A stretch of 61,835 nt of DNA from Eubacteriaceae bacterium (GTDB taxonomy: Bacteria; Bacillota; Clostridia; Eubacteriales; Eubacteriaceae): assembly GCA_012522805.1 (NCBI GenBank), contig JAAYJS010000032.1, positions 1-61,835 on the forward strand. Reading direction: 5' to 3'. The translations under genes and the position numbers were made by a program. Of this stretch, positions 1 to 61,835 are shown piece after piece. The notes under the pieces were generated by a model. That model worked only from the letters and a program-made list of their open reading frames with translations, did not search any database and was not told the origin of the DNA. Every line of letters begins with the position of its first letter. The stretch's first letter is position 1.

Positions 1-414
1 ACTATGCACTTCTTAAAACAAACCGTACTATCCAAAATTTATTACGATATTATCTTAAGCGATGAGAAAAATGCACGCTTTTATTATGAGGTTCTCGAAA
101 AGAGCTCAAACTATCGAGTCAACAAAACCATAACCGACCCCATCTTTAAAACCTATATCGGTGAATTTAAGTTGATACTCACGGAAGAGCAATTCCAAAT
201 CATCTGTCTATTCAACGCCGGTGCTCGACGGGAATTTATGATGAATTACTTTAAGAAGCATTTAGATACCCCACCTTATGAGGTGTCCAATTACTTTGAA
301 TCTATTGTTCCCTTATTGATGCGCATCGATAAAGGAACCGTTGACTCTGTTCTTTTACAATCCGAAAATATCGCAAGATCTATTGACTACAGCGAGTTGG
401 TATTTCTGGTATAG
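1..414 (+). CDS. C-terminal part of a probable TetR/AcrR-family regulator (5' end outside window)
   Basis: The reading frame is open from the first base, so the ATG at position 4 need not be the true start. The visible 136 residues are helical, with a pattern (YYDIILSDEKNARFYYEVLE, then LTEEQFQIICLFNAGARREF) like the ligand-binding C-terminal half of TetR regulators. No DNA-binding helix-turn-helix lies inside the window, so the family call rests only on this half. It converges on the broken reductase gene and shares a bidirectional terminator with it. It could equally be another all-helical protein. Confidence 0.45.
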   Translation, partial: TMHFLKQTVLSKIYYDIILSDEKNARFYYEVLEKSSNYRVNKTITDPIFKTYIGEFKLILTEEQFQIICLFNAGARREFMMNYFKKHLDTPPYEVSNYFESIVPLLMRIDKGTVDSVLLQSENIARSIDYSELVFLV

Positions 415-485
415 CTATCTGTTTAATAGCAACTAGATTCAGTCACAAAACCTTTCCCGGTTAAGAGAGTACACATACGGCAATT

Positions 486-524
486 AAAAAAGTGTTCTAA
501 TCTTGTGATCAGAACACTTTTTTC
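486..524. terminator. Bidirectional Rho-independent terminator
   Basis: Inverted repeat AGTGTTCT (491-498) / AGAACACT (511-518) with an A-run on the left and a T-run on the right. It can end transcription of the regulator gene on the plus strand and of the reductase pseudogene on the minus strand. Confidence 0.85.
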
Positions 525-526
525 TT

Positions 527-2326
527 TTATGCGTGTAACCCTTGATAAAAGCCTTCTGTAGAGGCTTCTAAAGCTTTACGTGCTTGGTATGCGTCACCGA
601 CGACATCCACATCAACATCAGATTTTAATGCGCCATATAGAGCGTTTTCAGCCTTGGTACCGATCGCCAAAACCACCGTATCGCATGGAAAAAAGTAGTC
701 TTGGTTCCGATGTCTTAAGGTTGCTCCTTCTTCGGAGACTCCCGCAATACAGGTCTCGGTACGAATATCCACAAAAGCATCTTTTAATTCGTGCATCAAG
801 TCTTCTCTAATACCCGGATCCATATCCATTGCGATATCCTCTTTCATTTCGACCAAGGTAATTTTATCTTTAACTTGAGTTCCTAAAAAAGGGAGGTTTC
901 CGTACCGATCATCCCGCCACCCACGACCAGGACATTTTGGCCCGAACCAGCTTTGCCCAATAGCAAATCTTCTGCGAATACCACGTTGTCGCCATCGATT
1001 CCTACAACATTCGGAATCATCGCTTTAGCACCGGTTGCTACGATCACCTTGTCCGGCTGTTCCACTTTGATTTCTTCAACGCTTACTTTTGTATTTAAGT
1101 GCAAAGTAATATTGTCGTATTTTTCGATTTCCCTCGCCAACCAAGCCGAATATCTTGCGAAAATACCCTTGTGTGGCGAGAAGGCTGCGGAGATAAATTG
1201 ACCGCCAACTCTATTCTGTGTCTCTATAGATGACAATCTCGTGTCCTTTGATGGCCGCACCCCAAGCCGTTTCAATTCCGGCGATTCCGGCGCCAACGAC
1301 GAAAACTTTTTTCTTATCGCCGGCCGGGCTGTAATCATATGCGTATTCATGACCCAGTTCCGGATTGACCAAGCAGGATACAACGGTATCGTTATAAAGA
1401 GCACCGGTACATCCTTGTAAACATCCAATACAATGGCGAATATCTGCAAATTTTTGTGCTTTAGCTTATTGGACCACTGGGGATCTGTCAAAGAAGCGCG
1501 TCCCATGGCGATAAAATCTGCACTACCGGAAAGCACGATATCTTCCGCTACTTGCGGATCTGTGATGCGCCCTACGGTAATAACGGGTATATTTATAAAG
1601 CTTTTTGCTTCTTTGGCTAAAGCTACATTCCGCCCATTTATCTCCGGATACTTTATCTTCCGCCGAAAATCTAACAGAAATCGGGAAATCTTCTCCGACT
1701 TGGCTTCTGATTTCCGCCATGATTTCCTATAAAAAGCGCAAGCGATTCTCATAAGAATCACCGTATGCGTAGATACGATGATTCATATTCTCAGATATAA
1801 ATTCGTGGATCAAATAACCATGGGCTGCATGTACTTCGATTCCGTCAAATCCCGCCGCTTTTGCGTTTTGCGGTAATACCGAATTCTTTTACAAAGATCT
1901 GGATCTCTTCTACGGTAAGTTCTCGTGGAATTTCTTTATTCCAAGGACAGGGAATTACAGAGGGGCTAACCGGTTGCATACCTCCATTGACATTGCTGTT
2001 GGCCTGTCTGCCGGCGTGATAGATTTGGCAGAAAATTTTTGAACCGTATTGATGTACTCTGTCCGTCAACTCTTTGTGACTTGCAATTTGGCTTTCGTCG
2101 TACAAAGCCGCTACTGCAGAATAGCCGGCGGCATTTTCATTAATACGATAATCTTCTGTTATGATTAAACCCCAACCACCCTTTGCTTTTCTTCATGATA
2201 GCGAATGTATCTCTCGGTTGCCAACCCTTCTGGGCACATGTTGGTGACCATCGCCGGCACAACCAAGCGATTGGGTACCTCACAATTACCTATAGACATC
2301 GGTGTAAAGATCTTTTCTACTTTCAT
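527..2326 (-). pseudogene. Broken NADH-dependent FMN/FAD/4Fe-4S reductase of the old yellow enzyme (FadH / 2,4-dienoyl-CoA reductase-like) family
   Basis: Translation from the ATG at 2326 (AAAGGAGAG site upstream) gives MKVEKIFTPMSIGNCEVPNR, the N-terminus of an OYE TIM barrel. Homology then hops between frames. IITEDYRINENAAGYSAVA and the QIYHAGR motif lie in one frame, and [18 protein letters not shown] in another. VITVGRITDP and the flavin-site stretch IAMGRASLTDPQW follow. The 4Fe-4S cysteines CIGCLQGC and an FAD-binding VVGAGIAG come next, then VVGGGMIGTE and the last ~100 residues. I count at least five frameshifts and one in-frame TAG near 1727, and part of the barrel after the SGDK segment seems missing. 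Intact relatives are about 650 residues and reduce enoyl or enone substrates with NAD(P)H in anaerobes. The gene is divergent from a broken MerR regulator. Confidence 0.9.
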
Positions 2327-2367
2327 GACTCTCTCCTTTGTTATTTTTTAAACAACTTCTTGTTTCT

Positions 2368-2398
2368 ATTATAATTTCTCCATAGAATGTAGAGTCAA
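2368..2398 (-). promoter_or_regulatory. MerR-type promoter (19-bp spacer) of the reductase pseudogene
   Basis: On the minus strand, -35 TTGACT (2393-2398) and -10 TATAAT (2368-2373) are separated by 19 bp instead of 17. The spacer holds an imperfect dyad of the form CTCnAnA...TnTnGAG. An over-long spacer with a central dyad is the hallmark of promoters that MerR proteins activate by DNA distortion, and a merR-like gene lies divergently about 200 bp away. That this regulator acted on this promoter is inference. Confidence 0.75.
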
Positions 2399-2508
2399 GC
2401 GGTTTTTGAATTTTTTATCGATTATAAAACGACCAAAATAACGGCAAATCATAATAAAACAACTTAAAAAGAAGTTCTGTTTTCAAAAAACCTTTCATCT
2501 ACTGAAGG

Positions 2509-2598
2509 GTTTGGTCCTTATAAGGAGGGCATCATGAGAAAGAGGCATTGATTTTGAACTAGTATACGTGTTTGGTCCTTATAAGGAGGGCATCATGA
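2509..2598. repeat. 29-bp direct repeat duplicating the merR ribosome-binding site
   Basis: Positions 2509-2537 and 2570-2598 are identical over exactly 29 bp (GTTTGGTCCTTATAAGGAGG then GCATCATGA), separated by 32 bp. Each copy has an AAGGAGGG site and an ATG. The first ATG leads into a short dead frame; the second (2595) starts the MerR reading frame. The rest of this intergenic stretch (2400-2508) shows no other feature I can support. Confidence 0.9.
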
Positions 2599-3420
2599 AT
2601 AAAAACAAATTATATAAAATCGGTACGGTATCCAAACTTTTAGGGATCCCCACACAAACTTTACGGTATTTTGAAGATTGTGGCTTCGTCCATCCGACGA
2701 CAGATCAAGAAAGCGGCTATCGTTATTATAACGCTTGGGATTTAAACTTTCTAATGGAATGTCGTTATATGCGCTCCTTAGGATTTCCCAATGCCGTTGT
2801 CGAAGAAATGCTCCACAAAAACAATTCGAAAAGTTTACTCACAAACTATATACAGCAAGAACACAAGCTGATCGATGAAATTCACCAATTAGAAAAAACT
2901 CGCCGCATTGACAAAAGAACGCAAAAAACTTGAAACTTTTCGCGAAGCTATCAGCATATTTTGCCGTTCAAAACGACGCGCTCTTTATTTTGAATCTTTC
3001 ATAAAACGCAATGTTTTAAACCACGCTAATAAAACAGTAACTTCTATGCAAAGGTGGATTGATGCCATGCCCTCGATTAAAGCTACCTTCCTTATACCGT
3101 ATCAAAGCATTTGTCAAACACCAACACCGACATTTGATTATTATTGGGGCTATGCCGCCAGTATTTCACAAGCTAAAGAAATGGATTTAAAGGTCACCTC
3201 AGACACTCGGGTTTTTGCCCCGACGGATTGTATCAGCACGGTGTTTACTGCCGGTGGCGAACATACCTTTATACCTTGTATGATCGAGGGTGTTTTAACG
3301 CCCTTATGGGAGAAGGGCTATATCATCAACAGGGATATTATGGGAGAGATTATTGCCCGTGCCCACAAACCCGAAGGTTTTAAGCGCTATTTTGAAGTTT
3401 GGATACCAGCTTTCAAATAG
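2595..3420 (+). pseudogene. MerR-family regulator with GyrI-like effector domain, one frameshift
   Basis: The N-terminal frame encodes a MerR winged helix (KIGTVSKLLGIPTQTLRYFE, then GYRYYN). Near position 2890-2900 an A-run appears one base too long. Removing one A joins the coiled linker (EKLAALTKERKKLETF) to the downstream frame, which runs to the stop at 3420 and encodes an effector-binding domain of about 130 residues (FDYYWGYAAS, FKRYFEVWIPAF). The start at 2595 is chosen because an AAGGAGGG site sits 5 nt upstream. It probably controlled the divergent reductase. A sequencing error in the A-run cannot be excluded for this gene alone, but its neighbours are decayed too. Confidence 0.8.
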
Positions 3421-3517
3421 GATGAAACCTCTGAAATATAGAGCCTGATTACTCTAAAGTCGCACTTAAACTTTATATTGATTAAGACTCTCTGCTTTAA
3501 CTGCTTACCAATCCTCT

Positions 3518-3811
3518 TTAAAAAATATCCGTCAAAAATGAAAGTACTTCACCTTCGCCTTCTAAAAGCTCATCACATCGTTTGCGTATCAGATTTGCTG
3601 TGCGGTCAGCGCACCTTTCATTGAGCGCAACATGGGCAAGGCTTAAACCGATGCGCTGCCATTGATCCTGACAAAGTGTTTCTGCAATGGATATATTAAA
3701 TTCCCCTTTTAATTTATCAATTAAAGCGTTTTTAACGCTTCGTTTTTCCTTTAAACTTTGTGGAGTAAAAAGCCTTATATCCAGTTCCATGATTAAAAAA
3801 CGGTGTGTCAT
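3518..3811 (-). CDS. DUF503 (YlxP-like) family protein
   Basis: Intact 97-residue protein. It matches the DUF503 pattern: a short first strand (LIMELDIRLFTPQSLKEKRS), then a basic helix (VKNALIDKLKGEFNISIAE) and WQRIGLSLAHVA. Members are small ferredoxin-like-fold proteins, often encoded near infB/rbfA in Bacillota. Their biochemical role is not established. Here it stands alone between two decayed loci, with a weak GGAGA site before ATG. It is the only clearly intact gene between 0.5 and 6.6 kb. Confidence 0.8.
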   Translation of the reverse strand: MTHRFLIMELDIRLFTPQSLKEKRSVKNALIDKLKGEFNISIAETLCQDQWQRIGLSLAHVALNERCADRTANLIRKRCDELLEGEGEVLSFLTDIF

Positions 3812-4130
3812 ACGTTCTCCATTTCTCTCTTAAATCAGTCCTTTATGATCTATACTATATCTACCAGCATACTTCCATTTACATAAGAGGTGGTTGCTTT
3901 ATCCGCACCTTTATTCTTCTCACCATCTTTTCCTTTATTATATTGCATCTTCTTATTGATAAACGGTCTGATGAAATCATCTTACTGGCTCTTTTATCGT
4001 ACATCAGTATCCGACAGGTGCACCAACCTTATACCATAACTTTTAAATTTTAACACATATTTAATCAATATCAATGTGCCAACACCACGCAAAAAAGCGA
4101 TCAGAAAAGGTGCTTTTCTAGTTTTGTACA
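3812..4130. other. Intergenic region without a supported gene
   Basis: An 82-codon open frame (3805-4053, plus) has low-complexity hydrophobic content and no convincing ribosome site. A short hairpin AGAAAAG-GTG-CTTTTCT (4103-4119) precedes the feo promoter. Nothing else is recognisable. Confidence 0.5.
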
Positions 4131-4158
4131 TTGACAAAAATTTATTTTCTATTATAAT
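4131..4158 (+). promoter_or_regulatory. Sigma-A-type promoter of the feoAB locus
   Basis: TTGACA (4131-4136) and TATAAT (4153-4158) with a 16-bp spacer, both perfect consensus hexamers, about 100 bp ahead of feoA. No convincing Fur or DtxR/IdeR palindrome is visible around it. The promoter is intact although both downstream genes are broken. Confidence 0.75.
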
Positions 4159-4180
4159 TTAGTCAAAGTTAACATATGAT

Positions 4181-4214
4181 AAAGGTTTCATTTCTGGGAA
4201 CCTTTTATTTTTTA
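4181..4214 (+). terminator. Terminator-like hairpin in the feoAB leader
   Basis: AAAGGTT (4181-4187) pairs with AACCTTT (4199-4205), followed by TATTTTTT. It lies between the promoter and feoA, so it would act on the feo leader transcript as an attenuator or constitutive block. No alternative antiterminator pairing was identified. Confidence 0.5.
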
Positions 4215-4260
4215 CGTTTATTGTTAGATTGGAATTACATTGCTTTATAAAGGAGGAACT

Positions 4261-4454
4261 GTGAAAAAATTATACGAAACGACCTCGGTGAAATGGCAAC
4301 CGTCACCGCAATAAAGGTCAATACCCGTTTTTTAAGTCGTATTGCCTCCATCGGATTGACTCCGGGCTGTCGTATTAAAGTGTTGCGCAACGATCGCCAT
4401 CAACCGATTTTGCTTTACGGACGAGACTCCATGATCGCCGTCAACCGAAGGTAA
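4261..4454 (+). pseudogene. feoA: feoA remnant (ferrous iron transport protein A)
   Basis: The frame from MATVTAIKVNTRFLSRIASI through GLTPGCRIKVL to DSMIAVNRR matches FeoA, an SH3-like cytosolic partner of FeoB. The first ~10 residues (KKIIRNDLGE) are in another frame. A GTG at 4261 with an AAAGGAGG site is followed by six A where seven would restore the frame. The rest could only be made from the internal ATG at 4293 as a 53-residue product without a ribosome site. FeoA is normally about 75 residues. Twenty-eight bases later comes feoB. Confidence 0.8.
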
Positions 4455-4482
4455 AGCATTCATATTTTGGTGGAGGTGTAAA

Positions 4483-6550
4483 ATGAACGATGAACTATCA
4501 AGATCCGTTCCCACCATTGCCCTGTTGGGGCAACCAAATTCTGGGAAATCCACCTTGTTCAATGGTTTAACCGGCTCACGCCAACATGTGGGCAATTGGC
4601 CCGGTAAAACTGTCGAAAAAAAAGAAGGAACCGCCGAACATAATGGTTTACACTACCATATTACCGATTTACCGGGTTCTTATTCCCTCTCCGCCCATTC
4701 CGATGAAGAAATGATCACACGAGATTATATTGCCTCCGGCGATGCTGATGTGGTATGTATCATCGCTGATGCCTCCCAATTGGATCGCAGCCTTTATATT
4801 TTAGCGGATTACATAGGAATCGATTGTCCTGCTATTTTGCTTTTAAATTTAATGGACGTGGCTGCCTCTTGCAAACTTTCTGTTTCTCATTGTGCATTTT
4901 GCTTTTAAATTTAATGGACGTGGCCGAAGCCCAAAGCAAAAAAATCGATGTGCATCAAATCGAAAAACTCTTGTGTATTCCTGTCGTCCCCTTTGTGGCA
5001 ACGGATAAAGAATACTACGATGCTTTTTATGCCGCTGTCAACATTTCTTTAGAAAATCAGTCAAAAATTGACGTTGAATCTTTAGAGACTTTTTACAACA
5101 AGCGGATGATACCCTGTTTTCTGCCATAAAATCCGCCTTGCCTGTTGGCGGTATTCAAGGCTTTACCAACACATGGTTGGCAGCAAAAGCCTACGAAGGC
5201 GATGGTGTCGTCATTCACAACATTGTGGACTCTCTACCGAATTGTGAGAGAAAAAATTTTTCTACTTTGTTAGCAAGTGTTCAAGACGGTGTGCTAACAC
5301 TGGGCGGAGCAAAATTTATATGGATTGACAGATTGTTAGCAAAAACCATAAGCGGTGCAAAGGCGACACAAAGCGTCACGCTTTCAAAGTTTGACCGTAT
5401 CGCTACCGATCCCACTTTTGGTAAGCCTTTAGCTATTTTTATTTTAATTTTGGGCTTAGTACTCTCCTTTGTGCCGGCAACGCCTATTATGCTTTTGGGC
5501 GGTACCATTCCCAAATTGGCAACGCCGATCAATATGCTTTTATCCGCAATCCCTCAATTCATCATTGATTTTATCACGCAGGTGATTTTAAACACGCTAT
5601 ATTTTGCCGTTGCCATGATCGGATTTGTATTCGGCGCCAATTTAGTTTTCGGCATTATAGAAGAAGTCGGCTATATGGCGCGCATCTCCTATGTTTTTGA
5701 CAATATCATGACACGTTTGGATTTGCAAGGTAAAGCCATTATACCCTTTGTCGTATCTTTCGGTTGTACTATCGGCGGTGCAGCGGGTCTTAACCATCGC
5801 CTTGGCGTGGGTTGTACCCTGTGCCGCAACTTGGACCATTGTGCCAGTATTGTCCACTCTTTATTTCGGTGCTTGGCACCACTGGTCATCGTATTCATCT
5901 TTTTAATTGCATGGTTACACATGATACTAACAGCAAAAGTTTTTGGTCCAAAACTGGTTCATCCTTAGGATCGCACCGACCTGATTATGGAGCTCCCTCC
6001 CTATCACAAACCGAAATGGGGCGCCTTGCTTCGTTCCATATTAGTCCGTACCAAATATATTTTGTGGCGAGCCTTAAAGGTAATCTTTACCGTTTTCGCT
6101 TTTTTCTGGTTAGTAACTTATTCCGCAAGCGGCGCACAGGATCAAACCTTATTATACCGTTTTGGCCGTATTATCGAACCGGTAACAGGTGTGTTTGGAA
6201 TGACATGGCAAACTTTTATCGCCTACGTATCCTCTATGGTCTCCAAAGAGGCAGCTCTCGGTGTGCTATCAACGCTTTATATCGGCACGGGAACTATCTT
6301 CTCCTCGACGCTACAAAATACAGGTACCGCCAGCAATTTCACAACGGTGTTGGCCGCTTCTCTGACACGACCTCAGGCTTTGGCTTTTATTTTTGCGGTG
6401 ACCTTTAACCCTCCCTGCTTAATGGCTATTACCTCAACTTATCAGGAAACCCGGTCACTTAAGTGAACTTTATACATTGCCTTGTATTATATCGCCACAT
6501 CCTTGATATTGGCCTTTAGTATATACAATATCGCTTCACTGTTTTTGTAA
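4483..6550 (+). pseudogene. feoB: feoB pseudogene (ferrous iron transporter B), multiple lesions
   Basis: The start at 4483 and the G domain are recognisable: GQPNSGKST (Walker A) and DLPGSYSLSAHSDEE, then the linker and the membrane part (GEVGYMARI-like segment, GCTIGGAAG, MVSKEAALGVL, FNPPCLMAI). Lesions visible in order: a 62-bp insertion/duplication at 4834-4924 that shifts frame; a frameshift near 5125; a deletion after GCTIGGAAG near 5790 that removes the usual TR motif; a compensating single-base loss near 5875; GAG to TAG at about 5966-5968; TGG to TGA at 6464-6466. After the last, the natural C-terminus (LYIALYYIATSLILAFSIYN) runs on to TAA at 6550. FeoB is a GTP-gated Fe(II) permease of about 650-700 residues; no functional copy can be made here. 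Confidence 0.93.
4834..4924. repeat. 29-bp direct repeat inside feoB
   Basis: Positions 4834-4862 and 4896-4924 are identical over exactly 29 bp (core TTTTGCTTTTAAATTTAATG), with 33 bp of foreign sequence between. The net gain of 62 bp breaks the feoB frame. Removing one copy plus the filler rejoins AILLLNLMDVAEAQSKKIDV, the normal FeoB G-domain continuation. Confidence 0.9.
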
Positions 6551-6573
6551 AAACTTCTGAAAAAATTAAAAAA

Positions 6574-6610
6574 CTAAAAAAAGAGGTTGGAATAAAAACC
6601 TTTTTTTTTA
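6574..6610 (+). terminator. Terminator after feoB
   Basis: A-rich left arm ending in GAGGTT pairs with AACC followed by ten T (about 6599-6609). It lies 25-60 bp after the restored feoB stop. Confidence 0.6.
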
Positions 6611-6695
6611 TCAAGTATTTAATTTTCCGAAGAATGAGATTGTTCCATCTTTTTTTATGTAGTTATAATGGAGTTCGCAATTCAGAGGAGTTCTT

Positions 6696-6932
6696 GTGAA
6701 AAAAGAAGATCAAATCCCGTTGACCATCATTTTAATCAAGATTCTCGATGCCATCACAATTATTTCTCTCCCCTGTTCTTATTCTTTTGACAGCCGGCTT
6801 GTGGTCATTCCCCTTGCGTGCCTTTGCATCGCCACACTTTTCAATCTGTATATCAGACAAATGAAACATTGCTTCTTAACGTCAATTTTAATTCTCAATT
6901 TATCGACCAAGCATATCTCATTAAAGTTGTGA
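6696..6932 (+). CDS. Small hydrophobic protein, unrecognised
   Basis: A 78-residue frame starting at GTG with a GAGGAG site 6 nt upstream and a TATAAT at about 6664-6669. It predicts two hydrophobic stretches (LVVIPLACLCIATLFNLYI and FLTSILILNL). I recognise no family. It lies next to the decayed feo locus and could be a remnant, a real small membrane protein, or chance. The stretches on either side (6551-6695 and 6933-6990) contain only terminators. Confidence 0.3.
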   Translation: MKKEDQIPLTIILIKILDAITIISLPCSYSFDSRLVVIPLACLCIATLFNLYIRQMKHCFLTSILILNLSTKHISLKL

Positions 6933-6990
6933 AGTAACTTTTTAAAAAAGTTCATTTTTATCAGGTAAAATAGGACCAGATTGAATTATT

Positions 6991-7038
6991 AAAAAATAAA
7001 AAAACCTTGCAACCTGGTGTCGTCAAGTTGCAAGGTTT
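6991..7038 (-). terminator. Terminator of the tRNA pair
   Basis: AAACCTTGCAAC (7002-7013) pairs with GTTGCAAGGTTT (7027-7038); on the minus strand it is followed by a T-rich tail. It ends the tRNA-Tyr/tRNA-Thr transcript. Confidence 0.85.
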
Positions 7039-7050
7039 GATCAATCTTCA

Positions 7051-7126
7051 TGGAGCCCTTGTCCGGATTTGAACCGGAGACCCCTACCTTACCATGGTAG
7101 TGCTCTACCTGCTGAGCTACAAGGGC
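7051..7126 (-). tRNA. tRNA-Thr (GGT)
   Basis: Read on the minus strand: acceptor stem GCCCTTG/CAAGGGC, D arm GCTCAGCAGGTAGAGC, anticodon stem CTACC/GGTAG with loop ATGGTAA (anticodon GGT), and a T arm with TTCAAAT. The CCA end is encoded. 76 nt. Confidence 0.97.
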
Positions 7127-7135
7127 ATATTGAAC

Positions 7136-7220
7136 TGGTGGGGAAAGATGGATTTGAACCATCGTAGGCTTAGCCAACGGATTTACAGTCCGCCCCCTTT
7201 AACCACTCGGGCACTTCCCC
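7136..7220 (-). tRNA. tRNA-Tyr (GTA)
   Basis: Read on the minus strand: acceptor GGGGAAG/CTTTCCC, anticodon loop CTGTAAA (anticodon GTA), a long class II variable arm as bacterial tRNA-Tyr has, T loop TTCAAAT, and encoded CCA. 85 nt. It is first in the transcript, nine bases ahead of tRNA-Thr. Confidence 0.97.
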
Positions 7221-7267
7221 GTTTTTTTTTTACAGCGTCTTAATAATACTCTAATTTGAATGACCTG

Positions 7268-7816
7268 TCAACTGCTTTTGCTCTTTTTTTCTTTTTTCAA
7301 ACCTTCCGGATTTTTGCCTTTTCTCAAGGCATCCAATTGTTTGAGCAAATCACCATCCACATAATTCGTCAATGCGTTGCGTTGGTCTGATAAAAACGTA
7401 TCTTTTTCTGCAATTTCATCCATCTTGCGCAATTCTTCCACAAATTCTCGGGAGGACACTCGAGTTCCGCCAAGGGCCAATACCAAACTCTGGATATTGC
7501 CGTCAGAGGTTACCACTTTGACCGTATCGGGCCGAGTGATGCCATAGACAAGCTTTTCGATATAGGAGTCGGCGGTTACGTTCTTCTTAGTGTAGACAAC
7601 CTCCACCGCTTCGTAGATTTGTACTTGGTCCTCCACTTGTTTTTTGGTATACGCATCGAAAACCAAAATGACGGAATAACCGGCATAACCGTTATAATTT
7701 CTAATTTTTTCAACCAAACGATTCCTGGCTTCTTCAAGCCCTATGGTCTCTATTTCTTTAGAGGACAGCCATTGATGAATGAGGTTGTATCCGTCAACAA
7801 TGAGATAATGGGTCAT
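7268..7816 (-). CDS. yacP: YacP/Rae1-like NYN-domain ribosome-associated nuclease
   Basis: 182 residues with the NYN/PIN-type pattern: N-terminal LIVDGYNLIHQW (first acidic residue), VILVFDAYTKK, VTADSYIEKLV and VKVVTSDGNIQS. The acidic residues form the expected metal site. B. subtilis YacP (Rae1) enters the ribosomal A site and cleaves mRNA. The C-terminal ~40 residues form a charged lysine-rich tail. It lies 12 bp downstream of rlmB, the usual order in Bacillota. Confidence 0.88.
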   Translation of the reverse strand: MTHYLIVDGYNLIHQWLSSKEIETIGLEEARNRLVEKIRNYNGYAGYSVILVFDAYTKKQVEDQVQIYEAVEVVYTKKNVTADSYIEKLVYGITRPDTVKVVTSDGNIQSLVLALGGTRVSSREFVEELRKMDEIAEKDTFLSDQRNALTNYVDGDLLKQLDALRKGKNPEGLKKEKKSKSS

Positions 7817-7828
7817 ACCGGTCTCCTA

Positions 7829-8683
7829 TTAATGTCTTTGTTTAGCCGCTTCCGCCAAAATGATCGCCGCTGCATTGGAGGCATTTAAAGAGTCGATTTC
7901 TCCGTAATTGGGAATAGCGACGATAAAATCCGCTTGATTGCGCACAGCGGTACCAACACCTTTCCCTTCACTGCCAATGGCTACGACGATTTTTCCTTTA
8001 AAATCCTGTTCGTGATAAGGCGTACCCGCCATATCGGCAACGACCACCCAAAATCCTTTTTCTTTGAGACTTTCTAAGGTTTGGGACAAATTATTAACCT
8101 TAACAACCGGTGTATGGGCAACAGCACCGGAGGAGGCTTTAACCGACGTGGTGTTGAGGGTTGCAGAGCGACGTTTGGGTATGATGACACCATGGGCACC
8201 GCAAACATTGGCACTTCTAATAATGGCACCCAGATTGTGGGGATCCGTCAGGTGATCCAAAACGACGATCAAAGGTTCCTCGCCTTTCCTCTGAGCCCTA
8301 TCGAGAATGTCGTCGATGGTGCTGTAGGGAAAGGGCGGTAAAAAGGCAACGCAACCCTGGTGGGGGCTATCCGCCATGCGGTAGAAGTCCAGTTTTTGTT
8401 TTTCCACGGTTTGAACGACGATGCCGCGTTTTTTGGCATGATCCGCCACTTCTTTTAAAACATGATCCTGATTGTCTTTAAGAATTAGAACTTTATCGAT
8501 CGCTTGCTCTGATTTTAATACTTCCAATACCGGATTTTTGCCGATGATCACCAAGGTTTCTTCTTGATCATCCTCAAAGTTCTCTCGAGGCTCTCTTGTT
8601 GAATTGGGCCTTTTTTTCTTACCCCTAAAATTTTCCGCTATGTCTTTTTTTGAACAGGGTCTTTTAAATGTTTTTTTCTTCAT
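7829..8683 (-). CDS. rlmB: 23S rRNA 2'-O-ribose guanosine methyltransferase (TrmH/SpoU family)
   Basis: 284 residues. A basic N-terminal extension of about 40 residues precedes the substrate-binding domain (VIIGKNPVLEVLKS) and the knotted SPOUT catalytic domain: motif 1 DHLTDPHNLGAIIRSA, then VVAIGSEGKGVG and IPNYGEIDSLNASNAAAI. RlmB methylates G2251 of 23S rRNA in the peptidyl-transferase region. It overlaps the preceding methyltransferase gene by 20 bp, so the two are translationally coupled. A TrmH-type tRNA methyltransferase is less likely given the yacP neighbour. Confidence 0.92.
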   Translation of the reverse strand: MKKKTFKRPCSKKDIAENFRGKKKRPNSTREPRENFEDDQEETLVIIGKNPVLEVLKSEQAIDKVLILKDNQDHVLKEVADHAKKRGIVVQTVEKQKLDFYRMADSPHQGCVAFLPPFPYSTIDDILDRAQRKGEEPLIVVLDHLTDPHNLGAIIRSANVCGAHGVIIPKRRSATLNTTSVKASSGAVAHTPVVKVNNLSQTLESLKEKGFWVVVADMAGTPYHEQDFKGKIVVAIGSEGKGVGTAVRNQADFIVAIPNYGEIDSLNASNAAAIILAEAAKQRH

Positions 8684-9830
8684 TGGTTTCTTTTCTTCTC
8701 GGCGGTAAAGGACCGAAATATTGATAATAATAGGTTTTGATCATACTATTGTAGAGCTTTCTATTTTTATTAGCCTTTTTACCGAAGGCTCTCTCAAACT
8801 CGGGATGACCGCAAATAATAAAATAGGACCAATCGGGCATATTTCCGAAGACATCCCCCATGATGCGATACAATTTTTTATTTTCTCTGTCATCGCCCAG
8901 GCGTTCGCCGTAGGGTGGGTTGGTTACAACAACACCGTAGCGCCTTTGGGTTTTAAGGTTTTCCACCGGCAAGGTTTGAAAGGCCACGAAGTCCTCAACG
9001 CCTGCCAATTCCGCGTTGGTGCGAGCTTGCCTTAGCACCCTGGGGTCTTTGTCCGAGCCCAGCAGACGAAACGTTCTATTGTTTTCTTCTGACTTGGCCT
9101 TTTCTCTCAACGCTTGCCATTGTCCCTTTTCAAAAAGTGGCCAGGATTCCGAAACAAACTCCCGCTTAAGACCCGGAGCGATATTGCGTCCGATTAATGC
9201 CGCTTCGATGACAATGGTACCGGAACCGCAAAGGGGGTCAATAAAATAACGATGTGGTTGCCAGCGGGACAAATAGACCAGCGCAGCAGCCAAGGTTTCC
9301 TTGATGGGCGCTGCAGAAGCGTACTGGCGGTAACCTCTTTTATGAAGGCCGGAGCCGGAGGTGTCGACAGAGAGAACGACCTCATCTTTTAAAATCTGAA
9401 TGTGAATGGGAAACAAAGCCCCACTCTCTTCAAACCAATCGATGCCGTAGTGCTCTTTCATTCTTTCCACCACCGCTTTTTTGACAATACTCTGCCCGTC
9501 GGATTTAGAAAATAATTTCGACTTCACCGATGTGATTTTTGTCGCCGGGAAACGGGCATCCTTTGGCAACAACTCTTCCCAAGGTATCTGTTTAGTGCCT
9601 TGAAATAGTTCTTCAAAGGTTGTAGCCCGGAAGCTGCCCATTTTCAACAGCACTCTGTCGGCGCAACGCAACCACAAATTGGAGCGTACGATGCCCTCCA
9701 CGTCCGTCCGGTAATAGACGCGTCCGTTTTCTACTTTTATAATGTCATAACCTAAGCGAGATACCTCTGCTTTGACTAGGGATTCCAAACCAAAAGCTGT
9801 CGTTGCTATTAAGGTGATCTTTCTATCCAT
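8664..9830 (-). CDS. THUMP-domain 23S rRNA (guanine-N2) methyltransferase, RlmL/YpsC-like
   Basis: 388 residues. An N-terminal ferredoxin-like and THUMP region (to about residue 160) leads to a Rossmann methyltransferase: DPLCGSGTIVIEAA (SAM site) and VVTNPPYGERLG (the NPPY catalytic motif for exocyclic amino-group methylation). Length fits the single-domain YpsC form of Bacillota, not the RlmKL fusion of proteobacteria. It overlaps hisS by 8 bp and rlmB by 20 bp within one minus-strand operon. Confidence 0.88.
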   Translation of the reverse strand: MDRKITLIATTAFGLESLVKAEVSRLGYDIIKVENGRVYYRTDVEGIVRSNLWLRCADRVLLKMGSFRATTFEELFQGTKQIPWEELLPKDARFPATKITSVKSKLFSKSDGQSIVKKAVVERMKEHYGIDWFEESGALFPIHIQILKDEVVLSVDTSGSGLHKRGYRQYASAAPIKETLAAALVYLSRWQPHRYFIDPLCGSGTIVIEAALIGRNIAPGLKREFVSESWPLFEKGQWQALREKAKSEENNRTFRLLGSDKDPRVLRQARTNAELAGVEDFVAFQTLPVENLKTQRRYGVVVTNPPYGERLGDDRENKKLYRIMGDVFGNMPDWSYFIICGHPEFERAFGKKANKNRKLYNSMIKTYYYQYFGPLPPRRKETNEEKNI

Positions 9831-11061
9831 GGTTGAAATACTCTATTGTTCCGTCTCTTCCAAAGACGGTCATTCCGGCGTAGTTTCTATCTTGATAGTA
9901 TTGTATTTGTCTTCCAAATTTCTTTTTTTGTGCGACGATGTTGACAATAAAACCCTTTTCTCTGAGGGTATCCGCAAAGGGAATCACTTCATTTAAAACG
10001 TGATCCTTCGGGTTGTAAAACACCACCAACCGTTGCTGATCGTCGAAACCCTCTTTTTGTTCTTCCATTAAAATCTGAACAATTCTTTCAAAGCCAATGG
10101 AAAAACCCACCGCCGGTTCCGATTTTTTTGAGTATTTACCGATCATATCGTCGTAACGTCCGCCCCCGGCAATGGAATAGCCGTACGGGCCATAAGCCAC
10201 TTCGAATATAGGACCGGTGTAGTAACCCATACCGCGAATCAGTGTGAAATCAAAGGTAATGTGATAAGCACCTTGAGATAAATCCGCAATCACATCTAGG
10301 ATGTCCTTTAATTCTTCTACGGCGTTGGGCTTTAGGTCTGCTAAACTTTCTAACGTCACTGCTCCCACTTCTTGAACAAAGGTCTTTACAAGTTCCGGTT
10401 CGTACCCCTTTTCGCTCAGTTCTGAAACGACGCCATCTTGACCGATTTTGTCTAATTTATCTAAGGAAATACAGATGGACTCGATATCTTCTTCTTTAAA
10501 GCCCTTGGATACAATGAAAGCGGACAACAATTTTCGGTCGTTAATCTTGATCACAAAATCTTTAAAGCCAACCGCTTCCAATGCTTTTGCTGTGGTTTCG
10601 ATGAGCTCTATTTCCGCATGGTGGGTTTCATCTCCGATAATGTCGATATCCATTTGTTTAAAACTGCGAAAGCGTCCCCTTTGGGGACGTTCCGCTCTAT
10701 ACACATCGCCGATTTGTATGGCTTTAAAAGGGCTCTCCAACAAATGGGCTTGGTTGGAGTAAAACCGGCTGAGCGGTAGGGTTAAGTCAAAGCGTAAACC
10801 CATATCGCACAAATCCTCAACCGTGGAATTTTCCGTCGGTTTGAATTTTTCTCCTCTTTTTAAAATTGTAAACAACATTTTCACATTATCACCACCTTGA
10901 CTGGCCAAGAGCAAGTCCAGGTTTTCGATTGCCGGGGTTTCTATATGGTAAAAACCGTGTTGTTTGTAGATCTCTAAAACGGTGTTTTCAATGCGATCCC
11001 GCAATTGCATTTCGTCCGGTGTAATATCTCGCGCACCTCTAACAGGATTGGAACTAATCAT
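9823..11061 (-). CDS. hisS: Histidyl-tRNA synthetase
   Basis: 412 residues, class II synthetase. Seen are motif 2 ([16 protein letters not shown], about 128-143), the His-specific segment [12 protein letters not shown] (299-310) and motif 3 GFSIGFERI (about 319-327), followed by an anticodon-binding domain. The C-terminal domain is short compared with the usual ~420 residues, within family range. The start at 11061 overlaps the tyrS stop by 4 bp. Confidence 0.97.
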
Positions 11062-12290
11062 TGATCCCCCTCTAGGCGCACTTGACGATAGGTTTTTTTA
11101 CCTTTTTTAACCAAGAGTGCACCGTCAACAAAGTCGCTGGCCTTAATTTCGTATTTGATATCGGTAATTTTTTCGTCTTCAATTTGGATACCGCCCTGCT
11201 GCACCAAACGGCGCGCTTCGCTACGGCTCTGAACCAGTTCAATCAATTCCAAAAAGGCTAAAACCGGCAAACCTTCGCCTAAATCTTCAGCTTTAATGGT
11301 AACACCGGGTATTTCCGCATCTGCGCCACCTTCAAACAAGGCTTTCGCACTGGCTTCCGCTTTTTCCGCTTCTTCTTTTCCGTGAATCATCGCGGTGACC
11401 TCGAAGGCCAGAATTTCTTTAGCACGATTGATTTCTGCCCCTTCCAAAGCACCCAAACGGTTGACTTCCTCCATGGGTAAGAAGGTCAATAAAGCCAAGC
11501 ATTTTTGAACATCGGCATCGTCCACATTTCGCCAGTATTGATAGAACTCGTAGGGAGATGTTTTGTCCGGATCTAACCAAAGGGCTCCCTTTGCGGTTTT
11601 ACCCATCTTAGTACCTTCGCTGGTGGTTAAGAGGGAAAAGGTCATGCCGTAGGCGCTGTCACCGTCTTTTCGACGAATTAAATCGGCTCCGGCAATGATA
11701 TTGGACCATTGGTCGTTGCCGCCAAATTGCATTTTACAGCCATATTTATGATAGAGTACATAGAAGTCGTAGGCTTGTAACAACATATAGTTGAATTCTA
11801 AAAAAGTAAGCCCTTTTTCCATTCTGTTTTTATAGCAATCCGCTGTCAACATCCGGTTAACGCTGAAGTGCTTGCCAATATCTCTAAGAAAATCGATATA
11901 GTTGAGATCCAACAACCAATTGGCATTGTCTTCCATAATGGCTTTGCCGTCTTCAAAAGTCAGGAATTTTTCAAAGATTTTTTTAAATTTTTCTCCATTT
12001 TCTGCTATGCGCTCTCTGGTCATAACTTGGCGCATGTCCGTACGACCGGAGGGGTCGCCAATCATGGTGGTACCGCCACCGATCAGTGCAATGGGACGGT
12101 GACCGTGGCGTTGCATATGTGCCATGACCATAATCTGTATAAAATGTCCGATATGCAAGCTGTCCGCCGTCGGATCAAAACCGATATAAAAGGTGACCGA
12201 CTCTTCACCGAGAAGCTTGATAATCTCTTCCTCGTGGGTAAATTGTTCGACAAAACCTCTTTCCTTAAGCACATCATATACGTTTTTCAT
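11058..12290 (-). CDS. tyrS: Tyrosyl-tRNA synthetase
   Basis: 410 residues, class I synthetase of the TyrRS 1 type. HIGH is at 46-49, the KMSKS equivalent is KMGKT (228-232), and a C-terminal S4 RNA-binding domain lies at about 345-405 ([17 protein letters not shown]). The GGNDQWSNI tyrosine-pocket motif is present. It heads the operon tyrS-hisS-methyltransferase-rlmB-yacP, with a GAGGTG site before ATG. No T-box leader is visible upstream, although T-boxes are common before tyrS in this phylum. Confidence 0.97.
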
Positions 12291-12771
12291 TGAACACCTC
12301 TTTGTATCTATTAAAATCTTTGTTTAGGATTGATTGATATCCAGTAAACTAACCTTAATCTTAACATAAATCAATAATTCAATGCAAATAGGACCAGCTC
12401 TGATCACCAGAAAAGCCAACCTGATTTAAATGCTGTCACAGCGCTTTGTAACCTTGTTAAACAGGGGTTTGAATATTTTGATTTTCTTTAACGCAAATCT
12501 CATTTTCTGTTGTTGCGACTGGTCCGTAGGCATGCTTTTTTAGAATCTGAAAAACAGAAAGTATGGAGGGGAAACCCTTGCACGAAAATCCTATCATTGG
12601 CTAAGATGGACGACAAATTGTTCTCATTTGTTCTTAGGAGGTCTTTTCTTTGCATTGGGTGCTGCTAAAGCAATTCCTTTTCCTTGATTGCCTAACAAAA
12701 CACTTTAAAACCTCCCTTTACTTTGATATACTATTAAAGCTGTGGAAATTACCACAACTTAAGGAGATCAA
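12291..12771. other. Divergent intergenic region between tyrS and lspA, about 480 bp
   Basis: No open frame of note. A TATACT (about 12727-12732) is a plausible -10 for lspA. A stretch at 12631-12672 would read FLGGLFFALGAAKA on the plus strand, reminiscent of a small membrane-protein N-terminus, but it has no start and stops soon. No T-box signature for tyrS is seen on the minus strand. I cannot assign an RNA family to it. Confidence 0.5.
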
Positions 12772-13494
12772 ATGCTTATCTATATTATTATTATAGTCGG
12801 CGGTATTCTCATAGACCAGTTAACGAAATATGCAGCGATCTTGTACTTGGAACCTATTTCGCAAATGCCGTTAATTCCGAATGTATTCCATCTAACGTAT
12901 ATTGAAAATGCCGGTGCTGCTTTTGGGATGATGTCCGGTTGGCAGTACTTTTTAATTGTCTTTTCTTTTTTAACCGTCGGCGCTTTGTGCTATGTTTTTT
13001 TTCATACACCGAGGGAACGTCGTTTTATAGCGGTGCGCCTATCTTTATGCTTTATCATCAGCGGTGCTGTAGGCAATTTGATCGATCGTTTGCGTTTTAA
13101 ATATGTTGTAGATTTTTTGGACTTTCGGTTAATCGGATTTCCCATCTTCAACGTAGCGGACATTTTCGTTGTGCTGGGTGGTTTATTGTTGGCTTACGTT
13201 TTAATCAAAAAACCGATTTTAATTGACGTCCTGATCATAGCCATGCAAAAGCCGAAAAAGAAAAAAACATCCTCATCCTATGTCAAAACCGGTCGGCTGG
13301 AAGGGCTAAAGAAACAACGATCACGGCCCATAAAAAAAAGACGCCCGGACCAAAAGAGAAATGCTGAAAGACACAAACGTCCTCGAAAAGAACCGCAGGT
13401 TTACACCACCATCGAGGATGTGACCAAAAGAGGCCGGATAACCTTCACACCGACACCGCCATCCGATACAAAAAAGAAATCATCAAAAAAATAA
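12772..13494 (+). CDS. lspA: Lipoprotein signal peptidase (signal peptidase II) with long basic C-terminal tail
   Basis: The first ~155 residues form a complete LspA: four membrane helices, IDQLTK near the N-terminus, ENAGAAFGM, the first catalytic aspartate in GNLIDRL and the second in FNVADIF. LspA cleaves the signal peptide of diacylglyceryl-modified prolipoproteins. Unusually, about 80 further residues follow, very rich in K and R (KPKKKKTSSS, KKQRSRPIKKRRPDQKR), ending in a lysine tail. Typical LspA is about 150-170 residues. The frame is continuous, so this is not a read-through of a lost stop into non-coding sequence in any obvious way. AAGGAGATCAAATG gives the start. Confidence 0.93.
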   Translation: MLIYIIIIVGGILIDQLTKYAAILYLEPISQMPLIPNVFHLTYIENAGAAFGMMSGWQYFLIVFSFLTVGALCYVFFHTPRERRFIAVRLSLCFIISGAVGNLIDRLRFKYVVDFLDFRLIGFPIFNVADIFVVLGGLLLAYVLIKKPILIDVLIIAMQKPKKKKTSSSYVKTGRLEGLKKQRSRPIKKRRPDQKRNAERHKRPRKEPQVYTTIEDVTKRGRITFTPTPPSDTKKKSSKK

Positions 13495-13519
13495 GGGAGT
13501 CTCACCTCCCGTAGATCAT

Positions 13520-13551
13520 AAAGCCCGTTCAACCATTGTTGAACGGGCTTT
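13520..13551. terminator. Bidirectional terminator between lspA and gntR
   Basis: AAAGCCCGTTCAAC (13520-13533) pairs perfectly with GTTGAACGGGCTTT (13538-13551) across a 4-nt loop. It separates convergent genes. Confidence 0.9.
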
Positions 13552-13553
13552 GT

Positions 13554-14255
13554 CTATTGGTCGGATCCCAACACTTTAATCATGTCCAGTTCCGTACTTT
13601 TAATATGATCCGATGCCGCCTTAAAGGCTTTCGCTGCGTCTCTTTGCACAATGCCTTCGATGATTCTTCTATGTTCGCCTATTAAGGGACATTTATCGTC
13701 GACATTCTGAACATATTCCATGCGAATGCGTTTGGTTTGTTCTCGGATGGAGTTAATTTGTGCGATCAGCTTTTTATTTCCGGAGGCATTGTATAGGACT
13801 TCATGAAAGGCTATGTCGTAGTCGATGATACCCGCTTCATCGTTTGCGATGGCGGCTTCTTCAAAAAAGCTGTTGTTCATTTCCATTCTTCTGATATCTT
13901 CATCGGTAGCGTTGCGGACAGCCAGCTCTGCGGCTAAGCCCTCCAACACTCTTCTTATTTCCATAAAGTCCACCAAATCTTGTAAGGACATGGGCGTCAC
14001 AAAGGCACCCCGCCTAGGCAACATTCTCGCTAAACCTTCTAGTTCCAGTTTTCGGATGGCTTCACGCACTGGCGTACGGGATACGCCTAATTCTTCCGCC
14101 AATTGTAATTCCGTTAAACGCTCTCCCGGAGCTAAACGACCCTCCACAATCGCGTTTCTCAGCGTTTCAAACACAGATTCCCGTAGGGATTGGTTATTGT
14201 TTTGAATCAATTCAAGTTTGTCACGTATTTTTAATGAACCATTTTTTTCTATCAT
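13554..14255 (-). CDS. GntR-family transcriptional regulator, FadR/FCD subfamily
   Basis: 233 residues. The N-terminal winged helix (LRNAIVEGRLAPGERLTELQ, then ELGVSRTPVREAIRKLE) is followed by an all-helical FCD ligand domain (ITDAIAFHEVLYNASGN-type segment, then HRRIIEGIVQRDAAKAFKAA) with the acidic and histidine residues that usually bind a metal and an organic acid. It overlaps ispE by 4 bp and is co-transcribed with it, a linkage common in Clostridia. Target and effector are not readable from the sequence. Confidence 0.92.
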   Translation of the reverse strand: MIEKNGSLKIRDKLELIQNNNQSLRESVFETLRNAIVEGRLAPGERLTELQLAEELGVSRTPVREAIRKLELEGLARMLPRRGAFVTPMSLQDLVDFMEIRRVLEGLAAELAVRNATDEDIRRMEMNNSFFEEAAIANDEAGIIDYDIAFHEVLYNASGNKKLIAQINSIREQTKRIRMEYVQNVDDKCPLIGEHRRIIEGIVQRDAAKAFKAASDHIKSTELDMIKVLGSDQ

Positions 14256-15109
14256 TTTTCCACCAATGTTTGAGTCACAAAAACAAAACTGTCTTTACTG
14301 CTAAAAAGTTCTGCGGTTTTTAAAGCAGCCCTTCGATCTGTAAAATAACCAACCATGGTCGGGCCGGATCCGGACATCGTCGCCATCGCCGCACCGTTAT
14401 CCATCATGCGATTTTTAATGGTTTCTATTTCAGGGTAATGGGAAAAGACGATTGTTTCAAAGGAGTTGCCGACGTATTGAGACATCTTCCGAAAGGAATG
14501 CTCCTGTCGTAGGCACTGCACCAAGTTATCTATTGAAGGGTGATGCTCCACTTGCATGAGATCCCATTGTCTAAACGCCCATTGGGTTTCGATATCTATA
14601 TCCGGTTTTACTACGAGGACACTGCAATGGGGAAAATTGGGCAAGATGGTCAGCTCTTCGCCGATGCCTTGAACCAGAGCAGTCGCATTGCAAACACAAT
14701 AGGGTACATCTGCGCCGATTTGCACGCCTAAAGCCCTTAAGTCTTCATCGCTGAGGCCTAACCCCCACAAACGGTTTAAACCGCGTAAAACAGCAGCAGC
14801 ATCGCTGGACCCACCACCCAGACCTGCTCTTTCAGGAATGCGTTTTTTGATGTAAATATCGACAGGCCGTTCAATGTGAAAGGTCTTCCGCATGAGGGAT
14901 AAGGCCTGTAGGATCGTGTTATGTCTAGGCAAGGGGTTGCCCGTCGTGATCAATCTTCCCTTTGTCCTTACCTCTTGGATATACAAAATATCGGCTAAAT
15001 CGATGCAATGGTTGACCATTTTCATCTCATGGTAGCCATCTTCTCGAAGATGGACCACGTCTAAAGCCAGATTTACTTTTGCGTACGCTTTTTCCTCTAC
15101 TTGTGCCAT
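14252..15109 (-). CDS. ispE: 4-diphosphocytidyl-2-C-methyl-D-erythritol kinase
   Basis: 285 residues, GHMP kinase. The N-terminal AYAKVNLALDVV substrate motif, the ATP-binding GLGGGSSDAAAVLRGL (about residues 95-110) and the C-terminal MSGSGPTMVGYF are all present. It phosphorylates CDP-ME at the 2-position in the non-mevalonate isoprenoid pathway. A possible promoter lies in the 200-bp region shared with the divergent HAD gene. Confidence 0.96.
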   Translation of the reverse strand: MAQVEEKAYAKVNLALDVVHLREDGYHEMKMVNHCIDLADILYIQEVRTKGRLITTGNPLPRHNTILQALSLMRKTFHIERPVDIYIKKRIPERAGLGGGSSDAAAVLRGLNRLWGLGLSDEDLRALGVQIGADVPYCVCNATALVQGIGEELTILPNFPHCSVLVVKPDIDIETQWAFRQWDLMQVEHHPSIDNLVQCLRQEHSFRKMSQYVGNSFETIVFSHYPEIETIKNRMMDNGAAMATMSGSGPTMVGYFTDRRAALKTAELFSSKDSFVFVTQTLVEK

Positions 15110-15258
15110 CAGTGCCTCGCATTCTTAAAGAAAAAATCAATGCCTGTTTTCAGCAGCATTCTCACTTTATCAATTTTTGATTGTTGCTTACCGCGCATTC
15201 CAAATGCTTTTTTATTATAGCATAGTAACCCCACGGCGATGTATCTAAAATGAAGTTC

Positions 15259-15287
15259 TTAAGGAGCATTGCACATTGTGGTATAAT
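15259..15287 (+). promoter_or_regulatory. Probable promoter of the HAD-ung-PAP2 operon
   Basis: TATAAT (15282-15287) preceded by TGTGG, an extended -10 element. The -35 (TTAAGG, 15259-15264) is weak at 17-bp spacing. It sits 25 bp ahead of the HAD start codon. Confidence 0.5.
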
Positions 15288-15311
15288 ATTTTTTGAATAG
15301 GAGCACACATC

Positions 15312-15986
15312 ATGAAGATAAAAACTTATCGAAGCTTTATTTTTGATTTTGACGGAACTCTAGTCGATTCCATGGGTTTATGGAATGCCATCGATCACAT
15401 GTATCTGGGGCGTTATGGTATTCCCTGTCCGGAAGGCTTGTCCAATAAAATATCTGGAAAGACCTTTCAAGAAACCGCACAATTTTTTAAAGATTTTTTT
15501 GATCTCCCGGATCCGATCGATACCATTATGTCCGATTGGCATCAAATGGCCTACGACCTGTATATGGAAGATGTTCCCTTTAAGCCGGGTGTACCTGAGC
15601 TGATAGAAACGCTACGCAGCTTGGGTTGTTCCATCGCGATTGCTACTTCCAATACGAGGGAGCTGACCACTGCCTACTTAAGGCGCCACCGAGCGGAGCA
15701 TTGGTTTGACGCCATGAGCTTTTCGGGAGAATTGCAAAAAGGCAAACCGGATCCTACCGTTTTTCTTCACGCTGCAAAACTGGTGCAAACGCCTCCGGAA
15801 AACTGCATGGGTTTCGAGGACACCCACGAGGGCATTCGCGGTTTAATCGATGCCGGCATGACAGCCGTTGCAGTCGAAGACGAACATCAAGTCTCTCAAC
15901 GTCAAAAAATATTAAACTTGGCCGATTATTATATAGACGATTATTATCAAATACTGGAGGAGGTCCGCTATGAGTATTCACTTTGA
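15312..15986 (+). CDS. HAD-superfamily phosphatase, beta-phosphoglucomutase-like
   Basis: 224 residues. Motif [11 protein letters not shown] has the nucleophile Asp, motif II is [10 protein letters not shown], motif III lysine is in GKPDPTVFL, and motif IV is [12 protein letters not shown] helical cap follows motif I, as in subfamily IA phosphatases and beta-phosphoglucomutases. The substrate is not determinable. The stop overlaps the ung start by 17 bp. Confidence 0.88.
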
Positions 15987-16647
15987 TAACGATTGGGAAG
16001 ATACCCTACAGCCTCAGTTTTCAGAACCTTACTATTTAGAATTGCGAAAGTTTTTGAAAAAAGAATACCGTCATCTTCAAATATACCCCGATATGTACGA
16101 TATCTTTAACGCTTTTCATTATACGTCTTACAGCGACACCAAGGTGTGCATTATCGGACAAGACCCATACCACGGACCCGGTCAAGCCCACGGTTTGTGT
16201 TTCTCCGTTAAACCCGAAGTAAAGGTTCCACCGTCTTTGCAAAATATTTATAAGGAGCTGAAAAGCGATTTGGGCTGCACCATTCCCAATCACGGTTATT
16301 TAAAAAAATGGACAGAACAGGGTGTTTTGCTACTCAATGCCGTTTTAACTGTTCGTGCCGGTCAAGCGGCGTCCCACCGAGGTAAGGGCTGGGAGCAGTT
16401 TACAGATTATGTCATTCGCCAACTCAACGAACGAGAGAAACCCGTCGTGTTCATGCTATGGGGTAATTTCGCCATCTCCAAATCTGACATGATTACCAAC
16501 TCCCAACATCACATCATCAAATCTCCTCACCCCAGTCCCTTATCTGCCAATCGCGGTTTTTTTGGCAGTCGTCCCTTTTCTAAGGCCAACGCCTTCTTAA
16601 CAGAAAACGGGTTCAGCCCGGTGGACTGGCAAATAGAGGCACTCTAA
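15970..16647 (+). CDS. ung: Uracil-DNA glycosylase, family 1
   Basis: 225 residues. Motif [19 protein letters not shown] has the water-activating Asp, [14 protein letters not shown] is the uracil-pocket region, and [20 protein letters not shown] is the His-containing minor-groove loop. It removes uracil from DNA in base excision repair. The start is set by a GGAGGAGG site inside the end of the HAD gene, and the stop shares bases with the next start (TAATG). Confidence 0.97.
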
Positions 16648-17174
16648 TGGATTTAAATTTACTCATTTGGATTCAAAAGTACGCCCAAACTTCTTTAGGC
16701 AATGTGTTTTTCTCCCACATCACCCGTTTGGGGGATTATGGCCTTTTGTGGATTTTGCTGACCATCGTCTTTTTAATCCTTCCCAGTAAGCGTCATATCG
16801 GAATCAGCACGACCTTATCACTGTTGTGTTCGACCTTGATCGTCAATGTTATTTTAAAACCTTTGGTGCAGAGAACAAGACCATTTGACCTATACTCTCT
16901 TCAGTTATTGATCCCAACGCCGACGGATCCTTCCTTTCCTTCGGGGCATACGGCGGCCGCATTTGCCTTTGCAACGGCTTTCGCTTTAAGTTCTGAGGAT
17001 GTAGCTGCAAAAATAACATTGTTTGCCTTTGCGACGACCATTGCCCTTTCCCGTTTGTATTTATTTGTCCATTACCCCACCGACGTTCTCGGTGGCATCT
17101 TGATCGGGGTTGTATCCGGTTTTATAGCTTCCTTTTTAATCGAAGGATACGACAACAAAAGAGCGGGACAATAG
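16647..17174 (+). CDS. PAP2-family membrane phosphatase
   Basis: 175 residues, about five membrane helices. The three phosphatase motifs are present: KPLVQRTRP, PSGHTAAAF and SRLYLFVHYPTDVLGG. The likely role is undecaprenyl-pyrophosphate (BcrC-type) or phosphatidic acid phosphatase; the sequence does not decide between them. Translationally coupled to ung. Confidence 0.85.
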   Translation: MDLNLLIWIQKYAQTSLGNVFFSHITRLGDYGLLWILLTIVFLILPSKRHIGISTTLSLLCSTLIVNVILKPLVQRTRPFDLYSLQLLIPTPTDPSFPSGHTAAAFAFATAFALSSEDVAAKITLFAFATTIALSRLYLFVHYPTDVLGGILIGVVSGFIASFLIEGYDNKRAGQ

Positions 17175-17299
17175 CTCGGTCACTCGCCCTCATCGTTCAT
17201 TCAATTTAAGACCGTCATTAATGTGGGTTAAAGTATGATTTTATATAATAGTAATCGATTACTATTTATCAAATTATCATTTCAAGAATGGAGGACATG

Positions 17300-17716
17300 A
17301 TGAAAGGTTATACGATAAAGGAAATAAAAATTGGGGATAACGCAAGTTTCACAAAGACCGTTACGGAAACGGACGTGTACAATTTTGCCGGTGTATGCGG
17401 AGATTTTAACCCCGCCCACATGGACGAAGTACAAGCGGCCCAAACACCCTTTAAAACCAGAATTGCCCACGGTATGTTGGGAGCTTCTTTCATTTCGACG
17501 GTTTTGGGTGTGCATTTACCCGGACCGGGCACCATTTATTTAGGTCAAGAATTAAAATTTACGAAGCCGGTATATTTTGGCGACACCGTTACCGCCACCT
17601 GCACCGTCTCGGAAATCAATGAAGAAAAAAACATTCTGATCTTGGATACAACGGTAACCAACCAAGACGGAGATGTCGTCATTAAGGGGAAAGCAACGGT
17701 TATGCCACCGCGCTAA
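17300..17716 (+). CDS. phaJ: (R)-specific enoyl-CoA hydratase, MaoC-like (PhaJ type)
   Basis: 138 residues from the ATG at 17300, chosen because a GGAGG site lies 5 nt upstream (an adjacent ATG at 17297 is possible). The single hot-dog fold carries the hydratase-2 motif: YNFAGVCGDFNPAHMDE with the Asp and His, then GMLGASFIS. PhaJ hydrates trans-2-enoyl-CoA to (R)-3-hydroxyacyl-CoA, the monomer for PHA synthase. It converges on phaE-phaC, which supports the assignment. A butyryl or fermentative MaoC role cannot be excluded. Confidence 0.85.
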   Translation: MKGYTIKEIKIGDNASFTKTVTETDVYNFAGVCGDFNPAHMDEVQAAQTPFKTRIAHGMLGASFISTVLGVHLPGPGTIYLGQELKFTKPVYFGDTVTATCTVSEINEEKNILILDTTVTNQDGDVVIKGKATVMPPR

Positions 17717-17730
17717 ACAAAACTGCAATA

Positions 17731-17758
17731 AAAAAAACCGGTTTAAACCGGTTTTTTT
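17731..17758. terminator. Perfectly palindromic bidirectional terminator
   Basis: Seven A, the palindrome ACCGGTTTAAACCGGT, then seven T. It serves phaJ (plus) and phaC (minus). Confidence 0.9.
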
Positions 17759-17780
17759 TATTATAAACATCTGTATGATT

Positions 17781-18848
17781 TTATTTATCGTGATCTTTCA
17801 ACCATTTTCCGATGAAAGGTGCCACTTCCCTTTGGGAGCGACCGCTGACAAATAAGCCGATATGTCCTGTGGGATAACATTTAGTTGTCGTATCCAAGGA
17901 ACTGACATAGTCCTCTAAGGGTTTAGAGGCCGCATTGGGTACTTGGTGGTCTCTTTCCGCATAAACGTTGAGAAGCGGCATATTGATGTTTTTCAAATCT
18001 ACCTTTTCGCCACCTATTTCCATTTCACCTTTGATCAGTTTGTTCTCTTTGTACATACCATTGATAAACTCTTTAAAGGCTCTTCCAGCTTGATTGGGAC
18101 TATCAAAAATCCATTTTTCCATGGTTAGGAAATTATCCATGCTGCTTTCGCTGTCCAAGTCATCGATCAAGTCAAGGTATTTGTTGATAACTAGAGAAAT
18201 TGGTTTTAATGTTAAGAAGCCGGTGTTTAGAAAATCTCCCGGCAAGTTGCCGTAGGCTTCTACCATTTTATCCGCATTCAAGTATTTACCCCATTTGAAT
18301 AGCAATCCGTCATCGGTCGAGAAATCTACCGGGGTTACCATCGTAATCAGGTTTTTAACTTTTTTAGGATTTAAGGCTGCGTACATCACAGAGAACGTAC
18401 CACCTTGGCAAACACCTAAAAGGTTAATTTTATCTGTCTTGTGCTCTTTGCAAATAAAGTCAACACAATTGTCGATATACCCTTGAATATAGTCTTCTAA
18501 ACCGAGATAACGGTCGTCCGGTGTTGGGTATCCCCACTCGATCAGGTATAAATCGGCACCTTCATCCAGTAGGTTTTTGATAAAGCTTTTGTCTTCTTGC
18601 AAGTCCATCATAGCCGGTGTGTTGACTAGAGCATAGACGATGAGTGTCGGTACTTTGTTGGCACCTCTTTTAACTCTTTTTGTATAGTGATACAGTGTCA
18701 GTTTATCTTCTTGATAAACGATTTCTCTTTCAGTTCTATTCGAACCGTCACCCTTAATATTGACCATGGTTTCCAAGCTTTTCAGCATTTTTTTCTGGGC
18801 TTCCATGCCTTCTTCAAATGACTTTTTTATATCTAAAAATTGATTCAT
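17781..18848 (-). CDS. phaC: Class III polyhydroxyalkanoate synthase, catalytic subunit PhaC
   Basis: 355 residues, alpha/beta hydrolase fold. The lipase-like box is GVCQGG with the catalytic Cys at 147. The other triad members are Asp300 or nearby in YAERDHQVP and His329 in TGHIGLF; spacing matches class III synthases of about 355 residues. It polymerises (R)-3-hydroxyacyl-CoA on the granule surface and needs PhaE. It lies 31 bp downstream of phaE with a good AGGAGA site. Confidence 0.96.
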   Translation of the reverse strand: MNQFLDIKKSFEEGMEAQKKMLKSLETMVNIKGDGSNRTEREIVYQEDKLTLYHYTKRVKRGANKVPTLIVYALVNTPAMMDLQEDKSFIKNLLDEGADLYLIEWGYPTPDDRYLGLEDYIQGYIDNCVDFICKEHKTDKINLLGVCQGGTFSVMYAALNPKKVKNLITMVTPVDFSTDDGLLFKWGKYLNADKMVEAYGNLPGDFLNTGFLTLKPISLVINKYLDLIDDLDSESSMDNFLTMEKWIFDSPNQAGRAFKEFINGMYKENKLIKGEMEIGGEKVDLKNINMPLLNVYAERDHQVPNAASKPLEDYVSSLDTTTKCYPTGHIGLFVSGRSQREVAPFIGKWLKDHDK

Positions 18849-18879
18849 TCTAATCTCCTTTTATCCATTCGAATTCCAA

Positions 18880-20073
18880 TTATGCCTTTTTTGCTGGTTT
18901 CGCTTGCCCTGCTTCTAAGCTTTCTACTTTTTTCTTCAGTGTTTTCACTTCTTTCTTCAAAAGATAGATCGTTTTATAAACACTGTCGATCTTTGCATCG
19001 GTTACAATCGGCGTGGTTTCCAATTGTTTTTCTAACAATTTGTCACTTTCGATTTTGTAATCCATAAAGGCATCGGATAATTTTGCCAATAAAGCCGCAT
19101 ATTCGTCGGTATAGAAGTATTTTTCCAATTCTCCTTCTAATTGACCGCTCCAGTAATCATAAAATTCTTGGAAAGATTTCGGCTGCTCGCCTTTTTTAAC
19201 CAGTTCGATGTATGCATTGACCGCATCGTCAGATTGGGTACTTGCAATGTTGGTAACGGCAAAAGATGCTTCGGAGAACACCATGATCAGATCGATCATT
19301 TTATCTACCGCTTTATTTTGCTGTTCAATCAGCTCGCGATTGCTACCCATCACCGGTGATTTGATAAGCTCTCCGACAGTTTTGTCGTAATTTTCTTTCC
19401 ATATTTTAATGAAATCATTAAATTTAGCAGGATCTTTGATAGCCCCTTGGGCCAGCGCATTGATCATATCATCCATCGAATTTTTCCACGGTTCGGCAAA
19501 TCTTCCAAAGGTTTCCATGATAACCTGGATCAACTCATGGGGCGTTTGCACAAACGTTCTGAGTTCCGGTGGCATAATCGGCAATAGATTTTCTTTTAAG
19601 ATTTTATCGTATTGCTCTTTCAGCTCTTTTGATAATTTTTCCGTTTGCTCTGCACCGGGATCGATATAATATGTTTTGATGTCATCCCAAAATTTATGCA
19701 TCGCTAAATAAAATTGTTTGGAATTCATCATTTTTTCATAAAGTTCCAAGTTTTGTTTCGGCATCATATCGGCAAACTCCAACGGGTTGTAGGCGTCTGT
19801 CAATTCTTGCCATGCTTTTAAGGGCTCAAAATTCTCTGTAAAAGGCATTGCCGTTTTAGACATTTCCATCATTTGATTCCAATTATTCATCATTTGATTC
19901 CAATTGGTCATCAATTGTTGTTGCATTTGCATCCAATTGTTCATAGCGGACATGTCGGGAAACACGTTTTGACTTCCCTTCGCATCCTCGGTCGACGGCA
20001 TCATTTTTTGCCAACTATCCATCATCGTTTTTTGAGCATTCAGCATGTTCATCCAAATATTTTCTTGATTCAT
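18880..20073 (-). CDS. phaE: Class III PHA synthase accessory subunit PhaE
   Basis: 397 residues from the ATG at 20073, which has AAGGAGG 5 nt upstream; the open frame extends nine codons further. It is Met- and Gln-rich at the N-terminus (MQMQQQLMTNWNQMMNNW) and helical throughout. It ends in a coiled coil (IYLLKKEVKTLKKKVESL) and an alanine/lysine tail (QAKPAKKA) like PHA granule-associated proteins. PhaE forms the active heteromer with PhaC. Upstream, the 13-bp ATGAGTACCTTTA is directly duplicated (about 20088-20113). Confidence 0.92.
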   Translation of the reverse strand: MNQENIWMNMLNAQKTMMDSWQKMMPSTEDAKGSQNVFPDMSAMNNWMQMQQQLMTNWNQMMNNWNQMMEMSKTAMPFTENFEPLKAWQELTDAYNPLEFADMMPKQNLELYEKMMNSKQFYLAMHKFWDDIKTYYIDPGAEQTEKLSKELKEQYDKILKENLLPIMPPELRTFVQTPHELIQVIMETFGRFAEPWKNSMDDMINALAQGAIKDPAKFNDFIKIWKENYDKTVGELIKSPVMGSNRELIEQQNKAVDKMIDLIMVFSEASFAVTNIASTQSDDAVNAYIELVKKGEQPKSFQEFYDYWSGQLEGELEKYFYTDEYAALLAKLSDAFMDYKIESDKLLEKQLETTPIVTDAKIDSVYKTIYLLKKEVKTLKKKVESLEAGQAKPAKKA

Positions 20074-20233
20074 CATGACCTCCTTATAAAAGGTACTCAT
20101 TAAAGGTACTCATTTCTATAGATTTTTCAAGCTGAAACTATACTGTCTCTTCTTTAGAAAAATTTATCCTTTGAGTCACTTTTATTTCTTTCTTCTTGTC
20201 TTGAATTTAAGTAAATTTACGAAGTATACTATT

Positions 20234-20262
20234 ATTATAGGACAGCTTTCGGATAAGTTCAA
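20234..20262 (-). promoter_or_regulatory. Sigma-A-type promoter of phaE-phaC
   Basis: Minus strand TTGAAC (20257-20262), 17-bp spacer, TATAAT (20234-20239). It leaves a long untranslated leader before phaE. Confidence 0.75.
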
Positions 20263-20362
20263 CAAGTATTAATTTTCTTCTTTTTGCTATTTTTAGATTT
20301 TTGTAGGTATTTTAATAATTTTTTTGCTGTTTGATGCGTTAATTTTTTATTAAACGATAACA

Positions 20363-20407
20363 AAAACTTCACAATACTACCATTCCATGGTAGCATTGTG
20401 AAGTTTT
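20363..20407 (-). terminator. Long hairpin, probable terminator of the VWA/AAA operon
   Basis: AAAACTTCACAAT-CTACCA (20363-20382) pairs with TGGTAG-ATTGTGAAGTTTT over about 19 bp, one mismatch, 5-nt loop. It lies 160 nt after the last gene of the VWA operon. The arms end in A4/T4, so either strand could terminate there. Confidence 0.7.
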
Positions 20408-20563
20408 ACCAATTTCTGTTGTGTTTTTATTGTATTTTATGGTTAGAAACATTCTAATTTACAATTCGTTTCAATGCCTATTTTTGAGCACAACTATTAT
20501 AAATAAGCCCTCCATTTTCTCTTCTTAGCTCAGCCTTAATTAAGAATCATTAAGGATTGAGTC

Positions 20564-22345
20564 CTAATTCGTGATGATTTGCTTGATGTATCGGATAACC
20601 ATATCCGCAAAGCGGTCAATGTTTTTGATGTAGACGAAATCCTTACCGTAGATCATTTTTTCGGCTTTCAGGTCCTTCTCTCTGCCTGTAAAGACACCTA
20701 ACACCATCACACCTTGTTGCCTTGCCCGACGCACTTCCATGGCCGTATCGACAATGGCTTCCCTTCCTCTGTAAACAGGAATATCGGTTTGAAGTTTTGC
20801 CTTTCCGACCTTGATATCGTTGGGGCGACCGTCGGATAATATAATCAGCACCTTGTTGTCCTCTTCTCGTTTGATGAGCTGCGAGACGATGGTGCGTATG
20901 GCTAAGCCGTCCCGGTTGTTGCCGGTACAATGGTATTCAAAAATATTGCTGTTCTCGCTGATACTGTCGTGGTAATCCCTGAAACGTTTGATGACGGTAT
21001 AATCTAAGAAAGAGCTGAATCCGTTAACCCGATTGGGTATGCCCGCCAAGGTCAGAGCTTGGCTGAGTACGTAGGCCTGTGCAGCCACTTTCGGTTGATT
21101 GCGCCGTTGGGACCCGCTGGAGTCGATCAGGATATCGACAACGAAATGTCCTTTGTCGTTATCGATGGATTGAACAAACAACTTATTGTTGTTACTCCGA
21201 CCCACCCGCCACAGGCGATTGGCAACCAACTGACCACTTCTGGATGAAATCTGATCGGAGGCCTCTTCTTGTACCATGGTGCGAATGAGGGAATCTCTGA
21301 GTTTGTTGATATTGCGCTGATGGACCCTTTTGTTGATGTTGTAAGCAATTTCGTTTTTAATTTTATTGCGTTTAATGTATTCCTGTTGGAAGCCGTTGTC
21401 GTTCTTCGAGCGCATGACACCGTCGGTCATGTGAATGCGACAGGTTTCGTGGGCATTGCGACAGAGTTTTTGCTGCATTCGCCGCACTTCCTCGATGGGC
21501 AAATAGGAATTGCCATAATAGAAAGAAACCTTTTCGTATATCTTTTCCAGGTCTTCTTCTTGAATTCTCAAAACCCGATTGTCGCTGATGGCTCCTGCCG
21601 TATTATCCAAACCTTCGTGGGCCAACATACCGTTGGATATGGCCTCCAATAATTCTTCCACCTGCTCGTCGGTTAAACTGTCTTCTTCGTCTTCATAATA
21701 TTCCTCAAGCATCCAATCGTTGAAGTCACTTTGGTTGAAGTCTTGTCCCTCATAACGGGCCTCCCTCTCCCCTTCTTCGTTGATTTGATACAATGGGAAA
21801 TAGCGCAGGTATAAATCTTGGATGGCTTTTAGAAGTGTTTCCGTATCCTCGATGTTCTCCAGTTCTTCTAAATCTCTGATCAGGTTTTGTGTTCTATGAT
21901 CCATGCGAACGCTTTTGCCAATCCGCTTTAAAACGATTCCGTGTTTAACGTCCTCTAAAAGATCGCCGGTGTGCATCTTATAAAAATTCGATACAATTGC
22001 CTCATAGGCTTTTTCTCGGATATCCACAACCCCCGGACGCTGGCGGATGACTTTTTCTTCTATCATGATATCCGTAGACAATTGCAATAGCGTCAACAAA
22101 ACATCCTTATCGAACCCCGCTTGCACTCGGGTTTTGATAAATTTTTTTACCTTGTTCCAATCGATATACAAACGCCTGGCACCGGCCGTCACCGCATGAT
22201 ATAGAGCAACATCTTTGGATATAAAACTCTTTTCGCCGATATCCATGTGGTCATCGTAACGACCGGACACCGTCCACATTAAGTTGGCAACCCTATTGTC
22301 AAAATCCGGATCTTCATATACCCATTTTACATTTTGATCTGCCAT
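20564..22345 (-). CDS. von Willebrand factor A-domain protein (CbbO/NorD-like), second paralogue
   Basis: 593 residues. The N-terminal ~250 residues are charged and helical, homologous to the other VWA protein of this operon (NLMWTVSG near the start; RRLYIDWNKVKKFI; RQRPGVVDI). A linker with a very acidic stretch (EEYYEDEEDSLTDEQVEEL) leads to the C-terminal VWA domain. This has the MIDAS motif in VDILIDSSGSQRRNQPK (DxSxS), GNNRDGLAIRT and IILSDGRPND. Such proteins tie an AAA ATPase to a metalloenzyme client. It is 11 bp downstream of the ATPase gene. Confidence 0.87.
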   Translation of the reverse strand: MADQNVKWVYEDPDFDNRVANLMWTVSGRYDDHMDIGEKSFISKDVALYHAVTAGARRLYIDWNKVKKFIKTRVQAGFDKDVLLTLLQLSTDIMIEEKVIRQRPGVVDIREKAYEAIVSNFYKMHTGDLLEDVKHGIVLKRIGKSVRMDHRTQNLIRDLEELENIEDTETLLKAIQDLYLRYFPLYQINEEGEREARYEGQDFNQSDFNDWMLEEYYEDEEDSLTDEQVEELLEAISNGMLAHEGLDNTAGAISDNRVLRIQEEDLEKIYEKVSFYYGNSYLPIEEVRRMQQKLCRNAHETCRIHMTDGVMRSKNDNGFQQEYIKRNKIKNEIAYNINKRVHQRNINKLRDSLIRTMVQEEASDQISSRSGQLVANRLWRVGRSNNNKLFVQSIDNDKGHFVVDILIDSSGSQRRNQPKVAAQAYVLSQALTLAGIPNRVNGFSSFLDYTVIKRFRDYHDSISENSNIFEYHCTGNNRDGLAIRTIVSQLIKREEDNKVLIILSDGRPNDIKVGKAKLQTDIPVYRGREAIVDTAMEVRRARQQGVMVLGVFTGREKDLKAEKMIYGKDFVYIKNIDRFADMVIRYIKQIITN

Positions 22346-22356
22346 GGCGCTACATC

Positions 22357-23271
22357 CTAAAAAATATCTTCAGATGTCCAGCTTTCGCGTATCCGGGTGC
22401 GTATGACGTCCTCTACGATTTCTTTTTCATAAATATCAAAAGTTTTTCCCGTAACACCCATGTTCACGGCTAAGACAGGCTTTAAGCCTCTTCGAATCGT
22501 GCGTAAACTCCCCATAATACCTCTTAAATCTACCGATTTAGTGGATATTTCCGAGTTCATCGCTTTTTCTTGAAGATCTAAAAAGATTCCGGCAAATTGT
22601 TCCAACATCTGAGGCTTGGCATCGGCGAATTCTCCCTGTAGGATAACCATGATGGTTTCTTGATCGATTTTAGGTATATCGATGGTCATAAAACGGGAGA
22701 CCAAAGCTTCGTTGAGTTCCTTCGTTCCGGCATATTCGTAGTTCATGGTGCCGATAAACCGTGTGGCGGGGTTGAGGGTAATCTTTTCATAACCCGGCAC
22801 ATCGATAATTTTCCGGTAATCCAAAGCGGAGTGCAAGACCACCAAGGCATCGTTTTTAGCCATGTTGATTTCGTCAAAAACACCAAACCCGCCATTAACG
22901 GCGCACTCGTAAACGGATCCTCTGCGCAAGCGCACTTCGTTATCGATAAAGGTATCGGTTCCGATTAAGCTGGTGCTGTCGGTATTAACGTGAAAAGACG
23001 TATTCCATTGTGGACGTTTAAAAAAATGGCAAATATTGTCAGCCAAAACGTTTTTGCCCGTGGCCTTGGGTCCGACCAAAAGTATATTTTCGCCTTCTAA
23101 AATGGCGCAAATGGCCATTTCCCAAATATCCTTTCCATAAAACAACGTGGTTGTTCCGGGAATTCTGTCTTCCAAATTTTTCTCAATAGGATGTTTTTTA
23201 ATGAAACTTTCGACATCATCCAACAATGCAGATGATACACCCTGTGTCTCTAGTTTTTTTCTCATGACCAT
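22357..23271 (-). CDS. MoxR/CbbQ/NorQ-type AAA ATPase
   Basis: 304 residues from the ATG at 23271, chosen for the GAGG site (the open frame runs 30 codons further into the upstream gene). Walker A reads LVGPKATGKNVLADN, with Asn instead of Thr/Ser after the Lys. Walker B is FGVFDEINMA, sensor 1 is FIGTMNYEYAG, and the arginine-finger region is ALVSRFMTIDIP. The family uses ATP to remodel or insert cofactors into client enzymes together with a VWA partner. It sits between two VWA genes. Confidence 0.88.
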   Translation of the reverse strand: MVMRKKLETQGVSSALLDDVESFIKKHPIEKNLEDRIPGTTTLFYGKDIWEMAICAILEGENILLVGPKATGKNVLADNICHFFKRPQWNTSFHVNTDSTSLIGTDTFIDNEVRLRRGSVYECAVNGGFGVFDEINMAKNDALVVLHSALDYRKIIDVPGYEKITLNPATRFIGTMNYEYAGTKELNEALVSRFMTIDIPKIDQETIMVILQGEFADAKPQMLEQFAGIFLDLQEKAMNSEISTKSVDLRGIMGSLRTIRRGLKPVLAVNMGVTGKTFDIYEKEIVEDVIRTRIRESWTSEDIF

Positions 23272-23284
23272 CTTTTTCCTCTTT

Positions 23285-24967
23285 CTAATCACTGGTGATG
23301 ATTCTTTTAATATAAGTGGAGACAATGTGTGCAAAATGGACAGGGTTTTTGGTGTAGACAAAATCCTTTCCGTAAATACGCTGCTCTGTCTCTAAGTCTG
23401 CTTCTTTACCTGTAAACACGCCCAGTACGTAAACCCCTGCTTTTCTGGCTTTTCTGACTTCCGTGGCGGTATCGGCCACACCGTGATACCCGGAGTATAA
23501 ACCGTGGCGCCTTTGCTTTGGCCCGATTTTTGAAACGATTTGCGCATCGTTGGGGATGCCGTCGGAGAGCACAACCAATAGCTTATTGTCTTCTTTCCTT
23601 TTCATCAAACTGTCAACCGCAGCCTTAATGGCCAGACCATCGCGGTTGCTGCCTTCGCATTGATATTCGAAGATGTGTTCGGTTTCTTTAATGGGGTCGT
23701 CAAAATCTCTGTATTGTGTAAAGACCGTAACCTGTAACATATTGTTAAAAGAAGCCACTCTGGTGGGCAACCCCGCCGATACTAAAGCAGCTGCCAAGAT
23801 GTACGCTTGGGTGGAAACCATTGCTTCCCGATATTGTTGGGAAGCGGAGCCATCCAACAATAAATAAATAACAAAGTCGCCTTCCCATTCTTTTTGTTTG
23901 CGGACAAACATTTTTCTGGGTTCCGTTCTACCCACACGCCAAGCTTTTCTGGCATTAAAAATACCGACATCCGCCGGGACCAAGTCCTCTTGTTTGGCTC
24001 GAATCAAATTGCGCAAAATCACATCTCTTGTTCTGTGAATTGTTTCGCGGTAAACCGTTTCTTTTGCCAAAAAAGCCTCAAGGTTTTTCTCTTTTTGTTT
24101 TGTCGCATACTGGATGCGCTTTTCTGCATCTGTACCACTTCTCAAAACACCTTTGGTCACATGCATCAGGTAACCCCTGTGAATGCCGCGACATAAAGCG
24201 CGTTCCCTCGCCAAAATCACATCGTCGGGCAATGCACTTTTTCCTTTAAAAAAAGATATTTGTTCCTTGACGTTGGCAAATCGATCGACATGAATTTCGC
24301 CACTTGCAGCGACATCGACAGTGCTTTCCTGTTGCTCTTCGAGTTCTTCTGCAAGGTCCTTTTCACCGTGGCGTTTGTAAAACCTCTCCAATGTTTTTTC
24401 GATGGACACTTCGCTTTGTCGCGACGGTGCCGGCCCCTTCGGTGGACCATAGCAATCTAAATAAAGCGATTCCACAAGAGCGAGCAAGTCTTTCGTCGTC
24501 TCTGCTTCCGCAGCGGATAGTATTTTTTTTACGGTATCCGACGGTGTGGGGTCTAATCCGGCCATGGTTTTAAACAATTGCTTTTCCAAGGGCCAGGCGT
24601 TGTAATCATCGGATAAGTGCTCATATAAATCTTGAGCTGCCATGATTTGAAGATCTATGACACCCGGCCTCTCGTCTGTGAGTTTTTTTCCGATATAAGG
24701 ATAAACCATCAGGCCCAATAATTCCGTCATTTTTGTTACATGGTAGCCCGCATTTCTCTTTTCAAGAATAAACTGCTCCAGCAATGGCCAATCCAGATAG
24801 ATTCTTCTACCACCGGCGATCAGCCCTGCGTACAGAGCCACATGGTCGGTGATGTATTTTTTTTCTTCTTCTTCGAGTTCTTCCTGAAAATCACCACAAA
24901 CCGTCCACATGAGATGTGTGGAACGTTGCTCTCGCAGATAGCTTTCGTCTTCTTCGTAGTAGGACAT
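23285..24967 (-). CDS. von Willebrand factor A-domain protein (CbbO/NorD-like), first paralogue
   Basis: 560 residues. The N-terminal region shares THLMWTVCG, RRIYLDWPLLEQFI and DERPGVIDLQ with the second paralogue. The C-terminal VWA domain has the MIDAS motif in VIYLLLDGSASQQYREA (DGSAS), SNRDGLAIKAA and VVLSDGIPNDAQ. It heads the operon, with GGAAGGGGGG before the ATG and a TGTGGTATACT element about 55 bp upstream. Coupling to the ATPase gene is tight. The paralogues are roughly a third identical by eye, so the duplication is old. Confidence 0.87.
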   Translation of the reverse strand: MSYYEEDESYLREQRSTHLMWTVCGDFQEELEEEEKKYITDHVALYAGLIAGGRRIYLDWPLLEQFILEKRNAGYHVTKMTELLGLMVYPYIGKKLTDERPGVIDLQIMAAQDLYEHLSDDYNAWPLEKQLFKTMAGLDPTPSDTVKKILSAAEAETTKDLLALVESLYLDCYGPPKGPAPSRQSEVSIEKTLERFYKRHGEKDLAEELEEQQESTVDVAASGEIHVDRFANVKEQISFFKGKSALPDDVILARERALCRGIHRGYLMHVTKGVLRSGTDAEKRIQYATKQKEKNLEAFLAKETVYRETIHRTRDVILRNLIRAKQEDLVPADVGIFNARKAWRVGRTEPRKMFVRKQKEWEGDFVIYLLLDGSASQQYREAMVSTQAYILAAALVSAGLPTRVASFNNMLQVTVFTQYRDFDDPIKETEHIFEYQCEGSNRDGLAIKAAVDSLMKRKEDNKLLVVLSDGIPNDAQIVSKIGPKQRRHGLYSGYHGVADTATEVRKARKAGVYVLGVFTGKEADLETEQRIYGKDFVYTKNPVHFAHIVSTYIKRIITSD

Positions 24968-25121
24968 GGTTTACCCCCCTTCCAATTAATTATGTGAATT
25001 TTAATGTATAGTATACCACAATTGTCATCCTTCAATCATTTAAAGATTGAGCGCTTACTTGAAGCTTGGTCGATGCTTAAAGGCCACCAATCCCCCATCT
25101 TCTTTTTTAATTGGAAATAAA

Positions 25122-25145
25122 AAGGATACCCCGAAGGGTATCCTT
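25122..25145 (-). terminator. Terminator of hom-lysC
   Basis: AAGGATACCC (25122-25131) pairs with GGGTATCCTT (25136-25145) across a 4-nt loop, with a T-run on the minus strand. Confidence 0.85.
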
Positions 25146-25171
25146 CAAACTGATTCGTATTTTGAATGAGT

Positions 25172-26380
25172 TTATAAACCGAAGGCTTTGTGAATGGCCA
25201 CCATCGCTTCTTTTGCGCGTTCTTTATCGATCAGGCAAGAGATTTTAATTTCCGATGTACTGATGGTCTGAATGTTGATACCCAACTTAAACAATGTTTC
25301 GAAGAACTTGGACGCGACTTCCGCATTGGCGACGATGCCGGTTCCCACAACGGAGAGTTTAGCCACGCCTTGATCGTATTCTACTTTTTGTGCACCGACT
25401 TCAAAGGCAAATTTTTGTGTTAAATCCACTGCCTCCTGTAACTCGTCCACATTCACTGTAAAGGAAATATCATTAACGGATGTGCGATTGACATTTTGTA
25501 CGATCATATCCACATGAATATCGCCCTTGGCTAAGGTCGAAAATAGTTTAAAGGCGATTCCCGGTTGGTCCGGTACTTCGAACACAGATATTTTTGCTAT
25601 GTTTTCATCAAGGGCAATACCCCTTACCAATACTTTTTCCATGATTACATCCTCCTTAATGATCGTCCCCTCGGTTTCATTGTATGAGTTGCGAACCACC
25701 AAGGGCATTCTGTATTTTTCCGCCATTTCCACTGCACGCGGATGGAGTACACCGGCACCTAAGCTCGCCAGTTCCAGTACTTCTTGATAGGATATCGACG
25801 ACAGCTTGGTCGCTTCGTCGACAATTCTGGGGTCTGCGGTGTAAACACCGTTGACATCGGTATAAATTTCGCATTGTCTGGCTTTCAGTGCCACCGCCAA
25901 CGCAACCGCCGATGTGTCGGAGCCGCCGCGTCCCAAGGTGGTGATGTCATAATTTTTGGCAATACCTTGAAAGCCCGCCGCAATGACAATTTTTCCGTCT
26001 GCCAATTCCTGTTGGATGCGCCCGGTATCGATACCGGCTATGGTCGCTCTTTTATGCACATCGGATGTGCGGATACCGCATTGCGCACCGGTTAAGGATA
26101 CAACGTCATGGCCCATGGCTCCAATGGCCATCGCCAATAACGAAATGGATACCTGCTCGCCGGTGGCCAACAAGACGTCCATTTCCCGGCTGGGCGGGTT
26201 TTCGTTGATGGCTTTAGCTAAGGCGATGAGTTCGTCCGTGGTATCGCCCATAGCCGATACCACCACGACGATGTCATCTCCACTTTTTTTTCTGTTGACG
26301 ATGCGTTCAGCGACGCGTTTAATGCGATCGATGGATTTAACCGAACTACCGCCATATTTTTGTACAATTAAACTTTTCAT
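25172..26380 (-). CDS. lysC: Aspartate kinase
   Basis: 402 residues. The kinase domain has VQKYGGSSVKS at the N-terminus, TTLGRGGSDTSAVAL in the middle and YTDVNGVYTADPRIV. Two ACT domains follow from about residue 260 (LDENIAKISVFEVPDQPGIA; KLSVVGTGIVANAEV), as in feedback-regulated monofunctional enzymes. It phosphorylates aspartate, the entry to lysine, threonine and methionine. It is 33 bp downstream of hom. No lysine riboswitch precedes it. Confidence 0.95.
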   Translation of the reverse strand: MKSLIVQKYGGSSVKSIDRIKRVAERIVNRKKSGDDIVVVVSAMGDTTDELIALAKAINENPPSREMDVLLATGEQVSISLLAMAIGAMGHDVVSLTGAQCGIRTSDVHKRATIAGIDTGRIQQELADGKIVIAAGFQGIAKNYDITTLGRGGSDTSAVALAVALKARQCEIYTDVNGVYTADPRIVDEATKLSSISYQEVLELASLGAGVLHPRAVEMAEKYRMPLVVRNSYNETEGTIIKEDVIMEKVLVRGIALDENIAKISVFEVPDQPGIAFKLFSTLAKGDIHVDMIVQNVNRTSVNDISFTVNVDELQEAVDLTQKFAFEVGAQKVEYDQGVAKLSVVGTGIVANAEVASKFFETLFKLGINIQTISTSEIKISCLIDKERAKEAMVAIHKAFGL

Positions 26381-26413
26381 TCTGATTTCTTTTAAACCTT
26401 TAGCATTCTGGGA

Positions 26414-27649
26414 TCATTCATAAATTCTTGCATAGAAATAGTTTTCGGTAATACTCTCTATTTCTTTTGCTAAAGCATTCATACTTGCTGCATCTACCGG
26501 TCTGGTCCATGCAAAAAAATGACCGTCGGAGATGACCAATTCTTTTCTTCCTGCAATCGTATCTATTTTACCGACTGCTCTTTCCAGCATTTCGTTGTCA
26601 TCGACATTCACGCGGATGTAATAAGAGCCCGTAAATCCGCCGTTGCCCATTTTTTCGATGCGATTTTTAAAACGGGTCGGTTTCGGACTGATTTCCTCTT
26701 TCATGGCGTTGATGATGTACAGCACATCGCCGACTACGGCGTTGGCGGTTGCATCCTTACCGGCGCCCTTTCCGTAAAACTGCAATTCTCCGATAATATC
26801 CCCGGTGATGGATATGATATTAAACTCGGAATGAACGTGACTCATAATAGAAGTCTGTTTGAATAATACCGGCTCGACGGTGCCGTAAAAATCGTGATCA
26901 TCCAAATAAGAATGACCCAAATACTTGATATTGTAGCCGTTGTCTTGAGCCATTTCGATATCCACAGCTCGCACGGATCTCAGAGAACGTTTTGCGATGT
27001 CCTCGTCTTTAACAATACCACCATAAGCCAGTGAAGATAAAATAGCCAATTTTCTAGAAACATCAAAACCGTCGACATCGGCGGTCGGATCTGCTTCCGC
27101 AAAACCGATGGCCTGAGCATCTTTCAACGCTTCATCGAAATCTGCACCTTCCGAAGTCATTTGAGACAAAATGTAATTGGTCGTTCCATTTAATATCCCT
27201 TTGATCTCGTTGACACGGTTAATTCTCGTCTCTTCTTTTAAAGTTTCTATGAGGGGTATCCCGCCGCCAACAGAAGCTTCGTAGCGCAGATAAACGTTGT
27301 TTTCAATGGCAATCTCCGTGAGTTCTTTGAAATACTCGGATATGACCGCTTTATTGGCCGTCACCACATGTTTGCCTTTTTGCAATGCTGCTTTAATTTG
27401 TTCGTACTCGAAATCCATTCCACCCATTAAGGAGATGACTATCTTAATTTCTGGGTCATTTAAAATCACATCGACATCGGTGACAATTTCCGAATCGGGA
27501 TCTTTAACCTGTTTTGTAGGATCCCTATCTAAAATTTTAGTAATCACCGATTTTTCATCTATGTTTTTTTGAAATTGACCTTTGTTCAAGTTGATCAGCT
27601 CGTAAACGCCGGTGCCAATAGTTCCAAAGCCTAGAAGTCCTAATTTCAA
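26414..27649 (-). CDS. hom: Homoserine dehydrogenase
   Basis: 411 residues. The N-terminal Rossmann motif is GLLGFGTIGTGVYEL. The catalytic domain has NGTTNYILSQM and GFAEADPTADVDGFD with the catalytic acidic and lysine residues. A C-terminal ACT domain lies at about 335-411 (SYYIRVNVDDNEMLERAVGK). It reduces aspartate semialdehyde to homoserine. First gene of hom-lysC, divergent from thrC. Confidence 0.96.
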   Translation of the reverse strand: MKLGLLGFGTIGTGVYELINLNKGQFQKNIDEKSVITKILDRDPTKQVKDPDSEIVTDVDVILNDPEIKIVISLMGGMDFEYEQIKAALQKGKHVVTANKAVISEYFKELTEIAIENNVYLRYEASVGGGIPLIETLKEETRINRVNEIKGILNGTTNYILSQMTSEGADFDEALKDAQAIGFAEADPTADVDGFDVSRKLAILSSLAYGGIVKDEDIAKRSLRSVRAVDIEMAQDNGYNIKYLGHSYLDDHDFYGTVEPVLFKQTSIMSHVHSEFNIISITGDIIGELQFYGKGAGKDATANAVVGDVLYIINAMKEEISPKPTRFKNRIEKMGNGGFTGSYYIRVNVDDNEMLERAVGKIDTIAGRKELVISDGHFFAWTRPVDAASMNALAKEIESITENYFYARIYE

Positions 27650-27703
27650 CTTTTCACCTCTTTTTGTTTTTGTAGAAAAAACACTTGTTTTTAGATCTAA
27701 AGC

Positions 27704-27732
27704 ATTTTATCATAGATAAAGAAACGATTCAA
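27704..27732 (-). promoter_or_regulatory. Promoter of hom-lysC
   Basis: Minus strand TTGAAT (27727-27732), 17-bp spacer, TAAAAT (27704-27709), 55 bp before the hom start. The thrC promoter must lie in the same 100-bp region, so the two operons may be co-regulated. Confidence 0.65.
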
Positions 27733-27751
27733 TAAAAAAATTGGAGGAATC

Positions 27752-29242
27752 ATGAAAGAACAATACATCAGTACCCGCGGTACACAGGAGGGCTTGAGCG
27801 CCTCTTCCGCCATCATCAAAGGTATAGCATCCGACGGGGGTCTCTTTGTCGCATCACACTTAAATCGTATGAATCTTCCCTTGAAAGATTGGTTGTCTTG
27901 TAAGACCTACAGCGATTTTGCTCAAAAGGTGCTGTCGCTTTTTCTCACAGATTTCACGGCATCGCAAATTGAACACTGTGTCACACAAGCTTACGAAACC
28001 GGTAAATTCAGCAGTCAAGAGCCCGTGCAGCTTGAAGACGTTGGTGACCGCGCTTTTTTGGAATTGTACCACGGTCCCACAGCTGCATTTAAGGATATGG
28101 CTTTGACGATTTTACCGCATTTAATGACCACTGCGCTTAAAAATGTCGGGGCGGACCACCGTGTGTTAATTTTAACGGCTACTTCCGGGGATACGGGTAA
28201 AGCCGCCTTGGAGGGCTTTAAAGATGTGCCCGGAATTGGCATTGTGGTGTATTACCCTAAAGATGGTGTCAGTTTGGTTCAAGAAAAACAGATGATCACC
28301 CAGGAGGGCGACAACACCAAGGTGGTGGGTGTTGTCGGCAATTTCGATGATACCCAGACCGGTGTCAAATTGATTTTTAATAACGAAACAATCAAGGCGC
28401 AATTGATGACACAGAACACCGTTCTGTCTTCGGCCAATTCCATCAACATCGGGCGTCTTTTGCCTCAAATTGTCTATTATTTTTACAGCTATTTTGAATT
28501 GGTGCGTCGAGACAAAATTGTCTTGGGCGACGCCGTCAATTACGTTGTACCCACCGGTAATTTCGGAAATATTTTAGCCGGCTATTATGCCCGTAAAATG
28601 GGTTTACCGGTCCATAAGTTCGTATGTGCGTCCAACAACAATTGTATTTTGACCGATTTTATCAACACCGGTGTTTATGATACCAAGCGCCCATTCTATA
28701 AAACTTCGTCCCCCTCTATGGATATTTTAGTTTCCAGCAATTTAGAGCGCTTGTTATACGACCTGTGTGGCGAGGACGCAAGCGTTGTCAAAGGTTATAT
28801 GGATCTTTTAAACACGGAGGGTGTCTACCGCATTGATGAGGAGCTTCTCGGCAAGGTACAAGAACTTTTCTATGGCGGATTTGCAGACGAAAATGCCACA
28901 AAAGACGCCATTCGAAAAACTTTCGAGGAAAAGAACTATTTGATGGATCCCCACACCGCCGTTGCCAATGCGGTTTATGAGGCCTACGTGCAAAAAACCG
29001 CAGACAACACCCCGGCGGTCATTTTATCCACTGCCAGTCCTTTTAAATTTTCCCAGAGTGTTTATGAATCTTTGTACGGTGAAAGTCCAGAAGATATGGA
29101 TCCCTTTCAACAATTGAAAGAATTGTCGCAACAAACCGGAGTGCCTATTCCAAAACCATTGCAAGATTTAGAAACGAAACCCGTTCGTCACCAAACAGTC
29201 GTAGATAAGCAAGATATGGCGACGGTTTTAGAAAGTATTTAG
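27752..29242 (+). CDS. thrC: Threonine synthase
   Basis: 496 residues. This is the long form with an N-terminal extension (ISTRGTQEGLSASSAIIKGI). The PLP lysine lies in HGPTAAFKDMAL (about residue 112), with the phosphate loop in VPTGNFGNILAGYYA. It converts O-phosphohomoserine to threonine. The GGAGG site before ATG and only 3 bp plus a short leader to thrB indicate an operon. Confidence 0.96.
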   Translation: MKEQYISTRGTQEGLSASSAIIKGIASDGGLFVASHLNRMNLPLKDWLSCKTYSDFAQKVLSLFLTDFTASQIEHCVTQAYETGKFSSQEPVQLEDVGDRAFLELYHGPTAAFKDMALTILPHLMTTALKNVGADHRVLILTATSGDTGKAALEGFKDVPGIGIVVYYPKDGVSLVQEKQMITQEGDNTKVVGVVGNFDDTQTGVKLIFNNETIKAQLMTQNTVLSSANSINIGRLLPQIVYYFYSYFELVRRDKIVLGDAVNYVVPTGNFGNILAGYYARKMGLPVHKFVCASNNNCILTDFINTGVYDTKRPFYKTSSPSMDILVSSNLERLLYDLCGEDASVVKGYMDLLNTEGVYRIDEELLGKVQELFYGGFADENATKDAIRKTFEEKNYLMDPHTAVANAVYEAYVQKTADNTPAVILSTASPFKFSQSVYESLYGESPEDMDPFQQLKELSQQTGVPIPKPLQDLETKPVRHQTVVDKQDMATVLESI

Positions 29243-29254
29243 GAGGTGTGCGTG

Positions 29255-30148
29255 ATGGATAATACCATTCGTGTCAGAGTACCGGCAACCACGGCAAACC
29301 TTGGAGCCGGTTTTGATACCTTGGGTTTAGCCTTTAAACTATACAATACCTTTACCTTTGAGGAAAAAAAAGACGGTAAGCTCACCATACGCGGTGTACC
29401 GCTCCATTATCAAAATGAAAGTAACTTGGTCTACCGCGCCATGTTGGAGGTTTTTAAAAGAGTTTCTTATCGGCCAAAGGGGCTGTACATTCATTCCGAA
29501 GCGGACATCCCGGTGGGGAGAGGGCTCGGTTCCTCTGCCACCTGCATCGTCGCAGGATTGGTTGCCGCCAATTTAATGACCAATACGCCCTTGGAAGGCA
29601 AAAAACTTTACGACATTGCCGTCGAGATGGAAGGCCACCCGGACAATATCACACCCGCCATGTTTGGTGGATTGATAGCCGCGGCTTCTACCTACGAAGA
29701 AACTTTTTATTATAAAAAGAAAGTGCACGATAACATCACTTTTTACGGCATCATACCGGATTTTAATTTGGCCACTTGGGAAGCCAGAGAGGCTTTGCCC
29801 AAAAGAGTATCCCACAAGGATGCGGTCTTTAATATTTCCAGAGCTGCCATGACTTATCTCGCTTTAATAGAAGGGGATTTACGGACGTTGGGTGCCATGG
29901 TCGACGACAAGTTGCACCAACGCTATCGCAAAAAGCTCATACACCGGTACGATGATGTCACGAAGTTAGCCGGGCAGGTCGGCGCTGTTGCCACCTGTAT
30001 CAGTGGTGCCGGCCCCACCATATTGGCCATGGTACCGGCCAAGGATGACTATTTTGCACAAAAAATGACCAATTATTTGAATAAGGAACTACCGGGATGG
30101 CAATTAATCCATCTCGAGCCGGATAATGTCGGGGTTTGTGTCGGTTAG
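29255..30148 (+). CDS. thrB: Homoserine kinase
   Basis: 297 residues from the ATG at 29255, with AGGAGGTG upstream (the frame opens three codons earlier at GTG). It is a GHMP kinase: VRVPATTANLGAGFDTLG, the ATP motif PVGRGLGSSATC, and the C-terminal CISGAGPTILAM. It supplies O-phosphohomoserine to ThrC. Confidence 0.96.
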   Translation: MDNTIRVRVPATTANLGAGFDTLGLAFKLYNTFTFEEKKDGKLTIRGVPLHYQNESNLVYRAMLEVFKRVSYRPKGLYIHSEADIPVGRGLGSSATCIVAGLVAANLMTNTPLEGKKLYDIAVEMEGHPDNITPAMFGGLIAAASTYEETFYYKKKVHDNITFYGIIPDFNLATWEAREALPKRVSHKDAVFNISRAAMTYLALIEGDLRTLGAMVDDKLHQRYRKKLIHRYDDVTKLAGQVGAVATCISGAGPTILAMVPAKDDYFAQKMTNYLNKELPGWQLIHLEPDNVGVCVG

Positions 30149-30154
30149 GTTGCT

Positions 30155-30595
30155 ATGGAACAAGAATATTTAATTGTGAACAAAAAAATATTGCCGGATT
30201 ATTTCAGCAAGGTTCTGAAAGCCCGCAATTTATTGGAAACCGCACAATGCCGGTCAGTGTCCGAAGCGGTCAAACAAGTGGGCATCAGTCGCAGTACTTA
30301 TTATAAATACAAGGACTACATCTTTGCCCCTTCCGATAAAACCGGCTTAAAAATGACCCTTGCCTTGAGTCTCAGCAATCGAAAAGGGGTGTTGTCCGAC
30401 GTGTTGAATACCGTCAACCAACACCATTGCAACATCATCACCATTCATCAGGATATCCCCATTCATCAAAGCGCTTATGTGACTTTAACCTTAGACGGCT
30501 TGGAGATGACCACCACGGTAGAGGAATTGATCGGGGATTTAACCGATGTGGAAGGGGTCAACAGCGTTAACCTCGTTACCATGCAAAAGGCATAG
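30155..30595 (+). CDS. ACT-domain protein, PheB/UPF0735-like
   Basis: 146 residues. An N-terminal helix-turn-helix-like part (LETAQCRSVSEAVKQVGISR, then STYYKYKDYIF) and a C-terminal ACT domain (MTLALSLSNRKGVLSDVLN). Length and order match the PheB family, often next to aromatic or threonine genes; function is not established. Seven bases after thrB, so probably co-transcribed. A role as an amino-acid-sensing regulator of the thr genes is inference. Confidence 0.85.
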   Translation: MEQEYLIVNKKILPDYFSKVLKARNLLETAQCRSVSEAVKQVGISRSTYYKYKDYIFAPSDKTGLKMTLALSLSNRKGVLSDVLNTVNQHHCNIITIHQDIPIHQSAYVTLTLDGLEMTTTVEELIGDLTDVEGVNSVNLVTMQKA

Positions 30596-30638
30596 TGTCG
30601 TTTCCGAATCTCAATCCCAACGACTATAAAGGAACCCC

Positions 30639-31202
30639 ATGATCACCTACAATTATGAAATCGAAACCTATCAAAGGGAAGTCGCCGTTAGCAGCTATAT
30701 GGAAACCTGTGTAGACATACCAAAGTTTACGGGTTACTGCAGGCAATGTCCCCATTACCGCAAAAACTGGGCCTGCCCACCTTTTGACTTTTCTGTTGAA
30801 AAGCTGTGGCATTCTTACGAAACCCTGCGACTCAGTGCAAAAAAAATGATTGTTCCACCGGAACTCACCGATCGTACCTACGAAAAGGATGCCTTCAAAG
30901 AAATTTGCTCCAATCTACTGGTGCCGATGAAACAAGCACTGCTTTCCGAGCTGATGGCTTTAGAGGCAAAAACACCGGATAGCTTGGTGCTTTCCATGGG
31001 TACTTGCGATGCCTGTATCCAATGCACCAGACTCAACAAGAAACCTTGTAGAAGTCCCGACCGTTGTCGGCATTCCATCGAATCTTTAGGTGGCGATTTG
31101 AGCAAAACCATCGAACATTATTTCAAAGAGAAACTCATATGGCCAAAAGAAGGACAATTGCCGGAATATTTCTTCTTATTGGGAGGGTTGCTGATCAAAT
31201 AA
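30639..31202 (+). CDS. DUF2284 putative metal-binding protein
   Basis: 187 residues with the family cysteine pattern: CRQCPHYRKNWACPPFDF near the N-terminus, then CDACIQCTRLNKKPCRSPDRC. Nine or more Cys in CxxC-like spacing suggest an Fe-S or zinc site. The biochemical role of DUF2284 is unknown. It follows the thr operon at 43 bp with its own AAAGGAA site. Confidence 0.85.
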   Translation: MITYNYEIETYQREVAVSSYMETCVDIPKFTGYCRQCPHYRKNWACPPFDFSVEKLWHSYETLRLSAKKMIVPPELTDRTYEKDAFKEICSNLLVPMKQALLSELMALEAKTPDSLVLSMGTCDACIQCTRLNKKPCRSPDRCRHSIESLGGDLSKTIEHYFKEKLIWPKEGQLPEYFFLLGGLLIK

Positions 31203-31238
31203 GCCGGCTGACTTCAATACCGAATACAAAAAATAAAA

Positions 31239-31282
31239 AAACACATCCCACCATACCTTTACAGAGGTTGTTGGATGTGTTT
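31239..31282. terminator. Bidirectional terminator
   Basis: AAACACATCC (31239-31248) pairs with GGATGTGTTT (31273-31282), flanked by an A-run and a T-run. It lies between convergent genes. Confidence 0.75.
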
Positions 31283-31287
31283 ATTTT

Positions 31288-31854
31288 TTATGCCGCTATT
31301 TTAGAAAGATGCAGACATTGTTGTCTCTTTAATCCAATTAAACGCAGCACCGCTTTAATAAAGCAGGCGCCGTAAGCTAAATCTCGCATGGTGTTTGTTT
31401 TCTGCGAAGTGTATTCCACCGATAAGAGGTGGAAGAGTCGAGCGATATCTAAATCCGTGACAGCAAATCCCTTCATACAGGGAATTTGATAGTCCAATTC
31501 GCTGAGGTGATAATGCAGTTTTGTTTCGTATACCATGTGTTTCAGAGTTGCGGTTTTCCAAAGAGCGTTGTAAAAGTGGTATTGACAGAAGCAATCTACC
31601 AAGAAGTGGCATAAGATGCCAAGTTTTCTGGAAAACTCTTTTTCTTCCATCCATTCCGTCGCCAATTCTTGAACCAATTCGTTGATAAAGTTTCCCGCTT
31701 GTAAAAATCGATGGTCGAAATCGTAGGTGCTCTTATCGATATCCGGTATAATGTTACCGTAAATGAAGCTGGCTTTATTGATGGTTTCGCCGGTTAATAT
31801 TTCCGCTTCCCAGTGGAATGCCTTTGCCAATGCATAATGGGTGTTTACTATCAT
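31288..31854 (-). CDS. Zinc-dependent phospholipase C / S1-P1 nuclease-fold protein
   Basis: 188 residues with the metal ligand spread typical of the PLC fold: NTHYALAKAF at the N-terminus, YGNIIPDIDKSTYDFDHRF and LGILCHFLVDCFCQYHF. It has no signal peptide, unlike secreted phospholipases, and the C-terminal region (YGACFIKAVLRLIGLKRQ) is membrane-seeking. Cytosolic members in Clostridia are uncharacterised. It is transcribed alone. Confidence 0.75.
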   Translation of the reverse strand: MIVNTHYALAKAFHWEAEILTGETINKASFIYGNIIPDIDKSTYDFDHRFLQAGNFINELVQELATEWMEEKEFSRKLGILCHFLVDCFCQYHFYNALWKTATLKHMVYETKLHYHLSELDYQIPCMKGFAVTDLDIARLFHLLSVEYTSQKTNTMRDLAYGACFIKAVLRLIGLKRQQCLHLSKIAA

Positions 31855-31922
31855 GATGTTCCTTTAAAATTTTATTCTTCCCTATCTTAACGGAATAACC
31901 GCCGGAAATCCTTAAAATTACA

Positions 31923-31950
31923 TTTTTTTAATTCTTTAAGAATTAAAAAA
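31923..31950 (-). terminator. AT-only inverted repeat, possible terminator of ogg/mnmA
   Basis: TTTTTTTAATTC TTTAA GAATTAAAAAA, about 80 bp after the glycosylase stop. The stem is AT-rich and weak. Confidence 0.4.
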
Positions 31951-32029
31951 GATCCCTCAGGCTGATCCGATGGATTCAATACACTGCATAGGCGTGATGC
32001 ATTTTTCGACTCAGAGCCAAACGTTCAAC

Positions 32030-32886
32030 CTATTTTTGTTGCTGTCGAGCGGTATAAAACAAAAATTGTTGTGCCAATCCGGCATAGTCTCCCCAGCGTT
32101 CCCTGGCCAAGGCATAGCCGTTTTTTTCCGTCACGGTCTCTAAGCGATATTGTTCCTTGAAAACCCGCTTGATCCACACGTCGTGGGGACATACCTCATA
32201 GCGATGAAGCCCGAAAAGTAAAATACAATCCGCTACCTTACCGCCAACTCCATGGATAGACATCAGCATCTTTCTGGCCTCCGCTGTGGACATTTCCTTT
32301 AAGGACGCTTCTCTGATTTCACCCTTGGCAAATCGTTCTGCTGCATCCACCAAATACCGGTCCCGATAACCCACACCCAAAAGGCGCAATTCTTCACAGG
32401 ATACTGCCGCCAGTCTTTCCGGGGTGGGCAAGGTGTAAAAAACCGCGCCTTCATGGTGGATCGGTACACCATAGGTTGTACACAAAGCGTCGACCAATTT
32501 CTTGATCCTCGGTATGTTGTTGTTTTGGGAGAGAATAAAACACACCGTCATCTCCCACAAGGGTTGTTTGAGAATGCGTATGCCCTTGCCTTTCTCTAAA
32601 GCACGGGCCATGGGCGTATCGGTGCAGAGCTCTTTTAAGTAAGCGTCGTAGTCTTCATCCAAGCTTAAGTAATGGGTCCAAAAAGAGAGATCTTCCGGTG
32701 GGATAGCCTTGAAGATCAATCTGTTTTTTTCCTGTTTTGCTTTCAGTACCCGCTCCCCGACAACCACGGTCAACCAACCCTTTTCGACGGTGTATCTGAA
32801 GTTTTGTCCACTATCGAAGGTCTTGATCAAATCGAAGCTATCGGGTACATGGATTGCTAAAGTCGATGTTTCTTTCACTTGATCCA

Positions 32887-32887
<1 letters not shown>
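32030..32887 (-). CDS. ogg: 8-oxoguanine DNA glycosylase (OGG1 family)
   Basis: 285 residues. N-terminal OGG-type beta domain (FDLIKTFDSGQNFRYT, including the QxFRW-like segment), then the helix-hairpin-helix GPD core: LSQNNNIPRIKKLV, the hairpin SIHGVGGKVADCILLFG with the catalytic Lys, and CPHDVWIKRVF with the catalytic Asp. It excises 8-oxoG opposite C and nicks by beta-elimination. It abuts the mnmA gene (shared base 32887). Confidence 0.9.
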
Positions 32888-34037
<1,150 letters not shown>

Positions 34038-34044
34038 TCCGATT

Positions 34045-35238
34045 TTATGCTTCTTGCATGGCCTGCGCCATATCCTTTGCTAAAACAGCCAGCTTTTCTT
34101 GATCTTCCGGCTGAACACCACTTTTAATTAAAACCATGGGTGATGCCACATCTGCTTTTGTTTCTTCAATAAATCTTTCAAATTCTCTGTCGGCACCGCA
34201 ACTCCAAGAGTAGTTGCAGACAAATCCCAGTTTGTTGTTTTTAACCTTCACTTCCGACAATTTGTAAAGCATGTAAGCCATTTTAGGGAATATTTTACTG
34301 TAGTAGGAAGGTGCTGCTAACACAACCCCTTTGGTCACCCAAATATCCGCAATGGCATAGGAAATATCCACCCGACTGAGGTCGTACATTTTAATGTTCC
34401 GAACGCCTTGTGCCTTCAATTCATTGGCCAAGATTTCTACGGCATCTCTGGTGTTGCCGTACATGGTGCCATAAACGATGACAACCCCTTCTTGTTTTTC
34501 GCATTTTGCCAATGAGGTGTATTTGTTCAAAATATATTCGGGGTGGGAGCGCCATACCAAACCGTGAGCCGGACAAATGGTTTTGATTTCGATCGACGCC
34601 AATTTATTCAAAGCTCTTTCTGCTTGCCCGGTCACTTTGCCTACAATACAGGCATAGTAACGATTGATACTGTCTTCATAGCTTTCATAGTCGTTTTCGT
34701 CATCAAAGATGCCTCCGTTAACAGTACCGAAGGAACCGAAAATATCCATGGAAAAGAGGGTTTTTGTTTTGGTCTCGTAGGTCACCATGGATTCCGGCCA
34801 GTGAACCATGGGGGTCATAAAGAATTGTAAAGTGTGTTCCCCCAAGGGCAGCGTTTCGCCTTCTGCCAGTTCGTGGACATTGTCGCATACATTAAAGAAA
34901 TTGCCGATCATGTCCACACCCTTTTTGCTGGCGTAAATGGCCATATCCGGATAAACATCCCGCAGGGCTAAAATTCCGGAGCTGTGATCCGGTTCCACAT
35001 GGTTGACGATGAGATAGTCTACCTGTTTGTCACCGATGACTTCTTTAATATTGTCGAGGAATTCGTTGGCTTTAAATGCCTTAACCGTGTCGATCACGGC
35101 GACTTTGTCATCATTGATGATGTAGGCATTGTAAGCGACGCCCTCTTTTTCTATGTTCCACAAACCTTCAAAGGCAACGGTTTCTCTGTCGTTGACACCT
35201 ATCCAATGAATGTTGTCGAATACTTCTCTTGTTTTCAT
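34045..35238 (-). CDS. A-type flavodiiron protein (FprA/NorV-like O2 or NO reductase)
   Basis: 397 residues. The N-terminal metallo-beta-lactamase domain carries the di-iron ligands in HVEPDHSSGIL (HxExDH, about 79-89), MVHWPESMVTY, DIFGSFG and CPAHGLVWRS. The C-terminal flavodoxin domain binds FMN (VIVYGTMYGNTRDAVE). There is no fused rubredoxin, so electrons come from a separate donor. These enzymes detoxify O2 or NO in anaerobes. Monocistronic or with the C_GCAxxG_C_C gene 58 bp upstream. Confidence 0.95.
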   Translation of the reverse strand: MKTREVFDNIHWIGVNDRETVAFEGLWNIEKEGVAYNAYIINDDKVAVIDTVKAFKANEFLDNIKEVIGDKQVDYLIVNHVEPDHSSGILALRDVYPDMAIYASKKGVDMIGNFFNVCDNVHELAEGETLPLGEHTLQFFMTPMVHWPESMVTYETKTKTLFSMDIFGSFGTVNGGIFDDENDYESYEDSINRYYACIVGKVTGQAERALNKLASIEIKTICPAHGLVWRSHPEYILNKYTSLAKCEKQEGVVIVYGTMYGNTRDAVEILANELKAQGVRNIKMYDLSRVDISYAIADIWVTKGVVLAAPSYYSKIFPKMAYMLYKLSEVKVKNNKLGFVCNYSWSCGADREFERFIEETKADVASPMVLIKSGVQPEDQEKLAVLAKDMAQAMQEA

Positions 35239-35296
35239 ATGAACTCCTTAGTATTTTAAACTGGTCCGATCGCCTGAAAAGTAACTTACCTTTTGA

Positions 35297-35716
35297 TTAC
35301 TTGTTTAAGGTATCAAAAACTTCTTGAAGCAATCGTCCTGTTTCTTCTTTAACCGGGTTACACCCCACAACGGGATCCCTAAATTTTTCTTTAATGGCAG
35401 CGCATTGTAATGAACCAAAATGCTCTTCAAAAGCTTGCATAAAAAGTTCTCGCGCTTTTTTGACATTTTCTCGGTTGTCCGGCAAGGGATTGGCGTAAGC
35501 TGTACTTAAAGCTGCCAAAGCACCCATAAAAGCACCGCAAGTCAGTTCTTTGCCAAATCCACCACCAAAAGCCGCCATGGTATTCAAGGCATTTTCATCT
35601 AAGCCTAAATTTTCTATGTCGTTAGCGACGCGCAACAAAGTTTCAGCACAATTGTAATGATGCTCCTCACCCTTGCCGCTATTCATATTGTCGTATTCTT
35701 TTACTTTGTTTTTCAT
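35297..35716 (-). CDS. C_GCAxxG_C_C family redox-associated protein
   Basis: 139 residues with the defining cysteines: NCAETLLRV, LTCGAFMGALAAL, LQCAAIKEKF and VVGCNPVKEET. The family is thought to be redox-active and is frequent in anaerobes; no reaction is proven. It is encoded upstream of the flavodiiron protein on the same strand, which suggests, but does not show, a joint role in oxidative defence. Confidence 0.88.
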   Translation of the reverse strand: MKNKVKEYDNMNSGKGEEHHYNCAETLLRVANDIENLGLDENALNTMAAFGGGFGKELTCGAFMGALAALSTAYANPLPDNRENVKKARELFMQAFEEHFGSLQCAAIKEKFRDPVVGCNPVKEETGRLLQEVFDTLNK

Positions 35717-35909
35717 ATCTTGCCTCTTTCTCAGTATACACTTAATTATATACCCTTTTGCGTGTAAAAACCATAAAATTATAGGACTTGCTTGAAATCC
35801 TTAACTATTATTGGACAAATAGTGTATCATAAAGAGAACTTGTAGGTTGCAAACGCGCGTTCAGCGACCACAACTATTTTATAGATCGAACATTGCGATA
35901 GGAGAAATA

Positions 35910-37352
35910 ATGAACACCTACGAAGAAAAAAACGCACTCTTGTTGGAAGAATTTAAAGCCATTGCCTCGATACCCAGAGGGTCTTACAATACAAAAGCCA
36001 TTTCCGATTATTGTAAGGACGTAGCGAAACAAGCGGGGGCTGAAGTGTACCAGGATGCGCTTAACAATCTCATCATCACCATACCGCCATCCCCGGGCTA
36101 TGAAACATCCAGCCCCGTTATTTTACAAGGTCATTTGGATATGGTCTGCGAAAAAACACCGGACAGCGAACATGATTTTTTAAAAGACGGTATCACCTTG
36201 ATCTTTGATGGCGATTGGCTACACGCGGATAACACCACCTTGGGTGCGGACAACGGCGGCGCCATTGCCATGGGGCTTGCACTGTTAAAGGACCCGTCGG
36301 CGTTGCACCCAAAGGTTTATCTGGTCTTTACCACGGAGGAAGAAGTCGGCATGGAGGGTGCATTGGGCATCGACCTGAGCCCGGCTCAAGATGCCACCAT
36401 GCTGATCAATTTAGATTCAGGAGAGGAAGGCGTTTTTATTACCGGATGTGCGGGAAGCGTCGCTCTCAAATTTTCTTTACCCTTTGTGCGCACCGAAGCC
36501 CAAGGCTTACACCTTCAATTGGAAGTCAGCGGTTTAACCGGAGGCCATTCCGGGCTAGAAATACACCACCAAGGTGCCAATGCCTCTATTTTAACGGCTA
36601 CAGTCTTGAGTCTTTTAAAAACACCCTATCACCTCATCAGCATCAATGGCGGTACAAAAGACAACGTGATCACCACCGAGGCGCTGGCCGAATTGGTCAT
36701 CCAACCAAAGGACCTCTCTGCATTTCAAGAGGAGGTTCAGAGTTTGGAAAAAAGTATGCAAGCGCTGTACACTACCAGAGATCCGGATTTAAAATTTGAC
36801 TTGAAGATTTTAGAGGAAGGCCGCTTTGCTGTACTACCCCAAGAAGACGCCAAACGCCTAGCCTTCTTTACGACCCACGCCCCCAACGGCGTTCAAAAAA
36901 TGAACGCGTCCATACCGGGAATGGTGGATACCTCCCTAAACTTAGGCATTACAAAAACCGAAGCAGACCGCGTGCTGTGGCATTACCACCCCCGTTTCTC
37001 ACAGAGCGTAGAAAAAGACGCGCTGATCCAAAAGATGCAAAACTTAGCCGACTATCTCGGTATTGAGGATGAAGTTTTAGGTTGCTCTCCGGGATGGGCC
37101 TACCGGGAGGACTCCACTTTAAGAAACTTGATGACTGAAGTCTATCAAAATCTTTTCGATATAACGCCTCAGATCACCACCATCCATGCCGGTTTGGAAT
37201 GTGGGATCTTATTGCAAAAACTCCCCCATTTGGACTGCATCTCCATCGGCCCGGATATGGAGGCGATTCATTCAGCCAAAGAGCGACTGCACCTGCCGTC
37301 TTTTTACAGAACCTACCACTTTTTGAGAAAAACCTTGGAGGCACTCCGATAA
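35910..37352 (+). CDS. pepD: Cytosolic beta-alanyl/aminoacyl-histidine dipeptidase (peptidase D, M20C)
   Basis: 480 residues from the ATG at 35910 after a TAGGAGAAAT site (the open frame begins 21 codons earlier in poor context). Zinc-peptidase motifs: LQGHLDMVCEK, LGADNGGAIAMGL, FTTEEEVGMEGALG and the late HAGLECGIL. A lid domain sits in the middle. It hydrolyses Xaa-His and other dipeptides. The stop is directly followed by the pabA start, so it is probably the first gene of that operon. Confidence 0.93.
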   Translation: MNTYEEKNALLLEEFKAIASIPRGSYNTKAISDYCKDVAKQAGAEVYQDALNNLIITIPPSPGYETSSPVILQGHLDMVCEKTPDSEHDFLKDGITLIFDGDWLHADNTTLGADNGGAIAMGLALLKDPSALHPKVYLVFTTEEEVGMEGALGIDLSPAQDATMLINLDSGEEGVFITGCAGSVALKFSLPFVRTEAQGLHLQLEVSGLTGGHSGLEIHHQGANASILTATVLSLLKTPYHLISINGGTKDNVITTEALAELVIQPKDLSAFQEEVQSLEKSMQALYTTRDPDLKFDLKILEEGRFAVLPQEDAKRLAFFTTHAPNGVQKMNASIPGMVDTSLNLGITKTEADRVLWHYHPRFSQSVEKDALIQKMQNLADYLGIEDEVLGCSPGWAYREDSTLRNLMTEVYQNLFDITPQITTIHAGLECGILLQKLPHLDCISIGPDMEAIHSAKERLHLPSFYRTYHFLRKTLEALR

Positions 37353-37940
37353 ATGAATTCGCTGAAATTATTGATGATCGATAACTACGATTCCTTCGTT
37401 TACAACTTGGTTCGTTATTTTGAGGAGTTGGGCATTGCCATGGACATCCTGCGAAACGACCACCCGGATTTGCAGAACAAAGACCTCAGCGGGTACGACG
37501 GTCTCGTCATCTCGCCGGGTCCCAAGTCCCCCACAGAGGCCGGTTTTTGCCTGGATGTGATTCAACGCTATAAGGGACGAGTTCCCATTTTGGGCATTTG
37601 CCTCGGTCACCAATGCATCGGCCATGTCTTCGGCGCATCGGTGGTCAAGGGTCGTCGACCGTACCACGGCAAGGTTACGGAAATTTCCCACAAAGGGACC
37701 GGACTTTTTAAAGACATTGCCCTGCCCATTGCTGTAACCCGCTACCATTCCCTAGTGGTGGAAAACTTACCGGAAGAATTGGAAGTCACCGCCCTTACCG
37801 AAGACAACGTGGTGATGGGCATGTGCCATAAAAACTACCCCGTTCATTCCCTTCAATTTCACCCCGAAGCAGCTTTAACAGAAGAGGGCCATGCCCTATT
37901 AAAAAACTTTTTGGAGATTTGTCAAACCTATGCAGTTTAA
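37353..37940 (+). CDS. pabA: Aminodeoxychorismate synthase, glutamine amidotransferase subunit
   Basis: 195 residues, class I glutaminase. MIDNYDSFVYNLVRYFEELG is at the N-terminus, the nucleophile Cys in PILGICLGHQCIG (about residue 80) and the His/Glu in SLQFHPEAALTEEG. It supplies ammonia to PabB. TrpG is nearly identical in sequence type, but the adjacent pabB and pabC fix the role. It overlaps pabB by 11 bp. Confidence 0.92.
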   Translation: MNSLKLLMIDNYDSFVYNLVRYFEELGIAMDILRNDHPDLQNKDLSGYDGLVISPGPKSPTEAGFCLDVIQRYKGRVPILGICLGHQCIGHVFGASVVKGRRPYHGKVTEISHKGTGLFKDIALPIAVTRYHSLVVENLPEELEVTALTEDNVVMGMCHKNYPVHSLQFHPEAALTEEGHALLKNFLEICQTYAV

Positions 37941-39297
37941 ACTCATCACTTTAGACCATTACGTCAACCCGGTGGATGTGGCCGCCCTTTTTGCCCATGA
38001 GACGGACAGCATTTTCTTAGACTCCGCTCAAGCCGATTCGCCCAAATCGGAATACACCTTTATCGGCGTTCGTCCGATTTGGCGGTTTGTATCGAATAAA
38101 GGCCAACACAAGCTAAACGGAAAGCCTTTGCAACACCCGGGCGATTGCTTTGAAGCTTTAGATGCCTTGCTTTCCGACATGCCCCTAAACTTTAAAAGTC
38201 CACTGCCCTTTGTGGCCGGTGCCATGGGCTTTTTTTCCTACGAAGCGGCTAAACAATTGGAGGAACTGCCGGATACCGTTACCCATCCCGTCACGGTGCC
38301 GGATGCCTACTTCGTGCTTTACGACAATTTGATTATTTTTGATTTGAAAAACAAGCAAATCCATCTGACCGCCCTTGGTCATTTCGAAGATGCGGAGACT
38401 TCGTTGAAAAATATCCGTGCTGTTTTAGAAAAAGTGACACCTTCCCCTCCGGTTATTTTGCCGGAAAACCCTAAGGTGTTTCACTCCAATTTTGACCGGG
38501 AAACGTACATCGAGGCGGTTGACAAGATGCGCCACTACATGGAGGAGGGAGACACCTACATCGCCAACATGACCCGCCAGGTATGGTGTGACAGCCCGGA
38601 GGACGGCTTTACCCTTTACCGCCAATTGCGTGAAAAAAACGGTGCACCCTTCGGTGGCTATCTCCATGCCGAAGATTTTGAGATTTTATCCTCCTCTCCC
38701 GAAGCTTTTTTAAGGATTGTTGACAGAAAAGTTGAGACCCGACCCATTAAGGGGACGACACCGAGAGGTGCGACTGCAGAGGAAGACCGGTACTATAGGG
38801 ACCTTTTAAAAAATTCGGAAAAAGACCATTCGGAATTGTTGATGGTCGTGGATTTGGAGCGCAACGACTTAAGCAAAGTGTGTGCGCCCCACACCGTGGA
38901 GGTCACGGAGCTTTTTCAAATAGAGAGTTATGCCACCGTCCACCATCTGGTTTGTGCCATTACCGGCACTTTGAAACCGGGTATCTCTCCGGTCATGGCA
39001 GTGCGCGCCTGTTATCCCGGCGGGTCCATCACCGGCACACCCAAAATCCGGACGATGGAAATCATCGACGAGCTGGAGGGCACCTCCCGCAACCTTTACA
39101 CCGGATCCATGGGGTATTTCGATTTAAGGGGCAATGCCGACTTTAATATCATTATCCGAACCATCTTAAAGAAGAACGGCAAAGCCTCCTTTGGAATTGG
39201 CGGCGGTATTACTTGGGAATCCGACCCGGAGAGCGAATGGGAAGAAACCATCGATAAAGGGCGAGCTTTAATGGAGGTCTTATCATGCGAAAAATAG
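37930..39297 (+). CDS. pabB: Aminodeoxychorismate synthase component I
   Basis: 455 residues, chorismate-binding fold. The motif RPIKGTTPRG has the Lys of PabB enzymes (anthranilate synthases have Ala in PIAGT). Further conserved blocks are DLERNDLSKVC, CYPGGSITGTPKIRTMEIID and FGIGGGITWESDPESEWEE. It makes 4-amino-4-deoxychorismate from chorismate. It overlaps pabC by 13 bp. Confidence 0.94.
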   Translation: MQFKLITLDHYVNPVDVAALFAHETDSIFLDSAQADSPKSEYTFIGVRPIWRFVSNKGQHKLNGKPLQHPGDCFEALDALLSDMPLNFKSPLPFVAGAMGFFSYEAAKQLEELPDTVTHPVTVPDAYFVLYDNLIIFDLKNKQIHLTALGHFEDAETSLKNIRAVLEKVTPSPPVILPENPKVFHSNFDRETYIEAVDKMRHYMEEGDTYIANMTRQVWCDSPEDGFTLYRQLREKNGAPFGGYLHAEDFEILSSSPEAFLRIVDRKVETRPIKGTTPRGATAEEDRYYRDLLKNSEKDHSELLMVVDLERNDLSKVCAPHTVEVTELFQIESYATVHHLVCAITGTLKPGISPVMAVRACYPGGSITGTPKIRTMEIIDELEGTSRNLYTGSMGYFDLRGNADFNIIIRTILKKNGKASFGIGGGITWESDPESEWEETIDKGRALMEVLSCEK

Positions 39298-40043
39298 AAA
39301 TCAATCCAAAAATCATCTCAGCGGATGAGGGCTTTTATTTCGGTAAAGCTGTTTTCGAAACCATTTTGTGGTTGGAGCAACCGGTTTTATTGGGAGCACA
39401 CCTAAAGCGAATGACCGACGCCATGAAAAAACTGGATATCCTCGCCTTTACCGAAACCGAAAAGCAAGCCTTAGCCGGTTTAATGCAGGAAAAAAATTTG
39501 AAAAACCAAGCGGTCAAACTGGTGGTCAGCGATGCAAACTTAGTGGTCAGTACCCGAGCCCTCACCTACACCCCTGAAACCTATGAAAAAGGATTTTCCC
39601 TTAAAACCTCCGCCATTCGGCGCAATGCCTCTTCGGAAGTTGCCTTGTATAAAACGGTGGGGTATTTGGAAAATATACGCGAACATCGAAGCGCATTGGA
39701 ACAAGGTTACGACGATATGTTGTTTTACAACGAATCGACCCAACTCTGCGAAACCGCCATCGCCAATATATTTATGGTTAGTGAGGGAGAGATTTTGACA
39801 CCACCGGTCTCCGCCGGGCTGCTGCCGGGCATCCTCAGGCAGTGGGTCTTGGACAATGCCGATGTGCAGGTGAAAATGCTCACCCACGACGATGTCATGG
39901 CGGCTGAAGAGTTTTTCATCACCAATAGTTTGATGGGGATTATGCCGGTTAAAGCCATCGACGACAGGCCCCTTGTTTTCGGCGAAATTACCAAAAAACT
40001 TCACAATACATATCGCGCTTTTATCCAAGCCCATTACGCTTAA
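39285..40043 (+). CDS. pabC: 4-amino-4-deoxychorismate lyase (class IV aminotransferase fold)
   Basis: 252 residues. The fold-type IV pattern shows in YFGKAVFETILW, the PLP lysine in VALYKTVGYLENI, and ESTQLCETAIANIFMV with PPVSAGLLPGILRQWVL. Position after pabA-pabB indicates the lyase that releases pyruvate to give p-aminobenzoate for folate. It could double as a D-amino-acid transaminase, but context argues against it. Confidence 0.9.
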   Translation: MRKIEINPKIISADEGFYFGKAVFETILWLEQPVLLGAHLKRMTDAMKKLDILAFTETEKQALAGLMQEKNLKNQAVKLVVSDANLVVSTRALTYTPETYEKGFSLKTSAIRRNASSEVALYKTVGYLENIREHRSALEQGYDDMLFYNESTQLCETAIANIFMVSEGEILTPPVSAGLLPGILRQWVLDNADVQVKMLTHDDVMAAEEFFITNSLMGIMPVKAIDDRPLVFGEITKKLHNTYRAFIQAHYA

Positions 40044-40051
40044 ACAGAAAA

Positions 40052-40086
40052 CGACACCCGAGCCTTTCGACATAACTCGGGTGTCG
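40052..40086 (+). terminator. Terminator of the pepD-pab operon
   Basis: CGACACCCGAG (40052-40062) pairs with CTCGGGTGTCG (40076-40086), then GCTTGATTTTTATATTTTTT. Confidence 0.85.
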
Positions 40087-40103
40087 CTTGATTTTTATAT
40101 TTT

Positions 40104-40718
40104 TTACTTTATCAAATTGCCCCGATAGCCTTGGATACCACCTAGATCTATAACCAAGTTATAACCTTGCTCTTTTAAAATCACTGCAGCCTGTGCAGAG
40201 CGATTACCCGATCGGCAATACAATAGAACCGGTGTTTTTTTGTTCGGCAATTCTTGATATGCCCTTTCCTTCAACTCATCGACGGGCAGTAGGAGAGAAC
40301 CCTCCAAATGACATTGACGGTACTCCGCTTCTGTCCGAACATCGAGCAAATAAACATCGGGGTTTTCTTTTTTGATAGGCTCCCCACGGTTGATGTCCCA
40401 CGTATAAATCTCTTTATTTTCCGCTGCCGTTGCAAACAGCGTCATCTCCTTAAGTTGGGTATTATCGTCTGAATCTTTCGAATCGTAAGCGATCTCGTAG
40501 ACATCCCCAACCGTTGCCGGATGCTCCAAAATGTTGTCAAAGGTTTCAAGAGCCGTCGCCTTCGATCCTTTTACGAGCAGCAGGACCATTTGCCCACCTT
40601 CCCCTTGAGACCAGACAACCCCCTTGTCGCCTTCTTTCTTCTTGTCAACGCTATTTTGACAGCCCACCAGAGCTGCAATCAGCAGGGTTATCATCACGAT
40701 TATAATGATCTTTTTCAT
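40104..40718 (-). CDS. Rhodanese-domain lipoprotein
   Basis: 204 residues from the ATG at 40718, which has AAAGGAG upstream; the longer open frame lacks a ribosome site. The signal peptide ends in a lipobox (LIAALVGC, lipidated Cys about residue 20). After a middle domain without clear family, the C-terminal rhodanese domain (about 110-204) has DVYLLDVRTEAEYRQCHLEG and the active-site loop YCRSGNRSAQAA with a catalytic Cys. The role is probably extracytoplasmic sulfur or thiol transfer; the partner is unknown. Confidence 0.87.
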   Translation of the reverse strand: MKKIIIIVMITLLIAALVGCQNSVDKKKEGDKGVVWSQGEGGQMVLLLVKGSKATALETFDNILEHPATVGDVYEIAYDSKDSDDNTQLKEMTLFATAAENKEIYTWDINRGEPIKKENPDVYLLDVRTEAEYRQCHLEGSLLLPVDELKERAYQELPNKKTPVLLYCRSGNRSAQAAVILKEQGYNLVIDLGGIQGYRGNLIK

Positions 40719-40946
40719 TTTACTCCTTTTACTGTCAAAGAGGTCATAAAATATTTTATAATTTAATTCAATGAGATCTATGACAAATTTAATGTGGGAA
40801 TCTATTATTGAGATCAACTCTTTACCGGCGGCTATCTGCTATGCCTCTGAGCGCAGCGAAGCGAAGCCAACTTGGTCGTTGGCATGTTGTATTGACAAAT
40901 AGTTAGGCAAATTCCCAACAAGGTTCAGCCAACAGTGACTATGGCA

Positions 40947-41147
40947 TCATTGAATATCCAGTTCGATACCTTCGTCCAAGTTATGAGGCACCGGTTTGCC
41001 GTTTTTCTTTCTTTGTCGGACACATTGAGTCAACAGATACTCAATTTGTCCGTTGATGGACCGGAAGTCGTCTTCTGCCCAAGCCGCAATCTGCTCGTAC
41101 AACTTGGTGGACAACCTCAAGGGTACTTGCTTTTTTACCGACGACAT
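40947..41147 (-). CDS. Arc-like ribbon-helix-helix protein paired with the SPFH gene
   Basis: 66 residues. KKQVPLRLSTKLYEQIAAWA, then RSINGQIEYLLTQCVRQRKK, is a classic ribbon-helix-helix: one beta strand for DNA contact and two helices. It overlaps the SPFH gene end by one base, so the two are translationally coupled. The same pairing of a small Arc-type gene after an SPFH gene is common in Bacillota; its purpose is not settled. Autoregulation via the repeats at 42175-42204 is inferred. The 228 bp after it to the rhodanese gene hold nothing I recognise. Confidence 0.85.
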   Translation of the reverse strand: MSSVKKQVPLRLSTKLYEQIAAWAEDDFRSINGQIEYLLTQCVRQRKKNGKPVPHNLDEGIELDIQ

Positions 41148-42160
41148 CAGTACAGGCTACCGCTGTTAACGATTGGCTGTGCGTCTTTATTGCCGCAAAG
41201 GACAACCAGCAGATTGGAGACCATCGCCGCTTTTCGTTCTTCGTCCAACGCGATGATGTCATTTTCATTGAGTTTGTCTAAGGCCATTTCAACCATGCCG
41301 ACGGCTCCGTCTACAATCATTTTACGGGCATCTACAATGGCGGTGGCCTGTTGACGCTGCAACATAGCCGCCGCAATTTCCGGTGCATAAGCTAAGTATG
41401 TAATGCGTGCTTCAATAATTTCCAAACCGGCATCTTCAACTTTGCTTTGAATTTCCTCTTTAATTCTTTCGGCAACAATCATAGAAGACCCTCTGAGGCT
41501 GCCTTCGTCCGGTTCGCCATCGCCGGTGGTATCGATGTTTTTCGCCACATCATAGGGGTAGATGCGAACGATGTTGCGCACGGCGGAGTCGCATTGTAAG
41601 GACAAATATTCTTTGTAGTTGTCCACATTGAACACCGCTTTGGCCGAGTCCACCACACGCCACATCACAGCAATGCTGATCTCGACGGGATTACCCAAGA
41701 CATCGTTGACTTTTTGCCGGCTATTGCTCAAAGTCATCACCTTTAAGGACACTTTTTTAGTAGGGCGTTTCAGATCGTCTAAATCAACCTGTGTACCACC
41801 CTTACTTTTGCTGTCGACATCGGAGCTTTGTCCCAATTTTGTTTTTGCCGCCGGGTTGATGGCCAATGAAAAGGGATGAACGTAATAAAAACCGGGTTCT
41901 TTGAGTGTTCCCGTATATTTCCCGAATAAAGTTAAGACCAGTGCCTCCTGTGGGTTAATCATTTTTAAGCCTAAGAAAGGCACCCAACCGATACAGACCC
42001 AGATAAGGCCTAAAGTAAATAGGACAGGCCCAATGATGGTCCAAGTTAATAGATTTGCACCTATTACGATCAAACCGATTGCCAATAGATAAAGCCCACT
42101 TAATAAGATGAGCATCCCCATTCCGTTTCTTGCGTTTAAAGTTTTTTCTTGCATAGCCAA
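41147..42160 (-). CDS. SPFH/Band 7/PHB-domain membrane protein
   Basis: 337 residues. Two N-terminal membrane segments (MLILLSGLYLLAIGLIVIG and FTLGLIWVCIGWVPFLGL) are followed by the SPFH domain (NPQEALVLTLFGKYTGTLKE; VEISIAVMWRVVDSAKAVFN) and a helical tail (MLQRQQATAIVDARKMI). SPFH proteins form large membrane-bound oligomers organising other proteins. First gene of a two-gene unit with the ribbon-helix-helix protein. AGAGG before ATG. Confidence 0.92.
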   Translation of the reverse strand: MAMQEKTLNARNGMGMLILLSGLYLLAIGLIVIGANLLTWTIIGPVLFTLGLIWVCIGWVPFLGLKMINPQEALVLTLFGKYTGTLKEPGFYYVHPFSLAINPAAKTKLGQSSDVDSKSKGGTQVDLDDLKRPTKKVSLKVMTLSNSRQKVNDVLGNPVEISIAVMWRVVDSAKAVFNVDNYKEYLSLQCDSAVRNIVRIYPYDVAKNIDTTGDGEPDEGSLRGSSMIVAERIKEEIQSKVEDAGLEIIEARITYLAYAPEIAAAMLQRQQATAIVDARKMIVDGAVGMVEMALDKLNENDIIALDEERKAAMVSNLLVVLCGNKDAQPIVNSGSLY

Positions 42161-42174
42161 CCTCTCATTTGTTT

Positions 42175-42213
42175 TGATATGTATATGATATCATTTTGAT
42201 ATCAGTTTTTCAA
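42175..42213 (-). promoter_or_regulatory. SPFH promoter overlapped by three 11-bp-spaced TGATAT repeats
   Basis: On the minus strand, -35 TTGAAA (42208-42213), 17-bp spacer, -10 TATCAT (42185-42190). Over the -10 and spacer lie TGATATGT (42175-42182), TGATATCA (42186-42193) and TGATATCA (42197-42204), each starting 11 bp apart. One-turn spacing on one DNA face is typical of operators for ribbon-helix-helix repressors, and such a protein is encoded by the second gene of this unit. Confidence 0.65.
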
Positions 42214-42365
42214 TCATACCGCATTAAATAAATAAATACTTTTATAGAAGATTGGCTCGGTGGTTTGTTTTATTTATTGATTTCCATAAGAGAATAATTA
42301 ATTCGTTGTCAACACAAGAACACGCACCCATAACAGAAAAAATAATCATAATAATTAATACAAAT

Positions 42366-42412
42366 TTATTGGAACAAATAGTCTCAATTGCTATCCAAAA
42401 ATATTCCAATAA
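42366..42412 (-). terminator. Inverted repeat directly after the orphan gene
   Basis: TTATTGGAA (42366-42374) and TTCCAATAA (42404-42412), a 9-bp stem with a 29-nt loop, one base after the stop codon on the minus strand. There is no strong T-run, so termination is uncertain. Confidence 0.4.
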
Positions 42413-43618
42413 CTAAGCAACTAGATATAAATTTTTACGGTCTATTAAAATCTCAAAGGGTTGATTATAGAGATTATTAATTGTCTGAATATTCTCTATA
42501 AATGGTTTTATATATGCATTTTGCTTTTTAATAAAACTTTTCAAAGTTGTTTCCGTACGCTTTTGTCCATAATCACCAAGTTTTTCTGCCGATTCTATCA
42601 ATTGCTCATCGAGTGTGCCTTTGCTAACAATCGGTACCTTTGCTATTGTTTCACCAACAATTTTATTCGCTCCAGATAAGCCTTTCAGAAAATGTGCTTG
42701 TACTGAAGTTTGTGTAGCTCCTTCTAATTTTTCATAGCATGACCCATACAAAAATCGATATTGATGATTATAATTTTCCATTTTCTGAATAATGCTATCG
42801 AGATAATCTTTTTCATAATTCTCTAACAACATTACTTCTAAGAAAGAAGAGTAAGCATAAAGATATAAAGCTATTTGATAATCTTTAAAGTCTAATTCCA
42901 CTTGCTCGAGTTGCTTTTTTACATCTCGATCAATATGAATTATTTTTTTCTTTCCCATTTTTCTTTTTATCTGTTTTCTAATAAAGTCAATTTTTCTTAC
43001 GGAATCTTGTTTGATGTCCAGCACTTTTATATGGGTAATAGTTTTATATTTTTCATTGTCCCAATTTAGTTTATAATTACTATAGACTTCGTCTAAGAAT
43101 TTCAAATCCCCCATTAACTCTGAGCGCTCTTTTTCAATTAAAAAATTAAGAATCTCCTGTTGTAATTCGAGTACATCATCTAATTTATTCTCAATATTAG
43201 AGAGTGCAACGGCCATAAATAACTTAACAGGATCAATTGATACAGGTAGTTTTTCTATCGGATTGAGCCTTGCTTGAGCTAGTCCTACTGATCCATTCGG
43301 TTTCGGTATTAAAACTGCACCCATATAACCAGAACCGTCCTTAAATTGGGCTAGTTTCCCACCCTTTGGTATGGTTACTCTGTAAATATCACTTACAGAC
43401 TCACCGCCATTGATTAGATTTTGAAACAAGTCCATTACCGGTTCAAATGCGATACCCAAAGATGCCACGTTTTCTAACGGTAAACTTTTATATCCCTCTT
43501 CACATGGGTTCTCTTCTATCGATAAAGGCGAGATTAATAAATCGTCCAACACTTCAACCATTTTATTTTTTTCATTGAGCATACCCGTTTCTTTTTTAAT
43601 TTCGTTTTCCATCATCAA
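42413..43618 (-). CDS. AT-rich orphan protein, no recognised family
   Basis: 401 residues (start at 43618, or two codons later; a weak GGAG lies upstream). I do not recognise it. No signal peptide or membrane span. The first ~130 residues are mixed alpha/beta (SVSDIYRVTIPKGGKLAQFK, MGAVLIPKPNGSVG). The rest is predicted helical and strongly charged, with KIDFIRKQIKRKMGKKKII and a tail QNAYIKPFIENIQTINNLYN. Codon use is much more AT-rich than that of flanking genes (many AAA, ATT, TTA), which points to horizontal acquisition. It stands alone, flanked by AT-rich non-coding DNA and a dispersed repeat. A phage- or defence-related role is possible but unsupported. Confidence 0.75.
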   Translation of the reverse strand: MMMENEIKKETGMLNEKNKMVEVLDDLLISPLSIEENPCEEGYKSLPLENVASLGIAFEPVMDLFQNLINGGESVSDIYRVTIPKGGKLAQFKDGSGYMGAVLIPKPNGSVGLAQARLNPIEKLPVSIDPVKLFMAVALSNIENKLDDVLELQQEILNFLIEKERSELMGDLKFLDEVYSNYKLNWDNEKYKTITHIKVLDIKQDSVRKIDFIRKQIKRKMGKKKIIHIDRDVKKQLEQVELDFKDYQIALYLYAYSSFLEVMLLENYEKDYLDSIIQKMENYNHQYRFLYGSCYEKLEGATQTSVQAHFLKGLSGANKIVGETIAKVPIVSKGTLDEQLIESAEKLGDYGQKRTETTLKSFIKKQNAYIKPFIENIQTINNLYNQPFEILIDRKNLYLVA

Positions 43619-43646
43619 ACTCCTTACAAAACTCTCATTTTAGTAT

Positions 43647-43674
43647 TTCCAACTTTCAAGAAAGTATCTTAAGC
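43647..43674 (+). repeat. Dispersed repeat copy A
   Basis: TTCCAACTTTCAAGAAAGTA then TCTTAAGC. It matches 61523-61550 at 25 of 28 positions. The other copy is 18 kb away and abuts the 57-bp direct repeats at the window end. Confidence 0.6.
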
Positions 43675-43838
43675 AAGTCTAAAAATGCTTCATTTACTCT
43701 CTTTTAAGCCAATACAGCAAACGTCACCCATAACCAAAAAACAAAGATATAAGATGAACATACATCTGTCTTATTTCTTGATAAAGGATAATGTTCTCAA
43801 AACCGGCAATTCCCTCAGATCAGAAGGATGATTGCAGG

Positions 43839-43922
43839 TTAAATCAATCGTATAACGCCGATGAATGGCGACAGCATTAATGCGATTAAAGCGATAAATA
43901 ACGAAGTGCAAATCAATGACAT
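43839..43922 (-). CDS. Possible 27-residue hydrophobic peptide
   Basis: Minus-strand ATG at 43922 with AAAGGAAAG directly before it. The product starts MSLICTSLFIALIALMLSPF and ends IGVIRLI; it is almost wholly hydrophobic with an Arg near the end. Size and composition resemble type I toxin peptides or small membrane proteins. There is no database-independent proof that it is translated, and no antisense RNA promoter was identified with confidence. Confidence 0.3.
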   Translation of the reverse strand: MSLICTSLFIALIALMLSPFIGVIRLI

Positions 43923-43975
43923 CTTTCCTTTTTTTATCTAAAATTTTCTTTATTCTTTACTGCATCCCTACTACG

Positions 43976-43991
43976 GATACCATTTGGTATC
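43976..43991. promoter_or_regulatory. Palindrome upstream of the small hydrophobic frame
   Basis: GATACCA-TT-TGGTATC, perfect 7-bp arms, 54 bp before the peptide ATG. It could be an operator or a small hairpin. Confidence 0.35.
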
Positions 43992-44111
43992 ATCTGTAAA
44001 ACAAGCAGACAAACTTTATTTAAAACTCCACATCAGTGAGGCTCTTAACCCTTCTTGCTAATATTTTACACTAAATAAAGCCACAAATCACCAAAAATCA
44101 ACCTTTCTGCA

Positions 44112-44148
44112 AATAAAAAAGTACCTACACACGTTTGTGTAAGTACTG
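44112..44148 (-). terminator. Terminator of the NifX/MinD cluster
   Basis: AGTAC-TACACA pairs with TGTGTA-GTACT (about 44119-44147) with one bulge per arm; the minus-strand tail is T-rich (complement of AAATAAAAAA). Confidence 0.75.
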
Positions 44149-44169
44149 TGTTTGATCGTTGTGAACGGT

Positions 44170-44532
44170 TTAATGCCCGCCGCATTCACCGCGATGTTGA
44201 TGTCTGTTGCAGACGGATCCCGTCGATTCCAATGTCCCTTGTAGGTAGGCTTCCACCGCTGTTTGTGCGTCTCCGCTTGCGCCGACAATCACCTCGATGC
44301 CTTTTTCATTAAAAATATTGATCGCACCGGCACCCATGCCACCGGCTATGATGACGTCAGCACCTCGATCGTTTAGAAAGTTCGGCAAGAAACCGGGTCT
44401 GTGTCCGGGATTCTCAATGGTTTCGCTACCGGAAACTTTGTTGTTTTCGGTCTCAAAAATCATAAAGCTTTCGCAATGTCCAAAGTGTCCCGCCACCATA
44501 CCGTTTTCACTGGCTACTGCAATTTTTTTCAT
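44170..44532 (-). CDS. NifX/NafY-fold (dinitrogenase iron-molybdenum cofactor-type) protein 1
   Basis: 120 residues from the ATG at 44532; an AAGGAGAAAG site overlaps the alternative start five codons upstream. KKIAVASENGMVAGHFGHCE, FLNDRGADVIIAGGMGAGAI and GIEVIVGASGDAQTAVEAYL match the NifX/orange-protein fold. The C-terminal tail CNRHQHRGECGGH is rich in metal ligands. Relatives bind Fe-S, Mo or Mo-Cu-S clusters. Last gene of the cluster. Confidence 0.85.
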   Translation of the reverse strand: MKKIAVASENGMVAGHFGHCESFMIFETENNKVSGSETIENPGHRPGFLPNFLNDRGADVIIAGGMGAGAINIFNEKGIEVIVGASGDAQTAVEAYLQGTLESTGSVCNRHQHRGECGGH

Positions 44533-44699
44533 ATCTTTCTCCTTCATTTTTTTGATATCTCTCTTATCGTTGGCAACGTCGATATTTTTAAAACGTTGCG
44601 CATTTCATAAATTTTTATAGAGTTTTCTGCTGTTTTTCTTTTCTATCCTCATAGTGTCCGAAAAGCCTACAACTTATGACTCCTATTGACTTTCTTTTG

Positions 44700-45515
44700 T
44701 TACAATCTTATTTCTTGACCTGTTGAAATATAGTCGATCGCCTCACCCATGATGGCCTTGAGTCTTTTATAGGGTTCAAGGCCTGTACAATGACCGGTGT
44801 AATACTTTGCTTTCGTATCGAGGAGGTATTCTCCGATGGTATCAATGACCTTGTTACCTTCTGCGGTACCGCTGAGATTGGATAAATGAAAACCGCCAAT
44901 CACAGCGTCGGGCATGCTGCCCTTCAGCTCGCTGTAATGCTCGAGGATATTGACAATGCCCTGATGGGCACAACCGGTTATTAATACTATTTTGCCATTT
45001 TCCTCGATGACCAAATTTTGTTCGTGGACAAAGTCATCTTCCACTATTTGTCCCTGGCGCTCGACCACCAAGCCCGATGGTTGTTGCGGCTTTTTCTGCG
45101 GAACTTCGGCAAATAACCAAAGTCCATCATCGATAGAATCCCGGTTGGATGTAAAAACCATCTGGGGATGGTTGTCGAAGCCTTCATCGAGACCGACTTC
45201 GTATTTTCCACCGGATTGCCTGAGAGCGTAGTGTTTTTCAAAGGCTTGCCGGCGTATATAGATCTTTGCTTTGGAATTTTCCTCTAAGAATGTCCTTAAG
45301 CCCCCACCGTGATCGTAATGACCGTGGGAGATGACGAGATAATCGATATCCGAGATCGAAACACCCATCTTTTCAGCATTCTCAAAGAACAATGGGCTGG
45401 CTCCCACATCAAACAACAATCGATGCTTTTGCATTTCTATATATAGGCTTAAACCGTGTTCGCACCCGTACATTTCCGAGTCCGACGTATTTTCAACTAA
45501 AGCTTTGATCAACAT
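44700..45515 (-). CDS. Metallo-beta-lactamase-fold hydrolase, MptA-associated (dihydropterin/RFA-P synthase-like) type
   Basis: 271 residues. Metal motifs: VISHGHYDHGGGLR (HxHxDH), ITGCAHQGIVNI, GGFHLSNLSG and YYTGHCTGLEPY. The nearest named group is the family annotated as 7,8-dihydropterin-6-yl-methyl-4-(beta-D-ribofuranosyl)aminobenzene 5'-phosphate synthase, a name borrowed from methanopterin synthesis and not proven here. It overlaps the upstream ATPase gene by 23 bp. Confidence 0.85.
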   Translation of the reverse strand: MLIKALVENTSDSEMYGCEHGLSLYIEMQKHRLLFDVGASPLFFENAEKMGVSISDIDYLVISHGHYDHGGGLRTFLEENSKAKIYIRRQAFEKHYALRQSGGKYEVGLDEGFDNHPQMVFTSNRDSIDDGLWLFAEVPQKKPQQPSGLVVERQGQIVEDDFVHEQNLVIEENGKIVLITGCAHQGIVNILEHYSELKGSMPDAVIGGFHLSNLSGTAEGNKVIDTIGEYLLDTKAKYYTGHCTGLEPYKRLKAIMGEAIDYISTGQEIRL

Positions 45516-46392
45516 TTTTTACATATCCTTTCCCTAAGAGAAGTCCCATCGTTTTTTGATAAACTTCCCGTACCGCCCTTCCGGAAATACAATCGACGTC
45601 TACGATCAGCCGGCCGTTGTTGATCGCCTTAACAGCTTCGGTATCGTAGGGGATTTTACCGACAAAGGGCAATCCCGACTCTTCGCAGAACTTTTCAATT
45701 TTTTCTGTGTGCTTTGGGTTGATGTCGTATTTATTGACACAAATGGCGATTTTGGTTCCAAACTTTGCCGCCGTGTTGACAATACGCATCATGTCGCTAA
45801 ACCCCGATGCAGTCGGTTCCGCTACGATTAACACTAGGCTCACACCGCTCACCGATGCGATAACCGGACAGCCGATACCGGGAGAACCGTCGATGATGGC
45901 CAAGGGCACATCGCCTGCTGCACGCCTTATTTGTTTTTTAACCTCCGTTACCAGCTTACCGGAGGTACCGCTACCCATTTTAAGTTGTGCGCTTGAAAAC
46001 GTCTTGTGTTTGTCTTTGTACAGCATCAATTCGCCGGCTACCGCCGGCACCAATGCAACTGCCTTTTCCGGACAGACAGCGACGCAAACCCCACAACCTT
46101 CGCAAGCATAGCGGTTGACACTGTGGGTTTCTCCTTGAACGATGGCATCGAAGCGACAATGTTCTCTGCACCGGTCGCAGCCGGTACACTTTTCAGGGTT
46201 TATTTTGGCATGGGGCATTCCATAATAGTCCGTTTTTTCGGGCTCGGATTGCCACCCGGCAACGAGGTGCAAATTAGGGGCATCGACATCGCAATCGGCA
46301 TACGCCTCGGCCTTTGCCAGTTTGATAAATGCACTTGCCACGGTGGTTTTACCGGTGCCGCCCTTACCGCTCAGAATGAGCAATTGTTTCAC
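45493..46392 (-). CDS. MinD/Mrp-superfamily ATPase with inserted 2[4Fe-4S] ferredoxin domain, copy 1
   Basis: 299 residues. Deviant Walker A LSGKGGTGKTTVA at the N-terminus. The ferredoxin insert at about 58-110 has CTGCDRCREHC and CEGCGVCVAVC. Then AIIDGSPGIGCPVIA (switch II) and LIVAEPTASGFSDMMR. The family uses ATP and Fe-S centres in cluster carriage or redox assembly. It overlaps its paralogue by 29 bp and the MBL gene by 23 bp. Confidence 0.92.
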   Translation of the reverse strand: MKQLLILSGKGGTGKTTVASAFIKLAKAEAYADCDVDAPNLHLVAGWQSEPEKTDYYGMPHAKINPEKCTGCDRCREHCRFDAIVQGETHSVNRYACEGCGVCVAVCPEKAVALVPAVAGELMLYKDKHKTFSSAQLKMGSGTSGKLVTEVKKQIRRAAGDVPLAIIDGSPGIGCPVIASVSGVSLVLIVAEPTASGFSDMMRIVNTAAKFGTKIAICVNKYDINPKHTEKIEKFCEESGLPFVGKIPYDTEAVKAINNGRLIVDVDCISGRAVREVYQKTMGLLLGKGYVKNVDQSFS

Positions 46393-47230
46393 TATGCACC
46401 TCCTTTTGAATTGTTTTCAACAAATCTGAAAACATCGCGCGGTATGTCTCATCTGTTCGAACGGCAATTTCACCATTGGAGTTGAGCTCTGCCAAAATAT
46501 GGTCAAAGGGAATGCGGCTTAATATTTTGATCTTCTTGTCTCGACAAAATGTTTCCGCCGGGTTTTCCGAATCAATGCTCTTATTGATGACCACCCCATA
46601 TGGGACATCCAATAATTGCACCAGCTCGTAAACCATCTGAAGGTTGTGAACACCGAACAAAGTCGGCTCTGCTACCAAAACGCAATAATCCGCACCTTGT
46701 ATGCTTTCCATAACTGAACAAGCACTGCCGGGTGGGCAGTCGATCAACGTCCAATCCTCTTTCTGAGTCGGATTGTTTGACAGCAATAGTTTGATAATCG
46801 GTATACCTGAGACTTCGCCGATGTTTAAGATACCGGTGTGTACCGTTACCCCGTCGGAGCTTCCCTTTTCGATATTGCCGATGACTTTGTTTTCCTCGGT
46901 CAAGGCTTTTTGCGGGCACAACAAGCTGCATCCGCCGCAGGAATGACAAACCTCATCAAAAATAAATAATTTGTCTTTGATGTAGGCAAGGGCGTTAAAT
47001 TTACAAAACTCAACGCATTCTCGACAACCGTTACAAAGCTCGGCGTTCCATTTCGGAATTTTAACCGCTACCGGCTGCTTTTGAGTGTTTTTCGGCTTGA
47101 AAAACAAATAACCGTTGGGTTCCTCCACATCGCAATCGATGTAGGTTGCCGTTTTTGCCACAGCCGCCAAATTAACCGATACCAGTGTTTTCCCTGTGCC
47201 ACCCTTACCGCTGAGCACAGCTATTTTCAT
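46364..47230 (-). CDS. MinD/Mrp-superfamily ATPase with inserted 2[4Fe-4S] ferredoxin domain, copy 2
   Basis: 288 residues. Walker A LSGKGGTGKTLVS, ferredoxin cysteines CNGCRECVEFC and CHSCGGCSLLC (about residues 63-103), then LIDCPPGSACSVME and LVAEPTLFGVHNLQ. It is the paralogue of copy 1; two such ATPases side by side match the ORP-type operon of Desulfovibrio, where both join one complex. Starts directly after the NifX protein 2 stop. Confidence 0.92.
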   Translation of the reverse strand: MKIAVLSGKGGTGKTLVSVNLAAVAKTATYIDCDVEEPNGYLFFKPKNTQKQPVAVKIPKWNAELCNGCRECVEFCKFNALAYIKDKLFIFDEVCHSCGGCSLLCPQKALTEENKVIGNIEKGSSDGVTVHTGILNIGEVSGIPIIKLLLSNNPTQKEDWTLIDCPPGSACSVMESIQGADYCVLVAEPTLFGVHNLQMVYELVQLLDVPYGVVINKSIDSENPAETFCRDKKIKILSRIPFDHILAELNSNGEIAVRTDETYRAMFSDLLKTIQKEVHSETIAHSER

Positions 47231-47593
47231 TTAATGACCTCCGTGAAACCCTGCGTGGATTTCATCTAAGATTGGCAATCGGTTGTCTTCAAAAGCTTCG
47301 ATATTGGCCTTTGCCGAACCGGGCATACTTTGATAAATTTGAATATCCGCAGCCTTCAAGACATCCGCCGCATTTTGACCACATCGGGGTGTCAGCAAAG
47401 CGTGGATTGCATAGTCCACAATGATTTGTACCGCTTTAATGCCGGCACCGCCGGAACTGGCGGCCGCCGCGTTATCCACAAATGTATTTTCTTGTGTATC
47501 CGTGTTGTAGATCAAAAAAAAAGGTGCGCGTCCAAAGGACTCGCTGACAGGAGCCTCTATGTTTTTTTCGTCCACAGGTATTGCTAATTTCAT
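47231..47593 (-). CDS. NifX/NafY-fold protein 2
   Basis: 120 residues from the ATG at 47593 with GAAGGAGAAA upstream (the frame opens eight codons earlier). MKLAIPVDEKNIEAPVSESF, then GRAPFFLIYNTD and GGAGIKAVQIIVDYAIHALL, fit the same fold as NifX protein 1. The tail GFHGGH has His ligands. Probable cluster- or metal-binding partner of the two ATPases. Confidence 0.87.
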   Translation of the reverse strand: MKLAIPVDEKNIEAPVSESFGRAPFFLIYNTDTQENTFVDNAAAASSGGAGIKAVQIIVDYAIHALLTPRCGQNAADVLKAADIQIYQSMPGSAKANIEAFEDNRLPILDEIHAGFHGGH

Positions 47594-47747
47594 TGTATTT
47601 CTCCTTCTCGTAATCAACTCTCATCTAGACAGATCATGCATTCGCTTTAATTGGGAGCGACACGCCGCCACGTCTCGATGTGTGGCAACACAGCAATATT
47701 TCGTTGATGCCATGGCTATCTATCGATATTTTCGCAACTCTTTTGCC

Positions 47748-48113
47748 TTAATCTTCCTTTTTTTCGCAAATTTGTTTTTTGCGTCTGTGGCAACCATGGC
47801 CGCATCCCTTTCCAAATTCCTCACACAGGCGGTACTCACCGCCCTTTATGGACAAAACCTTTCCGTTTACCAAGGATTCCGCCAGTTTTTTTCTGGCTTC
47901 AAAGTAGATGCCTTGAACGGTACTCCGAGCTATGTGCATTTTTTGAGCACAGGCCTCTTGTGTAAAACCTTCTAAATCGATCAACCGGATGGTTTCGTAT
48001 TCGTCTACGGTCATGTTGACATGATTTTCGCTAGATGTTGGTGTGTCTAAAGGTCCAAATTGACTGCTCTCGGGCAAGCAACAAACTTTACGCCATTTTA
48101 TGGGCCTCGCCAT
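47748..48113 (-). CDS. DUF134 DNA-binding regulator
   Basis: 121 residues. MARPIKWRKVCCLPESSQFG, then the sigma-70-region-4-like helix-turn-helix MTVDEYETIRLIDLEGFTQE and IARSTVQGIYFEARKKLAE, and a cysteine/His C-terminus (GKGCGHGCHRRKKQICE) that may bind metal. DUF134 proteins regularly accompany NifX/MinD clusters. First gene; probably autoregulatory through the twin palindromes at 48134-48178. A 154-bp spacer with no gene separates it from NifX protein 2. Confidence 0.88.
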   Translation of the reverse strand: MARPIKWRKVCCLPESSQFGPLDTPTSSENHVNMTVDEYETIRLIDLEGFTQEACAQKMHIARSTVQGIYFEARKKLAESLVNGKVLSIKGGEYRLCEEFGKGCGHGCHRRKKQICEKKED

Positions 48114-48133
48114 CTTATCCTCCTCAAGTTATC

Positions 48134-48180
48134 GGCATATGCCATTTACTTTATTCTAACGCTTTTATGGCATATGTCAA
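48134..48180 (-). promoter_or_regulatory. DUF134 promoter with twin GGCATATG palindromes
   Basis: Minus strand -35 TTGACA (48175-48180), 16-bp spacer, -10 TAGAAT (48153-48158). One palindrome, GGCATATGTC (48169-48178), covers the -35; a second, GGCATATGCC (48134-48143), lies just downstream of the -10, 35 bp away. The layout is that of a repressor with two operators. Confidence 0.7.
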
Positions 48181-48330
48181 TAACTTTTTTTTGAAATTGC
48201 AAATAGACTGTATCGATCAGTCCATCGTGGGGATCTCTTCATAACTCATCTGAAACTTGCAGTGTACTCCAAATCTGCCTTGGATCATTACTTTTTCAAT
48301 AAAGACAGAGTTAAACCAAAGCAGCGCACA
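48181..48330. other. Intergenic sequence between the DUF134 promoter and the mutS terminator
   Basis: No gene or recognisable element. Confidence 0.5.
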
Positions 48331-48380
48331 AAAAAAGTAAGACAGATTCTTCAAGGCTCATTCCTAACGAATCTGTCTTT
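48330..48380 (-). terminator. Terminator of the yebC-mutS operon
   Basis: AAGACAGATTC (48339-48349) pairs with GAATCTGTCTT (48369-48379); the minus strand continues into a T-run (complement of A7 at 48331-48337). It lies 120 nt after mutS. Confidence 0.75.
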
Positions 48381-48502
48381 TTCAAAGTTTCAAGCTGTGT
48401 GTTCATCGGGTGTTTTCATTCTAAACTGCATCACCTCAGGTGTCGCTGGCCCATCAGAAGTCAAAACCCTGATTGCCGCTATTCTATTTCTTTTTCCAGT
48501 CT

Positions 48503-51145
48503 TTACTCGTCGCTTTCGACCTTTAATGTTTTTTGCAAATAATATAGGGAGTTCATCGCTTCCATCGGGGTCATCTCCTCGATGGATAAATCCCTTAAAC
48601 GCTCCAACACTTGGCTTTCCTCGTCGCTGCGAGGGGGAATTATATTGAAAATATTCATTTGATCGTCGATAAAATCCGGCTTTTCCACCGCCAGAACCCC
48701 TTCTCGATAGGCGCTCTCGCTCTCATCCAAAACCGAAAGGATGTCCTCCGCCCGATCGGTAACGCTTTTAGGAAAACCGGCCAAACGGGCCACTTCGATT
48801 CCGTAGCTTTTATCCGCCGAACCCTTGATCAATTTCCTTAAAAAGAGCACACCCTCGGCGGTTTCTTGAACGCGGATGCTGTAATTGACAACACCGGGTT
48901 TGGTGTTTTCCAATTCGGTCAATTCGTGGTAGTGGGTCGCAAAAAGCGTTTTGGCACCTACCGTTTTTTTGTCCCACAGGTATTCCACCACCGCCCAAGC
49001 AATGCTGATGCCGTCGAAGGTGCTGGTCCCCCGACCGATTTCATCTAAAATAACCAGAGAACGCTCGGTTGCATTTTTTAAAATATTGGAGACCTCGTTC
49101 ATTTCCACCATGAACGTGGACTGTCCCGTAGACAGGTCGTCGGAGGCACCCACTCGGGTAAAAATGCGATCGGTTAAGCCGATAAGGGCACTGTCAGCCG
49201 GAACAAAGCTGCCGATCTGGGCCATTAAGGTGATGAGGGCCACTTGGCGAATATAGGTGGACTTACCCGCCATATTGGGTCCGGTAATGAGCATCACACG
49301 GCATTGCTCCACATCTAAGTTCGTATCGTTGGTAATAAAATTACCTTGACCGAGGAGTTTTTCCACCACGGGGTGTCTGCCTCTTTCGATGAACAGCACA
49401 TCGTTCTTGGTCACTTCGGGTTTCACATAGTTACCGAGAATAGCAGCCTTGGACAAAGCGTACAGCGTGTCCAGCTCTGCAATTTCCGTGGCTGCATTTT
49501 GGATGTCCTCCAACTCCTTTAAGACCTGTTCCCGAATATTTGCAAAAATCTCGGCCTCTAAACGAATCAGTCGCTCCTCCGAGCCTAAAATTTTGCCTTC
49601 CAGTTCCTTCAGCTCCGGGATAAAGTAACGCTCCGCATTGACTAGGGTTTGTTTGCGGATATAGTCCTCAGGGACTTGATCCATATAAGACTTTGTGACC
49701 TCAATGAAGTAGCCAAAAACCCGATTGTATTTTATTTTTAAAGTTTTAATGCCGGTTCGATTTCGCTCTGATTCTTCCAAGGCTTGCAATCGATTTTTAC
49801 CACCCTTATTGAAGGAACGGATATCATCGATTTCTTCGTGGAAACCATCGGCAATGACATTGCCGTCTTTTAAAACAAAGGGGGCTTGGTCATCAATCCC
49901 TCTTTCGATTAAGTCGGCAATTGTATTCAAAGAGGGTTTGTCCTGCAATTGGTTTTGCAGATGCGGTGCATTGAGAGTCATCAGGAAGCTTTTAATCTTC
50001 GGTATGGTTTGCAAAGATTGTTTTAAGGCCAACAAATCCTTGGGGTTAGCATGGCCGATGGCCAGCTTGGCGCCAATGCGCTCCAGATCATAGACTTTTA
50101 ACAATTGTTTGCGCAAATCATCTAAAGCGGTGCTGTGTTCCGTCAACTCTTCGATCTGCAGTTGTCTGTTTTGTATTTCCGATAAATCCAAAAGAGGGGC
50201 TTCTATCCACCGGCGCAGCATTCTGGCGCCCATGGCGGTTGCCGTATGGTCCAGAACCCATAAAAGCGATCCTTTTTTGTCGCCACGACGCAGGGTTTCC
50301 GATAATTCCAAGTTGCGACGCGTTGCCCTGTCCAAAAGCATATACTCTTCCGCTTTGTAGTAGCGCAAGTGGTTGAAGTGGTCCAGGGCGCGCTTTTGCG
50401 TTTCGTCTAAATAAGCCAACAAAGCGCCGGATGCCCGCAAAGCGCCTTCGTGGTCTCTCAGTCCCAAGGCATCTACGGTAAAGACATCGAATTGTTGACA
50501 CAGGCGTTTTTCACTTTTTTTCACTTCAAAGTAATGGGAAGGATAGACGTTGATCATGGCGCCCCATTGTTCTTCCACCGTATTCACCCAAGCTTTTTCT
50601 TGGTACAGTGGTGCATTGACCAAAAGTTCCGCAGGAGATATTTTACCGATTTCATCCAAGCCTCTGGTTAAAACCTGTGATCCGGTGATTTCCGTCGTAT
50701 AAAACTCACCGGTGGATAAATCCACATAAGCGATCCCCAATTGGTTTTTACCCAAATGTAGACTCATGAGGTAGTTGTTTTCCCTAGCGTTTAACGCCTT
50801 TTCGTCGGTGATGGTACCGGGGGAAAGCACGCGAACGATATCCCGTTTCACGATGCCTTTGGCTTCCGAAGGGTCTTCCATTTGTTCGCAAATCGCCACT
50901 TTATAGCCCTTTTCGATGAGTTTGGCGATATAGGACTCGGCAGCATGGTGAGGAACGCCGCACATGGGTGCCCGTTCTTCTAAACCGCAGTCTCTGCCGG
51001 TCAGGGCAATTTCCAATACCTTTGCCGCTTTAATGGCATCGTCGAAGAACATTTCATAAAAATCTCCAAGACGAAAAAATAAAATCGCATCGGGTACTTT
51101 TTCATGAATTTCCAGATATTGTTGCATCATCGGTGTCAAACCCAT
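48503..51145 (-). CDS. mutS: DNA mismatch repair protein MutS
   Basis: 880 residues, full length. Mismatch-reading domain at the start with the Phe-x-Glu pair in FFRLGDFYEMFFDDA, then connector, lever and clamp. The ATPase has GPNMAGKST (about 622-630), DEIGRGTST (about 700) and TLFATHYHEL. The C-terminal helices are intact. It lies 24 bp after miaB. No mutL is seen downstream within the window, where it is often found. Confidence 0.97.
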   Translation of the reverse strand: MGLTPMMQQYLEIHEKVPDAILFFRLGDFYEMFFDDAIKAAKVLEIALTGRDCGLEERAPMCGVPHHAAESYIAKLIEKGYKVAICEQMEDPSEAKGIVKRDIVRVLSPGTITDEKALNARENNYLMSLHLGKNQLGIAYVDLSTGEFYTTEITGSQVLTRGLDEIGKISPAELLVNAPLYQEKAWVNTVEEQWGAMINVYPSHYFEVKKSEKRLCQQFDVFTVDALGLRDHEGALRASGALLAYLDETQKRALDHFNHLRYYKAEEYMLLDRATRRNLELSETLRRGDKKGSLLWVLDHTATAMGARMLRRWIEAPLLDLSEIQNRQLQIEELTEHSTALDDLRKQLLKVYDLERIGAKLAIGHANPKDLLALKQSLQTIPKIKSFLMTLNAPHLQNQLQDKPSLNTIADLIERGIDDQAPFVLKDGNVIADGFHEEIDDIRSFNKGGKNRLQALEESERNRTGIKTLKIKYNRVFGYFIEVTKSYMDQVPEDYIRKQTLVNAERYFIPELKELEGKILGSEERLIRLEAEIFANIREQVLKELEDIQNAATEIAELDTLYALSKAAILGNYVKPEVTKNDVLFIERGRHPVVEKLLGQGNFITNDTNLDVEQCRVMLITGPNMAGKSTYIRQVALITLMAQIGSFVPADSALIGLTDRIFTRVGASDDLSTGQSTFMVEMNEVSNILKNATERSLVILDEIGRGTSTFDGISIAWAVVEYLWDKKTVGAKTLFATHYHELTELENTKPGVVNYSIRVQETAEGVLFLRKLIKGSADKSYGIEVARLAGFPKSVTDRAEDILSVLDESESAYREGVLAVEKPDFIDDQMNIFNIIPPRSDEESQVLERLRDLSIEEMTPMEAMNSLYYLQKTLKVESDE

Positions 51146-51169
51146 GGTTTCCTCCTTTCCGTCGGTGGT

Positions 51170-52489
51170 TTAAACCGCTTCTCCCTTAAGTGAAAAACTA
51201 TTGGTTTCCAGAATTTTAACGGGAATAATTTCCCCGATGGACTGAACACCCGCCGTGAAGTTGACCAATTTCCCGTTAAAAGTCCTCCCGGTTAAACGGT
51301 CGGGGTTGTTTTTGCTTTGCTCCTCAACCAAAACCTCCACAACGCGATCCCGATAGGCTTGATTGATATCCCAACTGATGGCGTTGATGGTGGCCATTAA
51401 ACGGTTGAGGCGGTCGTGTTTGATGGCGTCCTCGATTTGATTATCCATGGTGGCCGCCGGCGTCCCGCTTCGCTTGGAGTACATAAAGGTAAAGGCGGCA
51501 TCGAAGCGACAGTGCTCGATGACCTCCAAGGTGTCCTGAAAATCGCTTTCCGTCTCTCCGGGAAAACCGACGATGATATCCGTGGTGATGACCACATCGG
51601 GAATTTTAGCGCGAATTTTATCCACCAAGTCCATGATGTATTCCTTGGTATAGCGGCGGTTCATGGCTTTTAAAATCGCGGTACTTCCGGATTGAATGGC
51701 TAAATGGATAGAGGGACATACCTTATCGCATCGAGCGATGGCGTCGATGACCTCATCGCTGATGTCCTTGGGGTGAGAGGTCATGAAACGGATGCGACGC
51801 AAGCCTGCCACCTCGTTTAAATCCCGAAGCAAGTCGGCAAAGCGGTAAGTCTGTTTGAGATTCATCCCGTAGGAGTTGACGTTTTGACCTAAAAGCGTTA
51901 CTTCCAAGCATCCTTTTTGCGCCAAGGCCGTTACTTCGTCGATGATGGCCTCGGGCTCCCGGCTCACTTCCCGCCCTCTGGTGTAGGGTACAATGCAATA
52001 GGTGCAAAAATTGTTGCAACCGTTCATAATGGTCACGTAGGATTTAAAATCGTATTTATGATCCACCGGTAGGCCTTCGATGACCTCCGGGTTGTCGTCC
52101 CATACCTCGATCAGGCGCTCATTGCTTTGCAGATAGTTCATCAACAATTGGGGAAATCGGTGTAAGTTGTGGGTGCCGAAGACCAGATCCACTTGCTTGT
52201 AACGTTTGCGGATAGCATCGACTATTTCCGGCTGTTGCATCATGCAGCCGCATACCGCCAACACCATGTCGGGTTTTTTGCGTTTGATGGCTTTAAAAGC
52301 ACCCAAGTTTCCATAAACCCGAACATCCGCATTTTCCCGAACTGAACAGGTATTGATGATTACCACATCGGCACTTTCCGTATCTTCCGTGGGCACGTAG
52401 CCCATTTGTTTTAATAACCCGGACAATTTTTCCGAGTCGTTGGCGTTCATTTGACAGCCAAAGGTCATAATCTTATAGGTTTTTTCCAT
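51170..52489 (-). CDS. miaB: tRNA-2-methylthio-N6-dimethylallyladenosine synthase
   Basis: 439 residues. The N-terminal UPF0004 domain has three cluster Cys (GCQMN, NTCSVRENAD, CGCMMQQ). The radical SAM motif is CNNFCTYCIVPYTRGRE (CxxxCxxC, about 148-155), and a C-terminal TRAM domain ends the protein. It adds the methylthio group at A37. MiaB rather than MtaB is supported by length and by the mutS neighbour. Confidence 0.95.
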   Translation of the reverse strand: MEKTYKIMTFGCQMNANDSEKLSGLLKQMGYVPTEDTESADVVIINTCSVRENADVRVYGNLGAFKAIKRKKPDMVLAVCGCMMQQPEIVDAIRKRYKQVDLVFGTHNLHRFPQLLMNYLQSNERLIEVWDDNPEVIEGLPVDHKYDFKSYVTIMNGCNNFCTYCIVPYTRGREVSREPEAIIDEVTALAQKGCLEVTLLGQNVNSYGMNLKQTYRFADLLRDLNEVAGLRRIRFMTSHPKDISDEVIDAIARCDKVCPSIHLAIQSGSTAILKAMNRRYTKEYIMDLVDKIRAKIPDVVITTDIIVGFPGETESDFQDTLEVIEHCRFDAAFTFMYSKRSGTPAATMDNQIEDAIKHDRLNRLMATINAISWDINQAYRDRVVEVLVEEQSKNNPDRLTGRTFNGKLVNFTAGVQSIGEIIPVKILETNSFSLKGEAV

Positions 52490-52505
52490 CTATATCCAAG
52501 GACGG

Positions 52506-53999
52506 TTAATCGGTCCTTATTCTCCATTCTAAGTTTTCAATGAGATCCCCGGCGGTTAAGCCGGTTTCACCGTATTTTTTCGCATAGAGGTCGCCGGCTT
52601 TTCCGTGATGATACACGGCGGTGGCAACGGCAGCAGTCGTCGCCCCCCTTTGGGCGACAACGGCGGCAATCATTCCCGCCAAAACATCGCCGCTACCGGC
52701 GGTAGCCATGCCCGGGTTGCCCGTGGGGTTAAAGTATACGAGACCTTCCGGCCCAAGGGTTAAACTTCTGTAACCCTTCACCACCATCAGCGCCTTGTGC
52801 TTCTGTGCCCATTCTTCGGCAATGGCCAAGGTGTCTCTCCGACAGGCCTCGGCAGAATAGCCGGTTAAGGTTGCCAATTCTCCAAGATGGGGGGTTAAAA
52901 TCGGCACTTTATTTTTCTGTGTAAAGCGCGATGCGGTTTTTTGATAAGGGATGAGACCGTCGGCATCGATGATGACCTCTCCGGTAAAATCCGTCAATTC
53001 TTCTAAAAAAATACGATCGTCTCGATTTCTTCCAATGCCCGGTCCAAATAAAACCGTGCTTGTTTTCGGTTTGAGCATGGCCACACTTGGGGCCGTCTCG
53101 TAAGCTTCCACCATGATCTCAGGTCGTGCTTTGATCATCACTGGGTCGACAACGGTTTGGGGCACGTATAGGGTCACCAAACCGGCTCCGGTTTTAAGAG
53201 CAGCCGCTGCCGCTAGCAAACCGGCTCCCAACATCCCCGAACTTCCGGCTACGACGGCTATGGAGCCGTAATGGTATTTGTGGGTGTTTTTTCTCCTTGT
53301 TTGAGGAAAGACCAAATCGGCTTTTGTGGTCATCAACCGCCGGTGTTGGACGGTCTCTTGTAGAATACCGATGTCCAGCACCTCCATTTCGCCGCAAACG
53401 TCGGGGCCATCCCCCAACAAATGGCCGGTCTTGATGTTTTGTATCGCCAAGGTGCGTTCGGCAAGGAGGGCTGTACCTAAACAAAAACCCTTTTCACCGT
53501 GTAAACCGGAAGGTATGTCCACGGCAATGACGCGTCGCCGGCTGCGGTTGATCGTTTTGAACAATTTTAGGATTGCTTCCGGAAGGGGGCGCTCCTTTAA
53601 GCCGGTGCCGAAAACACAGTCGACGATCATAGTACAACGATCCAAAATATCGGACCATAGGTCTTCTTGTTTTTCAAGCCCCAAGCCGATGGTGCCGCCG
53701 ACGGCCTCGTATCTTTTTTGATTGAGGGCATTGTCCTCGGATACATTTGTTCCGTCGCCGATGATCCACAGGGCACAGTCCATTCTTTTTTCCTTTAGCA
53801 ACCGGGCGATGACCAGTCCATCACCACCGTTGTTGCCGCTGCCACACAAAATGAGAACTTTTTCATCGCGGTTTGCACATTTTAAAATCGCTTCAGTGCA
53901 GGCCTCTCCGGCTTTTTCCATTAAATCGATTCCCGGAATGCCGGACGCGATCGTATCGCGATCCATTTGCGCCATTTGTTCGGGTGTAACGATGTTCAT
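52506..53999 (-). CDS. Bifunctional NAD(P)HX epimerase / ADP- or ATP-dependent NAD(P)HX dehydratase
   Basis: 497 residues. The N-terminal YjeF_N epimerase domain (to about 215) has LCGSGNNGGDGLVIARLL and IPSGLHGEKG. The C-terminal ribokinase-like dehydratase has GSSGMLGAGLLAAAAALKTG, FGPGIGRNRDD and ATAGSGDVLAGMIAA with the catalytic Asp. It repairs hydrated NAD(P)H. Fused form as in many bacteria (NnrE+NnrD). Confidence 0.94.
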   Translation of the reverse strand: MNIVTPEQMAQMDRDTIASGIPGIDLMEKAGEACTEAILKCANRDEKVLILCGSGNNGGDGLVIARLLKEKRMDCALWIIGDGTNVSEDNALNQKRYEAVGGTIGLGLEKQEDLWSDILDRCTMIVDCVFGTGLKERPLPEAILKLFKTINRSRRRVIAVDIPSGLHGEKGFCLGTALLAERTLAIQNIKTGHLLGDGPDVCGEMEVLDIGILQETVQHRRLMTTKADLVFPQTRRKNTHKYHYGSIAVVAGSSGMLGAGLLAAAAALKTGAGLVTLYVPQTVVDPVMIKARPEIMVEAYETAPSVAMLKPKTSTVLFGPGIGRNRDDRIFLEELTDFTGEVIIDADGLIPYQKTASRFTQKNKVPILTPHLGELATLTGYSAEACRRDTLAIAEEWAQKHKALMVVKGYRSLTLGPEGLVYFNPTGNPGMATAGSGDVLAGMIAAVVAQRGATTAAVATAVYHHGKAGDLYAKKYGETGLTAGDLIENLEWRIRTD

Positions 54000-54070
54000 C
54001 TTTGCTCCTTGATCTAAAATACAAAAGGATTGAAAAAAAAGAAGTAAGGTCCGCCCTTACTCCCAGTTTT

Positions 54071-54343
54071 TTATTTTTCCGTCGGGATTGCCGGCAGTTC
54101 TTTCAAACTTTCGGCTTCGTTGCGCCGGACATTGACAGAATAAATGTGTTTGATGCTATCCGGGGTCAATTGTACGCGATCCGCTCTGTTGTAAACATCT
54201 TCTACAACAAAGGACGCCGTCAAAAATACCATCACCGAAGAAACCAAGATATAAACAAAATAGTCTCTAAAGCCCAAGGAACGATGTTTTTTAACCCTTT
54301 GCTTTTTTTCTCTACGACTTTTCTTGTCGTTTTTATTCTTCAT
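54071..54343 (-). CDS. Small single-span membrane protein coupled to yebC
   Basis: 90 residues from the ATG at 54343, which lies inside the end of yebC; a longer frame upstream is out-of-phase yebC sequence. The N-terminus is very basic ([18 protein letters not shown]), then one membrane helix ([20 protein letters not shown]), then about 40 outside residues. I recognise no family. Its operon position between yebC and nnrDE suggests it is real. Confidence 0.65.
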
Positions 54344-55070
54344 CGGCGTCTTCCTCTTCCCAATTGTGCCAAACTTCCTGCACGTCGTCCATATCGTCGA
54401 ACATCGCCAACATTTTTTCCATTTTTTCTGCATCTTTTTCAGACAGTTCGGTGGTTGTGGAGGGTACCATGGCCACTTCGCCACTCAGCACCTGGTAGTC
54501 GGCTTGTAGGGCTTCCAAGACATCGGGAAATAACTCCGGTGTGGTGATGATCTCGTAACCTTCTTCTTCCGTAACCATATCCTCGGCACCGGCATCTAAG
54601 GCTACCATCATCACGGACTCCTCGTCGACATCCTCGGATTTTTCAATATAAATAGAGCCCTGACGGTTAAACATAAAACTGACACAGCCGCTGGTACCTA
54701 AATTTCCGCCGTTTTTATCGAAAGCGTGGCGTACCTCTCCCGCTGTGCGGTTTTTGTTTTCCGTTAAAGTCTGTACGATGACAGCGACCCCCGATGGCCC
54801 ATAGCCTTCGTAGGTAATTTCTTCGTAGACGGCATTGCCCAACTCGCCGCTGCCCTTTTTAATGGCTCGCTCGATGTTGTCGTTGGGCATATTGGCTGCC
54901 TTGGCCTTGGTGATGGCGTCTCTGAGTTTCGCGTTCATTTCCGGATCTGTGCCGCCTTCCCTCGCCGCAACCGCCAATAGTTTTCCCATTTTAGTAAATA
55001 TTTTTCCCCTAGCCGCGTCTTGTTTGGCTTTTCTGTTTTTAATGTTGCTCCATTTAGAATGCCCTGCCAT
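54333..55070 (-). CDS. yebC: YebC/PmpR-family protein (TACO1-like)
   Basis: 245 residues. [20 protein letters not shown] is the family signature N-terminus, followed by [20 protein letters not shown] and [13 protein letters not shown]. Long described as a transcription factor; recent work on the family points to helping ribosomes at polyproline stretches. The C-terminus is acidic. Start of the run yebC-membrane protein-nnrDE-miaB-mutS. Confidence 0.95.
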
Positions 55071-55140
55071 GCCTTCCTCCTCGCTATCAAGTTTATTTTT
55101 GAATTACTGACATTTTATTATACCACAAGTTTTTCCGGAT

Positions 55141-55773
55141 TCAAGATAGGGCTACGGCTACGTAGCTTTCTTCCAGTTCTTCTATTTCAGCTTGCCCACT
55201 GGTTTCATCGACGGTCTGTGCGATGAAGTCTTCCAGCCGATCGCTGGGTATTTGCAAAGCTAAACAGACGTCTTCTTCAAAGATTTCTTCAAAGGGTGTG
55301 TAACCCGCGCCGGACAAATAAAAGCTGTAACTGCCGTATAAATTGTAATGCAGCCGCACCCGCACATGGGTGGATACTTGCATCTTTACAATTGGCGTGC
55401 TTTCAATAACCTGGGTGGCCACTCCGGAATAGGCGCGTATCAAACCACCGGCACCTAGTTTCGTCCCGCCGAAATAACGGATCACCACCACCAATACGTC
55501 CGTGAGATGAAATTGATGTATCACTTCTAAAATCGGGTTGCCGGCTGTTCCCGAAGGTTCGCCGTCGTCATTGGCTTTTTGACGCACAGGATCGGTATTT
55601 AAAACATAAGCGTAACACACATGGGTAGCTTTATAGTGTTCTTTACGGTTCTCCGCAACCCGTTCGGCCACTTCTTCCTCTGTGCTGACAGGGTAAATCC
55701 TTGCGATAAACCGCGATTTTTTAATGTCGTCTTCCGTTTCCATTGTTTCTAAAATTGTGTAATAATCTTTCAT
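55141..55773 (-). CDS. YigZ/IMPACT-family protein
   Basis: 210 residues. The N-terminal IMPACT/UPF0029 domain has KKSRFIARIYPV, HVCYAYVL, DDGEPSGTAGNPIL and VVVIRYFGGTKLGAGGLIRAYS; a ferredoxin-like C-terminal domain follows. The family is linked to translation or ribosome binding without a defined reaction. It is upstream of yebC by 70 bp. Confidence 0.92.
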   Translation of the reverse strand: MKDYYTILETMETEDDIKKSRFIARIYPVSTEEEVAERVAENRKEHYKATHVCYAYVLNTDPVRQKANDDGEPSGTAGNPILEVIHQFHLTDVLVVVIRYFGGTKLGAGGLIRAYSGVATQVIESTPIVKMQVSTHVRVRLHYNLYGSYSFYLSGAGYTPFEEIFEEDVCLALQIPSDRLEDFIAQTVDETSGQAEIEELEESYVAVALS

Positions 55774-55941
55774 CGCATATCTCCTCGTTTAGTATATCAC
55801 GGAGAACCTATGGGAACCATTGTTTTAAGAGATTCTTGATTTTTAATCGCATCTTCATTAAAAGATTGTAACCCGTGCTTGCTTTAATACACCCATAGGC
55901 GGCAAACACAGGGCAATTCTCTTGCAATTATCGGTTTTTCG

Positions 55942-55969
55942 TTGCTTTATGTGCGCTTTTTGGTATAAT
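55942..55969 (+). promoter_or_regulatory. Promoter of the class A PBP gene
   Basis: TTGCTT (55942-55947), 16-bp spacer, TATAAT (55964-55969), 27 bp ahead of the start codon. Confidence 0.65.
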
Positions 55970-55996
55970 AAAAAACATACAATAAAGGAGAAAATC

Positions 55997-58687
55997 ATGG
56001 ATAATGTGAATCATCAGCCAACGCGAAAAAAGCTAAAACTCAGCCAACGGATTCTATTAAGTCTTATTATTCTAATAGCCTTAGTCGGCATTGCCAGTAT
56101 GGTCCTCTTTGCGACCATGCTGAAAGAAGTTCCAGAATTAAATCCGGACAACTTTATCTATTCTGAAAACGCCAAGATATATGATATCAACGGCGAGTTT
56201 TATCAAGAACTTCAAAGTAGAGAGCTGCGTGAAAATGTCTCATTGGATCAAATCCCCGAGCATGTGCAAAACGCTTTTATTTCTATAGAAGATCAACGCT
56301 TTCGCAAACACCACGGCGTCGACGCCCTGCGTTTCGGTCGTGCGGTTTTGGAAACCCTCACCTCCAGAAGTTTAGAAGGACCGGGCGGCTCCACCATTAC
56401 CCAGCAGCTGATTAAATTAACCCATCTAACCGATGACAAAACCATTTCCAGAAAATTTCAAGAAATGGTCCTAGCCAATAAATTAGAAAATATCTACGAT
56501 AAGAATCAGATTCTAGAAGCCTATCTCAATAAAATTAATTTTTCTCAAGCTTGGGGCATCGAGGCCGCATCCAGGGTTTATTTTAATAAAAACGTTTCAG
56601 AAATAACCGTCGCCCAGGGAGCCGTCTTGGCAGCCATGCCGCGCTTGCCTTCCTATTACACCCCCTACTCCTATACGGAAGGGGACAACCCTGAAATGCA
56701 ACTGCACGAGGATGGACAGCCGGTTTACAACGAAAACAATAAGGAACGGGCTTTCTTAGTGTTGGACAAAATGTTGGAATTGGAGTACATCGATCAAGGC
56801 CAATTCGATCAGGCCAAGGAAGAGGTTGCTACAGGTAACATCGGCTTGGTTTACAACCCACCCCAACACAACTACTCCTATTTCACCGATTCGGTTTATA
56901 GTCAAGTGTTGGCAGATTTAAAAAGTACCTATCATTATACCGACGAAGAAGCCTCGGATTTATTGCTCAACGGCTCCTTAGAGATTTTTTCCACGGTCGA
57001 CCCACGCATTCAAACGATTATGGAGGAAAAATCCAGAGACGAAGGGTTGTACCCGGCGCAAAGTGCAACTGCCGCTGAAGCCTCTCAAGCAAAAAGTGGC
57101 GAAACTGGGCAGCCGGTCAACTACATTCCACAAGTCGGGATGACGGTCATCAACAACGAGACCGGTTATGTCTCCGGCATCGTCGGCGGTCGAGAGGAAA
57201 AAACCAATTTATCCATGAACCGGGCGACTCGCCTTTTCCAACCCGGGTCCGCCACCAAACCGTTAACGACCTATGGACCGGGTATCGATACCGGCGCCAT
57301 TACCTTAGGGACTACTTTTGAAGATATCCCCATCGATTATCAAGGTTGGCAACCGGGCAATGCCGACGGCGGCTACGCCGGACCGACCACCGTGCGTGCC
57401 GGCTTAGCCCAATCTAAAAATATCGTCGCTGTCCAAGCCTGTGTGGTTACGGGTGTCAATACCGCTGCAGAATACGCAGAGAAACTCGGTTTAGAGGTTG
57501 TCGAAAAAGACGAGCAGGACAACACGGATTTAACCCCTGCGGCTTTTGCTTTAGGTGGTTATACCCACGGTCAGAGCAGTCTGGCCATGACTTCCGCCTT
57601 TTCGACCTTCCCCAATCAAGGAAATCGCATCGAGCCGACTTTCTATACCAAAGTTGTGGACAGAAACGGTAATATCATTTTAGAAAAGAAACAGAAAAAA
57701 ATTCCGGTTTACAAACCTCAAACCGCATTTTTAATCACCGATGTTCTCAAACAAGTGGTACAAGGGGGCACCACTAACATCGCTATTCCCAACCAACCGG
57801 TAGCGGGTAAAACCGGTACCACCGACGACTACCGACACGCTTGGTTTTGTGGCTACACCCCCCAATACACCATGGGGGTTTGGTACGGTTATGACAACAA
57901 CGTCGTTGAAGTGGGCGATCAGACCTACTACTTAAATATCGATGTGGCCGGCGGTTCCATGCCCGGACCGGCAGGGATGTTCCAAGCTGTGATGACCGAC
58001 GTTTCGGCACCCTTGCCAGCGGAAGACTTTCCCCAAAGTCCCGGCGGTTTGGTCACGGCTGATATCGACCGCATCTCGGGTAAGTTGGCAACGGATTTAA
58101 CCGCACAGGATCCCAGAGGTTCGATGGTTATCTCGGAAATGTTTATAGACGGAACCGTACCCGCAACCAGAGACGATTGGCATATCGCTGTCAACCTAGA
58201 TATCTCGACCAATGCCTACCCCAGCACTTTTTGCCCCAAAGAATTGGTTAAAAACGTTGTGCGGCTCAAAAAGCCCACCAACCGTTTCCCCCAGGGGATC
58301 ACCCCCATAGATCCGAACTATGTAACGCCGGACGAAGTGCCCATTTTGGCACCGCCGGAAGGTTACACCTGTCCCTTACACGCTTCGCCCATCGATTCCG
58401 GGCTATCCGACACCTTAAAGATTTTTGTAGATGGGCAGCCCCTTAACAAAAAACTGGATTTAAAAGTCGGACAAGCCATTACCTTAACGGTAGAAGGCCC
58501 CAACAACGAAGCGACCCAATTTGCTATTCACGATGCCTTGGCAAAATTGGAACCCCAAGGTAACACTGCCGTCATAACAGCCAATGAGCCCGGTAACACC
58601 AAGATTACCGTCACACAAGTGGTCAAGGATGAAGGCGGACATGAACGCGCCGCATCTAAGGAAATCGAAGTGGCTATTGTGCCCTAA
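55997..58687 (+). CDS. Class A penicillin-binding protein (bifunctional transglycosylase/transpeptidase)
   Basis: 896 residues from the ATG at 55997 after AAAGGAGAAA. One N-terminal membrane anchor (LLSLIILIALVGIASMVLFA). The GT51 domain has IEDQRFRKHHGVD and GPGGSTITQQLIK. The transpeptidase has the SxxK motif PGSATKPL (Ser about 418), SxN in AQSKNIV (about 472) and KTGT in AGKTGTTDD (about 604). The last ~90 residues look like an Ig-type domain (LDLKVGQAITLTVEGPNNEA). It polymerises and cross-links peptidoglycan. Confidence 0.95.
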   Translation: MDNVNHQPTRKKLKLSQRILLSLIILIALVGIASMVLFATMLKEVPELNPDNFIYSENAKIYDINGEFYQELQSRELRENVSLDQIPEHVQNAFISIEDQRFRKHHGVDALRFGRAVLETLTSRSLEGPGGSTITQQLIKLTHLTDDKTISRKFQEMVLANKLENIYDKNQILEAYLNKINFSQAWGIEAASRVYFNKNVSEITVAQGAVLAAMPRLPSYYTPYSYTEGDNPEMQLHEDGQPVYNENNKERAFLVLDKMLELEYIDQGQFDQAKEEVATGNIGLVYNPPQHNYSYFTDSVYSQVLADLKSTYHYTDEEASDLLLNGSLEIFSTVDPRIQTIMEEKSRDEGLYPAQSATAAEASQAKSGETGQPVNYIPQVGMTVINNETGYVSGIVGGREEKTNLSMNRATRLFQPGSATKPLTTYGPGIDTGAITLGTTFEDIPIDYQGWQPGNADGGYAGPTTVRAGLAQSKNIVAVQACVVTGVNTAAEYAEKLGLEVVEKDEQDNTDLTPAAFALGGYTHGQSSLAMTSAFSTFPNQGNRIEPTFYTKVVDRNGNIILEKKQKKIPVYKPQTAFLITDVLKQVVQGGTTNIAIPNQPVAGKTGTTDDYRHAWFCGYTPQYTMGVWYGYDNNVVEVGDQTYYLNIDVAGGSMPGPAGMFQAVMTDVSAPLPAEDFPQSPGGLVTADIDRISGKLATDLTAQDPRGSMVISEMFIDGTVPATRDDWHIAVNLDISTNAYPSTFCPKELVKNVVRLKKPTNRFPQGITPIDPNYVTPDEVPILAPPEGYTCPLHASPIDSGLSDTLKIFVDGQPLNKKLDLKVGQAITLTVEGPNNEATQFAIHDALAKLEPQGNTAVITANEPGNTKITVTQVVKDEGGHERAASKEIEVAIVP

Positions 58688-58742
58688 ACCTAAAAGGTGA
58701 TGCCTTAACATTCTCGTTATATGTATACAAAATAGAGTTTTT

Positions 58743-58798
58743 AAACCGAGGTCTGTACACAGATTGAAACAAAGATACTGTGTGCAACCTCGGTTTTT
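58743..58798 (+). terminator. Terminator after the PBP gene
   Basis: AAACCGAGGT pairs with ACCTCGGTTT, and an inner ACACAG/CTGTGT stem extends it; a T-run follows. Confidence 0.85.
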
Positions 58799-58908
58799 AA
58801 TGCCTCGAAATACCATCATAAAACTACCCTTATCTTTGATTGACAGAATCTTATAACTTTGTTATACTTATTCAACAATATTAGCAATATCAATGCACGG
58901 AGGTAAGT

Positions 58909-59136
58909 ATGTCAGATTTTATTAAACCCAGCAAAGTATTACTTTTTTTGAGTGGTGTCGCAGCACCCAGTGTCGTAAAAGCGATTATGGCCAGTCCAAA
59001 AGCCCGCGAATTAGCCGTTAAAGGTGTCGCTAAAGGTATGAAGTTCAAAAATGAAGTAGAAGTGGCTTTCCAAAACATCAAGGAAGATGCGGAGGATATT
59101 TACCACGATGCAAGACTGGAAATCAACGGGGAATAA
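58909..59136 (+). CDS. Small DUF6110-like protein preceding a metal ATPase
   Basis: 75 residues. A hydrophobic N-terminal segment (VLLFLSGVAAPSVVKAIMAS) precedes an amphipathic charged part (FKNEVEVAFQNIKEDAEDIY). Size, order of segments and position before a P1B ATPase fit the DUF6110 group. Its role is unknown; it might be an ATPase accessory subunit. CGGAGGTAAGT precedes the ATG. Confidence 0.65.
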   Translation: MSDFIKPSKVLLFLSGVAAPSVVKAIMASPKARELAVKGVAKGMKFKNEVEVAFQNIKEDAEDIYHDARLEINGE

Positions 59137-59229
59137 TATCCACGTATGTCGAACTTATGAGTACATCTTAAAATCTTGTCACTTTAAAGTAATGTCAATT
59201 TAACCGTATGCTTTTAAAAAAGAATACCA
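59137..59229. other. Spacer between the small protein and the leader hairpin
   Basis: No gene. TTGTCA (about 59175-59180) might be a -35 but no matched -10 is clear. Confidence 0.4.
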
Positions 59230-59304
59230 TACCCGAAATGTTGTTTTTCTCGCCGAAACATCTCAAAGGATAGCTGGTTACCTTCATTTCGGGTTCTTTT
59301 TTTA
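59230..59304 (+). terminator. Hairpin with T-run between the small protein and the metal ATPase
   Basis: ACCCGAAATG (59231-59240) pairs with CATTTCGGGT (59285-59294) around a 44-nt loop, followed by CTTTTTTTTT. A TATAAT follows at about 59306-59311, so it may end the first transcript just ahead of a new promoter, or act as an attenuator of the ATPase gene. It does not match a riboswitch family I know. Confidence 0.6.
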
Positions 59305-59336
59305 TTATAATATCAATTCAACCATAGGAGGATTTC

Positions 59337-61457
59337 ATGAAGTACCGTATCATTTATGATAACGGCGAAAGAATTCGTCTGCGTTGCGGACAAAACACCT
59401 TTACTCGGGAACAGGGTTACGGTATTGCCGCAGGTTTGCGCAGAATTACCGGAGTCGAAACCGTTTATACCAATCCCATTAACGGCAGTATTTTAATATC
59501 CCACTTCGGAAAAAGTAGACAACGTATTCTAGACTATGTCGCTACCTTGGATGTCAACGGTCTTCCCCAAGACGACTGCCACGAATCCCAGGCTTCATGG
59601 CAAATTACGCAATCCTTTAAAGATCAGATCATCTCAAAAATATTAACCAGAATTTTTGTGCGCCTTTTTGTCCCGTCTACCGTGAGAGCCATCTTATCGA
59701 TTCTTAAAGCCAAAGATTTTATTGCCAACGGTTTAAAAGCACTAAAAAATGGAAATCTCAATGTCGATGTATTAGATGCCGCCTCGGTTACCGCCGCTAT
59801 GATTCAAGGCGACTTTATCAATGCAGCATCCATCATGTTTCTACTCGATATTTCCGAAGATCTCTCCGAATACACCAAAGAAAAGGCACGAGATGCCCTT
59901 AAACACTCCATCGTTTTAAACTTGGACTGGATTTGGAAAAAAGAAGGTGACACGGAAATCCGTATCCCAATCTCTAAACTGGATAATGGCGATATTGTCA
60001 TTACCAGAACCGGCGCCATGATTCCCGTCGACGGCACGGTCACCGACGGTTACGGAACCGTTAACGAAGCCGCCATGACGGGGGAATCCATGGCCGTGGA
60101 AAAGAGAGTCGGTGCCACCGTTTATGCCGGCACTGTAATGTCCGAAGGGACTTTGTACATTCAGGTTAAGGCTTTGCCGCAAGAAACCCGTTTGCAACAA
60201 ATCATTAATCTGGTCAAACGCTCGGAAATGTTAAAAGCTGAAATACAAAGCAACGCGGAGCGCCTGGCAGATGCCATTGTGCCCTTCAGCTTTTTATCCT
60301 TTTTCGGCGTTTTACTCTATACACAAAAACTGAACCAAGCCTTGTCGGTACTCATGGTCGATTATTCCTGTGCTATTAAACTAGCCACCCCTATTTCCAT
60401 CATGGCTGCCATGAAAGAAGCGGCTACCCACGACATTTTTGTAAAAGGCGGCAAGCATCTGGAGCAATTTGCCAATGCGGATACCCTGGTCTTTGATAAA
60501 ACCGGTACCTTAACGGCTGCCGTACCGAAAGTCACTAAAATTATCCCTCTGGACGATATGACTGCGGACGGAGTTTTGCGTATCGCCGCCTGCTTGGAAG
60601 AACACTTTCCCCATCCTGTGGCCAAAGCCATTGTTGCAGAGGCGGATAGAAAGGGTCTATGCCACCCCGAAGACCACACAGAAGTCGAATACGTGGTGGC
60701 CCACGGTATTGTCTCAGCCTACAACGGACTGCGCACCATTGTCGGTTCTGCCCACTTTATATTTGAGGACGAAGGTGTTATTTTAAGCGAAGCACAACAA
60801 ACCGTTTTAAACGACGAACTGCAACACCGTTCCCCTATTTATGTTGCCATGGACGGAAAGCTTATCGGTGTCATCTGCATTGAAGACCCTCCCCGGCCGG
60901 AGGCAAAAGCGGTCATTGCAGAGTTACGAGACCTCGGTTTTAAACACATTATCATGCTCACGGGCGACAATGCTTCCTCTGCTAAATCGGTATGCAAAAC
61001 TTTAGGAATCGATACTTTTTATGCCGAAGTTTTACCCGAAGACAAATCGCAAATTGTCTCCGATATGAAAGATAAAGGACATCGCATTGTGATGGTGGGT
61101 GACGGCATTAACGACTCTCCCGCATTGGCCATGGCCAATGTCTCGGTTGCTATGAAAGACGCTTCGGATTTGGCTAAAGAAAGTGCCGATATTCTTTTAC
61201 AGTCTTCCCATTTGGAAGGATTAGCGACCTTGCGCCACCTAAGCAGGAAATTATTAAGTCGTATTAAAAGTAATTACAGACGCATTGTCGTCTTTAACAC
61301 CGGTCTGTTGGTCCTCGGTATTGCCAGAACAATTACCCCGGCGACTTCCGCATGGTTGCACAACACCTCCACCATTGCCATTGGCGCCTACAGCGCAACC
61401 CCGTTATTACCAAAAGCAAAACTTTTACCTGAGCCTACTAAAATCGTACAAGCATAA
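59337..61457 (+). CDS. Heavy-metal-translocating P1B-type ATPase with an SCAIK membrane motif
   Basis: 706 residues. The N-terminal ~75 residues form an HMA-like fold without the CxxC metal pair. The actuator domain has MTGESMAVEK (about 248). The transmembrane motif at about 343-350 reads YSCAIKLATP where P1B-1 and P1B-2 pumps have CPCALGLATP. The phosphorylation site is VFDKTGTLTA (Asp387), with MLTGDN and MVGDGINDSPAL later. The HP motif is present (EEHFPHPVAKAI). The exported ion cannot be told. GGAGG precedes the ATG. Confidence 0.92.
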   Translation: MKYRIIYDNGERIRLRCGQNTFTREQGYGIAAGLRRITGVETVYTNPINGSILISHFGKSRQRILDYVATLDVNGLPQDDCHESQASWQITQSFKDQIISKILTRIFVRLFVPSTVRAILSILKAKDFIANGLKALKNGNLNVDVLDAASVTAAMIQGDFINAASIMFLLDISEDLSEYTKEKARDALKHSIVLNLDWIWKKEGDTEIRIPISKLDNGDIVITRTGAMIPVDGTVTDGYGTVNEAAMTGESMAVEKRVGATVYAGTVMSEGTLYIQVKALPQETRLQQIINLVKRSEMLKAEIQSNAERLADAIVPFSFLSFFGVLLYTQKLNQALSVLMVDYSCAIKLATPISIMAAMKEAATHDIFVKGGKHLEQFANADTLVFDKTGTLTAAVPKVTKIIPLDDMTADGVLRIAACLEEHFPHPVAKAIVAEADRKGLCHPEDHTEVEYVVAHGIVSAYNGLRTIVGSAHFIFEDEGVILSEAQQTVLNDELQHRSPIYVAMDGKLIGVICIEDPPRPEAKAVIAELRDLGFKHIIMLTGDNASSAKSVCKTLGIDTFYAEVLPEDKSQIVSDMKDKGHRIVMVGDGINDSPALAMANVSVAMKDASDLAKESADILLQSSHLEGLATLRHLSRKLLSRIKSNYRRIVVFNTGLLVLGIARTITPATSAWLHNTSTIAIGAYSATPLLPKAKLLPEPTKIVQA

Positions 61458-61467
61458 GCACCCATTT

Positions 61468-61499
61468 AAAAAGTCTCGCAACATAGCGAGACTTTTTTG
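61468..61499 (+). terminator. Terminator of the metal ATPase gene
   Basis: AAAAAGTCTCGC (61468-61479) pairs with GCGAGACTTTTT from 61486, 6-nt loop. Confidence 0.9.
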
Positions 61500-61522
61500 T
61501 TAAGATAAATGGTCATCACCTT

Positions 61523-61550
61523 TTCCAACTTTCAAGAACGTACTTTAAGC
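61523..61550 (+). repeat. Dispersed repeat copy B
   Basis: TTCCAACTTTCAAGAACGTA then CTTTAAGC. It is 25/28 identical to 43647-43674 and overlaps the start of the first 57-bp repeat. Confidence 0.6.
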
Positions 61551-61833
61551 CATGCTATGGGTTTTTATTTTATAAAAATCTTCGGTGTGCACCCATTCGC
61601 GTTTACACAGCAGGCGTTCACGGACGAGTCACTTGATTCAGAGTAGCCGGGCTGTCACTCGTCGTTTTCATAAGAAATGCAGCGCAGCCTATTCGCTTTT
61701 CTCTCTTTGGTCGAATCGCTCATGTCGCGGCCGCACCATAGAATACTCAAAAGAGCACGGAATCTAAGTTAACACTTTTAAGCCATGCTATGGATTTTTA
61801 TTTTATAAAAATCTTCGGTGTGCACCCATTCGC
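61544..61833 (+). repeat. 57-bp direct repeat, two copies 233 bp apart
   Basis: Copies at 61544-61600 and 61777-61833 differ at one base. Each contains TTTAAGCCATGCTATGG, a hairpin TTTTTAT-TTT-ATAAAAA and the palindrome-like GGTGTGCACC, ending CCATTCGC. The second copy runs to the window edge, so more copies or the rest of an element may follow. Confidence 0.85.
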
Positions 61834-61835
61834 TC

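Follow-up and report, generated by a model that had tools for sequence, protein, structure and literature searches.

Which enzyme is served by a MoxR-type AAA+ ATPase that is encoded between two genes for VWA proteins, with no obvious client beside it? The question is raised by a compact minus-strand operon on contig C18 of a 2.0-Mb genome (G000) of a Eubacteriaceae bacterium. The whole stretch of 61,835 nucleotides that was analysed is referred to as the window.

Operon structure and domains

The operon has the order VWA1 (23285..24967, 560 aa), MoxR-type ATPase (22357..23271, 304 aa) and VWA2 (20564..22345, 593 aa). An earlier note on this DNA had placed one MoxR-like ATPase between two VWA genes, and the three minus-strand open reading frames bear this out. 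An ATPase frame of 334 aa, initiated at a TTG, would start within VWA1. Since the ribosome-site-like sequence AGGAAAAAG precedes an ATG at 23271, 13 bp past the VWA1 stop, the gene was set to the shorter frame. After this correction, gaps of 13 bp (VWA1/ATPase) and 11 bp (ATPase/VWA2) separate the genes. Two terminator-like hairpins on the minus strand, both consensus matches only, flank the operon: one follows the upstream aspartokinase gene (25121..25146) and marks the 5′ limit, the other, with 20 pairs, follows VWA2 (20363..20407) and lies between the operon and phaE-phaC, located downstream on the same strand. The statement that a client is absent nearby was right in substance, as phaE-phaC stand behind this hairpin and are missing at this site in relatives. 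The region 17288-20100 holds phaE-phaC, which encode a class III PHA synthase, and a convergent gene for a MaoC-type hydratase, in an acetogen-like genome.

The ATPase matched the AAA_5 domain (PF07728) at 8.6e-20, above the cut-off, and has a Walker B motif DEIN; its sequence relatives in the PDB are midasin (1.6e-29), CbbQ (6e-8) and NorQ (3e-7). It adjoins a MIDAS-bearing VWA protein, a pairing conserved in relatives, and can be classed as a MoxR-like AAA+ protein with a VWA partner. Its Walker A motif GPKATGKN (23050..23073, minus strand) has the Asn after the Lys that was pointed out earlier. This residue is a family trait, with Asn in 99 of 103 family ATPases and Ser in three, and as such it speaks against a dead ATPase.

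Both VWA proteins exceeded the cut-off for CobT_C (PF11775)/VWA. The MIDAS motifs known from the earlier note are intact, as are the further MIDAS elements: VWA1 has DGSAS (23840..23854, minus strand; D372, S374 and S376 invariant in the VWA1 alignment A3), GSNRDG and LSDGIPND, and VWA2 has DSSGS (21110..21124, minus strand; D408, S410 and S412 invariant in the VWA2 alignment A2), GNNRDG and LSDGRPND. The fast-evolving VWA1 shares 34-35% identity with VWA2 over almost the full length, so the two are true paralogues with a common N-terminal module, as had been proposed. The finger region and a C-terminal YIKxIIT are kept by both.

Comparison with known MoxR/VWA systems

VWA2 and VWA1 were modelled with AlphaFold2 (mean pLDDT 78 and 79, respectively). 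In both models an N-terminal helical domain is followed by a low-confidence linker, which is acidic in VWA2, a helical region and the C-terminal VWA domain. The best structural match of both models was the finger and VWA domain of NorD, with Z 23.6 over 266 residues (rmsd 4.0) for VWA2 and Z 23.9 over 265 residues (rmsd 3.9) for VWA1. The matched NorD span (347-638) includes the finger (403-448), and both models have a NorD-like finger plus VWA fold. Together with the domain matches, this supports the earlier assignment to the chaperone-type MoxR/VWA systems, with NorQ/NorD and CobS/CobT as relatives.

NorQ/NorD, which inserts FeB into cNOR, likewise combines a MoxR-class ATPase with a VWA protein composed of N-terminal domain, linker, finger and VWA. 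It differs from the system described here in sequence (about 21% identity) and in setting, as the correlate here is acetyl-CoA synthase (ACS) in strict anaerobes and the client module is usually unlinked. By eye, no norCB genes were recognised among the listed neighbours of the relatives' loci. The aerobic cobaltochelatase CobS/CobT is resembled in the CobT_C match and in cobalt-related neighbours in some relatives; membership of CobT was rejected, the scores for TIGR01651 (25 and 19 bits) being far below the cut-off of 759. Midasin (Rea1/Mdn1), the top PDB sequence match of the ATPase, also matches the VWA MIDAS domain strongly, but is one giant eukaryotic protein working on ribosomes. A distant MoxR plus VWA pair of Bacillus beside sucA/odhB, which we take to be of the YojN/YojO type, has an ATPase 31% identical to that of the window; its Walker A reads GKT, however, and it lacks an ACS context. 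An identity as GvpN (gas vesicle) was rejected (TIGR02640, 39.3 bits vs. a cut-off of 266.8), and so was a defence system: the PADLOC search gave no convincing match, the ATPase reaching just 0.009 with TRIP13.

Co-occurrence with acetyl-CoA synthase

Within the order, 67 genomes were compared, of which 40 were found by the VWA2 search at a loose threshold and 38 as close matches. The ATPase-VWA2 pair and full-length ACS were both present in 37 genomes and both absent from 28, while one genome had the pair only and one ACS only (Fisher p=1.4e-16, genomes taken as independent), an agreement in 65 of 67 genomes. The pair-only genome (G027) is 83% complete; the ACS-only genome is G010. For the better genomes of the order the counts were 29/0/1/18 (both/pair only/ACS only/neither), and at genus level 12/0/1/13 (p=3e-6). 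Moreover, G003 lacks both the pair and ACS, whereas its congeners G001 and G002 have both. The genus-level counts and this joint absence reduce, but do not abolish, the concern over kinship of the genomes.

Other genes fitted the distribution of the pair in the order less well (CODH, p 3e-11; DUF1638, 4e-7; glutamine synthetase III, 5e-4). CODH was rejected as client, because seven of the eight CODH-positive, ACS-negative genomes are without a close pair (G018, G050, G052-G054, G061, G062); the eighth is the incomplete G027. Generic RACo and DUF1638 were dismissed as partners since ACS matches the distribution of the pair better.

The ATPase family was detected in 32 of the 391 genomes of a class-wide sample. 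ACS was present in 15/15 genomes with a VWA2-type VWA vs. 1/17 with a divergent VWA, a split made by VWA similarity, but drawn up after the ACS results were known, and with G016 and G017, whose short loci cut the gene, assigned from the VWA2 search of the order. The VWA, more than the ATPase, thus follows ACS. Among named genomes chosen solely for a close ATPase, 46 of 50 had full-length ACS, including Clostridioides difficile, Terrisporobacter, Romboutsia, Fusicatenibacter and Blautia-type genomes; the four without detectable ACS (L072, L105, L120, L124) are all MAGs. Of 72,556 plasmid-collection records, one from Acetoanaerobium noterae had both the best-matching ATPase and the sole ACS. This entry (NZ_CP154629.1, 2.63 Mb, 4 annotated features) is labelled plasmid in PLSDB and looks like a chromosome.

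The search for a recurring client metalloenzyme among homologues, which the earlier note had suggested, therefore led to ACS and its module, mainly by phylogenetic profile. The co-occurrence agrees with an accessory role in the Wood-Ljungdahl pathway. It falls short of proof of interaction, and ACS is treated here as a candidate client. Because ACS (AcsB) and the corrinoid iron-sulfur protein (CoFeSP, AcsCD) co-occur in the genomes examined, the profile cannot choose between a nickel and a corrinoid step.

ACS without the pair was found in six genomes (G010, G489, G514, G600, G700, G753), two of them incomplete, and hence the pair is not universally required for ACS. In G600, a CoxD/CoxE-type pair (PF07728, PF05762), also MoxR plus VWA but with a VWA of another family, is the direct neighbour of acsE in the acs cluster (L208:1-2086, contig C9). 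It could be a functional substitute, but this is a single case, and no such pair lies close to the similar cluster of G700. No other MoxR/VWA genes were found within ~18 kb on either side of the acs clusters of G010 and G700, in the sequence read around the acs cluster of G753 or on the short G514 contig.

Gene neighbourhoods

No universal neighbour of the pair was found among the relatives' loci. In most genomes the pair is not close to the acs cluster, and this is also true of the window genome (pair on C18, acs on C8/C40). A direct linkage exists in genus g5 (G047, G048), where acsC-acsE-acsA-cooC-acsB-His-rich-DUF3842-VWA2-ATPase lie on one strand, the His-rich gene encoding a product of 124 aa. 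As the His-rich gene and DUF3842 also follow acsB in Eubacterium and Acetobacterium, there without the pair, the linkage in g5 is an extension of an established acs cluster. Two MinD-type genes, one of them 54% identical to CooC of g5, are located just upstream of the pair in an A. woodii-like MAG.

Genes related to cobalt and corrinoids adjoin the pair in several lineages, namely cbiM-cbiN-cbiQ after it in Peptostreptococcaceae, cobT-cobU-cobS ahead of it in Terrisporobacter, and an operon for a corrinoid protein, URO-D and methyl-THF methyltransferase directly upstream in G006. Corrinoid genes are abundant in acetogens, and these neighbourhoods may therefore be partly due to chance. Lachnospiraceae have lepA-hemW or type III glutamine synthetase as neighbours; both were rejected as partners, being local to this lineage, and the glutamine synthetase occurs in most genomes of the order.

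Two further observations concern individual genomes. The second of two ACS genes in the window genome (L204:6696-9617, contig C8; about 973 aa) is extended at its N-terminus, ahead of the ACS domains, by a long His-rich stretch, which resembles the separate His-rich gene after acsB in relatives. In two Romboutsia-type genomes (L073, L079, 12806-14462) the pair is followed by a gene for a prismane/hybrid-cluster protein, a member of the CODH superfamily.

Origin of VWA1

The earlier note had laid weight on the presence of two VWAs. As a defining feature of the system this did not hold, since most relatives (Acetobacterium, Lachnospiraceae, Peptostreptococcaceae) have the ATPase with one VWA, and the unit conserved across Clostridia is the ATPase plus one VWA2-type protein. 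Homologues that can do with one VWA are what the note itself had named as counting against a two-VWA machine. Among the loci read, the order VWA1-ATPase-VWA2 recurs only in the genus Eubacterium (L042-L044, L062), so that having two VWAs appears to be a derived trait of this lineage. In a quick VWA tree, for which the tool warned of long branches, VWA1 had a very long branch and fell into a strongly supported clade of 10 rows, which is limited to Eubacteriaceae and adjoins the VWA2 clade of this family. We infer that VWA1 is a later, optional copy that arose by duplication within Eubacteriaceae and is used by the ATPase as an alternative adaptor.

In Acetobacterium and the genus of G048, members of the VWA1 clade adjoin genes for MttB, corrinoid proteins, RACo or DUF1638 (L150, L156, L153/L154), at L150 and L156 without an ATPase gene alongside. 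VWA1 possibly has a role in other corrinoid methyltransferase systems. A second VWA-ATPase pair of Eubacterium (L151:7918-14150, contig C4 of G042), the VWA of which also belongs to the VWA1 clade, lies beside an arsenic operon of the ArsA/ArsD/ArsR-like type, with an integrase gene close by.

Proposed function and alternative explanations

In acetogens, some of them industrial gas fermenters, ACS and its cobalt protein have a central place in the Wood-Ljungdahl pathway. To our knowledge, the building and repair of the metal centres of these two proteins is only partly understood. The ATPase and its adaptor, whose job was previously unassigned and which are almost confined to bacteria in which the nickel enzyme ACS forms acetyl-CoA from CO2, probably help to build or repair ACS or its cobalt-protein partner. 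More specifically, we consider it fairly probable that the ATPase and VWA2 form an ATP-driven remodelling chaperone of the NorQ/NorD kind, with the ACS/CoFeSP (AcsB/AcsCD) module of the Wood-Ljungdahl pathway as client.

The NorQD hexamer has a single pore, which is filled by one VWA finger; the C-terminus of NorD touches the ATPase, and rotation remodels the linker, which results in iron insertion (PMC13036017). The ATPase and the VWAs of the window may share this working principle. The VWA finger would enter the pore of the MoxR ring, ATP hydrolysis would turn the VWA, and linker and N-terminal domain would then tug at a docked client, so that nickel (A-cluster) or a corrinoid could be inserted, exchanged or reactivated. 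Client binding and the metal step are proposed here by analogy, with either ACS or CoFeSP as the protein that would be touched. AcsF/CooC are also ATPases thought to insert nickel in CODH/ACS, and that they are already known for this step in the literature counts against the proposal. They are of the MinD/ParA type and not AAA+ proteins, and are encoded by a separate gene within the same acs clusters.

It is possible, if somewhat unlikely, that ACS is a mere correlate and the true client a corrinoid protein (CoFeSP, and others via VWA1), which would be loaded with, relieved of or reactivated in its corrinoid. The presence of CoFeSP together with ACS would be in line with this, and so would the cobalt and corrinoid genes next to the pair and the proximity of VWA1-clade proteins to MttB, corrinoid proteins, RACo and DUF1638. 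The position of the g5 pair after acsB, a His-rich (CooJ-like) gene and DUF3842 rather suggests nickel, and generic RACo and DUF1638 follow the pair less closely than ACS. Rather doubtful, in our view, is a chaperone of strict anaerobes with a general role, for metalloproteins or under stress, and linked to ACS solely through common ancestry and lifestyle. The mainly housekeeping neighbours, such as lepA-hemW and type III glutamine synthetase, and the occurrence of the wider family with divergent VWAs in other families without ACS would fit such a chaperone. It is opposed by the association with ACS in several lineages (Eubacteriales families, Peptostreptococcaceae, Lachnospiraceae), by the joint absence within the genus of G003 and by the poorer fit of CODH, glutamine synthetase III and DUF1638.

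A single mixed complex of both VWAs and the ATPase appears quite improbable: the operon-like gene order is kept in Eubacterium (L042-L044), but most relatives have one VWA, some VWA1-clade genes have no ATPase gene next to them (L150, L156), and in NorQD each pore takes one finger (PMC13036017). With one pore per ring, alternative use of the VWAs is likelier, and the VWA1-clade genes in corrinoid methyltransferase clusters further favour two clients over a mixed complex. Tentatively, acetogens may possess a hitherto unnoticed ATPase machine with swappable adaptors, VWA2 for maturation or repair of ACS/CoFeSP and VWA1-clade proteins for corrinoid methyltransferase systems. As for PHA granule synthesis, phaE-phaC are adjacent to the operon of the window on the same strand; given the intervening hairpin and the finding of phaE or phaC in none of the relatives' neighbourhoods, a role of the pair in this process is very improbable indeed.

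The suggestion that the system is undescribed agrees with the literature searched, in which no published description was found. Acetobacterium and MoxR were not mentioned together there, papers naming acetyl-CoA synthase and MoxR looked unrelated by title and abstract, and a paper on the acetogen core genome (PMC5039349) mentions neither MoxR nor VWA. Clostridioides difficile, Terrisporobacter and Blautia-like gut bacteria also carry the candidate ATPase-driven helper, which could be of use in producing active ACS in a heterologous host. VWA1 and VWA2 would offer an example for the study of alternative client adaptors on one AAA+ ring.

Elsewhere in the window (44700-47230), two adjacent MinD-type ATPases with embedded ferredoxin motifs are encoded, together with an MBL-fold protein.
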